From: Chlorophyllum brunneum
Lineage: Eukaryota > Basidiomycota > Agaricomycetes > Agaricales > Agaricaceae
NCBI GenBank assembly: GCA_963576785.1
Contig: OY756143.1
Coordinates: 1,178,001 to 1,242,000, forward strand
Length of the DNA stretch: 64,000 nucleotides
Direction of reading: 5' to 3'
Positions 1-64,000 of this stretch are shown piece after piece. Numbering within the stretch: position 1 is the stretch's first letter; each line of letters opens with the position of its first letter. A program made the position numbers and the translations under genes. The notes below the pieces were generated by a model. It saw nothing but the letters and a program-made list of their open reading frames with translations, searched no databases and was not told where the DNA came from.

Positions 1-87
1 CCTGAACCTCGTTGTCTTCAGTTTCTGGCTCTCGAATTCTAACTTCATGTTAGAAAACATTTGTAACGGGACACGACAAGCAGTGAA

Positions 88-445
88 TCACTTCAGAGCA
101 CGTTCCGGTTTAGGCTGCAGCGAAATAAGTCGAGGTGGGCCATTAGAAACCAAACGGAACACTGAGCTTCATGAGCCTAGCACTACAACACGATAGCATA
201 GACGTACACAGAGGGTGCTGAGCCTTCTCTTCTACCGGCTCATCTTCAACTTTCCTCCTTTTCTTTCCTCTCTCCTCGACATCAAAATGTGGCAGGGTCC
301 GCTTCATGACCGCGTTAAACTCGTCCAGCCGGCCCAAATCAGGCTGGGCATGATCCTCTTCCTGTTGCAGTGCCTTTCGAGACACGATTCTCGTCTTCTC
401 AAATACGGCATGTGGGTTTGCAAAACGAGGAATCATTGATTTCAA
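88..445 (-). CDS. Small conserved basic protein, function unknown
   Basis: A two-exon gene of about 100 residues. Exon 1 begins MKSMIPRFANPHAVFEKTR and runs through a charged stretch with a basic KKRRK patch. A likely intron (donor GTACGT, acceptor CTCAG, near 144-213) joins it to a short last exon reading LFRLVSNGPPRLISLQPKP and ending at a TGA at 88-90. Reading straight through without splicing also gives an open frame, ending at 143, so the splice is inferred from the sensible C-terminus. The KKRRK patch suggests a nuclear or nucleolar protein. It is divergent from NOP15 with only about 117 bp between start codons, so they probably share a promoter. I do not recognise the family by name. 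Confidence 0.6.
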
Positions 446-562
446 GAAAGAGGAATGGAATATATGATGCGATCATAGCATTTGTTATGACCTGCTTGCC
501 ATCACCCCCATATTTTTTTGGTCTCCCTATCCTTACAAGCGTTTCCCTCCCGCAGCTCCAAA

Positions 563-1963
563 ATGCCAATGACAGCCACAACTAAGGCGAAATCAGCACC
601 AAAAGCCAAAGCACCAGTAGAGTCAACACAGTCTAAACACAAGAAACCCGTCCACGACAAAAAGACCCTAACGAAATCTGTACCCATAGAAAAACGGAAG
701 AACGTTGAGGGTGAACCAGCCGGGAATACAAAGAAGGCCAAGGTGACAATAATCGAACCCACAAAGGAGGAGAAGAAAGTAGTCAAACAACCCAAGGAGA
801 AACCCACTAAACCAAAAGTCCTCGCACCAACACCCGAATCTGATAGCGAAGACATGAAGGAGGGACCACCCAAAAAGGCTCAAAAAAGTAGCCCCGCGGC
901 TAAAAAAGCTCAAACCAAATCCACACCCAAAACATCCAAACAACCGCCGAAATTCATATCCTCTCAGGCCAAACCCCTACCCACGAAACCAACAAAAACT
1001 AAACGAAAACCAAAGTCACCTTCTCCCACACCCGCTGGATCTGAGGGCGAGGCTGAGGAAGGAGGCGAGGTCAGTGATGAAGAACAAGTTGAGCACCTAC
1101 ATGGATTCTCAACCGACGAGGATGACTCTTCCGATGAAGACGAGGGCACGGGAGATTCAGAAAAGCCAGGTCTATCGGCTTTCGAAATTGCTAAACTACC
1201 CACTGTGGCCAAAGACGACGCATCTGTAAAACAGAGACTCGAGAAAGCAAAACGACAACCTGTATGATTTCTTTCTTCCGTTTAAACCCTCTCTTATGAG
1301 ATTTTCACCTTGCAGACAGAAGATCGTGGAGTTGTGTATATCGGCCGTCTCCCACATGGATTCTACGAAGACCAGCTCAGAGGTTATTTCTCCCAATTCG
1401 GAAATATGACCCGCCTTCGTGTTTCACGAAACAAAAAAGTAAATCACCTCTCGCGTATGACTTTCAAACCTGACCCATGCAATCATACAGACTGGCAAAT
1501 GCAAACATTACGGTTTCATAGAATTCGACTCATCCTCTGTAGCCCAAATCGTAGCCGAAACAATGGACAACTATCTCCTCTCAGGTCACATCCTCAAATG
1601 TAAACTTATACCCAAGGACGAAGTGCATCCCGAACTATGGATTGGCGCAAATAGGAAGTGGAGGGTCGTACCAAGGGATAGGATTGTACGTATACAGCAG
1701 AATAAGGTTCGTATTGTGTGGCATGTTGAAGAAGGCGAATGTTGACCATTGTGGGTGTTGTTTAGCCGAGGACACAAGAAGAACAAGTCAAAGCAAATGA
1801 GCGGTTAATCAAGAGACAGAATGAGAGGAAAAGAAAATTGGAGGCTTTGGGCATCGAATATGATTTCGACGCTGCTAGTTATGTGAGTCCTTGGCCTCAC
1901 TCTTCAAACCTCTTAATTGATCGCCATTCCTAGAAAAAGGCAAAGGCGGATGCCGAAGCCTGA
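563..1963 (+). CDS. NOP15: NOP15-like nucleolar RRM protein, ribosome biogenesis
   Basis: Five exons (563-1261, 1316-1438, 1491-1706, 1766-1882, 1934-1963), all joined in phase 0, give 394 residues. The first 230 residues are a lysine/proline/serine-rich tail with an acidic block ([11 protein letters not shown]). An RRM domain follows: RNP2 is [11 protein letters not shown] and RNP1 is [10 protein letters not shown]. The domain closes with [22 protein letters not shown]. The C-terminus is a basic helix ([20 protein letters not shown]) ending in YDFDAASY, as in Nop15/NIFK proteins, which bind pre-rRNA and act in large-subunit (60S) maturation in the nucleolus. An ATG at 518 is also in frame, but 563 follows a splice-like CAG and gives a normal N-terminus. 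Family assignment is firm; role is by homology. Confidence 0.93.
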
Positions 1964-3911
1964 TATATCTGCTTGCTGTACTTCCATTTTAAACAATACA
2001 AGCAGTCTCTGATTTTCTCACCCGCACCGACACATGGGAAATCACGGAAGTCGGGTGGATGTTGAAAATTTCCCTGACGAAAATTACACTTCACAGAGTT
2101 CCCATCCCCAGGGCACTAACCCCTAAAGTTCTTTCTTTCCGGAGACTCCCCCTGGAGATACATGCGCCTAATTTTGATAAGCTTGTCACTTCTGAAAAAA
2201 CCGCTAAGCACCAAAAATAAATCACTCTGGCAAGGCAAGTAATGTCCACCTTCCCACTGGGCAGTGTTCTGAATGACTCCAACCTTGTTGCACATTCTTG
2301 CTGCTAATTCTTGACAAAGACAGCATGAGAAGTATTGTTATCAGCAGATGGTCTGGTATAGCCTCTAGTAGACAGGGGCTTGCGCAGCTGCGTATTCTTG
2401 GTCACTGCGCACAGAAGCCAGTCGAACATCACATCAGGAAAATGGATGGGAACAGTGTCTATATTCTCTGGCCGTGGATGGAGGTAAGATCTCATCATGG
2501 ACAGAGGGCGGGAAAGAAGACTGTCCAGAAGAATGTTACACACGTCATAGGGTAGTCTAGACCTCCACGAAGCCGACGCACGTTGTTGATATGCTACCTA
2601 ATACGAGGGTGATTCAAAAGCTCTTGGCCCACAGAATACAAAACTGTCCAACTATCAAACTTCTACGCGAGCGACAACTGGGCGTGCCACCAGGAATGCC
2701 ACAGTACAAGACTATATATGGGCTCCGTTTCTTGGCCACCCACCTGATAATGGAGAACCTCAGCGCCGACCATTTAATCAAATTGATTCCATACGGCTCC
2801 TTGCTCCCATCTTTCGACTGGGTATCCAAATTAAACCAGAGCGAGGGCAACCCCGGATTTTGCACACCCATAACCTTGGGAACGTCGTATCCAATTGAAT
2901 AAAACCTTGTTTTAACAGGACTTCCATTCCCGCTATACATGTGTCTGTAGTAGATCTCGGAGAGTATCTTACCCGCGCGTCCCAGGAAAACCACATCTGC
3001 GCCCTTGTTTGCAATCTTCCAGCTAAAATTCCTTCACCTACATTTAATGCGGTGTTTACTTGATCACCCGCCCATGCTGCCGCGCCCTGCCCGACGGGTA
3101 TCAGCCCCACAAAGCGTTTGAGGTGGTGCAAAGCAAGTGTCCGACCTCCGTACAGCACTTATATTTGTATCCAGTACCTGTAGCTGCAATCCCGAATCAA
3201 CTCCTTATGGGCTTGGTCTGGACAACAGCGGATTCCAGGATCCCGCTGACAGATTTCGAGGTCTTCCTAAGCAACATGTGCTTTAGGGGATGTAGGAGAC
3301 TGGGGATCATTCAACATGTTTCGATGCCACGTTGAGTACTATTCATGGAGGTTGAATGAACATCAAACTCGCAGACTTACAACAGCATGCAAGGAATCCA
3401 TCATATTCATCTATCAGGCCTTGGTTCAGAATATCTTCGCAGCATGTGCTACTACTTCGCATCCTGTTGTCAGATCATACATGAATCACGGAAAAAGAAC
3501 GGCTGTACACAGTGTAGAACGCGAGATCTTTTCCTGGAGGAGTGAAGGTTCCCAATCCCCAGGTTGGAGGCAGATTACCAGGGATGAGTCATTGTTAGTC
3601 TTTACACTGCCCGACAAGCAAATAAATCACTATATGATAGTATATACCGCCCAAATAAGGCATGTCTATCCATATATGGTAAGGGCCTCACTATTCCATT
3701 TGTATAAGGCATCAACGTTATCCGTTCAATGGCGCAGTGAATTTATGGGCGGTATGCAAGTACCATTGGGTGATTACACCAGGTGGACCATAATTGGGAG
3801 AAAACAAAGGGTAGTCTTTATTTTCATAATCGTAGATTACATGAAAGGAGAACGTAAAGAAATGGCACGGGTAATTAAAAGACGGAACACAAACTAGTAC
3901 GTAACTCATGC
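1964..3911. other. Gene-poor region with possible decayed coding remnants
   Basis: About 1.95 kb between NOP15 and the phosphate transporter. Open stretches exist on the minus strand (2614-2994 and 2778-3158) and the plus strand (3316-3897, 193 codons). None shows a recognisable domain, plausible splice chain or initiation context. The two minus stretches overlap in different frames and look like an old frameshifted reading frame rather than a live gene. No terminal repeats or target-site duplications were seen. I read this as decayed sequence plus the NOP15 downstream region. Confidence 0.4.
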
Positions 3912-6043
3912 TCAGGTAGTCGCAGTGACATTGCCGCCGCCTGTAAACGAATAGTTATCATCCCTGTATGTCAATTTCTCGGTGGAAGAACACTCACCAC
4001 GAACGAACCCTTCCTGATCTTCGTTGGATAATTCTTCCAGGGTTTTGTTCTTGGTCTCCGGAAGGAGGAGCGTAGAGAATATACCCGTAAGCATAAATAA
4101 AGCAAAAATCTCCAGACTTTTCCACGGACGATCAGAGCCCATTATCAACCAATGCGAATCGGAGGGGCTCACATGTGTTTGACAAAGTGGTTGGGACCAC
4201 CAATATTTCGTAGCTGGGCAAAACCGACCTGTGCAACTATAGCACCAAGCTTTCCGGAAGCGGCGGAGATTCCATGGCCCGTGGAACGATAGCGGGTGGG
4301 GAAGACTTCTCCGGGAATGATGAAGGTGGTCGTGTTAGGACCAAAATTCTGGAAGAAATTCGCTAGGCAATACAAAAAGACGAAAGCCCCTTTCGCGGAG
4401 GTTGTAGCAGTGAGCTTATCGAAGCCAAAGCCTGCGGACAGCTTCAGCCGAACTCCATAGATTTATCGCGTGATTTACATACCCATAATAACGAAGAGGA
4501 TAGTAAGGAGTGTGAAACCCATGAGCTGGATGGGTCTACGCCCCCAGGTATCGACAAAGAGGAAGGTCGCCCAATAACCCGGGATTAGACCTGCGACCGC
4601 CAAGATCAAGTTTCCAATGCAGATATTTGAAAGGTTAGTATAGATGCCATGAGCACCCGTAGTTTGTGGTGCACCGAAACCAATAGTTTCCAAAATGATA
4701 CCGGAATTCAGGCCCAGGCCATAAAATGCAATCTAAATATCCGTGAGGCGTTAAACCATCGATAGATCAAGACAGGAGACGAACATCGAGCGCAAACCAG
4801 CTATAGGATGTGCCGAGGAGGACTTTACCATTCTCCCATTTCCTGAAGTGGCGAATAAAATCACCCCAGGTTGCCTTAGGGGAATCGACATGCTGGATGG
4901 CAGATTCATCCTCGGAACCACGTTTTCCAGCCATAACGGCTTTGATGTCGGCGGTAGCTCGTTGGATATTTCTCTCAATATCCATAGTGAAACGAGGTGT
5001 CTCCGGTATCGTGAGCCGGAAGTAGAGTGCCACGACACCGGGAACGCATCCAAGACCGATGAGCAAACGCCACAGAGGGTCAACGTTGCCGACCATAACC
5101 GTAGTAGTGGAAGCAAGGATAGCGTCCTTGTAGGCAGCCGTAACGATGAAGGCAACAAGGGCGGCGGCTGTAGTATGCATTAAAAAGAGTCTGCTGATTA
5201 CGAGGAACTAAAGCCTTACCGAAGTTACCCCAACCTTGCGAGGCAAAGACTGCTGCCATCATCCTACCGCGAATCCTGGTTGCTGCGAATTCCGAGGATA
5301 TGATCGCACTAAGAGGGTAATCTCCTCCAATCCCGACGCCCATCTAGCTCGGCATAGATCAGGTTGGAGGTAGTTGGGACAAATTCGAGAAAATAACCCA
5401 CGATGAAACGCCACACGACGAGAACGCCAATTATACTAACAGAAGGAGAATCACCCGATAATGCTTGGGCGAATGTGGCGACAATCATAATAATTAATTC
5501 CACGCCGTCTGAAAGCTCGGGTTCAGGCACAAGGCACGTAACATAGACGCTTTGCTTACACATTCGCTTACGGCCTACTTTATCTGCAAGCCAACCGAAG
5601 AGCAATTGGCCAACTAGATTACCGACAGGGGTTGCGACCTTTATGCCTAGGTCTTGGTTTGTGTTGAGCTTTCCACCTGCGCCATAGACATAGCCTAGCA
5701 TGGTGGAGGCAATGTTGATGGCAAAGATATCGTAGCTTGAATAAGGAAGCAGTCAACGCTATGACCAGCGCGTGGAACGGCGGGACGTACGCATCGGTAA
5801 AAAAACCGACACCGGCGACAACGCAAACTTTGAGATGGAACCAGCTGTAGGATATGACTGGTCAACGAGGCTCGGCCTCATGGAGAGAAATACGAACGAG
5901 AATTTAGCGTTGTCGACCTCTGCCAAGGCAGCCCGGCGGTTCCTATCCAGTACCAGGCCATCATTAGAGTTACCCTTGACGTCGGATTCGTGGTTGGAGC
6001 TCTTTTCATCCACGCTAACCGCGTTTCCCTCGAGGTTGGCCAT
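3912..6043 (-). CDS. PHO84: Inorganic phosphate/H+ symporter, PHO84 type (MFS)
   Basis: Multi-exon gene for a plasma-membrane major facilitator protein. It starts [20 protein letters not shown], then a short cytoplasmic tail leads to the first helix ([20 protein letters not shown]). [18 protein letters not shown] and [17 protein letters not shown] follow; these are PHO84 hallmarks, and the last contains the MFS D-x-x-GRK loop. Next comes [19 protein letters not shown] in the fourth helix region, typical of phosphate symporters. The C-terminal half contains [20 protein letters not shown] and a final helix with [13 protein letters not shown]. The chain ends in a short hydrophilic tail ([12 protein letters not shown] at 3912). 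At least six short introns break the frame. No truncation seen. The family imports inorganic phosphate with protons and is usually induced by phosphate starvation. Confidence 0.93.
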
Positions 6044-6854
6044 CTATTCTTCAGTCGAAGACTTGGGAGGAGGGGGTGGGGGACAAGAGCGGGAAGACAT
6101 ATTCCACGGGTTGAAAGCTTTATAACACGCCCAGATTTTTTTTCTCCCGACGCATCTGTACGGCTGTAGGTGCTCTATACTGGACCCACGTTCGTAAATG
6201 GGCCAATGATAGTGTTGGATAAATTTGGAAGTATGAGATTGCGAATATCCTTTTTGGGAGTAGTGTTGTTCCTGGGCACATAGGGTTTCAGCATGGCCTC
6301 GGAGCCACATCGACCTCAGATCGCTGATGAATCTGGCGCGGAAGTAGCGTTTACATTAAACCGCCGCACATAAAGGGAGGGTGTCATACTCATAAACCAA
6401 AGCCAGTGATTTTTTCATGGCGGTGCATTGACCATAGTTCTTGAAGCTGTATCCCATAGCCACGACTGGCATGTGGGTTCCATGGCGAGTTAAGGCTATT
6501 TTCAGAACGTAAGTGGGAGATGCATTCTGACAGGTTGTACTTGTTGATCAGCCTGAGAGATTCCGACCACGACCGTGGGCATCATGAACGCGTTACAGAG
6601 GAGTCAAGATCAGCACCCTGGATGCCAAGCCGAGTGGCTTGAACACGATGGCACACGACATGGATTGCAAACTGAGGGAACGTTTATTTCAGTAACCCAA
6701 TGAAAAGATATGAAATTCTGCACGCGACGGTTCAATCACTTGAAGGTCCGCCGGGCCGTGCGCTCCCACGGTTCCCTCGCTGCCCCAAACGTCGCGGTAA
6801 CCTCCACAATCCCGCTCTCCCGGTCGTCCGACAACTGCTATTACCCCGAACCTC
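6044..6854. other. Divergent promoter region between PHO84 and the LYR protein gene
   Basis: About 0.8 kb between two divergent start codons. It contains a G-run (GGAGGGGGTGGGGG near 6067-6080), the TATA-like site noted separately, and no open frame with protein-like content. It probably serves as upstream region for both genes. Confidence 0.5.
6118..6124 (-). promoter_or_regulatory. TATA-like element of the phosphate transporter gene
   Basis: On the minus strand the bases read TATAAAG, about 75 nt upstream of the transporter start codon at 6043, a normal distance for a fungal TATA element. A CACGTT core resembling a weak Pho4-type E-box lies farther upstream near 6186. Both are seen only as sequence; function is inference. 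Confidence 0.4.
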
Positions 6855-7286
6855 ATGGCAAGTAACCTTACCCGCCTGAGGGCTCTCGCGCTATATAAGG
6901 AACTGCGACAGCTTGGACGGGACTATCCAGATCCTTCGTGAGTTTAAATGGAAATCGCGGCCGTTCCTCAATCAACCAACTTTCGTTTAGCTATGATTTC
7001 AATGGAAGGGTACGGCGGTTATTCGAAAGTACACTCTACGTTTAGGTTTTATATCACTTGTTACTCATCCCCAAAAAGAAAATAGGAATTTAACCGATGG
7101 AGACGAGATAGAGAAGGCCCTCAGAATGGGCGAATACATTAAGAAAGGTATGTTTGACTCGGGCATCGTTAGTTTATCTGTGTCGCTTCATCCTGAATCC
7201 CCGTTGTAGAAACCTTGGCACTCTATTCCCTGCGGAAATATCGTCATCTCAAGCGGATGTACCCCGACTCCATGTCAGACCCATGA
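6855..7286 (+). CDS. ETFRF1: Mitochondrial LYR-motif protein, ETFRF1/LYRM5 type
   Basis: A very small gene of four exons (6855-6937, 6991-7028, 7079-7147, 7210-7286) whose lengths sum to 267 nt, exactly 88 codons plus stop. It reads MASNLTRLRALALYKELRQL, then GRDYPDP, then YDFNGRVRRLFEKNRNLTD, and ends with ETLALYSLRKYRHLKRMY. The LYKEL..LGRDYP opening and the LALYSLRKYR..K.RY ending match human ETFRF1 (LYRM5) along its whole length of about 90 residues. That family sits in the mitochondrial matrix and removes flavin from electron-transfer flavoprotein. Exon 2 is only 38 nt; the third exon must use the AAAAAG acceptor at 7078, since the nearby TAG gives the wrong frame. Assignment by motif order and length. 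Confidence 0.85.
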
Positions 7287-7742
7287 CAATTTCAGCCGAC
7301 GCTGCGCGATATCTACCCCTTATCTTCGGGCCAACTGGTCGTGTATCGAAGCGCTATGCGAACGGAAATGCGGTGTAGAGCTGGTTGGCAGGGGGTGGGG
7401 CCGGATTCCATTATCTGCCTCGACGCACGTTTCTCGGTTATTGTCTGGTAAGGATCTCACGTCGTCTCGCTTTGATGGATTCGGAGTCCGACTGCTGGGT
7501 CCGCCCATATGGTACCAGATGGTACCTCCAGTCAGAGATTCCGGACCAAGCGAGATCCTAGTTTGATTCGTGCATGTCGATCCGTACCTACTTTCACCAA
7601 TACCCAAGTTTACATACTTAGAATTTGTTACCGAGGTTATCATTTATCCGTATACTTGCAATAGCGTTGTTATTGACATGATTAGGGGCTACAGTACTAT
7701 TAAGATGGACAATGTACTGGATATTTGTAATGGCACAGCTCT
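7287..7742. other. Intergenic gap between convergent genes
   Basis: About 450 bp between the stop codons of the LYR protein gene and the CorA-like gene. AT-rich in its second half, no convincing open frame. Probably the two 3' untranslated regions. Confidence 0.5.
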
Positions 7743-9803
7743 TCACACGGGGTTGCTGGCCTTCTTCATTCTATGTTTGCGAATTGCCCATCTAATTAGA
7801 TTCTCGACGGGCCATTGCAGACGGGTAGCAAAGCTAACATTAATATCTGGGTGGTGATGTTTGTTGTGAAGAGCGACAAGGATCCAGATCGATACAGCTG
7901 TTAAAGGCAATGCCAGTGCAACATAGTGAGTCAATTGTCCGTGGGCATCGTCGGTGAGGTCCTGGATATTCATGCCGAAGACAGACTGGATCACAATGAA
8001 CGATGATATCACTTTCTTCAACTGAACAGCTACTCACCGCTGCGAATGATGCTGGGAGGAACACCATAGTTAGATATGATATCTGCTTCATCGCTAATGG
8101 TAGTTGCCGTTGGTCGTTTCCCCACAGTGACCAGAGTTCGCGTATACTCACCAGCACCGTCGCGTAGAGTAGCCTCCGTCAGCGAACGCATATCCTGACT
8201 GTCTCGAAAGTTGTAATTATTAAAGGCCTGCATCCCTTCCTTCAGCCTGAGGTCCGGGGAATAATGGTTGAGGCAGGTCACACACCAAATTAACTAGGTT
8301 CTCGAGACGCATGTCCTGCATCCTACGGAACATCTCAAGCCGTTCTATTTCTGAAAGCAATACATTGCATTCTCGATCCAGAATTCGCATCGAATTCGGA
8401 CGTTCAGGATGGTCTCGCATTGTTGGGCTCGGTGTGTCGCGAATAAAGACGACAGTCTTTCTGAAATCCTCAAGTAACGAAGTGTAGTGCATGAGGAAAG
8501 CTCGGATGACATGGAGCTCGCGTGTCTGGTAGACATCGTTCGTGATTAGAATCTCCGTTTCCTGAATATTTTCAGTCTCGAGCGTTATGAAACCGAGGGG
8601 AGGCATCGCTCACGAGCCAGCAGATATGCGAGTACAATACCTCGAGTGCATCGTCCCATGCGTACAAGGCGTGCCAAAGTATACTCAGAAGGACAAATGT
8701 AGGATCGTCTGACTGACCGAAGATAGTTCGCCAGTACACACTTTGGCCGGCAAATCGAAATCGAGAGTGGAGGAGGGCCGCGTTCGTGCTCAACCATTCG
8801 GGTGGTGGATGATATGAGATGATGGTACTACCGTCTTTTTTCCTGATCACATGTAGTGCCAAGAGGTCAATGAGGATGACCTTGTCACCTAATCACTTAA
8901 GGACTCGTCCCTGAAGCAAGCAGAATTGAACCCACTTGAGCGAAGCATCAGAGGAGCCTGCGTGTTAATTGTGATCAGCTCTGCCCGAGTGATCGCCCTA
9001 TTGGGGCCATGCACTGGGGATGCGGCCAGAGTTGGGTTGTCGATCGCTCGAATGAAGTTCAGGACGATGGTGATATCTAATAACCTTGATCAGGAATGCG
9101 GTCGCAGCGTCAGCCATGCCTTACTCACGATCGGATTCATCTTGAGGTTGCTCTTCCTGGTATCGTGAGGGAATCCAATTCAAGGACGAAGAGAAAAAGA
9201 ACGGTTCTATGTTGTACCTGTGGCGGTTAGACGTGGACATGTGCGGGTGTATCACATGAGCCCTACTTTGTTCCTAGCATCTGCATCACTGGTCCTGAAA
9301 GGTTCTCGATGAAAATAGCACGAAGACGTGTACCCTCTGGTCTCTTAGCCTGCAGTAGTTGTGAAGGAGAGTTTTGCAGAAGTCAAGTGCAGTGATGAGC
9401 TTACCTGTAACTTATACCAAAATTCCTTCAAACTCTGCGACGCCACCGCATGATGGGAAGGTTTCGAGAACCGTCCTTCGTCGTTGACATCCACGTAGTA
9501 TATTATACAGGGAGGCGGATTCAACCCCAGGCTCGGCTCCAAGAGTTTGGCAATCCCACACCGCTCGAGGCGGGAGGCCGACCAATTGCGAAAAAGTGAA
9601 GTTGGATACCCTTTCCATGAGTCCGGATCTCTTCGATTGAGAGTTTCACCCGAGAACCTGATGTCGAACGGGCTGTCGTCATCGGGATCGGCCCATGGCC
9701 ACGGTCCCGATGGTATGGCGTGTCGATGGAAAGCACGGGGGATGGGGGGAGGCATCCCCTTGGTGTTTGGTAGAGCTTGGGGAGTAATAATAGGCAAGGC
9801 CAT
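7743..9803 (-). CDS. CorA-like Mg2+ transporter family membrane protein
   Basis: Multi-exon gene of a family widespread in Agaricomycetes. The start gives MALPIITPQALPNTKG, followed by a proline-rich N-terminus and GYPTSLFRNW. The soluble domain contains CIIYYVDVNDEGRF, RAIFIENLSGPVMQMLGTK, YNIEPFFFSSSLNWIPSRYQ, GSTIISYHPPPEWLS, SVYWRTIFGQSDDPTF and LHVIRAFLMHYTSLLEDFRK. A helical stalk with ECNVLLSEIERLEMFRRMQD leads to the membrane end: helix one is ISYLTMVFLPASFAA followed by VFGMNIQ, the GMN signature of CorA-type channels, then a second helix YVALALPLTAVSIWILVAL. The tail is short and basic (RKHRMKKASNPV). The true CorA reads Y/F-GMN, so pore chemistry is kept. Substrate is unproven: many fungal members of this branch have no tested transport role. 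At least seven introns. Confidence 0.85.
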
Positions 9804-10807
9804 TAAGGATCACAGAGATGTGCCGCAACCTCATATACCCACTGTTCCATAAGCGCCTTTGGATCTACATGACATCGTCTTTGGAGACGGAGTTGATTTT
9901 AATAGATGGGGATATATTTGATATCGAGGGCGCTTGGGACTGAACAGGGCTCATCCTCGAATATGAAGTGCGCCGAGCTGTTTTTAGTAAGGGTAGGGAA
10001 GGAATATATCCAAACTCCTGCAATTCTGCGTCGAATCAGCAAATAAGAGCACGACCGGCAGCTTCAGTCTCGTATCCTGTTGTCCTAGTGTCATGTAAGC
10101 AGCGCCGCTAACCTCGGGGCCAAGTGGGAGTCGGAACAAAATTTGTGGTAAATAATATATGCCATGGCGGCGAAGATGGCTATCACGATGGTGTTTGAAG
10201 AAAGTTTTCCCCTTGGATGGGCTCAAGTACCGAATTTGAACGCCGGCTGTGGAGTCAGTGTTTGTGGCTCGGGGAGGGGTAAGAATATTCACGTGATTGA
10301 AACGTTTCTAGTTCGTTGACGCAGGGGTGTTCGACTAGGGTGGAAGGGACGGACGTTGGTTCTGAGCGTTCGTCGTAGTCTGAGCGTATGATACATACCT
10401 GCGTTTCTTGTTCGTGGCGAGGTTGCCGAGCTTTCACTCTCAACAATTTGCTACTTTTTCAATATATTCACGATATCTCCGATTCCAGGCTCGGTTATGA
10501 TCCATGTCGAACCCAAAGCAGGGTGTGGAAAGTGGCCTTCTGATCCTTTCAGCAAAGTCTTCCCTTGACAACCATGTACACATGAGGAGAGAGAAAAAGG
10601 TAGACATGATCTGTGGAAATGGTTCTTGGTCCTCGACTGGTTATGATGAGAGCACGGAACCCAGTCTGTGCCCATGTAATGTGAATGCCCGGCTTAAGCT
10701 GGGGCGGTATGTTGGCCTGTCAGTCAAATACGTCGGACGGGTTGATAGATAATAAATTCGTATATTTTTTTGAATAAAAATGGGGTACAGATGAATGATG
10801 GGCACCA
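9804..10807. other. Intergenic region, possible unrecognised exons on minus strand
   Basis: About 1 kb between the CorA-like start and the pectate lyase stop. Minus-strand open stretches at 9984-10292 (102 codons, contains YYLPQILFRLPLGPEVSG) and 10255-10446 could be exons of an unrecognised gene, but no start, splice chain or family could be supported. A run of T/A near 10765 may belong to a 3' end. Confidence 0.3.
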
Positions 10808-12128
10808 CTAATCGCTGATGTCAGAGTCGCTGTAAAGGCAGTACTGAAGATATCCCTGGTCAGAGTCACAGCTTCATAGAGGTTCGTGGATATCTCACCT
10901 GGCTATCAGGTCCACTACCAATTTCACTCGGCTCATCACCATTGTCGTTGCCCTCGTATCTTTCGCAGATTGTATCGACACTCTGGGCCCTCGTGGTCCT
11001 AATGGTTGCAGTGCTGTTAAAGGGGATAAGGGGCTGTACTTGTCTGACTTGGTCCTCGACTTACTCTCCGTAATTCCTGTTGATTCCATCTCAGCCACTG
11101 CAGACGGCGCATAGCCAAAGTGGAGCAGACTCACGAGTTAATTCCAGCAAGAACGTCACCATCCACGGCCCAGACATCGTTGATCTCAACAGAGCGCTGG
11201 TGCTGGGTATCGCAGTTTCCGCACTGGGTGGAAGATGGAACTTAAGTAGGTGGGTGTTTACTTCCCAAGGTACCAACTCACGCTACGATAGAGCTTGCCG
11301 AAGTCTTCGACATAGAACTAGGAAGATGTGAGGACATGTCCATTCGCAAAGAATGGTCTCTCCTTACTGAATTGATGATGACAGTTCCACCTCCGTTGTG
11401 CTGTACGACCTTGTCGTCTGCGTGCTATACGAATATGTAAGTCGCTTAGTCCACTTGGAGAACCTGCTGGGTAGACACACCTTCGCCTAAAATTTTCATT
11501 TTCTCAGCATTTGATCACATGGAGATACTTATAATTATGAGTTGACTTACGCCACCATAGTTGATACGTGAAGTACCGCTGCTCTGCTTGATCGTGATAG
11601 CATCCTCACAAACATCCTAGTCATAGTTTCAATCAGCATATCTAAATAACCTCAAATAACGTCCGCTTACTTCGAAGTAGACGTGGTCTAAAGTGCAAGA
11701 GCCTGAAGAGTGCAGATTGAGTCGCTAGTGACTCAAATATCGGTGAACTTCAGGACTGACCAAGGCAGTGGACACCCTCAGATTGGTCGGCACCAATTAC
11801 AACACGACTGAGAGTTGCACCCTCCTCAAGCAAGAACACAGCATCAGAATCACCACCCTCGCTTTGGCCATGGCAAGCACCAGAGCCACGGTCGTAGCGT
11901 GTGTAGGCTTGAGGGGGTGTGAAAGTTTGTCCAGCAGCGATTGTGATGGGCTTGCTGAGGGAAGAGGTCGTAGGAGGACTCGGGAATTGGTTGGTGGCCG
12001 TGCGACGTTCCAACCTGTATCCTCGGTATTTAGTTGTCAGAGTCAGAAATCATGCGTGAGACAGCTTACGGGTTGGCAGCGACGAGGGAGCCCAAGACGA
12101 CAAAAGAGAAGAATTTGGCGGAGAACAT
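10808..12128 (-). CDS. Secreted pectate lyase, polysaccharide lyase family 3
   Basis: Starts [20 protein letters not shown], a clear signal peptide, followed by LERR, a likely Kex2-type cleavage site, and then the mature chain. The PL3 core is visible: [20 protein letters not shown], an [19 protein letters not shown] strand, [79 protein letters not shown] and ending [11 protein letters not shown]. The paired cysteines in VCEDA and RSCGNC are typical of the family. PL3 enzymes cut unmethylated homogalacturonan by beta-elimination, needing calcium, outside the cell. At least eight short introns. Complete as far as can be read; role in pectin breakdown is by family. Confidence 0.92.
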
Positions 12129-13840
12129 TGTCAGTTGGGTGGTGTTTTGGTGGGATGAAGTTAGGACTTGAAGCTCGGCAGACGACAAGTCGGGTCTTTT
12201 ATACGCGTTCGACGCGTCTACTGTGCAAGAGAAGGAACATGCGGGGTATGGGGGGATTGCCCAGCGGAGGGAAATCCCGGGCGGGCCGTGTATTGTTCGT
12301 TCTGAACATGCAGAGAATGCACCAGAAAATATCAAACAATGCGCTGTTTAACGTGGCATAAGCTCGCCGATAGCCTTCTCGTGGGGTAGAATCACTAGGA
12401 TCAACAACGGACATATCAATGTGACGGCGAAGTTAGATTCTGTTAGGTCCGAGCGGTCCGCTTAGGGTGTTAAGACACCTGCAATAAGCTTCCTAGATAA
12501 AGTTGCAGCGGATATTCTTCGTATATATTATATGAAGCCTGATCATGACCGGCCCTGGGGTATGCAGTGCGGAAAGAGTGCTGGATATGTCTTCACATGA
12601 TGGGAGCAAACGAAGAGGTGTCCAGCGAGCGCACTTCCCCGGCGTCAGTATAGTGTCAGGTGGTGTTGGCGACGTGGTATGGTAGTAAATTTTGCAACCG
12701 CCATAGGAGATATTCCGAAGTTAACTCCCAGGATCGGGTTCTCGGAGGTCATATTTTTCTTGGCAAAGCAAAGTAAGGTGAAGACAACACGCATGTCGGA
12801 CACGGATACCCTGGCGTTGAAAACCTGGTGGGCCTTCATGTTCCCTTTTGAGGTGACGGAGTCCAAAGGGCTCGCCCGTTGAGCGGGAAAATTAAATAAT
12901 TATGCACGGTGTCAAGACCGAGTCGTAACGAACAGAAAGAGTAATCACAAGAGATGGCATCTGCAGAAGTGATGTCGTTTGACGCACTGCGGAGGGCGAC
13001 ACAACACTCACGGCAGCAAATTGATGAGGATAGGAAGCTCTGGTCTAGTAAAACAGATAAGGACAGCTTGTAAGCCCCAGGGACCTGTAGGTTTTTAATC
13101 TTACACGATCACGTGATGATGAATTTGGACATCGATAGGCCACCGAAAATCTACTCACCGGGAACTGTTGTACTCTATATCGCTGTCGCCCGCAGTACCT
13201 GTGTTCATCTCTTTCTCTTGCGTGGCATCCGCCAATCCAGAAATGACGAAACTCTGGTGTATTGCTTAACCGGACGGGATCAGGATCAAAGCGCTTTGTT
13301 CTCCCGAAGAATTGACTCATGGCATTTCAATGACCACACACCTGGCGTTACGTGTGCATCAGAGTCACATCTTCCTCTCTTGTCTTCCAACACCCACCTT
13401 CTGGTCTATATCGATGGAACAGCAACCCTTGGCCGGCCTGTCGGTCTTTCAGAGATTCTTTTGCGTGGCAACTGCATGGCCCAGCCTCAGGTGTGTACAT
13501 GCTGGTTCTTTGACAGACCTTGCGACAACGTCGTTCCGTCACAGGTTTGCAACATATCCGCCGATTTGATATACATAATCGCGTAGGAGGAAATTCGGGA
13601 TAATCAAAGTCATCAAGAAGAATTGTTAATGGTAGGTAGTCAGCGCAAGCATCAAACACAAACTAAACCTCGAACAACGCTAATTGTACAATCGCTAGTG
13701 TACATGAAGAAGACATTCACCAGTAATGTCGACGTCCCAAAACAAAGAGAAAAGCAGGAACGGGGAAAAGAAGGTATCATATCTAACATTGGGTATGTTC
13801 AAACAATCATATTGGCATACAAACGGGGGTATACTCACAC
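12129..13840. other. Gene-poor interval with unclassified open stretches
   Basis: About 1.7 kb. The first 80 bp carry the pectate lyase promoter. Farther on there are open stretches on both strands near 13045-13660 (up to 157 codons on plus, 103 on minus) with no recognisable domain. Two opposing readings overlap, and neither has clear splice structure. I cannot support a gene here. Confidence 0.35.
12196..12203 (-). promoter_or_regulatory. TATA box of the pectate lyase gene
   Basis: TATAAAAG on the minus strand, about 70 nt upstream of the pectate lyase start codon at 12128. A good consensus at the expected spacing, in keeping with an inducible secreted-enzyme gene. Function is inferred from sequence and position only. 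Confidence 0.55.
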
Positions 13841-14917
13841 TCAAGCTACAGTGGTTAATCCCATAGCTCGGGCGCCAGCACCAGCACCTCCATACCAGGA
13901 CTTAAACGTCTCCGAGAAAGAGTTTGACAAAGGCTCGGCTTCGTACTCATCTTCATGCCATGATCGCCCCATGCCTCGGGAGCGCGCCCAGACGGAGATG
14001 TAGAGTATCCGCCTCAATTTTCGGTTGAGGAAGAACCAATGGGACGACCATAACAGTGCCCCACGACGTTTGCTGTGGGCACTGTGGTACGCCAAGGAAG
14101 ACACCTCTTCAGGGAGGGTCGAGCCGAGGGCAACTCTCGGGGCAGTTATGGCAAATCGAGTATCGTGACGAGGTTTAACTTCGTCAATGTCGTAGTCATC
14201 AAACTCGAAGGTCGCATCTTCATCAGACGAAGACTCTTCGTCACCGGTTGACGCAGTATCCTCTTCATCATCGGAGAAGTCATTTGCGTGCGGGTCGGCT
14301 TCAATCTCTGGAGTGTATGTAAAAACTTCACACTCTGAGAGGCCAATGACCTCGTCAATGAGGCGAAACAAAGCTGGGTGGGTTCCTGACACAATTGGCG
14401 GGGGACCTAAGGGACTAGGTATCACTTGACTAGAAGGTGAAGTCGAGGGAGGAGGAAAGATATCTGGCGAAGAGGGAGGGTAGGACGAGTAGGATCTGGG
14501 TGCTGCCATCCCAGCACGCTGAGGAGAGACGAGGGTGTTGCTCAGTGCGTTGAGGACGCCCGCGCCGTTTTTCTCCTTGACGAAATGGGAGGGGCGCACG
14601 TCTGAAAACTCATAGTCGGGGAATGCAATATTGAGCGTAGCAATAAGGAGGTAGAGGGTCTTTCGGGAGGCCTGTTTGTCGATCGGGCCGAAAGGGGTCA
14701 TTTCAGCCTCTTGGTCAAGGGTGAGCCAGGACGGGAGTGGAGGAGAGTTGGAGACTTCGTCCCTGTAGGCGGATTCGAGGGTCTTGAAGAGCTTCTTGTC
14801 GCGTTTGATATTCTTGCAGCTGTACGCCTCCATGCGGGTGTGGACAGAGCACTCGGGGCCCTCATGAGCCAGGGACTGGGCAAGACGGGCAAGTGCAGGG
14901 TTCTCGATGTACTTCAT
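13841..14917 (-). CDS. MAF1: MAF1, repressor of RNA polymerase III transcription
   Basis: A single-exon gene of about 358 residues. It begins MKYIENPALARLAQSLAHEG, followed by CSVHTRMEAYSCKNIKRDKK, the A-box of Maf1. Then come GPIDKQASRKTLYLLIATLN and AFPDYEFSDVRPSHFVKEKN (B-box). A serine/proline-rich loop follows, then DEVIGLSECEVFTYTPEIEA and an acidic EDTASTGDEESSSDEDATFE stretch. The C-box is KRRGALLWSSHWFFLNRKLR. The chain ends with RILYISVWAR and a glycine/alanine tail. In-frame codons continue upstream to an ATG at 14998, adding 27 residues rich in arginine and proline; the internal start is preferred because known Maf1 proteins begin at the MKxxE helix. Maf1 is controlled by phosphorylation (TOR/PKA) and moves to the nucleus under stress to bind Pol III. 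Confidence 0.93.
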   Translation of the reverse strand: MKYIENPALARLAQSLAHEGPECSVHTRMEAYSCKNIKRDKKLFKTLESAYRDEVSNSPPLPSWLTLDQEAEMTPFGPIDKQASRKTLYLLIATLNIAFPDYEFSDVRPSHFVKEKNGAGVLNALSNTLVSPQRAGMAAPRSYSSYPPSSPDIFPPPSTSPSSQVIPSPLGPPPIVSGTHPALFRLIDEVIGLSECEVFTYTPEIEADPHANDFSDDEEDTASTGDEESSSDEDATFEFDDYDIDEVKPRHDTRFAITAPRVALGSTLPEEVSSLAYHSAHSKRRGALLWSSHWFFLNRKLRRILYISVWARSRGMGRSWHEDEYEAEPLSNSFSETFKSWYGGAGAGARAMGLTTVA

Positions 14918-15445
14918 GGGCGGTGTCGCAAGGGGACTGGCAGGGGCGTGCTGGAGTCGTTGTCGTGGACGGCGGTGATGGCGAGCGGGAGGTGGCAACT
15001 TGTTTGTTAGGAGTTAGTGCCTGGTCTAATGTGACGTCCGCCTTCCATTTTGGGCCATGCTCGCAGTTTCACACACAAATGCTTGCCCTCGTTCTGCTTT
15101 TGAATATTCTCTGTGCCAGACTACGCGGGGACCTTGGGCTGCAGTGCATACTGCCCGCGGTGGTCCTGGCGCACGTTGCAAACGCTAGCCTCATCGCCTA
15201 TGGCAGTCTGTTTGTCCCTGCTTGCGTCTTCACACGCTGGAGTAACCCCAAGAACCACCCAGAGCTTTCGGCAGTAAGCTATTTTTGTCTTCCTTCTTCG
15301 GTTCCCTTGATCGACTCTTTCATTTTCTACAGTACAGACATTAGAGATAATATAGAGCAGGATCTATCTTACGCGACCAGTCGATATACAGATGCTATAA
15401 GCTAATAGTTCGAGGTTCAGGCAGGAGTAGGGGAGGCCGAGTAAT
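14918..15445. other. Upstream region of MAF1, no gene seen
   Basis: About 530 bp. The start is MAF1 leader with an in-frame upstream ATG at 14998. The rest shows a plus-strand open stretch rich in hydrophobic residues (to 15405) without family resemblance. Nothing else supported. Confidence 0.4.
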
Positions 15446-16500
15446 TTACCGCTTTTTGGTGTCGCCAGAATTGTCATGGGGGTCACTATCCGGACCATAA
15501 TATCTAAACATTGTTTTGCTCTTCCCTTGGCCAGTACCAGAGTCGAATCCAGAACGGTATCTCTGTTTTCTGCGACGAACACTCCATGGAATCATAGTCA
15601 CCCCTTCTTTTGCCGCATCGCTATCGGGAGAGAGTGCAATCCGGTCAGAGGCAACGAATGGGGGACAGAACTTTAATGGTGGGGTGGGCATGGGATTTAT
15701 AGTTGCCGAAGTCGAAGTCGAAGTGGATGGAGATGATGATGTAGATTCCGACACGGGTGCTTTTGACCGGTTATCTAGGGGCGGCTTTGGAGAATCGACT
15801 GACATGGGGTATGGGTTCGAAACCGCAGTCGTTGTGGTAAGATATGATTGCGAACGTGAGCGAGGCCGGATATTTGATGTGGAAGACCCAGAACTAGGGG
15901 TTGGGATTTCTGGAAGGCGACCGGGAGTATCTGAAGACGTGATAGTCATCGTTAGGGATACCTAAAGCAATACTAGCCAACTGATGGGGTCGGAGATTGA
16001 CCAATTCACCTATGCCGACCATGACACTTCTAAACCGTGTGGAGGAAGACCCAGATCCAACAATACGTGCACTTGACCGAGCACGAGGACGGTGTCCGCG
16101 GTTGACGCGCTCTGTCGTGATTGGAGGTACCGCTTGTGGTGCTAGCGCAAATTATCGTTAAGCGAAGGACAGATCAGACGCCGGTATGTTCATGATGGCG
16201 CAGTTAATACGTACAAGGAACTGGGGGGAGGTGATTCGGCATGAGCGGCGTTGGGAGGCGAAATGGCACCGGTGTAAATGCCGAGGGCTGGATGCTGGAC
16301 TGCGACGTCGTTGGCCAGGATTCTGCATGCAGAGGTGGGGAGTCTAGAGAGGTCGTGCAGTCAGGATTTTTTTTTCCTGGTCAGGGAATAGGCCAACGTA
16401 CCTCCAGCGGCGGGTAAGCCGGGTAAGACGATCTTTCCATCCTGTCGTCTTGGGAATAGTTCTGAGGAGAGATGGCACGCAGAACAGAAACATAGTTCAT
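15446..16500 (-). CDS. Serine/proline-rich protein of unknown function
   Basis: Four exons appear to join. The first, from ATG at 16500, reads MNYVSVLRAISPQNYSQDDR and MERSSYPAYPPLE. A second reads TPHLCMQNPGQRRRSPASSP. A third reads PPITTERVNRGHRPRARSSA followed by RFRSVMVGIG. The last is a 170-residue low-complexity exon rich in serine, threonine and proline (STSTSTSATINPMPTPPLKF). It ends in a basic IPWSVRRRKQRYRSGFDSG segment and FRYYGPDSDPHDNSGDTKKR. The repeated basic patches suggest a nuclear or nucleic-acid-binding protein, but I know no family. Upstream in-frame ATGs at 16656 and 16686 are also possible starts. Reading frame continuity across three introns supports a real gene. Confidence 0.55.
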
Positions 16501-17744
16501 CTGGGTGTTCTCGCGAAAATCGACAACGCATCCTTTGCGGTTCTGGGATAGACTTTTGGGAGGAGAGGAGGAAGAGGGAAAGAAGGAGAGAAGAGAGAAG
16601 GAGTGGGACAGAATAAACGAGAGTGAGGATGTAAACGAACGACAGCAAAGGGGCATGGCCTCTCTGATTCTGACGTTCCTATTCATAAATCATTTTGGTG
16701 CGTGTCCGGGTTTAGGTCTTGGCCAGGAAGAGTCATTGTTACACATAGCGCCAAACCCCTCTGGCGATTTGCGAAAAGCGAAGCCGGGCTGCTCCCACAA
16801 GCGAATAAATGGTACCTGGCTGATGTTGAAAGGATGGTTACAAGTCTGGAAAGTCTAATAAAGCGACCCTGGCACTCATTACACTCGAGCGTGCTCCAGG
16901 GAAGAACCTTATGTCCAGGGTTTCTAGGATGAGGGAGGGCCTGGGATGCCGATGGACAAGAGCGCCGAGGGTACTCTTTTGCATTTCTTATCGTGATTTT
17001 TCCAGAATAGGCGATTAACTGAGAGGAGTTATTGGAAGCGGATGTGTCCAACGGGTGATGCGGTTTAAAAGATTTGGGTCCGAAAGTCTGGAGACGAACG
17101 GATCAAAACGAGATCGGTACCGTGAAAGCAGGATGGTCTAAAGGGGAGCGTGGTGTGATGTGGTGTGATTTGAGGCAGAGAGTGAGAACGAATTTTACGT
17201 GCGAAGAGAAGGAGAGCTGTACGTACTGCAGAGATGGAGGACTCGATAAATTGATATCGCACATCCCTCATGTTCACACGTTTTGGCGGCGGCATCTGTC
17301 AAGCCACGACTCCAAGTTATCCGTTTAATTCTCGTTTCCCCATATATACTATTATAGCATCCGGCCTTGGGTAAAATCTCCCAACCCTTGCCATTTGTGA
17401 AAAAAAAACGGCGAAACGAGAAGGAAATTGGCGAAACCATTCCGCACTAGAAGCATACCGATTGGAGATAGCCGCGATTCCGCTTGCGTGGTTCATTCCT
17501 GCAAGGGGTGACAGCCTGAATGCAAGGACATCGATGGAGTCGTTATATTTATCGCCATGGCCAGATTTCATATGTTTCTAGAGGGACTTGTGTGCTCCGC
17601 GCGCTTGTGATCACATGTCCCCCACATCACTCACGCGCTCACCCACCAATTAATCATATGCAAACCCGTCCTTTGTCCCCAACGCGTTAAATCTCGTCCT
17701 TCTCCATCCCACACACCCCTCTTCACCACCACACACAACTCGAA
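16501..17744. other. Divergent intergenic region, no gene seen
   Basis: About 1.24 kb between the serine-rich gene and the SCP2 gene. Purine-rich AGGAGGAAGAGGG tract near 16560-16620 on the plus strand is probable leader of the serine-rich gene. The last 150 bp are C/T-rich, as expected just upstream of the SCP2 start. No convincing open frame. Confidence 0.45.
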
Positions 17745-18289
17745 ATGTCCGATGATATCAAGGTTCCCGGCTTCAAGGTTCGCTTTCGAGCACAGGCACT
17801 GGACCCGAGGAACTCACTTCTGCACTTAGTCTTCCGAACTCATCGCTAACCTCCAAGCCGGTTTTGCAAAGACTAGCGACTCTGAAAGGCAAGATTTGAT
17901 CAAGAAAGTGCATCCTGTCGCTTCTCTTCATTTCCGACCTATCCCTGACCCTTTTAAGACCAACGGCATCTTTGAACTCCAAGTTTCCAAAGACGGGCAA
18001 ACCGCCACCTGGACTATCGACGCGAAAAAGACCGGATCTGTATTCAAGGGGAAGGCTACCCCGAAAGCTGACGTTACAATCATCCTCGCGGATGATGTCC
18101 TTGTCGACCTTGCTGACGGCAAGGTGTGTCCCATCACGTTCATTCTCTCGTCCAGTTTTCTGACGACCCGCTACTTAGCTTAATGGCCAGAAGGCCTTCA
18201 TGACCGGGAAACTCAAGACACGGGGTAACATTATGCTAGCCACCAAGCTCGACGGTGTCCTCAAGGCTGCCACAAAGGCCAAGCTCTAG
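17745..18289 (+). CDS. SCP2-domain sterol carrier / lipid transfer protein
   Basis: Three exons (17745-17777, 17830-18123, 18179-18289) give 145 residues, the usual size of stand-alone SCP2 proteins. Reads MSDDIKVPGFK, then SSELIANLQAGFAK, IFELQVSKDGQTATWTIDAK, GSVFKGKATPKADVTIILAD, DVLVDLADGKLNGQKAFMTG and KLKTRGNIMLATKLDGVLKA. The ADV.I.LxDxD...GKLNGQKAFMxGKLK.RGN block is the lipid-binding SCP2 fold. The C-terminus, AKL, is a perfect type 1 peroxisomal targeting signal, so the protein is expected in peroxisomes, where SCP2 proteins bind fatty acyl-CoA and sterols. Leader is rich in C and T, with CACACAACTCGAA before the ATG, typical of a highly expressed gene. Confidence 0.95.
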
Positions 18290-18555
18290 AACAGTACATA
18301 CCCCTCGTGTCAAATTCATCACTTGATATAATGGCTACATCCTCTCGTCGTACCACTGCTTCTTACTTGTTGACTTGCCGCTGCTGTATGGGCTATTAGA
18401 TAATAGAGTGATTTGTATTATATTGCATGAGGGGGGAATCGCTATGCTCCACAAAATTTCTACACGTAAAAACTTAAAGACGCACGGATTGAATGATTGA
18501 ACAAGTAAGAATCGTGAACCGGTCGTAAACCCTTCACACAGAGATGAAAAGAAAA

Positions 18556-21500
18556 TTAAAACACCCCCCCAAACAGCCCCCGTTGTCTCCGAGGCTGAGG
18601 TTGAGGATCTGAACGTAATGTCGACAGACTGTTGAGCTGTTTCATCACTTCCTCCAGCTTCTCCTTGCGTTCTTGTAGTTCAAGATGTCGACGGACAAAA
18701 GGATTCTCGCGCGCAAATGCAATGATCTCCTGTCTATCCAGGTCGTACAATAGTCGTGAGTCAATCTCCCGAGGGAACTGATGAACCACGAATCAGTGAG
18801 GGATGCTTCAAATAGCTATTAGACACCTCACCTGGTAAAAGAACTGATCTAGGAGCTCAATATTGATGAACATAGATGAGGTATATGCGAGTTTATCGGC
18901 AACGACGTTGAGGAAGGCTTCGGGACAAAAAACCTCGCTCTGGGGTCCCGCACGACATCGTGGTGACTTAAGCGCAGTGAGCCGTAGTTTGAGAATATGG
19001 AGTCGATCGCTGTACATGATCGCGTACCGAGCTGGAACGCAGATTAAGAGGAAAACGCGGATGAGAGGACTCGTCCCTTCACTCACCATCAACGATTTGG
19101 GCAGGCGGGTAACGATACGACTCGGGAGTAACTTCGTCCGTTCCACTCTTGGCCTCACCTGCGGGAATACTCTCTTCACCACCCGCAGCAGTAGCCTTCG
19201 CGGCCTTCTGCTCCTCTTCTAACCTTTTCACATAACTCATTAACCCATTCAATCTCCTACTCCCACCAACCTTCTTCGTAATCTCCTTCAGCTTCGTCTG
19301 GCACCCTTCTACCTCCTTCTCGAACAAATCAATCGCCTGTTGTCTCCCCTGCTCCCATTCCCTAGGTTCGACCTCTACCTCATACTTGTATGGCTTGATA
19401 CAATTCTCGACTTGGTCGGATGTGACACCAATGCGGTCCCGTAAGATATTATGCGAAAATTCGATAAGGCGCTCTGCGGCTTGTGGGTGGAAATTGAATG
19501 GTTCTCCTAGAGCGATGGAGTCAATGAGAGCGCGCAAACCATCGGCTACGAGTAGCGTCGAGTCTCTGCCTACACCTGATTTTGTCAGAAGGCTCGAGGC
19601 AGCTTCAAGTTTGTGCTTCCAATACGAATCTACATCCTCAGGTTTCAATTTCGGGTTGGACCCCATTTGACCTAGTTCCACAGTCTTCTTGTCGAGCCAA
19701 TACAGTTGCTCTAACACATCCATCACTTTATCATCCAGCATTTCTTTAAGTTTTGTACGGATGACAGGTCGACGGAACTGTTGGGTGAATTCTTTGAATC
19801 GATGTTTGAGCATGTCCATTGTCTCGGCTACGTAAGATTCGGCTGTGATGCGTCGATCGTTGTATTGCACCTTGAATTGATACGTTGCTTCTTCGAGTTC
19901 GAGCTGCACGGCATTGGTTATGCCGTGAAGTGAGGACGCCATAGATGATTCGAGGACTTCCATTAATCGACGGCGCAGGGTGTCAGTGCCAACCATGAGC
20001 TGCGATGAGCCGCCGAAAATGTCTTTGTTTTGACCAAAGTACTCATCCTCCGATTGCCGTGTAACCACTGCTGTTGAGGACTCACCAGACTTCTTCTTGG
20101 ATACAACACCAACATAGCCGAGATGTAGGGGGTATCGGTTCCCGCCGAGGATGTGGGAACCTTGCTCAGGAGGGACAAGATCCATCTTGGTGATAACACC
20201 GATGGTTCTCAAGCCTAAAGGGTCAACCTTCCGGCTAGCCCTTAAGGCAGGAGAGTTGGCCAAGTCGACATCGGCAGCGCATACTGCGAGAATGATATTC
20301 GGTTCGCGAATGTACTTTTCGCACAAGCCTGCAATCTTCTCTTTTAGAGTTTCTGGTTGGTCCAAGGAAGCGATCTGGACATAGCCGGGGAGGTCAATGA
20401 GTGAGAGGTCGGGAACGTTGGGTGAATAAATGCGGAGGTCGATTGGGTCATTGGATACGCATTCAGATGCGGGGACAGCGAGATTCAGGTCGGTCAGAGT
20501 TCGCTGAATGTCGGCAAAGTTGGTTATTTTCCCCATTCCGAGTCCGGGGAATTCACCATATTCGACAGGGGATTGACCTTCCTTCGCTGGTGTGTGGATA
20601 AGAGTGAGTTCGATAGGTCGGCGAGTAACCATGTTATTGCCCCTTGAAAGGGTTTCAGTGGGTCGTTCCGGCTTAGACAAGCGACACGCACTTGGGCAGA
20701 AACTCATGACCAACAATTGCCTCTAATACTGAACTCTTTCCCGAACTCTGACTCCCAATCACCACGATACTAGGTAGTTTGAGCGCGTCACTCTGGTCAA
20801 TGCTCAGTAGCATACTCCTAATTTCGATGAGCTTCTTGGTGAGATGCATCAGCCCATTTTGCCTTGCATCTTCGGAGAGATCCGTTTTTGAATCTGAAGG
20901 TGAAGACATAGTAGCAGCAACAAGCGCCGCGATAGCCGCCTCATCTTTTGGGGAACGGCCCTTCCGGTTGTCTTTATCATCGCCTTCGTCCCGCTTTCGA
21001 CCCCCTTCATTTTCACCAGAGAAGAGGTCCTTCAAAAATTGCGGAGTATCGAATGCCGGAAGTTGTATTTCTGACACCGCAGCCTTGACGGCCATGATTC
21101 CACCCGAAGCAGTTCCAAAGACGCCTTGCGCTGTTGCCTGTGCTGTGTTGATCCATTCGTTTGTTGTCTTTCTGACTTCTAGAAAGCCGTCAGATATTTA
21201 AGACGCCAGAGATGACAAAAATACACACACCCTCGAATTTGTAGTTCGCGTAGCCGAGACCACCTGCACCAACTGTTGCACCAGCTATCGGCACCCGAAA
21301 GGCACGTAGAACAAAGCGCGGTATCGAGGAATATGACAGAGGCCGGACTCGGAGGGCGCGGAGAGAGGCAGGAGAGGTGGTCGCATATCGTCTCCTCAGG
21401 GAATGGGATGTAAGGAACGTGTTAGATGTGTATTGCCGGTGCCCCAGCCTGCTAGCCTCCAGCAGGCGTCTAGAGAGCTTAGGAGTGTTCTTGAGGCCAT

Positions 21501-21561
21501 ATGTGATTGTTTTGGGGTTTACGAAGATGCTCGTAGCCCGTCTGCTGAGGGACGAAATCAT
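18556..21561 (-). CDS. MGM1: MGM1/OPA1 mitochondrial inner-membrane dynamin GTPase
   Basis: A large multi-exon gene. The N-terminus ([20 protein letters not shown]) is rich in arginine and serine with no acidic residues, a mitochondrial presequence, and contains [21 protein letters not shown] transmembrane stretch [15 protein letters not shown] follows, and [17 protein letters not shown] is a second hydrophobic segment near the expected rhomboid cleavage zone. The GTPase domain is complete: G1 [11 protein letters not shown]2 [16 protein letters not shown]3 DLPG ([11 protein letters not shown]), G4 TKMD ([12 protein letters not shown]). A middle domain with [20 protein letters not shown] leads to a C-terminal effector end, [20 protein letters not shown], and a short basic tail ending [10 protein letters not shown]. 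Mediates inner-membrane fusion and crista shape. An earlier in-frame ATG at 21615 exists; 21561 gives the better presequence. Confidence 0.93.
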
Positions 21562-21755
21562 GGTGAAGACATGCAGAAAATGGGGAAAATATGTCGGAAT
21601 ACTCGTAGACACCATGCCGAACCACGTGCCTCGTGAGAATATCTTTATGGCAGGGTCATTTCCTGTTCCGTAGCAGAATCTATAATTATCCTCTCATCGA
21701 TGAGCTCAGTATGGACGCAAGTGCGAGATAGATTCTTTGTCTCCTTCTCAGCATA

Positions 21756-22847
21756 ATGTCGAAAGCTCCGCCCCCTGGTTTCTACGTTCCCGCAGTTTTG
21801 TTCTTTGACCAGAACGAGGATCTGAACATTCTCGCGATCCAAGCTCACGTTCTCCGTCTTGCGCAGGTCTGTGACACAATGTCCATCTGGGAATATCCTT
21901 CTTACTCCACGCGCACAGGGCGGCGTCACTGGGATTTTAGTACAAGGATCTAACGGCGAAGCACAGCACCTGTACGACTGGCATCGGATTCAGAATCACA
22001 CATTCTTAACGGATCCTCCAGATCGCACGACGAGCGAAAGCAAGCCATTGTCCTCACCCGGAAAACTCTAGACAACAACGGCTTCCAGAACGTTCTCGTT
22101 ATCGCAGGCACCGGTGCCCAATCTACAAGGGAGACCAAGAAGCTATGTGTCGATGCGAAAGAGGCTGGAGCAACTCATGCTCTGGTCCTGACACCATCGA
22201 CATGGCCAAAGATGATGAGCGCGGAGAACATCATCCGGTTCCATACCGAGGCCAGTACAGCAGTCGATACCGACTTCGAGGCAACCGCTCAACAATAAGC
22301 TTTTTAGGTCGCAGAAGGGTCTCCGATCCCTACCATGATTTATAACTTTCCAACCGTCACAGCTGGCCAAGACCTCGATTCTGAACTTATCAGCAAACTT
22401 GCAGTTCACCCCAATATCGTTGGTACCAAACTCTCGTGCGGCAACATTGGCAAGACCCACCGTCTAACTTCCCGCTTTTCACCGTCGGAGTTTTCAGTCT
22501 ATCCCGGGCGCAGCGATGCATATCTCTTCGGCCTTCTCGCAGGCAGTGCGGGCACTATCGCAGCTCTTGTCAATTTGGTCCCGAAGTTGCATGGCAAGCT
22601 ATACAAGTTGTTCCAGGAAGGTAATATCAAGGAAGCAATGGAACTGCAGGCCAAGCTCAGTCACGGTGACTGGGCAGCTTCAAAGGTTGGAGGTATTGGT
22701 GGTCTGAAGGCTGTCATTGCGGCCAACTTTGGGTATGGAAACCCAAATGTTCGTGGTCCACTGAAACCTGTCAATATCGACAACTTCAAAGGGAACGAAC
22801 ATTATGACACTCTACTGGAGCTTATTGCTATGGAAAAGGCGCTTTAG
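21756..22847 (+). CDS. DapA-family aldolase, probably 2-keto-3-deoxy sugar acid aldolase
   Basis: Multi-exon class I aldolase of the dihydrodipicolinate synthase family. Reads MSKAPPPGFYVPAVLFFDQN, then GGVTGILVQGSNGEAQHL, the substrate-carboxylate loop with GSNGE, then NGFQNVLVIAGTGAQSTRET and EAGATHALVLTPSTWPKMMS. IPTMIYNFPTVTAG carries the catalytic tyrosine, and HPNIVGTKLSCGNIGK the Schiff-base lysine (GTK). The end is FGYGNPNVRGPLKPVNI and LLELIAMEKAL. All catalytic motifs are present. Fungal relatives cleave 2-keto-3-deoxy-L-galactonate in D-galacturonate catabolism, or 4-hydroxy-2-oxoglutarate; the sequence alone does not decide. The start is divergent from MGM1 with about 190 bp between. 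About six short introns. Confidence 0.88.
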
Positions 22848-23869
22848 CCTTCGATCAGTAAAATGCTTTAAATACTGGAGGAATACAAACATACCCATGC
22901 ATGTTACCCATGACACGTTCCGACCGTTCGGGTTCCACCTAAAAATATGTGGACCCAGAAATACATCCAACAGATCTCGTTTTCCACCCCACGCGACCTC
23001 GCCCACCTGTATGATTACCGCCGTCGAGTTTCGAACTGATGACATCCACAGTGGCGAATAAATCGCTAGTGATGAACACCCACGTCCAGAGAATCTTCTG
23101 TCAGCCATCATCAGCTGCTACTGCAGCCGACAACGTTGTAATGATAATCCCTACGTAGCCCTTCACAAGGAGCTAAATATCTTTAGATAATAACCCATGT
23201 GTTCCATTAGTTTCGAAACGAATTGTCACAGTATCTGAGATAACAAGCTGCAAGAATCTCAAACCCAAATGAGGTGACGAAGTGCATGAGTCGAAAGTGG
23301 CCGGGATCTGTGATGACCTCGGGCGACTCCTGTGCGGTGGTAAAGGAGAGAAACGCCGCGATATACTTAATATGTGTGAACGAGAAGAGGAACGTGCCCC
23401 CATTTTAATTTTGTTGGTGGCTCCGTCTTCCGGTGCTGATGCTCAAATTGGTGTTGACTTTGCCTTGGCACCTGAACCTATTTTTGACCCGTATTTTCGG
23501 GTTGTATTGCAGGGGAGCGGATGAAAAATACAACCCCGACTAGACTGATTCCCAAGTCCAAGGATGATCGCGAAGGAGTAATAATACTCGGTGAGCCTAG
23601 CGAGTGAAACGAATTCGCCCATGACCATTCCGGGTCGGGCGACTCTGGCGGTATGGGAATTAACTACTATGTCCATTCTCTGTTACGCTCCTTCGGCGGT
23701 CTCGCTTGCTCTTTTTCTCCCGCACACCCTCACCCCCCAACATCGAGAACGACCACACAGTAAGCCGAAGAGCGACTGCAGTCTGAGGATGACCCGTCGC
23801 ATTCAGCTTTGGCCTCACAAACCTGGGATTGGCCGCCCCTCCGGCTGCCAATTTCCTTCATGTGGTCAT

Positions 23870-23901
<32 letters not shown>

Positions 23902-24065
23902 CTATTATTCTTATCTGACAACACACGCAAAGAACGAGAGTAGCCATCAGACGACTCTGGTGGAAATGTATCTGCCATCCGGATAGAAACGCATCAGGTA
24001 TCATGTGAACAGCCTATCATCATACAGATACAGGGCCAACAAGTCAACATAACCATCTGATACAT
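22848..24065. other. Intergenic region with a microsatellite
   Basis: About 1.2 kb between the aldolase stop and the end of the DUF6533 gene. Apart from the dinucleotide repeat given separately, short open stretches on both strands overlap and look random. No gene supported. Confidence 0.5.
23871..23902. repeat. Compound CT/TA dinucleotide microsatellite
   Basis: Nine or more CT units run directly into about seven TA units, seen directly. Lies in non-coding sequence, so length is probably free to vary between strains. Confidence 0.9.
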
Positions 24066-26055
24066 TCAGAAGGACTCTTGTATCTTCATCTGGTACTTAT
24101 TTACGTCCCTCGCGGGCCCCTCTCCTTCATTCCAATCTGTATCATGAAGGAGGGGTACTATTGTTACATCCGACGCATCAGTCGACGTCCGAATGCGTGC
24201 CTTCGGGCCTGGCAACATAACTTGACTGTGATTTGCAACACGGATCAGAGAACGAAACAAGCCGTACACCAATCAAGGTATCAGCTTCTCGCTTACACGA
24301 CCGCCATGGAGAGGGAGAAGGAAACCACAGGAACGCACCTTGAAGTTACACCCATCTGTCGTAGGATAACCTCCCCATTCGAGATGCACTCAGACTCGTC
24401 GTCGGAAAACGAGGTATTCATAAGCGTGGTCAACGTGCGCGGTTGAAATTTTGCATTGGAGGTGATGATTGGATCCCGGAGGTTAAGCATGAACCGGAAT
24501 ATCATCACTGACGACAGCCTGCAATGAGATTGATGGTATGATTAATGTCATGGAATCAGCATGCCCAACATGGTTCGCGCCAGCGATTTACCGTGTGGGA
24601 AGGAGATTCATCGACGAATTGACTTACACGTTGGTCAAACTCGTTGTGATGGCTCTGTCATAGTCCTGATGATGGAAATCAGAATCATAAACGTCAGGCG
24701 GACCTGAAAATATTACGAACTGGAAAAATCTAGGTCTGATGGATAAACAAGTCTCGGTCAGAACAAAATTGGCACCCACATAAAGAGATACAATCAGCGA
24801 GAGGGTTATAATGACCATGACACTGCGGTGCGGTGGCTCAGCTTGACAGATTCTTGGTGAGAGTTGGCTGGTGTCAACGCACCCGAAATAGACTGTCCCT
24901 GGAATAGAATGTAGATATGGGTATCTAGTGGGTTCATTTCAGCATTCTGGGATTTATGGCTTACCGTCCCGCACGAAGACGTGGAGCAAAGTAGTGTCTT
25001 GATGGGATTCTTCTCTCCACCGGCCGATTGATTTATGAACAGTCATGATGAAGATAGTGGTGTCAAAGAGAACCACGCCAGCCCAAGCGCCCGCATAATC
25101 TATGAGAGCTACTTTAGAAAGAAAGAGGTTGACGTCTTTGTCTAGACGAACGATTCGCACTGTAGAAAGGTCACTGTATGGGCGACTGCGTGAAATAATT
25201 TTACCCACTCTTGCTTGGATATAGGTAAAAGACAGCTGGTGGGGTTAAAAAGTTCACGAGGGTGCATCGATATGTCGTGGACGGCCCACTAGTCAAGGCT
25301 TAGCAGTTGATATACGATGAGACTCTATGGGGCGCTCACGAATCCAAAACCAACAACCGCGAAGCCGAGGATAACGAGCGGATATAAGATACGTCGTCTC
25401 CGCCCGTAGAGCGCATAGGTCCGGAGCGCAAGAGCAACTGTGAGTAAGTGAATGGTCCAGGACTGCTCCGGAACTGGGAATCGGCCAACTCACTTCCCGC
25501 GATTATTTGGATCAATCCCGCCAGATATTGGTGATACCTGAGAAGGTTGTGGCACCTAGATAGTTGTGAAGGTCAATCGGCCGGCCCTCAGATACTATGG
25601 CCAGATTGAAACTCACGCCTATGAAACCCAACGTCAACGAAACCAAAGGGGAGGTAATACGGTCTTACCTGCGTTTTATCTGAGGACAAAGACAAGACGT
25701 GGCGCCCGAAAAGAAGTGGGACGTAACCAATAAGGCTAATGTAGCGGTTCAAGTAAAACACCACAGTAGCTGTGGTTAGTTTTTTATTTGGCCAGAAAAG
25801 GCGTATTTCATCTCCGAGAGTCAGCAGGTAGTCATAGTATAGAATGACTGATATCTTGTAAGAAACCGGGAAAGATCACTCACAAAAGAAATAAGGCGTA
25901 CCATAGGCAGGTAGCGAGGTATAGCCAGCTCGAACACTTTGCAGTATGAGACTTCTAATCGACTTTATCAAATATTGGGGGACATACACCTGTTCCTGGA
26001 TGAAGACAGCGGCTTCTGTGACGTTCCCGCTGCTTTGTGATAAACCTGGTTCCAT
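24066..26055 (-). CDS. DUF6533-type seven-helix membrane protein
   Basis: A multi-exon gene beginning MEPGLSQSSGNVTEAAVFIQ. The N-terminal domain has the DUF6533 signature: YDYLLTLGDEIRLFWPNKK followed by TVVFYLNRYISLIGYVPLLF. Further helices include ALRTYALYGRRR, LVILGFAVVGFG, YAGAWAGVVLFDTTIFIMTV, then RWREESHQDTTLLHVFVRDG, the usual loop, and IITLSLIVSLYVGANFVLTE. A final segment FMLNLRDPI marks the domain end, followed by a serine/acidic tail (NTSFSDDESECISNG) and, after a last intron, GPKARIRTSTDASD ending KYQMKIQESF. This is a large Agaricomycete family of uncharacterised integral membrane proteins. No ligand or signalling partner is known. It is divergent from TMS1, 308 bp between starts. 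Confidence 0.8.
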
Positions 26056-26363
26056 CGATCGTTCAAAGGCAGGCAGGGGGAATACATTGACAGAGAGAAC
26101 TGGAGTTGTCGGCTTTGAGATATTTAAAGTCAGGAATCGGCGTGAGAGGGGTTGATGGAAGACCAAGGGAAACACCAGTGACAGACGAATAAGGGCTCTT
26201 CCGGAACATCACACAAGCTAGCGTGATGGTCATCGTGGAACGAGATCCATGCCATGTGCTTTGCGAGACAGCGAGTTGTTATTTCTGGGCCTGGAGAGCA
26301 ACTGCCCACGTGACGTCATCATACTGGCGGGAGGCACAGTCGAGCACAACCACCATCACCACC
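26056..26363. other. Shared promoter of DUF6533 gene and TMS1
   Basis: A 308 bp divergent gap. It contains a short ACGTGACGTCAT stretch near 26309-26320, a CRE/ATF-like TGACGTCA core (26312-26319), seen directly. No open frame of its own. Confidence 0.4.
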
Positions 26364-28282
26364 ATGGGTCTCCTAATGTCTCTTCCCATAGCCAGCGCGC
26401 TGGGCACAATAGCTTCATCATGTCTCGCTGGTGTTGCATTCTGCTTCACTTCAACTGCTGGTAACCCACCAACCATGTCTGGCTTCCAATCTTGCTCACA
26501 CGCCCGCAGCTTCCATGTTCTTTAAGTCATGTAATTGCAACTCTTCGATTGCAACTCGTATCGGATTTGCCGTGAGTAGCCACTTGTAATGACCCGTCCT
26601 ACTCTCGCTGAGCTGCGTGCTCAGATTATCTTCTCCCTGAATTCCATCCTCGCCTGGTTGATGAAGAGCGACATAATGATAAAACAGATCGAGAAATGGA
26701 GTTTTGACTATATAAAGATGGATTGCAAGGGAGATAAATGCTATGGTGTCCTTGCGGTTGGTAGCCTTCAACATTCATCATTTTCACGCTGACTTAGGAC
26801 ATGATAGGTGCATCGTATCTGCTTTGCCCTGGCCCTCCTCCATTTCCTCCTCAGCGCATCCTTGATAGGTGTTAAAGATACCCGCGACAAACGTGCTGCA
26901 ATTCAAAACGGGTAAGTATCCCCAATGATCACGAACGAATACCGTCTAAAAAACAGAGACAGTTGGTGGGGTCCGAAAGTTCTGGTTTGGCTGATCCTTG
27001 TTATCGTCTCGTTTACCATTCCCAATGGCTTCTTCATCTTCTGGGGTGACTATGTTGCATTGATAGGCGCAACCATATTCATCTTGCTCGGTCTCGTCCT
27101 CCTTGTTGACTTTGCGCACTCATGGTCGGAGACTTGCCTCGAGAATTGGGAGAATTCGCCCTCATCCAATTTATGGCAGTGGGTCCTCATCGGCTCAACT
27201 GCTTTTATGTATATCTTCACAATCACCGGTACCGGCTTGTTATACGCATATTTTGCCGGCTCGGGGTGCTCGCTGAACCGATTCTTCATCACATTCAATC
27301 TCATTCTCTGCCTTGCCATCACTATCATGTGCATCCACCCTCTTGTGCAGGAATTTAACCCTCGATCCGGTCTTGCACAATCCGCAATGGTCGCGGCCTA
27401 TTGCACCTATCTTATTCTTTCCGCCATTACCAACCATACTCACGAATCAATGTCATGCAACCCATTGCGAGATGGTTCTGGAGCTGCCCAGGGGACCCGC
27501 AAAGTTGTGGTTTTCGTTGGTGGCATTTTCACGTTCTTGGCCATTGCTTACTCAACAACACGAGCCGCAACTCAAAGTGCCCTTGTAGGCAAGAAGAAGG
27601 GTCGGATCCAACTCGACGAGGGCAGTCATTCCGAGCTGAACTATGTCACTACTCAACCTGGACGAACCGAGTCGCCGCGCTATCAGGCCTTGCTAGCTGC
27701 CGTTGAAGCTGGGTTCGTCATTTCCGCTGTTAAGCAGCCATGCATAAATTTTACTTCAATCATAGAGCGATCCCCGAATCAGCACTGTACGAGGAACAAC
27801 ATAATGATGCAGATGATGACGAGGCTCCAGGTGATGATAATGATGACGAAAAGACTGGTACCCGCTATAACGTACGTCCTCTTTCATCGACCATCAATTT
27901 ACAAATTAATTTTATTCCAGTACTCATGGTTTCACATCATCTTTTCTGGAGGTGCAATGTATGTGGCCATGCTTTTGACGGACTGGTATGTATCTACTTT
28001 CCACCGGAATCCCCGATCGCCCCATCTCACCCTGTCTCATTACATACTATAGGAACGTCGTTTCCAAACATCCTCTCGACGGCTCCGCGGACCCTAACCA
28101 GGACGTCTACATTGGCAGATCCGAAGTCGCCATGTGGATGCGCGTGGTTTCAAGCTGGGTGTGCATGGTTTTGTACATCTGGAGTCTATGGGCGCCTGTT
28201 TTTATGCCTGATCGGTGAGCTGTCCTCCCAATCTATCTATATGGAGAATGCTGACTTGTAATTTTGCAGTTTTGGCGACTAG
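26364..28282 (+). CDS. TMS1: TMS1/SERINC serine incorporator family membrane protein
   Basis: Multi-exon gene whose start has a strong context (ACCATGG). Reads MGLLMSLPIASALGTIASSC, then ASMFFKSCNCNSSIATRIGF, the hallmark CNCNSS region. Then come LNSILAWLMKSD, IEKWSFDYIKMDCKGDKCYG, ALLHFLLSASLIGVKDTRDK, RAAIQNGWWGPKVLVW, FTIPNGFFIFWGDYVALIGA, LLVDFAHSWSETCLENWE, SGCSLNRFFITFNLILCLAI, and the second half with EFNPRSGLAQSAMVAAYCTY and LILSAITNHTHESMSCNPLR. An acidic loop (QHNDADDDEAPGDDNDDEKT) precedes YSWFHIIFSGGAMYVAMLLT and the last helix VSSWVCMVLYIWSLWAPVF, ending PDRFGD. All eleven or so helices of the family are there. Yeast Tms1 and animal SERINCs are endomembrane proteins linked to lipid scrambling. 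Confidence 0.95.
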
Positions 28283-28566
28283 TATTTATATCAATCACTT
28301 GTTATTATTCTGTGATTCTCGTGTGTATCTAGCTAGTGGACTCTTTAATCATTCTTGTCATTGCACCACTTCGCGGATAATGTTTCACAAGCGATATTTG
28401 AACTAGACGATCCTTTGGAGGTTGGCATCTTGGGACTAAGCCATCAAATTGAAAGGTGATGCACCCGCACCCATGACACAGGTACATAAATCACAAATGG
28501 TATGGAAAGAGAACACCTATATAATAGTCTGGCAATGTTACATATAAATACCGGGTAGCCCCTTGC

Positions 28567-31500
28567 CTAGATTCGACCTGTAAGAGATGGACCCAAGAGG
28601 CTCACAAGTTTAGATCTCTCCAGTTGGGGATGAACTTGGACGGTTTTGTCGGGTGTGGTGGAGAGCGCGTAGGTGATAGTATATCTGTATATAATTAAAC
28701 AAATGCCCAGAGTCAGACCACGGCACGCTGGGCGACAGATGGCGCACCTGTTCTGTTTAAGTTTGGAGGAGTTAATGCGGTATGGAGTCTCAACGAAGCG
28801 TCCACCCGTCAAGCGCATGAGTTGCATACCTACGTCGACGCGTCAGCGCCCGGCTCCTGTGAGTGGATAATAAAAGAGTACAGACCAATTGTGCATATGA
28901 CACTTCCGGGAAAGTAAGGAATATCAACCCATTTCCCTTCTCTATTCTTCGCCTGCAATCCAGGCTGAGACTGAATCATTAGAGTAATAAAACTGTCCAT
29001 GTCATGGTGTTCATGTACTTCCTGCGAGTTATCGCTCCGGGCTTCAGGAGCGAGGGCGTGACACCATAAGCCGCATTGAAACGTAACATTGTCTTGTGGA
29101 AGATAGGAAGAGATGGCCGAGACGGGGATTTCTAAGGCATTGCAGATGTGGTCGTTCAGTGTTAAGCTCAGGGCGTGGTATTTCTCGAAAAGAAATTGTA
29201 TATTGTGCTTGAAGTTGGGGAGATCGGTTTCCGCTGGCCACTGGTTCGGACCTAACGAAATGGCTCAATGAGACACAAAGAAGGAAAGTGGCGGTCAAGT
29301 TCGGTACCTTCCTGTAGGCGCCAGTCGTCGACACTTTCGGGTACTTCTGCTCCGAAGAGATAACCTTCTGTGAGAACCTAAAAAAATTAGAATATGGAAC
29401 ACGGAGACAACGGAGGAAGTACCTTCTGGTCTGCACGGAGGTAACCTCTAAGAGCATTGGAGTTCGCGACGCTCAATGAATTCTTCCACCCTTGGGGCTT
29501 GGAGAAAATTTGGTCAGTAAGCGCAAACGTCTTCCTTTGGAAGGCTTCATCAAAACCGGGAACGTTGATTAGGACGCAGAAGCCGGTGTCCTCAAATACT
29601 TCGTGTAATTGCTTCAAGTACGTTTTTCTATCCTTATGAGAAAGAGAAAAATCGATCACGGGTCCCGTCGTTGATGGCTGGGGCTCGGTCGTGTTCAAGA
29701 GATCTGTGGCGCGAGCAAGAGTTCTACGAAGTTTCTCAGCAAATGAGACGACGTGATCTTCTGAAATTATGGTATAATGTTCTCCGTCAACGTCAACTAG
29801 CTCAAACTCTGATTGAGTAAGGCCCTTCCAGCGTGCCAGACGTTCGCTTTTATATTCTTCGCGAGAACCGAGCGAAGGAAGGGGAATGGCGCAGAAGATC
29901 GTCATGAGGGCGGGTGTGATGGAACCTTCAGCGACATAGGTGCGACCACAACGGGTGACCTGATATGCAACCCCGACCCATCTCCTGAAATCGTCCATGT
30001 TGAGTTGAAGCTCGGTCAGACGTTGTTGGTCTGACAGAGAGAAGAGATGATGAATGATCTCTGCCGATGATGGGGGCTCTGGGTCTCCTCCTTGGAGCTC
30101 AGGGAAGGCTCCGAGAACGTTTTGCTTGACCTCTTCGAAACCACTTGTTGGGATGAGAGCAAGGAAAGTGAGAAGGTTAATGAGAACCTCCAGCCAGACA
30201 AGCTCCTTCATGCGGAACTGAATCTCAGGAGGTAGGTTCAGGATACCAGTCCACGCAACCCGCTTGCCCTGGGCTTCCAACTTCTTTGTGATATCGAAAG
30301 CCACCGCCCCTCCGAAGCTGTAGCCAGCGATAAAGTAAGGTCCCTGAGGGTACGCGCTAATCAACCGAGCGGCATAGCATTCGACCATCTCTCCAAAGCT
30401 CTGAAATGGCTTATCCTTGTCATCGAAACCGCGGGCGCGCAATGCGTAAATCGGCCGATCATCAGCCAAGAGTTTGGCTAGCCCGATAAAGACAAGAATT
30501 TCTCCGACCCCTGGATGGACCAGGAACAAGGGTGGCTTCGGCCCGTAAGGGTTCAAAAGGACAAGAGGGTCGTACGGACTTTCAGTACGGCCACCGCGGA
30601 CAATAATGGTGTCAAGGAAGGTCGCAAGTTGGCTGATTTCAGGCCTCCTAAGCATTTCGATAGTTGGAATATCCGGTATACCTAAGCGGTCTTGAAGAAG
30701 CTGCTTGAGTTGCATCAAGTGCATGGATGATGCCCCAAGGTCAAAGAGACTCATAACGCGCGTTATCGTCGTTGTCGGAACGTCTAAAAGCTCGGCAATG
30801 GCCTCAAAAATGATCTCCTCTGTCCGAGTGATTTGCTCCATGGTGTCATGCTTCACGGCTTTCTCGACGTCCTTGAACTTCCGCTCAACCTCTTCGTAGG
30901 TCCCTTTGAGATAGGCCGCTGCGAGGAAGGACCGAGAAACTTTTCCGAGAGCCGTTTTAACGAATGCAGATCTGGGTAAAGGAAGGACAGTATGTGGACT
31001 CTGGGAGCAGAAAAGAAGGCAAGTCCTTTTGAGAGCGCGGTTGGTCGTTAGGATACGGGATAACTCCTCAGCAGAAAGGTCGGCCTCAATTGGAAGTTCG
31101 TGTTGGTAAAAGACAGCATAGGTCTCAGTGTCGGCGTCCGCCAGCCGCATAGGGCAGACATATACATAGGACCTGGGAACACCATCTATGCGTGAGTCCT
31201 CAATCAAGTGCTCAACGTCGGTGGTAGGGTGCTTGACTCCATTGATGTTGATGCAATCTTTATCTCTTCCCGTTAGGAAGAGGTTTCCGTCGTTGTCGAT
31301 GATGGCAGTGTCCCCTGTAATAAACCACCCATCACTAAAAGATTCCGCTGTGGCCTTAGGATTGTTGTGATATTCACGGAATACCGACGGCCCAGTGACC
31401 TGTAGCTGCCCTTCTTTGAGGGAAGGGCAAGGGAGACCAGTAATGTGATCAACCACTCGCGCGGTGACACCTTCACAGCATGCACCAAGAGAGAGATACT

Positions 31501-32713
31501 TCGAGGAGTATTGAGAAGCGTCAATCAGAATCTCGCGAGTGTCATAAATGCACCCTGCCTGTATATCGTAAGTGAGCATCAACATAACGACATCGATACC
31601 GGAACGTACACAAGTCTCCGTCATTCCGAAACCTGCGCGGAGAACATCTCTCCGAGCACCATATCGCGTGAGGATATCAGTAAACTCAACAGCAGTTCTC
31701 ACAGGGACTGCTTCTCCGCCTGAGATGAACACCTTGACCGAAGTCAAATCAAGTGGGCCGATCGGTGGGGACGCCGCGAAGTCGCGTACAATCTGTGCAA
31801 TCAGAAAGTTGGGACTGAAGGTATAGGTAATTCGATATCTATTCGTCCATTCCAGTAAATTGAGTGGAGTTCGGATGATGGCTGGGGGAGAGACGTGGTA
31901 TTGCCTATTTTCGCATGAGTTGGGATCAGGGGTAAAGTTCAATGGTTCTTACCAGGCGTCAGCCATGAGTGCCTGTAAGTGTATTTCAGATACACAGGCA
32001 ACATGATCGAAGGCGATCCAGTTTGAAAAACGAGAAGATGAATTAGAGCCGTGATGCTTGATCTTACCGCGAACGCAGGACAGGAAATTGGAATGGCGGA
32101 GACCAACAGCCTTCGAATTGCCGGTCGACCCTGACGTTAGCATGAAGCAGACAATGTCATGCGACTGCGGCTTCACTTCTGGGTATGTAGGCAGGAACCC
32201 AGCGGGTTTCCCCAGTGACTGTGTCTGCAAGTGTGACCATGAAATTGCCTCGAAGGATGGTACCAGACTTTGGACAATCAAGATTGTCTCGTCATTGCTG
32301 ATCAAGACGGGCTTGTTGAAGAGTGTATGAAGGTGGTTGAGGAAAAGGATCCGTCGGCTTTCTTCTGGGTGAAGAGTTGGAATGGGACAGAATGGTACGC
32401 CAGCTAGAACAACATGTCAATACCCCGCTCGAAGGGTTTGCATGAAAGCCTCACCAAAGCAGCAGGCCCAGAAGAGAAGGATGTGGTCATAATGATTCTC
32501 GAAACTGGCAATAACGACATTGGCCCCTTTGGGCTGGATTCCCAAAACCAAGAGACGTTGGGCGTAATCATGAGCAAGGTAGTAGAGTGTGGTATACGTA
32601 ATTGACTGTGCAATATTTCCATCGTTATTGAGGAACGATATGCCAGCAGAGGAGGTGCTCCGTTCCAGGAGTAGGTCTGGAAGGGTCTGGGGTGGAGGCG
32701 TTGCGCTGTCCAT
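28567..32713 (-). CDS. Fused NRPS-like synthetase (A-T-TE) plus 2OG-Fe(II) dioxygenase
   Basis: About 1,200 residues. The start (MDSATPPPQTLPDLLLERST) opens an adenylation domain with A3 motif LTSGSTGNSKAVGLRHSN, A5 GFGMTETC, GDTA (A7), GRDKDCININGVKHP (A8) and the A10 lysine in ALGKVSR. A thiolation domain carries the phosphopantetheine serine in FDLGASSMHLMQL (near 30720). A thioesterase follows with nucleophile GYSFGGA (near 30320) and a late histidine in DVDGEHYTII. There is no condensation domain. Without a stop or intron the frame then enters a dioxygenase domain, PVIDFSLSHKDRKTYLKQLH and FEDTGFCVLINVPGFDEAF. Later exons supply HHDMDSFITLMIQSQPGLQ (H-x-D), TIGMQLMRLTGGRFVETPYR and RYTITYALSTTPDK. 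The expected distal histidine of TPHR is tyrosine. A-T-TE enzymes dimerise aromatic 2-oxo acids (atromentin type); the substrate here is unknown. Confidence 0.88.
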
Positions 32714-33089
32714 GGGGTGAGGGGGGTAAGTGGTTTTCGGATGAGCTGGAGCATGGCATTAAAAAGGTGGAATGGACCTGGAGGACGGAAGGATGTGTAG
32801 CTGGTGAGTTACGACCGGTGACCAATGATTAATGAGCACCTGTCCGATGACCCCAGACGAACATATCGTCCCTCACCGGACTGATCCCAACCCCGTCTGC
32901 CCACAACATCCATCAAGATGTGTCTACTTGCTAATCGAGATGCGGGTCTTCGGCTTCCTGCTTCTCAGGAGGTGCCGCCCAACCTGCCCTCTAGAAGGCC
33001 AGGTGAAAATGTCTGAACATGGCTTCACCCGTATCTGCTGGCCACCCTCCGTCACTACAATCGCTCAACCTCACTCGACGGCCCCCATG
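32714..33089. other. Upstream region of the fused synthetase gene
   Basis: About 375 bp between the synthetase start and the decayed hemerythrin copy on the opposite strand. C/T-poor on the synthetase side; no other gene visible. Likely promoter of the synthetase. Confidence 0.45.
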
Positions 33090-33826
33090 CCCCATCCGAC
33101 TAGACCAGACACACTACAACATGGCCCGAGCCGCCCTTAGTCATTGCTATTCTGAAGGAGCGCTCATACAAAAATAACGACCTCGGCTGTAACTTCATGC
33201 TGCGAAACCTTCAAGAGTCGAAAAATTCCATCCAAGAGGATTTACCCAATTCCCTCGGATAGTGTCAAGTGTGGGCCGCCCCCATCGTCGTGCACCATGA
33301 CACCGAGGTACACCCTCTTTTTCGAAGTCTTTCAACTCTTGTTTCTCCATTATTAAACCAAAAGATGGACTTTGCACCAAGTGCGCAGCTATCCATAAGG
33401 ACATCTCTAATCCCTCTTAGAAGTCAAAGCCGCCACCCCCAGATTCAACCCCGACGAGATAAAGGAATATCTCGCGAAATTGAACGTCCCTTTAATGAGC
33501 ACGGCTATCTTACACATAACCGTTCCTGGTCATCGGCTAATTCGAACACCTCTGGATAGCGAAGTCGTACGTATTAAATCATCCTAGTTGAAGAAGGTCG
33601 TTTTGGCAATGTCGAACTCAAAGACCTCAATCAGAAGCTCACTCAGTCACACGAAGATCCTTTTATCCTCGTGTTATATATGAGTTCGTGAGTCTGGTTC
33701 CAAGAGTGTGATATCCTTTACTTGGGAGCTATGCTTTAGTTATACTCCACCCCAATATAAGGACATTCGGTCACTCACGCCTTGGGTTCTTCACAAGGTT
33801 GTCGTCCCATACGTTTGGCAATGAGA
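33090..33826 (+). pseudogene. Decayed hemerythrin-like (HHE) gene copy
   Basis: Pieces of a hemerythrin-like reading frame appear in order, in different frames: NDLGCNFMLRNLQESK, then SIQEDLPNSLG, a TAG stop at 33260-33262, CQVWAAPIVVHHDTE, LLNQKMDFAPSAQ, LVEEGRFGNVELKDLNQKLT, QSHEDPFILVLYM and YTPPQYKDIRSLTPWVLHKV. Each matches the intact minus-strand gene at 38712-39580, where the stop position reads TAT (tyrosine) in GYCQAW. At least two frameshifts and the stop break it, and the C-terminus ends about ten residues early. It forms the outer end of the plus-strand arm of an inverted duplication. Coordinates are approximate. Confidence 0.8.
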
Positions 33827-34223
33827 TATTTTGAGTGAGCGAATGTCAGACGATGCAATCGGAGTGACGTTGACCTCAAGACCTGAACAGGTACTGGAAG
33901 CATTTTCACCATACTTAATCCCATAAAACTATATTCGCATCCCATCTTCTGATCAAGAGCCTCATACTATGTGATCATGCTTAATTGTGGTTCAGATCGG
34001 CCCACTGCTCTGGTTTATTGAATTACTGAATTTGATGACATTTTCCCCTTTCGAAAGTGCCTGTTCAACAGACCTTATCGGCCCCCTACCACATGGATCC
34101 ACAGATTAAATCCCGATTGTGCGTCTCATGACGATGTTCGAAAGGAGTCATGTTGCACAACAGTAACTTTTTAACCGACGCTTTGAGGTCACAGAACGTA
34201 TTCAACCCCCCACCGTTCCGCCC

Positions 34224-35759
34224 ATGGATAAGACGCCCATCCTCGTCGCATCGCAGCTCCTTGAGTTGGTCAAGGAAACTTATGGGAATCCGCAACCATC
34301 ACCCTTCGAAATCTATGATAAGAAATACCAGATCGAGGATCTTTGTGGCAAGCTATTACGGTCCGTTTTAGGACCCTTGGAGTATACCGCCTTGTTGGCT
34401 GGTGAGTGTGTGTATCATAGGCTTTGTCCTGAACGCTCGAACGCTCTCCTCGCCGCCCGATCAAGAGTCTTGCCAGGAGAGCTCAGCACTCGGTTTCGTC
34501 ACCAGACTGGGTGTGCCAGATCTTCTCGGAGATGAAACGATGAGTGTTCCAGAAATTTCCGATGCTCTTGGTATTCGAGCAAAATATTTGAGTGAGTTTG
34601 ATTTTGTGGCGCCCGATTCTGATCCTCGCTAACAGGCCTTCAGAAGTTGCCCTGAGCTGTTTGACCAAACACGGATATTTCGATGAAGCTACTTCCACAG
34701 GTTTCGCAGTATATCGTAACAACGAGCTGTCAAACATTCTTAAGGAAACCCACCCGACTAGCCTCAAGGACGCGGTTGGCTTCATGTAAGCACTCTCAAT
34801 GAGTTGACTTTGGGTGATTGACGAGCATGGTCTTGGTGGGTCGACTTTTGAATCGATCAGATGTGATGAAGGATTTCAAGCGACCTCGCATCTTGTACCA
34901 GCGTCGAAGATAATGTCATCTAGAGAGTCGCAGGTCAAAGATATTCCGGCAATAAACTTGGCCTTTGGCTTTAACCAAACTGTCTTTGAGTGGATGTCAC
35001 AAGAAGCATGGCGAGGAAAACGGATGGGGAACGCTATGCAACAGTTGCACCGAATGGCTAACGCAAACGTTATATTCGGTACGTGTTGACCTCGAAACCG
35101 TAACCCAGCTGACTTTGCCGTGCTTTAGATTATGATTGGTCTGCGTTAAACTCACCTATTGTCGATGTCGGAGGAGGGATCGGTTCTCTGGAACTAGCTT
35201 TGGTCAAGAATCGTCCAGGGGACCGATTCCAGTTTGTCAATTTTGACCTGCCAGAAGTCATCGAGAATTCCCAAAAGGTAAACCCAGTGACGTGAACTGT
35301 GCCAAGCTTCACGCTCAGAACTTTTGTTTCAAGGTGTGGAAATCGCAATCCTTGCCAGACCATTCCTCAATCACATTCCAAGCTGGAGACCTCATGGCAC
35401 CTGCATTTGAAGAAACATTTCTACCAGCTGGAAAACCTACCTATGTCATCCGTCATGTCCTCCATGATTGGTCAGATGCAGGTGTCCTACACATCCTGAA
35501 ACATATCTTCACAGCCATGTCGACCCGTCCTGTTGATAACTCGGTGGCACGGCCAAAGCTCATCCTGTGTGAAATGCTGCTGCGACCCGACAGTCACAGG
35601 TTCATCAGGACTACGAGCATGCAACTGCTGTCCTTGAATGGCGGTCAGGCGCGCACTGAAGCTGAAATAACACAGTTATTGGAGAAGGCTGGGTTCTCTG
35701 TCGTTAAGACGTACAATATGAGAGCTGCAGATAGTGTAATCGAGGCAATAATACCCTAG
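34224..35759 (+). CDS. SAM-dependent O-methyltransferase, plant COMT-like fold
   Basis: Multi-exon gene of roughly 400 residues. It starts MDKTPILVASQLLELVKETY; the dimerisation domain follows with YQIEDLCGKLLRSVLGPLEY, ESCQESSALGFVTRLGVPDL and VALSCLTKHGYFDEATSTGF. Then EAWRGKRMGNAMQQLHRMAN precedes the catalytic domain. The SAM-binding motif is IVDVGGGIGSLELAL (near 35159-35200), followed by VNFDLPEVIENSQK. The catalytic base region reads YVIRHVLHDWSD, the His-Asp pair expected of O-methyltransferases. LILCEMLLRPD and a last helix with ARTEAEITQLLEKAGFSVVK complete it. No broken exon was found. It is the inner gene of the plus-strand arm of an inverted duplication and is closely similar to the gene at 36847-38394. 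The acceptor is probably a phenolic or quinone hydroxyl; this is inference from fold. Confidence 0.9.
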
Positions 35760-36846
35760 CCCACCCTCAGTGCGTTAGACAACCAGCCACCCGAAGTTCC
35801 ATCAGAATTAATCTTCCCCATATTTGATGCCTAGCTTTTTCTATACGTATTAGCGCAAATCCACCAACCAGTATCGTCGAGGTGTGTAAGCCTGACCTCG
35901 TGGACAGACTAAGATTAAAATTTCGTCATCGTTAAAATCAGGCTAGTGGCCCCGTGTGGGTAGAATTCCTGAATACTTCCACGGGTCAGGATGCAGGTAA
36001 GTAGACACCAAGCATTTATTTATCTTCGGACTAATTTCGGTTCTTAATTCTAGATGATCCGAAAGCTGGGACCTCAGAAGACGAAAGCCGGAAAATAATT
36101 CAATGTTCAGGTGTTCAAGTGCAATGAATAACGTAGGTAAACAAGTGCCACATATCAGGAACGTCGCGACACAAATGCATCGATCCTGGACGACTTGCTG
36201 TCCTCTCTCGTCTTTTGTCGTTTCGGTTGCGATACCTTATGCTTTGCTAGACGGTGACCAGTCCTTCTTTTCTCTCAGCTCCCGAGCACTTTAATCTGCT
36301 GCGCCATGTCTGGGTGTGTGTAACACTTCACCAACAAACAAATAAAATACCTGCTACTATATCATGACCTTGTTGATCCAAATCTGGCATGTACTGTATC
36401 GCTATATATGGTGAAGGGTCACTGTCTCTTTATTTCAATAAGTCATCAGCTTTCACTGGAGCAAATGTATATGACCCTGAATCTCCAGGCACAATCGAGT
36501 ACGTAATATATTTACTGAATGACGTTCCTCCGAAGTCTTGATACTGGATCGCCAGAGCAGCCATAGTGTCGGTTTCGGTGTTATCGCTTGGGACCACTTC
36601 GTAAGGAGAAATATACTCCATGAGGAGCTCAAGCTATTGTCATTAGCTTCATTCAGCTACCAGGTGTGATTGCTCTGAATAAAGTCAACTTACGACACCT
36701 ATGGAAGGATTCAACGGTATCATCTACTCAAATAAAGCCGCATGAGTTCCATAGCCGACAATTTGATCCTCTACAAGTGTCAGTGGCTACACCAGCCTCC
36801 TACGTATGGTATACGGATGGTAACACTCCAGTACCTTCCAACCATA
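35760..36846. other. Spacer between the two duplication arms; possible small minus-strand exon
   Basis: About 1.1 kb between the two methyltransferase stop codons. A minus-strand open stretch at 36430-36621 reads MEYISPYEVVPSDNTETDTM and then AALAIQYQDFGGTSFSKYIT, with an ordinary protein-like composition; a second stretch near 36740-36790 contains EDQIVGYGTHAALFE. These may be exons of an unrecognised small gene. No start could be fixed. Confidence 0.3.
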
Positions 36847-38394
36847 CTATCCCTGCTTATAATTTAGGGTGGCCTCAATAACGGTGTCATCGGCTCGCAT
36901 CCGATGGGATCTGGTGGATGAGAACCCAGCCGCCTCCAGCAACAGAATCAAATCCGCTTCAGTACGAGTCCAACCAGTACTCATGGCCATAATTTGCATA
37001 CTTGCTGCTCGAATGAATCGGTTGCTATTCGGGAGAAGCAAAGCTTCGCACAGGATGAGTTGTGGTCGAATCAAAGGATCTTCAGCAATATGCAAGGACA
37101 TGGCGGTCCGGACATGTTTCAAGATGTGCAATACCTCGTCATCTGACCAGTTGTGAAGAACGTGCCGAATGATGTAGGTTGCTCTCCCAGCCGGAAGAGA
37201 GGTTTCCTCGAAAGTTGTAGCCATGAAGTCCCCGGCTTGGAATGAGACGGAGAACGTCTCTGGCGCAGATAGCTCCTTCCACATCTAGTATGAGGCCGTT
37301 GAGCTACTTGTCTGGATACCTGTGACGAAGGTGTGATAGTGGGTTACCTTCTTTCCATTTTCTATAGTCTCGGCAGTGTCGAAGATAATGAACTGAAATG
37401 GATCTTGGGGCCGGTTTCTAAGGAGTATCATTTCCAAGGAACCAATGCCTCCTCCAACGTCCACGATAGGGGAAGCCAACGCCGACCAGTCGTAATCTAT
37501 CTCCGAAGGATTTCAATAGAGCGGAAGACACGTAAAGAAATCTTACCAAAAGCAGTGTTTTCGTTAGCCGTCCGGTGTAATTGCTGCATGGCACTTCCCA
37601 TCCTCTTCCCTCGCCAGGGCTCTTGTGCTAACCAGTCAAACACGGATTCCTTGAAATCAAACGCTAGATTTATAGCTGCAACTTCTTTTCCCTGGGAGCT
37701 CTTCGGGTAAGTGACCTTTGAAGCTGGCAACAGGTATGAAGAAGCCTTGAAGCCATCATCACACCTACCAGGCGACATGCGACAATTCCGTCAGTTTTCT
37801 TCGGGATATGACGAAGGGACTTACATGAAGCCGACTGCATCCTTGAGGGTAGTTGGATGGTCGGCTTTAAGTACGCTTGAAAAGACATTGTTGCGGTAGG
37901 CCAGTAAGCTCGAACCGGCATTGATTTCGTCGAAGTATCCGTGTTTTGTTATGCAGCTCAATGCGACCTCTATGCGGTTCGCGCTGAATTCGACGAGCAA
38001 ATGAACGGGGCGGCGCAGCACTTACTCAGGTATTTCGTTTTCACGCCGAGTGCGTCAGATATCTCTTGGACCGTCATCGTTCTTTCTCCCAGGAACTCGG
38101 CAACTCCGAGCTCTGTGACGAAACCAAGGGCAGAGCTTTCCTGACATGATTCTTGTGTCCTATGAACGGTAAGATCACGGCAACGGACGACGGGGGCTTA
38201 CCTGCGAGTAGGCTTGTATATTCCAGGGGGCCGAGTACAGTACGTAGAAGTTGGCCGCAGAGGTCTTCGATTTGATATTTGGTTTCATAGGTCTCAAAGC
38301 GGGTGAGTTGCAAGCTGTCTGAGATATCTGTAGGGGTGTATGATTTGACAAGCTCCAGCAATTGTTCCGCCAGGAGGATGGGGTTCGGATCCAT
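36847..38394 (-). CDS. SAM-dependent O-methyltransferase, second copy
   Basis: Close relative of the gene at 34224-35759, on the opposite strand. Reads MDPNPILLAEQLLELVKSYT, YQIEDLCGQLLRTVLGPLEY, VALSCITKHGYFDE, LLAYRNNVFSSVLKADHPTT, CDDGFKASSYLLPASKV and EPWRGKRMGSAMQQLHRTAN. The SAM motif is IVDVGGGIGSLEMILLRNRP. The catalytic segment reads IIRHVLHNWSDDEV: the histidine is kept but the following aspartate of LHDW is asparagine. The end is TRTEADLILLLEAAGFSSTR and MRADDTVIEATLNYKQG. Exon borders match the first copy. The gene appears intact. Copies differ at many positions, so they may have different substrates. Confidence 0.9.
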
Positions 38395-38711
38395 TGAAAA
38401 GGTAGGGTGTTGTATACTCCGCGTGCGTTTTGGTGGTAGCCCCGCTGATTACCTAGCGCCTAATGTAGGGGGAAAAAGCCAGATTGCGGACGATTGACCA
38501 TGACTATGTGGGTTGTTCAGGTACCCCTTGCCGTTTAAGGATATCATGTCGCTACTTCCATCAATTTGAGTAAAAATAAAAAAACTGGTACGATAGATAA
38601 ATACAGCATCGGAACAGAAACCACAGCCCTGAGTAGTCATGAGTGCTCACGAAACTGAATAAGGTGCGTATTTCCAGTACCTGCATCGTTTCGTTAGTTA
38701 GGGCTAAGTCA

Positions 38712-39580
38712 TCATTGGTCAACGAAAACGTACGCTGAGTGCCTCCTTGCAAGAACGTATGGAATGACTATCTTACGAAGAATCCATGGCATCGGAGGCC
38801 AAATATCTTTGAACTCCGGGGGTGTATGTCTGGGGCAACGAATAGGTCAGTAGGTAATTGAACCATGGAGGAGAGAAGACCAACGATCTCATGTACGGAA
38901 CAAGGACAAAGGGGTCGCCATGGGACTGAGCAAACTTGTCAAGTCGTTTGTTGAGTTCCCTGAGTTCAGCCTCGCCAAAGCCAGCTTCCTTCAGCTCTGA
39001 CGAGTTGATATGCTCAACCTCACTGTCCAGATGCTCAAACTAACTGAGGATTAGTACTGGCTCTACACACAGTGGCTTCAGTTTACCAATGGGTCTTTCA
39101 ACTTAACGAGATGCTCCTTAATGTCGTCGGGGCTAAACTTGGAGGGATCGGCCTTGGCTTCTAACAGAATGGCCTCGAAATCGGAGATGCCTTCGTGGAT
39201 GGCTTCGTGGGCCCCTTTCTCGGGACCAAAGTCCATCTTCTGGTTCAGGACTGGGAAAACAATTTCTTCCTGGAATCGAGGTGTGAGATGGGTCGCTTTT
39301 TTGCCGTTCAAACTTTACCTCGCTGTCGTGGTGTACGACGATTGAAGTGGCCCATGCTTGACAATAGCCCAAAAAATTGGGCACATCGTTGTGAATCGTG
39401 TCCTTTGACTCCTCGAGGTTTTTCAGAATAATGTTATAGCCAAGTTTGAACGTGTGGTGGGCTGTTACAGTCGTTAGAATAAGCGTCATGTCTACAGAGT
39501 TGCGGCGTACCTCGAACCATGTTGTAATGTAACTGCTCGAAAGGATCGGTTGGAAAAGGCATGTTTGTCACTGGGGACAT
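38712..39580 (-). CDS. Hemerythrin-like HHE domain protein
   Basis: Reads MSPVTNMPFPTDPFEQLHYN, then MVRAHHTFKLGYNIILKNLE, DVPNFLGYCQAWATSIVVHH, DSEEEIVFPVLNQKMDFGPE, AHEAIHEGISDFEAILLEAK and LFEHLDSEVEHINSSELKEA. The histidines and acids of a hemerythrin four-helix bundle (H in AHH, HHDSEEE, IHEGI, HLDSE) are in place, so it should bind a non-haem di-iron or other metal centre. The C-terminus RSHTPPEFKDIWPPMPWILR ends in VFVDQ. About four introns. The family is common in Agaricomycetes near oxygen-handling genes and is poorly characterised; an oxygen or nitric oxide sensing or iron-storing role is inference. The broken plus-strand copy at 33090-33826 is its duplicate. Confidence 0.85.
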
Positions 39581-40755
39581 GAACGTCCGTGTAAAGTGGA
39601 ATCACAGCCAGGGCTGAGTATAATAAGGGAGGGTCAGTCTCCAGTTTGAGGGTGTCACACCTGCGACATGTACGTAGACAGCATGAACTCTCATCAATGC
39701 ATCAAATTTGATCCTGAGATGGAAGCCCGGTCGCATCAGACTCTAAATACATACCCCCGACGTAGATATCCGGGGACCATGACGGAGTACTGAGTACTGA
39801 GCGTCAGCGCCAGATTGATCATCTGAAGCGACCGGGGGACTTGGACGGAAGATTTCCAAGTGGACGCCTGGCCCAGTTTTACGACTTTACTCGGACCGTT
39901 TGTGTAAGATGTGAAACGTAGGGAATGATAACAGATAATAAGTCGTGTATAGTGGCCCAAGCAACAATGTAGGGGTCATGGGATTGGGCCCAGAATAGAA
40001 CTGAAAGGGGAACACTGACATGTACTGACAAGTCACTGCGCATATCCGTTTTCGCGGTTCATTGTATAGCAGCTCGTTCTCTACGAGTCTCTTAAAGGGG
40101 AGGAATTGGTGGGTAGGGATTAAAAGGCAAAAGAAGGCAATGAGAGTGTATACACGAGAGTTCTCCTGCGCTTTTCCGTGACCATAGGCTGGATCCACAC
40201 CTTCCAACTGCTGGTTTTCATACAGCTTTACAAGTGACGTGATCCTGGTAAGGCCCCTTCTACCTACCGTTGATTCAGTCCCTGATTCGATGCACTCCAA
40301 AAAAAATAGGAATATGACGAAACGGGTCGAAGAACGTAGTCCATGCCACAGGTCTCGTCGGCATTGACGAGCACTTATCGCCAATCCAGGCGCATTCTTA
40401 TGGCTGGGGGCACCCAGAACCACTGCGTCAGATCCGATTAACCAGGTTCTATAAATTGTACAACGTTCCTATGTTTTATAGATTGATTCGGCGTGACGAT
40501 CCCTCTGGCACGCCTATCTTCTCCTCCATTGGCAGCGGTCATCGGCGTCCTTGAGTTTCAATGACATGAACTATCAGTAAACGCTTCGGCATGTGCCATT
40601 TTGTCTAGCCCCGACAGATTCCTTTCAGCTGCTGAATTTCAACAAGATGATGCTTGTCGAAAGTAGTCACGCTGTGTCAGGCGGCGAGTATTTGGACTTT
40701 TCGCTTTCCCATTTATATCCCCAACTCTCGCGGGTCCAGCCATCCTTCCCTAGTC
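39581..40755. other. Intergenic region between HHE gene and DUF6533-like gene
   Basis: About 1.2 kb. A minus-strand stretch of 178 codons (39887-40423) is open, but its content (many Phe/Leu/Pro/Tyr, no family resemblance) and lack of splice structure look accidental. The end holds a T/A-rich TTTATATCC element about 45 nt before the next start. No gene supported. Confidence 0.4.
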
Positions 40756-42029
40756 ATGTCTACCTCTGCCAATGGCCCCCCTCCCAGCACGTCACAAATA
40801 CCCTTACCTCCTGGGATGACTTTGGGACAATTCCAAGATCTTCAAGCGCATTTGGGTGGGTCACCTGCCTGGGGTCGACAAACCAGAAGAGCCGACTGAA
40901 TTTATGATAGTCAGAATTGCTATTACTGCTTCGGTTGCTTTCGGTGTCATAGTATGGGACTAGTGAGTCGCACCTTACGCTGCTTGCTGGGGACCAAGCT
41001 GACTCTCGTTCACTCCTAGCTTTGTGCAGCTGCCAAGTGAAATTGCTCTATACAGATCCAAAGACAAGAACGTATGGAAGGCTCCTGCAACATGGTGGTG
41101 GGTACCTTAGACATATCCAGGTGGACCAAAGGACCTTTTTTCTAAATATTTTCGTTACAAGGTTCATCGTTCTCCGCTACTCTGGAATCATCGCGTCACT
41201 ACCTTCGCTGTTCTTTACCGCTGCGCAGTCAGATTTTTGTCAAGTCACGATTTCTGCCAGTTCAGCAGGTGCTGTACTGACAGTCGCGTCTTCTGGGGCT
41301 ATATTCTGGTACCGAATTAGAGCATTGTGGGCTGGCTCGATAATCGTCGGCATAATTGCTGGCGTCTTCTACGTGATTATGCTTGTGTGTTGGGTACGTT
41401 ACAAAAACTCTGGAATTTCAGGAAATTGAATGATTATCTTGTAGATAATGGTTTCAACACAGTTCCGAGGTGACACAGGTCCTCATACTCCCTTTCTGTC
41501 CAACTGCCAGCTCCATCCAGTGGCCCCGTGGGCACCCATGAGCTATGCCTCATCCGTAGCCTTCGATACTTGTGTTCTTATCCTCACATTAGCCCGGTTC
41601 CGTGGCAATGTCAGTGCAACCAAATCGAAAGTCGGAAGACAAGTTTACAACGATAACCTTCTTTATTTCTTCCTCATGACCGCTGCCAACGTCGTCGTGC
41701 TTTCGATCCAGGCACAACGAGATCCCAGGTTTAATCTTATTAAACCTGCTGCGGTCCCCTTCTCCACCATAATGACCGTCTCGATGGGCACCCGCGTTTT
41801 CCTCAATCTCAGGTCATTCAACCAACGCCAGCAAAGTGTTATGAGCAACTCGCTCCCACTCTCCACACTCTCCACCGGTGCTCCATACACCACACCCTCT
41901 GACAGTCTATCATCGGGTTCTGGACGCCAACCTGTGGCTCTCAACGGCGAAGTGAAGCACTCTGGTTCTTCAATTCCGTACGATGAACTGTACAACGTGC
42001 AGAAGAAGATCCCAGTGATTCCGTCGTGA
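40756..42029 (+). CDS. DUF6533-like multi-helix membrane protein
   Basis: Starts MSTSANGPPPSTSQIPLPPG, then MTLGQFQDLQAHL. After an intron a helix IVRIAITASVAFGVIVWDYF leads to VQLPSEIALYRSKDKNVWKA, corresponding to the YDYLLTLxxEI..W segment of the DUF6533 family. Then RYSGIIASLPSLFFTAAQSD, ASSGAIFWYRIRALWAGSII, GIIAGVFYVIMLVCW, SYASSVAFDTCVLILTLARF and NLLYFFLMTAANVVVLSIQA. The C-terminal tail after MGTRVFLNLRSFNQRQQS is rich in serine and threonine. The family is uncharacterised and abundant in Agaricomycetes. Four or so introns; no broken exon seen. With the gene at 24066-26055, one such protein stands on each side of the synthetase/methyltransferase region, possibly by chance. Confidence 0.8.
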
Positions 42030-42340
42030 CCCACACCCTCTTGTATTTATATTCACTTTCTAAACACCTAAACGTTGGTTTTATTCTTCGAGTCTTGCAG
42101 AGGCTTACTTATTTAGCAACCTTGTAATCTGGCCAGCTTTCTGGGTTTCCTCGTTTACAGTTAAAAATAGCCCTGTCGAATCTAATATCTGGATGGTAAT
42201 TGATTGATGGAATTTGCCTCTGGTTCTTTTGATCGCCCTGAAGCTCCACTCAGAAAACAGACTTTTCAAGTCCGTGTTCGTAAAAGATATATTCTCAGGA
42301 TCATGCAAGGTAATTGAAGGGGGCACTGATATGAAGGGAT
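42030..42340. other. Gap between convergent genes, no gene seen
   Basis: About 310 bp between the DUF6533-like stop and the CWH43 stop. Mostly 3' untranslated sequence with AT-rich stretches. Reading frames here continue past the CWH43 stop but show no family resemblance. Confidence 0.5.
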
Positions 42341-45300
42341 TCAAACCGTTGCGTTCTGTGGCAGGAGATAGTATAGTGGCTGTTGAAGTGTTCGAATCAG
42401 CTTAGACGGTGGTGTTAGGGTTGGGTCTTACTGTGTTGAAGACATGATAAAAGTGTCCATCCACCCCGCCGTTGCCCGGGCCACCATAATATTCCATCGG
42501 GAACCACTATATACCAAGTGAGCGACACTTTCTGGTAGAGTTGATGAAAGCCTACGTACATGATCGACCGGTAGTTGTTCTTTCCGCGCTCGAGAGTACC
42601 TTGCTGGGATAGATTCATCCGACACTGATGTGCCATGGTGTGGAAGCACAAATTGACCAATTTGCATCTCTGTATCGGTGATGATACCTCGCGACACCCG
42701 CGCATACGAAGTTCGGTATAGCCCTCGGTAAAAGATGTACTCACACCTGGGTTAATACGGGTTACATCAGTTGACTAGGCTCCGGGCTTAATCTGTGATA
42801 CTCTTACCAACGATCAATGTCGTCTTGATCAATATCATGGACGCGACCGTCTGTGACCATAATTTCGTATGGATTCGCTAGTTAGGAAGTTAAGCTCTTG
42901 CATCTCGACCTCCGATAGGATCGGGCTGACTCACGTCGCTCGGCGTGAGGTTTTGTCACCACATATCCTAGGAAGATCACCGGCTTGGGATACGAGGTAG
43001 CCATGATGCGCGCCAATTCTGTGCTTTGGAGCTCGCGGTCGAGTGGGTCTTCCTCTACGAGAACATGCGAACAATGGAAGAAATGAGAGATGGGTGAACA
43101 TAAAGGTACCTTGTCCGTTGTGGGCAACAACAACTGTCACTTCGGTGCCATATACATCGAGGACGGCTTCGATCGCTGGTGCAAGTTCGCCGTGTGGTGA
43201 GGGAAGTAGATGGTGAGTGGAATTGACGATTGGGAACTGGTATTTTCATTAGGTTATCATTCAGCTTGGAAGGACTGTGTATACCACTTCCAAGACAGTG
43301 TACACTTACCTTGGACAACAGGACGCATCCCCAGGTATGTTGGTTCGGACCTGGCCCAATATCGATGTTCTGTTAGAACCATGTCAGCCCAAATTAAATA
43401 TCAAGAGCAGCAGAACGTACATAACCCATGTCCTCAGCAATCACTCTGGTTCTGGGAAGTATGAGCATCACCATTCCTGAAATGCATGAAATCACCACTA
43501 CAACACTTACAGGTCACGGTGACCAAAAGAAGTCCGCTGCGGCCCCAACCTCAGTCATCAGAAATGCCAGCCAACATTGCGTACACACGTACGTGTAAAT
43601 CAGTCTCAAGTAAACCCACAATATCCAACTGCATGTCCCGCACTAAGTTTCTGATTCCGCGCTGGCTATCGTGTCCTTCGTTGTCGAAGCCGAAGTGTAC
43701 TGTCCATATGCCAGCTTGTATGATCCTTGGTCCTGGTTTAAATGGACGTGGAGGCGATGATGGGAGCCTATACATGGTGACGACCCCAGACAAAACTGGT
43801 ATTACCGCAAGGAGAAGATAGATATATGACACATTTGCATGACGGAGATGCAGCAAGGGTTTTGAGGATTGGATCACAGGACGGCGATGCGATGCGAACA
43901 GGGGGAAGAAAAGCGCAACTTGAGCTAAAAGAACGCTGAAAATCGGCTAGTTATGATCCATTATGTGCATGAATATAGCACAACAGACTTACAGGTCAGT
44001 CCTTTCACGGAAATAGACACCACCGGGAACAAAAGCATAGGCAACTGTGAAGATACTAGCGAGAATCATTAAACAGTAAACAAGGAACGCGGTGCCGAGC
44101 ATTCTTCCCAGGTTGGAGTGTGTTTGATCATTGCTTCTTGTTGCAGCAACAACGCGTTCGAAGATAATAGGAATGATACACATCAGGAAAAAAGCCACCC
44201 CTAATCCGCCAGCATAGCCGAGCCAGTTTCTGTGCATGTACAAGATATAGGCTGACGTAGCACCAAAAGCATAGAAACTTGGATGGGAGATGATGGCATG
44301 GATATGATTCGGACTCGCTGCACCATCCCATCGGATTGAGTCTTGGTTACTTCTCCCCGCCTCCTTATCCGAAGACTGAGACCCAATGGCATTATTCATA
44401 GCCGACCCCAGGGAAGCGTACATGGCAAGTGTGAGACCAGCACATTGTGCGAGGATTGTCAAAGAGCTATGAACATGGGGTAGGGGTCCTCGAGGAATGC
44501 CGTTCTCATATCCCGTCCAGGACCAGGTAACCAACGTACTGGATTCGGCAAGTAGGTTATGGATACTGAAAACAAGACTGCCAAGTGCAAGTGCAGCAGG
44601 GAGCCAATGTCCTTGTCGTACATTGTGAGAGATTGGGCTCTTGGTATTCGGGGCCTCAGATCGTGTAGATAGCTCAACAAGGGCAAGAACAGCCATGATG
44701 AGACCTGTTTTGTTGTACCCTCCCGATTTGGCATTAATGAATGGCCATACTATAGCCACGATGATTAACGTAGAGTGACTTTCCGGTAATATTTAGACGC
44801 ACATGGGTTGTTTGTGTGATTGGCGTGTTTCAACAGGGACGTCATAACCCAGCCCAAACCAAACACTGCATGAATCAGCACGGGCCCCCCTCAAGAAACA
44901 AAGGACACACCCATCGCCTGGTAACCTCCATCAGTTTCAGACCATTTAACTGTTGTAGCTAGTGTCGCCAAAGCAACAACAGGTGCTACGATTGCTAACC
45001 TTGCTAGGGGTTTATCAAAAAGGTACGCCAACAAACCGAACAAGGACAAGCTCTGTAAGACAATTTGTCCCGTTCGACTCTTAGCAAAACTATGGATGGA
45101 CGAGTAGCCTAGGAGAAGGGGGGAGAGCACCGCGAGGAGAGTGAGTTCTTGCCCAGCTATTCCAAGCTCCCAGATAGAAAAGTAGAAGAGGGATGGGATG
45201 AGGGATGTGAACAAAGTCACAAAAACGTATGCTGGTAAGACAACATCGTCAATCCACAGAAGCTAGACCAAGCCACGGATTGGACGCACATAAATACACG

Positions 45301-46485
45301 TCAGAGGAGAAAGAAAGCAGTGTTCTGGGAACCAAAGCGGAGACCGCATCCCACAAGGGTGTCTCAGTGGCGTATTTGGGTTCAACTTCATTGCTGACGG
45401 TTGAGGCTTCCTTTGCATCCAGTCCCTCAAATTGTACAATAGATTTTGCATGTTCTCTGAATTCTTCCTGTCAGTGAAAGCTACGCAAGACGATGGAGAC
45501 GCTGGTACATTTCTGACGACTGTCGTAGGTGTACCGTTCCTACAGTGATCTAGACATGACATTAAGCCAGGGACCGACTGGAGTGGTAGGACTTGAAACA
45601 TACCTTCAAGTCAGCTTCCGCAAACTCTTGTTCGGATATGGCATCGTACAACACATCACAGAATATTAAACCCCATTCGAAGAAAGCATAACGCGTATAG
45701 GCTACATGATGCAATCAATTGCGGATAAATGGGAGTCAGATCAATCGAGGCTGACCTCCTGGAATACGATGAACCTTGTGTTGGATGAAAAAATATACAA
45801 GCGGTATGATAGCAAAGAAGAAACTGTTTTCCGGTCAGTAAATCGAGTCAGGGTTTGCAAAGAGCACTGACACGTAGGTGATCAAAGTTCTGTCGTTGCT
45901 GGTTTAGTGGATGACAAGGAGAGATTGAAGATTGAGCACACCGTCTTCGTCGAACACTCTGTCCCTTTGAGGACAAAACACCCCCAACCATCCAAGGAAG
46001 ATTACAGATTATGTACAAGATCATGAAGATATCATGGACATCATGGTCGTCACTCGACGTAATATACACCCAGCCACCACAGGAAAGCGTACGAATGATA
46101 CCAATGACAAAGAGAAAAGTCGGCCAGAAGGCCCTCTTGGTTTGTCGCGTCTGGAGGTAATATTGTAGATAGACGAGAGCAAACCGGGGTCCGGAAGTCA
46201 GGGCAATGAAAATTTGAAATATGTTGCGTTCCGGGTACCAATCGCCGATTCTGTGCGTATTTGAGTTAAAGGTAACGCAGAAACGTGAAGTTAAGCTCAC
46301 GTCGCAGATACGGAAGGGAACCACTCTTGAGGGTAGCCAGCTACGCCATTCTTCACGATCTTCTTATAGTGCAACAGAGACCCAATGAGTAGCGCTGAGC
46401 CGAAAGCAACATAGGCGAGAACAGTGTGGGTTCTAGCGACCGAGGCAGCATTGAGACTGAGTGGCCGGAGGGGAGCCTCAGCCAT
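42341..46485 (-). CDS. CWH43: CWH43, GPI-anchor lipid remodelling protein
   Basis: A long multi-exon gene of about 1,000 residues. Start [20 protein letters not shown] (an alternative ATG at 46494 adds MTT) and a first helix [21 protein letters not shown] Frag1/Sfk1-like N-terminal half follows: [40 protein letters not shown] and [20 protein letters not shown]. The multi-helix middle includes [20 protein letters not shown] and [19 protein letters not shown]. The C-terminal half is an endonuclease/exonuclease/phosphatase fold: [55 protein letters not shown] and [20 protein letters not shown]. It ends [20 protein letters not shown] and [12 protein letters not shown]. In yeast, Cwh43 is an ER-membrane enzyme that puts ceramide into GPI anchors. 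No broken exon seen. Confidence 0.93.
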
Positions 46486-46697
46486 GGTTGTCATATATGG
46501 AGACGCGTTGACGCGGCACCGCGAAGAACAGGTGGTCGTATATATGTGAGAATCTAAGTTGTTGCTGTGTCTTGATTTCGGCGGTTGATCGCAGCGAAGG
46601 ATTGTGCGGCACGTGACGGCGCCCCTAAACTCCGTTCATCGAGGTTGCAAAACCGGAGTGATGACGGGCGCGGGGCCCTTGCACTCGGCACCACAGT

Positions 46698-48045
46698 ATG
46701 GTTAACGACAAGACTCCTATACCAATCACTGTCTTTACAGGCTTTCTGGGCGCAGGAAAGACCTCGGTCATTCTCTCTCTCCTTCCAAAGTTACCCAAAG
46801 GCTACAAAGCTGTTTTGTTGAAAAATGAATACGGTGATATTGAAGGTCTGGTTTTTTCTTGAGATGCTGGTAGCGGAAACTGATCGAGCACCAGTGGACA
46901 GCAAACTCGCGAATGAATCAAGTCTAGCCGGTGTTAGCGAAATCCTCAATGGTTGCATGTGAGCATCTTCTAGTCGGCTATAGGTTCAGAATTCATTAGG
47001 CGGTATTCCCAGGTGCTGCGTGCTCGTGGGCCAGATGCAAACAGCCCTTCTAGAAATTAGGGGTGCGTCGATGCAGCATGTCGATCTCGTTTGTCCCAGT
47101 ACCCAACCTCCATAGATAAATTCCGCCCGGACCGTATATTAATTGAGTGCTCGTTCGTAAAACGCTCTTCACCTCACCTGTTCGTGCTCACGCGTTCCCT
47201 TTGGATCATAGTGGCTCGGCATTCCCGGCCACACTTGCATTTCAGATAAGAGAGATCGAGAAACAGACAGAGGGGGACCTCAAGCTAGATGCCATCGTGA
47301 CAGTCATTGATGCCGAGAACTTTATTGGATACGAAGATCAATCTCCCACTGCGCGCATGCAGGCATCATACACGGACATTATTCTCATTGTAAGTCTTAT
47401 GAACTATTCTGGTGAACAATGGAGACTGAGAGGGTCTAGAACAAGTGGGAGCATGTTTCCGAGCGTCAACTGGACGAAGTCATCGATCACTTGAACACGC
47501 TGAACGACACAACACCGAAGATCAAATGTCAAGGCCGGAATGGCATCGATCCCAGCCTGATATTTGGCTTTCAATCCCGGCTGTTCCTGGAGCCTTCGTC
47601 GATGTCGAGTAAAACAGACGTGACGCACCACGACGAGGTGGAAACAGTGACGATATACAGCGGAGGGACCCTGGAGAAACACTCACATAACCATGGCGAG
47701 AGTGACTGCACCCACTGCAAACCGCACGTTTCTGAAGGCTTTTCACCGGCGAAGAAGGGCCTTGAGCGTGATTCCTTGACCGGGGCACTCGAAAGACTCT
47801 GCAAAGAAAACACATGGAGAGTTAAAGGATTTGTTCGGTTGCTCAGCGAGGATTCGGACACTCCGACTGTCTACATCCTGAACTGGGCTTTTGGTCGGTA
47901 TGATCTAGTTGGTGTGCGGAGAGAGGCAGCAAGTGCTTACCTTGGGGACGAGGAGATTGTGCGACTGACGGTGATGGGAGAACGCGGGGAGGTGAAGAGG
48001 GGGGCAAGGGGGCTAGCAGAGGAGATTGGAGCGAGTATTTGTTGA
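46698..48045 (+). CDS. CobW/ZNG1-type zinc chaperone GTPase
   Basis: Multi-exon gene of roughly 380 residues. Begins MVNDKTPIPITVFTGFLGAG, a complete Walker A (GFLGAGKTS), then LPKGYKAVLLKNEYGDIE and SEILNGCMCCVLVGQM, which carries the conserved GCxCC metal site. DKFRPDRILIECSG, GDLKLDAIVTVIDAENFIGY, DIILINKWE (NKxD-like site with E in place of D) and ERQLDEVIDHLNTLN follow. A histidine/cysteine loop KHSHNHGESDCTHCKPH lies just before the C-terminal domain (FVRLLSEDSDTPTVYILNWA, VMGERGEVKRGARGLAEEIG). CobW/ZNG1 proteins hand zinc to client enzymes such as methionine aminopeptidase. It shares a short promoter (204 bp between starts) with CWH43. Confidence 0.9.
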
Positions 48046-48165
48046 TGTATAGATAGTCAATCACAAGAAAGAGAGAGACATGTGATATGTGTGTGATGGC
48101 CATCTCGCCACTCCGCCTCTCCTCTCCTCACGTCACAGGGCACCTTCGCCTCCGTCGGTGCTCTC

Positions 48166-49306
48166 ATGTTCTCCTACGCATTCAACACAGGTCGGTTTCT
48201 CCCTCTCCACCCCCACCCACCCTCACCCCTCCAACAGCGAGCACATACTTTCATCTCCCCATAGACGAGGAGGAGGACAAAGACATTGAAAACTACGAAC
48301 GCAAATACCTTACCTGGGTCGCCGAACATTCTCCACCGGCAGACGTCACCTCCTCGTCACCCCCTCAACATCCCCCCGACCTCACTTTGTCCGAGACAGA
48401 GCGACTAGAAATCCTCAAGTCCGTTTTGTCTAACAACTGTCTCTATGACATCCTGGGTGTACCCAAGGACTCAGTCCCCGACAAGATGACTCTGCGGAGA
48501 GCATATCTTGCGCGCAGTAAAGCCTGTCACCCAGAGTGTGTTCTCTCGCTGTAGTCATGCTCCCATCCACTTAGTCTCGCACAGTAAATTTCCAGACAAC
48601 CCTGATGCAACACATGCATTCCAAAAGGTCGCCGTTGCTTACGATGTCCTCAGCAAGCCCTCACTCAAACGAATATATGATACACGCTCGTCGGATTCAA
48701 CATACGATGTTTTTGCTATGCACCCTTCTGGTCATGCTGAAGAAACATTCAAGGGTGTCGTTATGGGCGTCTTCAATGACTTCTTGGATGGTGATCTGGA
48801 AGTGATCCGAACTTTACTAAGTGCGTATCCACTTGAGGCTATAAATCTTTCCACTCACTCGTCCTGCAGAAGCAATCAATGATGTCCACCCATCGATAAA
48901 ACTTGGCGAGGACGGTATTAACTCTGTCCTCGTCGCTCTTGAAGCTATCCGTGAAAGAGCGTTAAGCAAGTCCCTCTTATTTTTATCTCACTCTTATACT
49001 AACTTTCTCGTAGCATGTCGTACTTGTATCTACGCTCTCCACAGCGAGCTCACTAGGCTGCTTGAAGTACAGCATGCCTTCAAACAGCTCTCATATTTCG
49101 ATTTTCTCGGACGCACGAGATTGACTATCCAGCTAACACGTATCACCTTGGGTCTTCCCATTGTTCTGGAACGAGCGCTCAGCGATCAAAATCTAGTGCG
49201 CGAGGCCGCCAGAGAAAACGAGAAACGGCTGTTCCCTCGACATGTAACACGATTGATCAAGGGTGTGGATACAGCCTTGGAGAGGATGGAAAAGATACTC
49301 GAGTGA
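48166..49306 (+). CDS. J-domain protein
   Basis: The chosen start gives MFSYAFNT and, after an intron, ASTYFHLPIDEEEDKDIENY. Reading straight through from an ATG at 48087 (or 48096) is also open and in frame, so the N-terminus is uncertain. The J domain is NCLYDILGVPKDSVPDKMTL, RRAYLARSKACHPDKFPDNP, ATHAFQKVAVAYDVLSKPSL and KRIYD. The HPD tripeptide is split by an intron at its aspartate (GA|T), so the tripeptide is complete only after splicing. The C-terminal part (VVMGVFNDFLDGDLEVIRTL, EVQHAFKQLSYFDFLGRTRL, HVTRLIKGVDTALERMEKIL) is helical and not assigned to a family. J proteins recruit Hsp70 to clients; the client here is unknown. Confidence 0.82.
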
Positions 49307-51427
49307 ACGTCGGAAGCTCCCGTTTGTGCCCTCTTCCCCGAACCATCGCGCCCGATGTGCTCAGTCTTCTTTAGGACTTGCACTCTCACCTTCGATTTCA
49401 CGAGGGACCCGGGCAACGTGCTCTGTCTTCCTCTAGGCTTCTACATTTGGGCCTTAACTGGGAATGGACAAGCCGACCGTGTGATCCTTGTCGCTGGCAT
49501 CTCACCACCACCTCACTGCCTCCATCGCCATGGTGCACGTACACGATTGGCTTCATATCATATGTTCAAGGGCAAGAATCACCTGCCTGCTCTTTCTTAC
49601 TCACCACCAAATCACGACGCTAATACTCCACCGAATCCCAGCCGCGCCCTTACCCGTCTCTCTCCTCCCCTCCTTAGTCCGGACCGGGACTCACATCATC
49701 CATACCTCAGCGCTACCCTCTCCATTCTGGTTCAAGTTCATCACATCTATCATCTTTGGGTTTCTCGTAATTTCACCCACCCTTTCTCCATCACTACAAA
49801 TCCTCCACGGATTTATTATGAACTTTACCAGTCTTATATTTATCTTTATCTTAGCTCTAGACTTTGTTTCCCGCCGGCATTTCACTCGCATACATCACAT
49901 TAGGCTGACTCGTTTTTCTCCTACTTTACATGCCCATCTGTACGCAACTCATTCTCACCTGGAACATTTCTCGTTCACACCACATTCAATCGCAGATAGA
50001 GAAATCTTTTTGTACTGGTATCCTATACAGGTTGTCTTCTTGGTCCTTTCTCCCAGTTTTCTCGTGAGCAGCGCACTCGGTAGCCAGGTAGCACCCCAAA
50101 CCAGCTTCGCAGTAGAAAGTACCACCATTAGTAGTGAGCCATTCTGAAAGATGGGATTCTTCTTGTTACTTTCGGGTCTAATCTTGTCGCAACGCCCTCA
50201 AACTCCAAGATTTCCCATCCGAAATCCGTCATCATACTGTTCTCCTGCTTACGATTCAGTGTTCACCTTCTCATGGCCTATAGATAACAGGTGAAACGCA
50301 TGTAAACTTCTACCCATAGTGCAAGGTGTGTCATCGTGATGTTTTTGGCCCACCTACTTGACATATGTATCTATTAATGAAAGTATCTCCCTTCAGCGTT
50401 CTCTGCATCTGGGGGACCACACTATCTGCATGGAACAGAAATGTCCCCTTCTCTTCGATGGGTTATCCTTCATGGGGACCAGCTTTAGGACCAGTTTTCT
50501 CCAAGTCAGGGCACTCGGTGGCGTGTATTCGTGCACGGTGAGTACAAGTCAGGATCGACCATCATAAATAATGTTCATGCCCCTATTATTTCAGCATTGC
50601 CACCCCCACACCGCAACTATCATTGGTTTCTCGTTCTGTGTGGCATTGATTAAATGCTCATCGTATCCGTTCCTTCAAAAGGGTTCTCTAATTTATGTCG
50701 ACAGTCCAAGGTTCAGCTTCTTCTCCGTACTTTGGTCCCGCTATTGCTTTTTCCCAGATTACAAATATTCTCAGTGTAACGCCAATGTTCATTCCAGGAA
50801 CTCGCTACTTTCAGTATCCTCGCCCTTAGTTTCGTTACCGGTATACTCTTCGACTCTTCTGCCTTCTTGGCAATCTCCTGTAAGGTTGCGTCGACACATC
50901 TGGTTTTTATTCTTATTTCTATTTATAGATGTTGCATATTGGTGGATCCAGATTGTGTCGTGCGTGTTGGAACAATGCGGGCCGTTGGACCGAGAGAACG
51001 GTTGCTGGTGGAGGTCCTTGGGTTGGGACTTGTGATGGTCTCTAAAGAGCTAATTTGTATATAAATCGGTACGCTAAATGATCAGTTGAAATCGCACCAG
51101 TCATGTGGTGGTCACTGAAACGTGCAAAAGTCGGGAAAGGGGTACCGATTGGTGTATGGGTGCACAGCAGAGCCACGGAACAGAATCAAGCACTAAAATT
51201 TGGGTAAGATTTTTGAAGAACGGATGGAACAGATATAATACAACGGAAGAGCAATATCATTAGGAGACTACCAGAGCACAATACACGAGATGGACACATA
51301 CAGGGAAAAAGGAAAGAAGAAAGCCGGAGATATAGTTAACAAGCTAGGCATCGAATAGAAGTATATGTAGAGAAGATGTAGAGACAATGAATGCATAGAC
51401 GGGTCCAGTCACGCTCGGATCCCTTCA
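49307..51427. other. Large gene-poor gap between convergent genes
   Basis: About 2.1 kb. A plus-strand stretch of 219 codons (49488-50147) is open but is made mostly of Ser, Thr, Phe, Leu and His encoded by a C/T-rich strand, so it looks like compositional chance; other short stretches at 50358-51035 have similar nature. No domain found. Possible long 3' untranslated sequence or a non-coding transcript. Confidence 0.4.
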
Positions 51428-54400
51428 CTAGGGTTGAGGATGAACAAACTGCGGCACCCCTTGTCTCGGCTGTCCCTACAATAGAAGGAGAATCAAAGTC
51501 AGCGAATCAGTTGGTGCTACGGTGAAAGTGGCTAACTTGCGGGATCCATACATTTCCCTGTGGTTGAGGTGGAGGTGTTCTCTCCTCTGACATGAACGAG
51601 TTTGAACCGGGTTGATATGATCCGTCTTGAGCAGCGGCAGCGGCAGCTAACAGATGGCTATAATCACGGTTCGGGTGGGATTCATCTTGGGGGGGTTGAG
51701 GAGCTGAACCATTCCCTTGAAGCACGTCCTGCGCAACTGCCTCAGGGTAGAATGGATAGAATAACCCAGGGGGCATGTCCACGAGCCTCTTACTCGGAGG
51801 GGTATTCGTACCAGTACCATTGGGGCCAACGTTATTGATAGCGGGCCCGCCATTCATAGAGCGAACGACGTTACCGTAAGCAACAGGACCAGCTTGGCCG
51901 TAGGAGGCGCTTGAAATAGTGGGTGTGGTCTGTGAAGATTTGGCACGAGGGGATGCTGGACCATCCTCATCCCACTCAGGTTCAGGGAGGAGAACAGGGT
52001 GAGTCGTAGGCCCGATAGTATGCAAGTCGACGTTCATAACACGTTCAACGAGGCGCGCAATAAGAGGATGCCCTCCTGCCACATCCTTGCGTTCCCATCT
52101 CCACCGGAAGCGTGGAATCATGTCCAAGGCCATCCATAAGTCTTCGAGCGCAGTTTGGACTGGCAGGATATCACAGCGCGACATGTGGCCGAAAAGGATG
52201 ACCATTGCTGCAATATGAAGAGGAATAGGGGAGGTGAAGAAGGCGATGTGAGGAAAGCGGATCAATTGATTATGGATCACTATGACATTATGCGAGGTGA
52301 TGATGGCTATAGGATGGTCATATCAGCGATTATGAAACGACAGAGAATAGTCTGCGTACCGTCAACAAGAGCCTGATGACGACTGGCATAAGCGAGCTCC
52401 TTAGAACTGAACAACGCTCGAAGGAGAAGAATTCTCGCAATGCCAAGCTTGAGAAGAGTGAGGCCTTCGTCCTCTGAGACACCTTGTACTAATTTGCTCT
52501 TTTTATCAAGCGGCCAGTCTTTGGTCCCATTAAAGTAATATTTGTACCGGTCTGGCAAACCTCTCCGGAACTCGACCATACTCTTAATGATTCTCGTGGC
52601 GTTACGCATGACAGTATCACCAGCCTGCCTCTTGGGGGTATAGAGGCTATTTATGATATCAGCTTGTATTTCAGCCACGGCGCCAGACAATTCGAAGTGC
52701 TCGGAGAAGTCATCTTGACGGTTGGATTTGGATCGAGCTGGGCGGGGTGTGTTGGTATCAGAGGGGGCAATAGCGAGGGGGCGGCCAAGGAGAATAGATG
52801 TTCCTCGATCATGAACGAGCACAATACCCCAGAGGCGGATGCGGAGCTGACATTCCTCTTCAGTGAATAGAGGTACCATAGGGGGTTGGGAACCCTGAGG
52901 GGAAGGAATGTACTGTGTAGAGGGATCGTGATGCAAACCCAGCTCAATTGAAAGCCGGACGAGACTTCCAACAAGACGCCACAGAGTTCGTCCTTGCCTC
53001 TAGAGTCCGCGTCAGACGAATTCCGTAAGGAAGGGCTTATAACTTACTTCGGTGTATAAATACCAGTGAAGGAGAATCAGCGCTTGTAGGCTGGAGAGGG
53101 ATACCCGCAGATCTGGCTTCACGGAGAGCGCCCGATCAAAGAATTCGTCATGCTCAGGCCAATCCGAAGGTATGAGGTCTTTGGTAACGGAGCTGATAGA
53201 CTTGGTGTCGGATTTGTTGTCAAATTCGGCTTTAACGGCACGGTGATTGAGTTCGCTGAGAGTTCCGAGTGCAAGAACCAGATAAATGCTGCAAATATGA
53301 CCAGGATCATGGGAAGTCGTCGTTCGCTCGTACATGTCATTCAAAATTTTATCAAACTCTTTGCGTGCATACACGGGTCGGTGGACATTGAGACGGTCGA
53401 AATACACATTGACGATTTGGTTCAGCATAGACCTGTCCTTTGGCAACCAAACCGTGATGGTAGGGCTAGCTGCATCGTTTTCGTTGGGAGAAGATAAGGC
53501 GAGGGTATTTGGAGTCGATCCGTTGCGTGGAAGTGATAGAGGAACCCAGTGTGCTGGCTCGCGGGGTTTCATGGTTTCATGGAAGGTTCTGTCTCGACCA
53601 GACGAAAGACCATTATAACCAACAGCGAGGTCTTCTCTGTCGGTAATAGTGGAGAGTTTAAACTCGCCAACAATGTTGGGAGAAACGCCAAAGTTTGTCG
53701 CAAGAGAATCAGGGTTGGACATATCGTTACCGTTTGGATCGGTTCCTTTTGCAACAGTGGCTACACGCTGCTGCTGGACTGTATGGGACTGGACCTGGGG
53801 AGCTGGAGGTGGGGGGGCCTGCTGAGGTGGAGGGGGCCCCGGAGGTCCTGGAGGTGGCGGGCCATAGGGGCCTGGAGGCGGAGGGAAGGGAGTATACATG
53901 CCTGGGGGAGCTTGGATATGGGGCGGCAAGGGCGGAGGGTAGGGACCGGGATAGTGCATCATGTGATGAGCGTAAGGCGGCAGCATTGGAGGCCCAGGGT
54001 ACATGGGATATGCCTTTGGCGAGGGCTGCTGGTTGGGAGGACCAGTAGGATCGATCTGGAAAGGCCTTGGGGCACCGCCTTCCTGGATTTGGAAGTCTGC
54101 TGACAAGTTTGCGGCAGTGATGGAACTTGGATCAATGCCCTGGCGCGCAAGGAATTCCTCAAGGCGGTTTATGTCGAAATCCTGGATGAAGTGTTTGAGG
54201 AGTGCCTCGCACTGGGCGAGCATCTGCTCCATGCGCATGGTGAGACCACGAGGAGTGAGCCTCTGGCGATGCCTGTCTTCCTGGTTGCATACTGTGCCAG
54301 CCGTTGCGCAGGCAGTGCATCTTGGATGCTTTGAGTCGCACTACACGAAGAGAAGTTGCAGAATGAGCGGAAGCGACGGGTAGGGATGGAAGTTGCCGTC

Positions 54401-54677
54401 GGGGGAGACCGACGGGACTTGCCTTGATTTTCTTGCTCCTGCATCTCGCACACGCTTCATGCGACCGACGCAGTCGACGCGGCTCCGCTCCTCCTCCTCC
54501 CCCTTCGTCATCAGTCCTACGCCGTCTTTTTTGCCCATTTCCGCCAGGGGATAATGGTGCTGGGGGAGGAGGAATGCCCTGTTGTTGCAGCTGCATGTGC
54601 TGGTCCATCTGCAAGGCCGATTGCAGCGATGACGGGGGCTGAGCGCCGTTTTGACCGCCAAGTGGGCTGGAGAGCAT
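51428..54677 (-). CDS. Zn2Cys6 transcription factor with fungal-specific TF domain
   Basis: About 950 residues in several exons. The N-terminus (MLSSPLGGQNGAQPPSSLQS) is rich in glutamine and proline. The binuclear zinc cluster is RSHEACARCRSKKIKCDSKH, PRCTACATAGTVC, with the six cysteines spaced C-x2-C-x6-C-x6-C-x2-C-x6-C and split by an intron after KKIK. The linker LTPRGLTMRMEQMLAQCEAL and a proline-rich stretch (PPPGPYGPPPPGPPGPPPPQ) follow. The middle region includes ILNDMYERTT, LVRLSIELGLHHDPS, FTEEECQLRIRLWGIVLVHD and RGTSILLGRPLAIAP. It ends IPQGQPRQGVPQFVHPQP. An in-frame ATG at 54698 adds seven residues. Nuclear regulator; target genes unknown. Divergent from TVP38 by 331 bp. Confidence 0.9.
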
Positions 54678-55008
54678 CTTGAGGTGGTGTCGGGTCAAGT
54701 ATACACACGTAGGCAGGGGACACTAGGAGCTGCTTAACACTGCGGACGACGAGCAACCACCCAACAGCGATCACTTGGCCAGAGTTTGCTTGGTTTTGTT
54801 TGTTGTAACCCTATTTTAGGAGCAATGAAATTAGTCATTATTTACTTATTTGTTGTGTCAGATCTGATTTGATCATGGGTGGAATATCATTACTGCACCG
54901 CCAACCAACGTGCTCATTTTCGGATCGCCCTGCTCCAGCGTCCTACCTATGCCTCCTCCCCTCCTCGCCCTCAGCCCCCACCCCCACACCCAGCATAGTA
55001 ACGATTCT
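54678..55008. other. Shared promoter of the Zn2Cys6 and TVP38 genes
   Basis: A 331 bp divergent gap, strongly C/T-rich on the plus strand near 54930-55000. An in-frame ATG at 54910 would lengthen TVP38 by 33 residues with proline-rich sequence; the 55009 ATG is preferred. Confidence 0.4.
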
Positions 55009-56323
55009 ATGTACACTCTCCACACCGTAGTCGACGACGATGCCTCAAGCAGGCACTCCACCGCCACATCTCCTCTCCTGGAACCAGGTACACGTTCCTA
55101 TGGTGCCACTAATCCTCCATCCCAACCTTCCTCTGGCAAAGTCATCTTCAGTGCCGCCCTAAAGATGGCTTGTATATTTCTCGTCAGCACAATACTACTG
55201 GGTGGTACTCTCTGGCTCGCATTGCCAACACTGGAGGAGTGAGTGCACCCACGATCTCTTGCTGCGTGGCCTTGTTGACACTCTGATCAGAGCGGACCGT
55301 CCCCTGCTGCGGATACCCAAGTCCTTTACCCAGCTTCAAGACTTGAATGGCTTGCTCAAGAAGTATCGTGATATTTATCCCTACCGGATTATCATCTGTT
55401 ATGTCACCACATACCTCTTGTTCGTTGTGTCTCATTATTTCCCATGCGCTTTATGCTGACTCCGTGCCGCTGGCAGCCTGCAAGCCTTCTCATTACCCGG
55501 TTCAATGTACCTATCTATTCTTGGGGGTGCTGTATGGGGTGTCGCTCGAGCTCTTCCCCTAGCTTGTTGCTGCGTCGCGACAGGAGCCACACTCTGCTAT
55601 CTCATTTCAGCGGCACTCGGGCCCGCTCTCCTTACGCTTCCGAAGTGGAAAGCGGTTCTCGACAAGTGGGCGGACAAGATTCAAGCCAACAAGGAGAACA
55701 TGATTTCATTTCTCATCGTGCTCCGCATCGCGCCGTTGCCTCCACATTGGGTAGTCAACGTTGTATGCCCTCATGTCGGCATTGGTATCGTACCTTTCTG
55801 GATCAGTACAGCGCTGGGAATTCTTGGCGTTACCGTGATACATACTACAATTGGTGGTGGACTCGATGATATGACGAGCCCGGACGACTTTCATCTAATC
55901 AGTTGGCGAAACTTCTTTACACTGGCCGCCATTGTTGTGGGGGTGATGATTCCTGTTGGACTACGGTACTGGTTTCGGACCAAAGTCCACGACGTCGAAG
56001 AACAAGCAGGAATGATTACGGAGCCCGAAGAGCCTTATGCGGATGACCCCGAGGATAGGATTCTGGCTGTGGGTCCGCCAGGTGTAGGACTAGGGAAGAA
56101 GCCGGGTGAACGATTACTGCTGCGACGAGAAGATGATTTAGAGAGCTTCTATGAGGATGAGGATGATGATGAGGATATCATTCTCGAAGCTGGCCCTTCG
56201 ATACCGGACAAGGATGGGCAAAAGGATGGTGAGATACTTGTAGACGTTGAGAGCGTGGACTCGGTGATCAACCTCATTCCTGCCACTGTGCCTACACCGC
56301 CCGTTGCTGGCGGAAGTAGATGA
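55009..56323 (+). CDS. TVP38: TVP38/DedA-family (VTT domain) Golgi membrane protein
   Basis: Starts MYTLHTVVDDDASSRHSTAT, then a serine-rich cytoplasmic tail. Then come a helix LKMACIFLVSTILLGGTLWL, LRIPKSFTQLQDLNGLLKKY and RIIICYVTTYLLQAFSLPGS, with the typical re-entrant signature FSLPGSMYLSILGGAVWGVA. GATLCYLISAALGPALLTLP, NKENMISFLIVLRIAPLPPH, WVVNVVCPHVGIGIVPFWIS and LGVTVIHTTIGGGLDDM follow, and RNFFTLAAIVVGVMIPVGLR is the last helix. The acidic tail (DEDDDEDIILEAGPSI) is long. VTT proteins are proposed lipid scramblases in ER/Golgi. About three introns. Gene looks intact. Confidence 0.88.
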
Positions 56324-58712
56324 TTACCGTTTTCGTTTCCACCCACTCATTCGTTCTCTCTCTCAGCTCTTTGTGTATCTATACTATCCTTTGCATTACA
56401 TAGTTATTCTTCGCGTGCACTTCATGATATCATATAACTCCACCCTCCCTCTCATTTACATTTACTCGGGTCTTTCCCCCGTCTTTGTTAATTCCTGTCT
56501 GTATCTACGACCTCGTCACGACTGCATCCTGTCTCTAGTAATGTACATCGAGCTTCGGTATGACTTGTTTCTAAAAAGACAGTGTACACCTTATTAAATG
56601 TTTTTCTGTTCAGGGTACCCACGGAGCACATTGACAACTGTGCTCAAAGTATCACGCCACTTGTCTTGATAGATCGTTGTGACTTTGTCGTGGCAGGTTG
56701 CTCTTAATAGGGCAGATTGCGTGTCTTATAAGATCTGACCTTGGATGTCGCCGGTGTTGTTTCACTAGAACAGACTTGACAAGCATGACTATGCACGAAT
56801 ACCCGTATCCACCATACATTCGTATCTGGCGGTGGACCTTCTGGCCCAGACTCGCGCTTGCAGTTTAATCTCGAGCCAGCTTTCCGTTTCAGCCATTGCT
56901 TCATGTATCGTAAGGTCGCTTCCAAGACACGAGGTACCTATATCCGGAATTGGTAGGCAGCGCAAGTCCCCGTACTGTAGATTGATCGCAAGAGGCTTGA
57001 GAGTACTTGTAAGTCATTACTACGATGGAAGTGGCTGTTTCTATGGTGGATTGGACTATGTGGCGTGGTTCAGTCCTCAGTGATACGGTAGTTAGTGGGT
57101 AGTCAGGCAGGAGGAGTGCTTGCTAGGGAGAGAGGGTTGGACTCCGGCCGGGACGGCGCTCGATTCGGGGATTACAAAAGGGTATGTACCTTAGAGGGGC
57201 TCCGAACTGGAGGTCGGAGGGTCGGCCTTGAAGCTCGGAAAAGGGGTCTAGTCTCCGTAGGACAGTCCGCGGACCTTGGTACACGGGCTTCTGTGAGGAC
57301 CAGTGGGACAATCGCGGAGACAGAATTCGACATTGGCGTTCTATCTAGAAGCCGCCCATTGAGATTATTGCCATTTGGGTTTATTACTTGATCGGACTTG
57401 GGCATTGTTGGTTGGTTGATTGGGTTGTGAGTGAGGAGGCCTTGGGGCTTCGGATGGTGCGTGAAGGGGGTCTGACCTTGTGGTTTATAGTACGACGTGG
57501 TGAGGTGGTCATATGGACCACTGAGGTGGCAGGATCTTGTGCAGGCTCCGGTTTGAAGCGGTTAGGAGGAGGTCATTCGCTTGGTGCCGCCGCGGTCCGG
57601 TAGCTTTGGGGGTATAGCAGGAAACTCTAAGTGAGTGGCTAGACTGGAAGGGTGCATGTTCGTGTGTATTAGCATAGTGACGACGGGTGCAGTGTGGAAT
57701 CTACACTAGGTAGCCTGGGAGCATATGGACATTATCGACTTGGCGCTATCTACCACCAGCGTCTATCTCCAAACCATACATAGTGGAGCAACAATGTTAC
57801 TCATGACATTGGGTGAATAGTGCGAACCGAAGTAGTGTACCGGAGAGGCGCGGGATGAACGTCCCTCTTGAGCGATTGCCTAGGAGAGTCGTAGAGGAGT
57901 TTCCATGCAACGGCAGGGATGGACGGATATAGAGGACGGGCACGGGAGTCGGTGCGGTGCACTTTGCTACAGTTGGTCCGAGCGCAATCAAGGATAGTAA
58001 CTAATTATAGATCCCGAGATACGAGGTGTTGTGGCAGGATGCACCGTGCGCACCGGAGGATTGCAGTCAGCTGTGGTGGGCAGTGGGAGTCAGTATTCAG
58101 GTATGGAAGTGACGGCTGGAGCGAGTGGTGGGATCAAGAGCGAGAGATGGGTGTGGTCCTGGAAAAACGGAGAGAAAGCGGACTATACCAATTAACTGGA
58201 CGAGTGGGAGTTCTGGCTGGGGAGCGCTACATGTCAGGATGAGACAGTTTGGAGTGACGGATGGACGTTGATGAGTTGAGCTGTCTTGGAGAAAAGGGAC
58301 TAGAATAAGCAAGCGAATTGCCGAAAGGGCAAGGTGAGAAAGATGGGAGAATAGGAGGAGAAGGGAGGGCCGGAGACCGGTGATGGGGCTGGGTGTGCAC
58401 TGGGTGTCGGCGGAGAGTGGAGGAGGGGAGACGGGTGTGTGCCGGGATGCTGGGCGGTGGCTCCGGGTGTGGTGGGGGTCTGTACTGGCATTTGTTGTGT
58501 GTTGTGAATTCACGCGAGCCGGTGTCAACTTGGGCAAACACTGGAATCTTGTCAGCCACAGCCCTGCCTGTCCTCGTTTCGCTCCCACCACCACTCCTCT
58601 CCCCTCCCCTCCTCCCTCCCCCTCCCGTCCACCGCCTTCCCCACCCTCCGTCTCCCCTTTCTCGTGCACCTACTCCCACTCCCCCCATCTCCTCCCCCCC
58701 GCGACTCGGATA
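56324..58712. other. Long gene-free region upstream of the SWI1-like gene
   Basis: About 2.4 kb. Starts with a C/T-rich TVP38 3' end, then G-rich sequence on the plus strand, then a C-rich stretch (58560-58700) just before the SWI1-like start. No protein-like open frame was seen on either strand; long stretches at 58227-58886 are low-complexity. It probably holds a large regulatory region and leader of the next gene. Confidence 0.45.
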
Positions 58713-58775
58713 ATGTCCGATCGCTTTCCCCAATACCCTCAGATGATTCCCAACTTCAACAACCCCTCTCTGCTC

Positions 58776-58807
<32 letters not shown>

Positions 58808-61800
58808 ACAGCAGCAGCATTCCCAGCAGTCCCAGCACCAGCAGCTTCCACAGCAGCCCGACCAACATGCCGCTTATCCAGACCAAAACCGGATGTGGCA
58901 GCAGCAGATGCAGTACAGGCCTCGCAGCGGCATGGACATCAACCAGCCTGCCCAGCAGCAGCCGTCACAGGTGAGCCTGTCTTCAATCTCCGCCATCCGC
59001 CCCCTCTTCTGCGCCCCCGTCGCCCCTCCATCACGCACCTCTCTCCGCGCCTACCCCGCGGTCATGCCCTCTTCCATCCCGTGGGAGCTTGTTCTTCGCT
59101 AGACCCGCCCTTCCTCTTCTCATCCCGGAATATCCTCCTCTCCCCTATCGTGCGCGCTCTCCCTTTCAGGGCACCGCGCTCAGTTCGTTCCACCCTACCC
59201 TTCCTCCTGATCCTTGGCGGATGGGTTCTCCGTCGTCCTGTTGACTTTATATGCTCATCCTTTCTCTTTACCAGCAGATTCCAGATATCTTTAGACCTCG
59301 CCTAGGGGCACAGAATCAGCCGATGGGTCAGCAGTCGCAACCCCAGTTTGGCCTAGGCATGTCGGCCCCTCAGATGTCAACTGCCGGCGCAATCAACTCT
59401 CTCGCCTCCGGTCAGCAGCAGCCCTTCCCTGACGCCTCTGGAAACCAACCCCAACCCTCGCACATGTCGGCCGCTGGATTTCCCAATATGGGCTCCATGG
59501 CACCCAACCAGAATCCGGGTCTTAATGCGGCTTCTATTCCGCAACGTAATCCTGGTATCCTAAGCATGCAAAACTCGGGACCCATGAACAGGCAGCTTGA
59601 GCTCATGCTCGCGCAGCAGCCCCAGATATTCAATCCCCCAAAGTTGAATCAGCAGAACCAACAAATCCAACAGGCTCAGCAGCAACGCGATCAGCAGCAG
59701 CCCCAACAACTCCAATCCGAAATGTTTACCTCTCCCGCTCTCTCAAGCGGGGCCCTCAGGCGTCCCTCCCCCTCCCATCCCCCCAATCTTGCTCCGCAAA
59801 TCCAGGGTTCCATCCAGGGTCCTCAGCAACACCCTGTTACCGGTGTCCCCCACCCTGGTGCCCAAGGCATGCCTCTTCGCCGCAATCAGCCTCTGACTGG
59901 TCAGGATATCGCTGATCGGCTCAAGGTCGCTCGCCAAGGTGTAGCAGCCAACGAAGCCGAGATCCGGGGTATGCTGGGCCAAATGCAGCATCATCAGGTA
60001 ACGCCTGAGCTTACTCAGAGGATTCGGAGCCTACAAGGTGACTTGAAGACCAAACAGGAATTTGTGGCACGGTTGTCGTCGCATCAGCAGGCTCTCATGA
60101 GGGAAAATGCCATGTACGCGTTGTTTTTCATATTTTCTTTGTTCTTTCTTGTTTATCACGCTCTTGTTAAAATAGTGGGAATGGGATGTCCCGTATTGGT
60201 CCTAATGGTGGCCCCGGTCAGCCATCTTGGGGAGCACAGAATGTCCCGTCTCAGGTTTTTGATAACAATGGTGCTATGGGCCGTGGCAACGCACATACTC
60301 AAAATCCTCAGCAACCAGGTCCCCAACCCATGCCCCTGCAGCCACCGAACGGCATACAACAGAACCCCTCCCTCCAAACGCCAGCCAACCACCACCCCAT
60401 GACAGCTGGTGTGAATCCACAAGGCATTCAGCCACCTCAACAGCTCGGTAGCCCATTTCCAGGCCAGATGAACGTTTCTACCAACAAACCTCCCTCTTTT
60501 CCCATGAATGCTTTTAATATGGGCGCCAACCCCGCCACGGCAACAGCACCCATGCAACAGCGACCCCTGAACGGCGTTGGATACCCTCCCCCTCTCGAAA
60601 AGGCCAAGCTTGATAGCATGCTTCCCGGCTTTTTGAACAAGAAGCAAGTTAAGATCGACCCTGCTCTGTTGAGGCTCAACGATCAGCAAAAAATAGATCT
60701 CGCTAACCTTCACGCGCTTGTCATGACCGAAGGAGGTTACCAGAAAGTGGGTCTTTTGTGGCTTTTGCTCTCTCTCTCTCTCCACTGCTTCTAATTGGTT
60801 TCCGCTACTAGGTTCAGGAGAGCGGGTCCTGGGACGTTATTGGTGGTAGGCTGGGTTTCGTCAACTTTCCTGGTTCAGAACACGAACCCGCCAAATCGGG
60901 TCCCGCAGTTGCGCAGAACCTTGCTCATGTCTATCGCGAATACCTGTTGGAACTGGAACAAACATATGTTCGTAGCTGGATCACGAGTGCGCAGATGAGG
61001 GTGGGCAACCCCGGAATGCAACAAGGCAACATGAATCACCCCGGTGGTGGTTTACCCAACGGTCTCGGTCTTGCCGCTGCAAACGGACAGCCGTCGCGAG
61101 TGGGTCCCCAATTGCTGCAGTACGCCCATATGCCTTCCGCCGAGCTTCGCCAGCGTGGTGTCCCAGAACACATGATCGCTGTGGTGGAACAGTATCGACC
61201 TCAGCTTCAAAGGACGGCCCTGGAACAAAAGCGATTTCAGCAGCAGGTGCGCATGAATGCTCGGAATGGGCCTGGAATGGCTGGTGTGCCTGTTGATGCT
61301 AATGGGATGCAGCCTCCGAACCAGGGCGCCATGATGAACGATCCGGGCCAGCAAGGTGGAGGAACAATGGCGATGCTGCGTCACCATATGATGAAGCAAC
61401 ACATGATGGGCAACAACGTAGATGGCCGCCTTGGACCGTTGTCTACGGTGCTCATGCGTCGTGATCCTGAGGCTACAAAAAACGCTGTAGAGGCGGTCAA
61501 CCGAATGCGGGAGGACTTCAAGAGAGGTCAGTAAAGACCGCTTTGTTCTGTGCTTTACGTTCGATCGGGCTGTTGACGTTGTTGCTTTAGGGACACACCT
61601 TTCTCGGGTCATGCAGTCAAACGTCGAGATACCATATGAACAACAATCTGACTTCAATCGGCTCCTCGATGGCACCCATCGTCAAGCTCATGAATTAGAC
61701 GCCAAGTTGCACCTGGTACACCTACTCGTGCCTCAGGCCACACAGAGAATTCTTGCCATCGTACGTTCCATTGAGAGTTCCTGTACCGGGGACAATGACT

Positions 61801-63281
61801 GATTACTTTTCCAGTTCAACCTCCTTACGACTCAAAGGCAGCTGGTGTCAACTTCCCAACCTCGCTACATTCTTAGTTTTGAGCACCTCCGAAGCTTGGC
61901 GGTGGAGCTACAAAAAATTCTAGAGGCATTCGTGCAACAACAGCAAAATATGCAGTGGACGCAATTACAACGACTACAACAGCAGGCTGCGGGGGCACAC
62001 CAACCTCAGCCTCCGCAGCTCTCCGGTCAGCAATCGCAGCAACCACCTGGGATGTCGACACATCCTGGCTCCCACCCTCACCCTCAGCTTCCGTCATCTA
62101 TTTCTAACAATATGAACGGAGCGTCGCCTCCAGGATCTACTATGCTTCATCATTCTTCAAACCAACAATCCTCACTTCAACAACAATCCCCGCTTCCACA
62201 CCCTCCTCAGCAACACCAGCCGACAATGCAGATGGCCCCTCAACAGGGTCTCCAGATCTCGCAGCAGCCTCAAGCACCGTCTCCTTCGCATGGTCAGTCC
62301 AACAGAGCTTCTTCGATCAACCTCCAAGCCCCACCCCCAAAAAGGAAGGCTCCGAATGCCCCCACACCTTCCAATACCGCCCCATCACCCGCTGCAGCCG
62401 TTACGCCTGCTCCCACTAACGCTCCCACACCCACCACGGCTGCGGCCTCACCATCAGCGCCCAAGTCGCCGAAGGGTAAGGCGCCCGCAAAGGCAAAGCA
62501 GCAGTCAGTCAAACGCAAGATGTCCACTGCACCGAATCCCCCTCCCGTTCCCAGCGCACCTCCGACGCAGGCTCCAGAACCCATGCAATCTCAGACTTCA
62601 ACCAGTACGAATGGTAGTATGAAGAGGGCACGTGAGGAGGATGTTCCAAGCGGAAACGTTGCACCCAGCCCTGCTGGAGGATCTAATGGTGTAATTGACC
62701 AACCTTCGCCGCCCAAGCGTGCCAAGGTGGAGTGGGGCGAACCTCCATCGGAGGAGTTGCAGCAGAGGAAAGTACAGACCGAGAACGTCAAGTCGGAGGA
62801 GGATGCGAGTAATTTCCTGGCGCAGATGCTCAAGATGGCTGGAGACTCTCAGCAAGATCCAGAGTTTGCAGACCTTTCCATGCTGTTGAAAGGTTGCACT
62901 CAGGTACCTGGGAGTACCGACGATCTTAGTTCGTTTGTCGCGCCACTCGATCCGCAGTTAATGATGAAGGACGAACTCGAGCAGTATTTCGACTTTTCGC
63001 TGGGGGGGGAGGACGATGATTCGAAGACGCCCGAGCTAGTACCTTCGTCTTCGACCACTGACACAAGCCCTGGATCGAACGCAGGCAACGAGCCCACTGC
63101 GGAGGGTGCAGTAGCGCCTGCAGTCAATGAAATCAAAAATGAGGAGTCCGCTGACCTTACGCACCTTGGTTTGTGGGGAGCAATCGACGGAGGGGAGTCG
63201 GCTTTCTATCAGACCAACGAATGGAAATGGGACACTGCAATGTCATCACTGGATCTTCCTTGGGCAATTTCCACCTCGTAA
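58713..63281 (+). CDS. SWI1: SWI1/ARID1-like subunit of SWI/SNF chromatin remodeller
   Basis: A large glutamine-, proline- and serine-rich protein. The start MSDRFPQYPQMIPNFNNPSL is followed by a polyglutamine tract (58776-58818), and there are many QQ-rich stretches (QNQQIQQAQQQRDQQQPQQL). The ARID DNA-binding domain sits in the middle: LANLHALVMTEGGYQKV, QESGSWDVIGGRLGF, then NLAHVYREYLLELEQTYVRS. Helix segments DRLKVARQGVAANEAEIRGM and RGVPEHMIAVVEQYRPQLQR lie either side. The C-terminal half is low-complexity with KAPAKAKQQSVKRKMSTAP and SPPKRAKVEWGEPP, ending LWGAIDGGESAFYQ and MSSLDLPWAISTS. Several introns, including one of about 300 bp near 58971-59274. Assignment rests on ARID plus architecture; a different ARID protein is possible. 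Confidence 0.8.
58776..58818 (+). repeat. CAG/CAA polyglutamine repeat in the SWI1-like gene
   Basis: A run of CAG and CAA codons in phase encodes about 14 glutamines after SLL. Seen directly. Mixed CAG/CAA codons make it less prone to slippage than a pure CAG tract. Confidence 0.9.
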
Positions 63282-63697
63282 CCCCTTGTATACGCTATAT
63301 TCCATTTTGTTTGTTTGTCTTTCTCATTACCTTTCTTTTTTTTCCTTTGTCACCTCTGCTTGTCTCATACTATGCTCTATTGTTACCTCTTCTAATTTCT
63401 ACGTTCATCTCTGGTTTATCTTATTCGATGGTTTCTGTCCCCTTTCCATTTTCCCCTTTCGGAGCTCGATACATCCACCTTGTTTTACTACTAGCGGCTT
63501 GTTTTTACTTCCTGTGCTGTGTATTCTTATTTGTTGTTCTCGCTATCGATTTCTTGCTGAATTAAAATACACCAGCAGCGGCGACAATAGCGAATATCTG
63601 CGAGGGATGAAAACGATATATATGTTACAGACCAAGGTAATTATGGGCACACGGGCGCGGGGGCGAATGAAGTAATGGATGGTAGCGAGGAATACGA
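63282..63697. other. Gap between convergent genes, no gene seen
   Basis: About 415 bp between the SWI1-like stop and the stop of the next minus-strand gene. Strongly T-rich (poly-T and CTTT tracts) on the plus strand, as expected for a 3' untranslated region. Confidence 0.5.
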
Positions 63698-64000
63698 TTA
63701 GATCTTGCGGATGGGGAGTGCAGGTTTAGATGTTGATAATCGGGACTGAGCGGGTCCGCCAGTCTTTTTGGCAGTATTGTCCAAGATGCGGGCGCGAAGG
63801 GTGTCTAGAGAGGATTTGGAGCTGGAAGATCCGTGAGAGGAACCGATTGCAGACTTGCTAGTTGACGCTAGTGGGACGTCGACACCAACGATTCGTCGCC
63901 TTTTTGCGCTCTCTTGTAGCTGGACTCGTTGCTTCGCTTCTTCCCATGCCGACTTTGCCTCTCCTTTCGCATTTTCATCGTCTTCGAGGAGGCTTAACGA
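63698..64000 (-). CDS. C-terminal end of an unidentified protein, cut by the window edge
   Basis: Reading the minus strand inward from the edge gives an open frame of 100 codons ending in TAA at 63698. It reads SLSLLEDDENAKGEAKSAWE, EAKQRVQLQESAKRRRIVGV, a serine-rich stretch, then DTLRARILDNTAKKTGGPAQ and ends KPALPIRKI. The helical, charged first part and the KRRR patch suggest a nuclear protein. The rest lies outside the window and the family cannot be named. Confidence 0.6.
   Translation of the reverse strand, partial: SLSLLEDDENAKGEAKSAWEEAKQRVQLQESAKRRRIVGVDVPLASTSKSAIGSSHGSSSSKSSLDTLRARILDNTAKKTGGPAQSRLSTSKPALPIRKI

What the first reader, a model, noticed from the sequence alone, without database searches (positions are those of the whole stretch)
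28567..32713. Synthetase and dioxygenase fused in one polypeptide (A-T-TE-2OGDO)
Seen: one reading frame runs through the last adenylation motif, the GASSM thiolation serine, the GYSFGGA thioesterase and, after about 20 linker residues, into an isopenicillin-N-synthase-like dioxygenase (PVIDFSLSHKDRKTYLK) with no stop or intron between. Known: stand-alone A-T-TE enzymes of basidiomycetes make atromentin-type quinones from aromatic 2-oxo acids, and tailoring oxidation is normally separate. Inference: the fusion hands a thioesterase-released or bound product directly to an oxidative step. I am not aware of this domain order being characterised.
Basis: partly seen in the sequence, partly recalled or inferred. 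Interest (0 to 1): 0.88.

Follow-up and report, generated by a model that had tools for sequence, protein, structure and literature searches.

The report
Quinone synthetase with decayed dioxygenase tail
A mushroom gene really does join a pigment-making enzyme to an oxygenase-like tail in one protein, but this domain order was already described in a magic mushroom, and here the tail has lost one of the residues that should hold its iron, so it probably no longer oxidises anything.

Summary
A minus-strand gene (32713 to 28567; 8 exons, 1258 aa in my model) reads A-T-TE-dioxygenase (D), and the TE-D junction lies inside one 2136-nt exon. The domain order is not new: Psilocybe cubensis PpaA1 (Seibold 2023, PMC10316625) is an A-T-TE-D polyporic acid synthetase whose D can be deleted without effect in Aspergillus. 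The same D is present in 45 of the 74 best database relatives I scanned.

Its D keeps His-x-Asp, but the distal iron-binding His is Tyr. All 6 sequences of this ortholog group that reach the site share that change. In 30 full-length D domains of other lineages the triad is intact in 29; one has a gene-model gap there. In those lineages D evolves slower than A-T-TE (ratio 0.59); in this group, faster (2.62).

Most likely: a polyporic-acid-type terphenylquinone synthetase whose inherited D tail has become a pseudoenzyme. By-product: D appears ancestral to the clade, repeatedly lost or split off (CorA and HapA1 lack it), and constrained elsewhere as if catalytic.

The parts
28567..32713 (-). whole gene, A-T-TE-D, 8 exons, 1258 aa (inferred model)
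32455..32713 (-). exon 1, start of A domain
31953..32403 (-). exon 2, A domain (LTSGSTGNSK motif; FDHVACVSE with the Val taken as code position 1)
31610..31904 (-). exon 3, A domain, code position 5 = Ile297 (codon 31726-31724)
31559..31609 (-). in-frame, stop-free 51-nt intron in the A domain, missed by a plain reading-frame view
   Evidence: (consensus lacks the 17 residues)
29423..31558 (-). exon 4: rest of A, T (Ser613), TE (Ser749, His929), linker, start of D; the TE-D junction is in this one exon
29308..29377 (-). exon 5, D domain
28886..29251 (-). exon 6, D domain with His1152-His-Asp1154 (codons 29009-29007 and 29003-29001)
28748..28829 (-). exon 7, D domain; Tyr1209 (codon TAC 28782-28780) where relatives have the distal iron-binding His
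28567..28684 (-). exon 8, end of D (conserved Arg1220 is split over the 7/8 junction); lacks the roughly 50-residue tail of other lineages

Best explanation
The gene encodes a clade-I-type (polyporic acid type) quinone synthetase. The A domain activates an aromatic 2-oxo acid, most likely phenylpyruvate; the T domain carries it; the TE domain joins two units to a terphenylquinone such as polyporic acid. The C-terminal dioxygenase is inherited from an A-T-TE-D ancestor, but in the ortholog group of the window, Leucocoprinus and Agaricus it has lost the distal iron-binding His (to Tyr), a segment after the RGY motif and the C-terminal tail, and evolves fast; it is most likely a non-catalytic pseudoenzyme tail. 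Shown by computation: domain order, residues, relationship, rate shift. Inferred: substrate, product, loss of catalysis.
For: Domains in one frame. Nearest characterised relatives are polyporic acid synthetases: HapA1 (P0040, 55%) and CorA (P0046, 53%), and they fall in the same ingroup in the tree. The motif FDHVACVSE and the FISGGE Ile are the same in window, HapA1 and CorA; PMC10316625 ties Ile/Val at code position 5 to phenylpyruvate and Val at position 1 to 2-oxo acids. Nearest solved A-domain sequences are 6ulx/6ulw and 4r0m (McyG), E 1e-56 to 1e-55; that these select 2-oxo acid or phenylpropanoid substrates is recalled. T Ser, TE Ser and TE His are present. D: HxD kept, distal His is Tyr in 6 of 6 group members that reach the site (window, P0001, P0002, P0003, metagenomic P0146, P0147), the first His also Tyr in 4 of 7 that reach it. 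D/A-T-TE branch-length ratio 2.62 over 7 branches of the group against 0.59 over 58 other branches. PpaA1 without D still makes polyporic acid.
Against: No expression, product or enzyme data. D is still in frame, still over the Pfam cut-offs, and its members remain 53-78% identical to each other, so it is not free of constraint. Asp, the Arg-x-Thr pair and the RGY and GPNQWP motifs are kept in the 4 full-length members. No clade II atromentin synthetase was in my tree, so exclusion from clade II rests on the code residue and the nearest hits.
Confidence: 0.74

Rival explanations
1. D is an active oxygenase that uses His-Asp-Tyr (or other ligands) and modifies the quinone made by TE.
For: Asp and Arg-x-Thr are kept, and a group-specific pattern [HY]-H-D-[ML]-D-[SG]-F replaces HRDPSTF in all 7 members that reach it, which looks like renewed constraint. 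Two O-methyltransferase genes lie nearby, so tailoring is plausible.
Against: The distal His is absent in 6 of 6 members that reach the site and the proximal His is Tyr in 4 of 7; the other 2OG enzymes aligned have His at that site (five alignments shown). D of PpaA1, with an intact motif, showed no role in Aspergillus.
Confidence: 0.1
2. D is a structural or regulatory part that supports folding, dimer contacts or product control of A-T-TE.
For: The tail has stayed in frame in at least three named genera with full-length D plus the window (Leucocoprinus, Agaricus; Macrolepiota only in part) although catalytic residues are lost.
Against: PpaA1 stays active without D, and swapping or adding D did not change CorA or PpaA1. 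CorA and HapA1 work without it. My AlphaFold models of whole relatives were of low overall confidence (pTM 0.40 and 0.39), so they say nothing on domain contacts.
Confidence: 0.12
3. Two genes that only look fused (mis-assembly, frameshift or missed transcript end).
Against: One uninterrupted exon spans the junction and relatives from other assemblies have the same continuous protein.
Confidence: 0.03

Closest known systems
PpaA1 / PpaA2, Psilocybe cubensis (PMC10316625)
   Same: Order A-T-TE-D, similar length (1333 and 1326 aa), 8 to 9 introns, polyporic-acid-type code residue class, D without shown catalytic role.
   Different: PpaA1 keeps the HxD...H iron motif (His1186, Asp1188, His1243); the window has Tyr at the distal site and lacks the C-terminal tail seen in other lineages. 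PpaA1 itself was not among the 120 listed hits, so it was compared through the paper only.
HapA1 (Hapalopilus rutilans) and CorA (Terana caerulea), polyporic acid synthetases
   Same: A-T-TE, 55% and 53% identity over 76% of the query, same FDHVACVSE and FISGGE motifs.
   Different: They have no D domain.
Basidiomycete atromentin synthetases (NPS3 and others, clade II)
   Same: A-T-TE and the same reaction logic (paper).
   Different: Code position 5 is Asn there, Ile here; no D reported in the passages seen.
Fungal 2OG-Fe(II) dioxygenases with solved structures (thymine dioxygenase 5c3o/5c3p, TropC 6xjj, SpoC 9l52, TraH 9ig3)
   Same: Same fold family by sequence (E 2.5e-11 to 2.7e-6).
   Different: Separate enzymes; the four bearing alignments shown besides SpoC and SpoC itself have His where the window has Tyr.

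Membership tests
Clade I quinone (polyporic acid) synthetase | A-T-TE tri-domain with intact T serine and TE serine/histidine | tested here: met
Clade I quinone (polyporic acid) synthetase | Code position 1 Val and position 5 Ile/Val | tested here: met
   FDHVACVSE and FISGGE as in HapA1 and CorA; the positions were assigned by motif, not by a GrsA alignment of my own
Clade I quinone (polyporic acid) synthetase | Groups with CorA and HapA1 rather than with clade II | tested here: inconclusive
   Groups with them against ascomycete and bacterial outgroups; no clade II row was in the tree
Clade I quinone (polyporic acid) synthetase | Makes polyporic acid from phenylpyruvate | not testable with these tools
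   needs expression and LC-MS
PpaA1-type A-T-TE-D synthetase | C-terminal DIOX_N plus 2OG-FeII_Oxy in the same polypeptide | tested here: met
PpaA1-type A-T-TE-D synthetase | HxD(x)nH iron motif retained in D | tested here: not met
   HxD present, distal His is Tyr1209
Active 2OG-Fe(II) dioxygenase | Full 2-His-1-carboxylate triad | tested here: not met
Active 2OG-Fe(II) dioxygenase | Arg (Arg-x-Ser/Thr) for the 2-oxoglutarate carboxylate | tested here: met
   Arg1220 and Thr
Atromentin synthetase (clade II) | Asn at code position 5 | tested here: not met
   Ile297

The most novel reading that the evidence does not exclude
The dioxygenase domain is a genuine, ancestral catalytic partner of polyporic acid synthetases, acting in cis when fused and in trans when split off, on a substrate that Aspergillus assays do not reveal; in the window's ortholog group the site was not simply lost but rebuilt (His/Tyr-His-Asp-x-Asp with distal Tyr) into a new ligand- or metal-binding site.
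Probability: 0.1. Interest if true: 0.65.

Novelty: new variant of a known kind. Interest (0 to 1): 0.42.

Why it matters
The published PpaA1 work calls its dioxygenase tail unique and inactive. The comparison here suggests that the tail is widespread and old, that in lineages with an intact iron motif it is the most conserved domain of the protein, and that one mushroom group, including the button mushroom, has lost the motif while keeping the tail. That makes the tail's role testable: compare intact, decayed and absent versions of one enzyme family.

Tried and rejected
Exon 3/4 was first read as one exon; alignment to relatives showed 17 extra residues, now an intron. The early runs used the 1275-aa version or pieces of it.

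A first tree counted P0057, P0062, P0052 and P0060 as D-less. Their C-termini show a linker or the start of D in P0057 and P0062, and doubtful models in P0052 and P0060. In one search I recoded the first two as D+ and dropped the last two and outgroup row P0082; the count of changes in label D+ fell from 11 to 9.

Looked for a second A-T-TE-D, or a separate intact D, in the window's genome: none found at the sensitivity of exon-wise search; other A-domain and dioxygenase genes are distant.

AlphaFold models of P0003 and P0030 had low pTM (0.40, 0.39); I draw nothing on domain contacts from them. No fold search was run.

Whether AlfB of allantofuranone synthesis is a parallel: it is an aromatic ring-cleavage (extradiol type) dioxygenase, not this family (passages).

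dN/dS was not possible: no DNA of the eukaryote relatives could be fetched.

Full report
OBSERVATION. The window is from an unnamed 38.9 Mb, 14-contig genome. On the minus strand an open frame of 853 aa (29387-31948) spans the end of an adenylation domain, thiolation domain, thioesterase and the start of a dioxygenase. Splicing by GT/AG and alignment to relatives gives 8 exons from ATG 32713 to the stop at 28567, 1258 aa. An earlier 7-exon, 1275-aa version contained a stop-free 51-nt intron in the A domain; early searches used it. Pfam finds, in order and over cut-off, AMP-binding, PP-binding, Thioesterase, DIOX_N and 2OG-FeII_Oxy.

ALREADY CHARACTERISED ORDER. A search on four terms returned four papers holding at least two of them; one describes this architecture, and two further searches added no other with this order in the listings. 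In Seibold et al. 2023 (PMC10316625; I saw the abstract, passages, and sections 5 and 10) PpaA1 and PpaA2 of Psilocybe cubensis are A-T-TE-D; PpaA1 makes polyporic acid in Aspergillus, PpaA2 gave no product. Mutating the iron motif or deleting D left polyporic acid and phlebiopsins in place, the host alone made phlebiopsins from added polyporic acid, and adding D to CorA changed nothing. The paper calls PpaA1 unique and its D catalytically inactive.

RELATIVES. The protein search scored 1291 proteins, of which the best 120 were listed. Of the best 74, D matched in 45. Named sources include Leucocoprinus, Agaricus, Macrolepiota, Hypsizygus, Lyophyllum, Collybia, Mycena, Trametes, Phanerochaete, Gloeophyllum and Punctularia. 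The closest complete relatives are Agaricaceae: P0001 72%, P0002 70%, P0003 Agaricus bisporus 73% over 86%. PpaA1 itself was not in the listed hits.

ACTIVE SITE. Aligned D domains show HEHRDPST ... ATxHRVN in other lineages. In the 30 full-length D domains outside the window's group, 29 have His, Asp and His; the thirtieth (P0016) has a gap in its gene model over HxD. Two further partial ones show His and Asp but end before the distal site. The window has HEHHDMDSF and, at the distal site, TPYRI: Tyr1209, codon TAC at 28782-28780. The group splits thus: distal Tyr in 6 of 6 that reach it (window, P0001, P0002, P0003, P0146, P0147); first His kept in 3 of 7 (window, P0146, P0147) and Tyr in 4 of 7 (P0001, P0002, P0003, P0148). 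P0146-P0148 are unnamed metagenome proteins placed in the group by similarity only. P0004 and P0018 stop before the site. All four full-length members also lack a segment after RGY and a C-terminal tail of about 50 residues. The Arg-x-Thr pair and Asp are kept.

RATES. Among 435 pairs of the 30 other proteins, D identity exceeds A-T-TE identity in 434; taken per domain, mean identities are A 0.574, T 0.511, TE 0.618, D 0.730. Within the four group members the order reverses: A 0.803 (3 pairs), T 0.766, TE 0.799, D 0.599 (6 pairs). On one fixed topology, D/A-T-TE branch length is 0.59 over 58 other branches and 2.62 over the 7 group branches; two other branches are also high (P0020, P0045), the second possibly a gene-model effect. 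Of 159 D columns conserved in other lineages the window keeps 92, with 23 gapped. So D was strongly constrained where the triad is intact and is relaxed or re-targeted here, though not free.

ORIGIN OF THE TAIL. In a tree of A-T-TE parts (55 ingroup and 4 outgroup rows) D-bearing rows do not form one clade (AU p 0.00014). The D label needs 9 changes, with 7 forced by starred branches. D-bearing rows sit on both sides of the deepest ingroup fork, and CorA and HapA1 (no D) nest inside. The D tree recovers the main groups: Lyophyllaceae-type, Mycena with Punctularia, Trametes with Cubamyces, and the window's group. The simplest reading is one old fusion followed by repeated loss or splitting. Cautions: the direction is inferred, deep supports are weak (46/87 at the first fork), and most 'no D' states are gene models; only CorA and HapA1 rest on experiment. 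A search with an intact D found stand-alone copies, and the 8 inspected have the intact motif. Trametes polyzona P0121 shares its contig length with the D-less P0044, and Cubamyces menziesii P0127 with P0053, as expected for split partners; adjacency was not seen. The paper states that Phlebiopsis gigantea synthetases are canonical A-T-TE; database protein P0031 of that species carries the start of D and then runs off, apparently into an intron.

AGAINST A SIMPLE 'AGARICACEAE LOST D' STORY. Leucocoprinus birnbaumii also has P0124, whose D is 71% identical to the intact query and has the intact motif, in a model joined to kinase-like sequence; Leucoagaricus P0062 carries the start of such a D. 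So a second, intact lineage exists in the family. The window's genome shows no second A-T-TE of this type and no intact D.

SUBSTRATE. The motifs FDHVACVSE and FISGGE are the same in window, HapA1 and CorA. In the paper Val at code position 1 marks 2-oxo acids and Ile/Val at position 5 marks phenylpyruvate, Asn marks 4-hydroxyphenylpyruvate. I assigned positions by motif; the paper's CorA residue number (298) does not match the numbering of P0046, where the Ile is at 330.

NEIGHBOURHOOD. Downstream, tail to tail, is a Serinc gene (26916-28049). Upstream are two O-methyltransferase genes facing each other, with Pfam Methyltransf_2 in 35247-35756 (+) and 36850-37284 (-). They could methylate the quinone; this is inference. 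No aminotransferase was looked for exhaustively.

VERDICT. The fusion is real and of a known kind. The new part is the decayed iron site in this group and the evidence that the same domain is constrained elsewhere.

Noticed in passing
window 33339-34790 and 37820-39262: Diverged inverted duplication (four arm pairs, 73-81% complementary) that covers an O-methyltransferase gene and a flanking stretch; the copy at 33.2-33.5 kb looks broken.
   Followed up: partly
window 34226-35759 (+) and 36847-38386 (-): Two O-methyltransferase genes (Methyltransf_2) next to the synthetase, candidates for tailoring a quinone; starts read by eye.
   Followed up: partly
P0031 (Phlebiopsis gigantea), residues 970-1080: Carries the start of the D domain, although PMC10316625 describes this species' synthetases as canonical A-T-TE.
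   Followed up: partly
P0121-P0128: Stand-alone proteins that match D at 60-73% identity with intact iron motif; some share contig length with a D-less synthetase.
   Followed up: partly
P0124 (Leucocoprinus birnbaumii): Gene model joins kinase-like sequence to an intact D domain; likely a model error, not examined.
   Followed up: no
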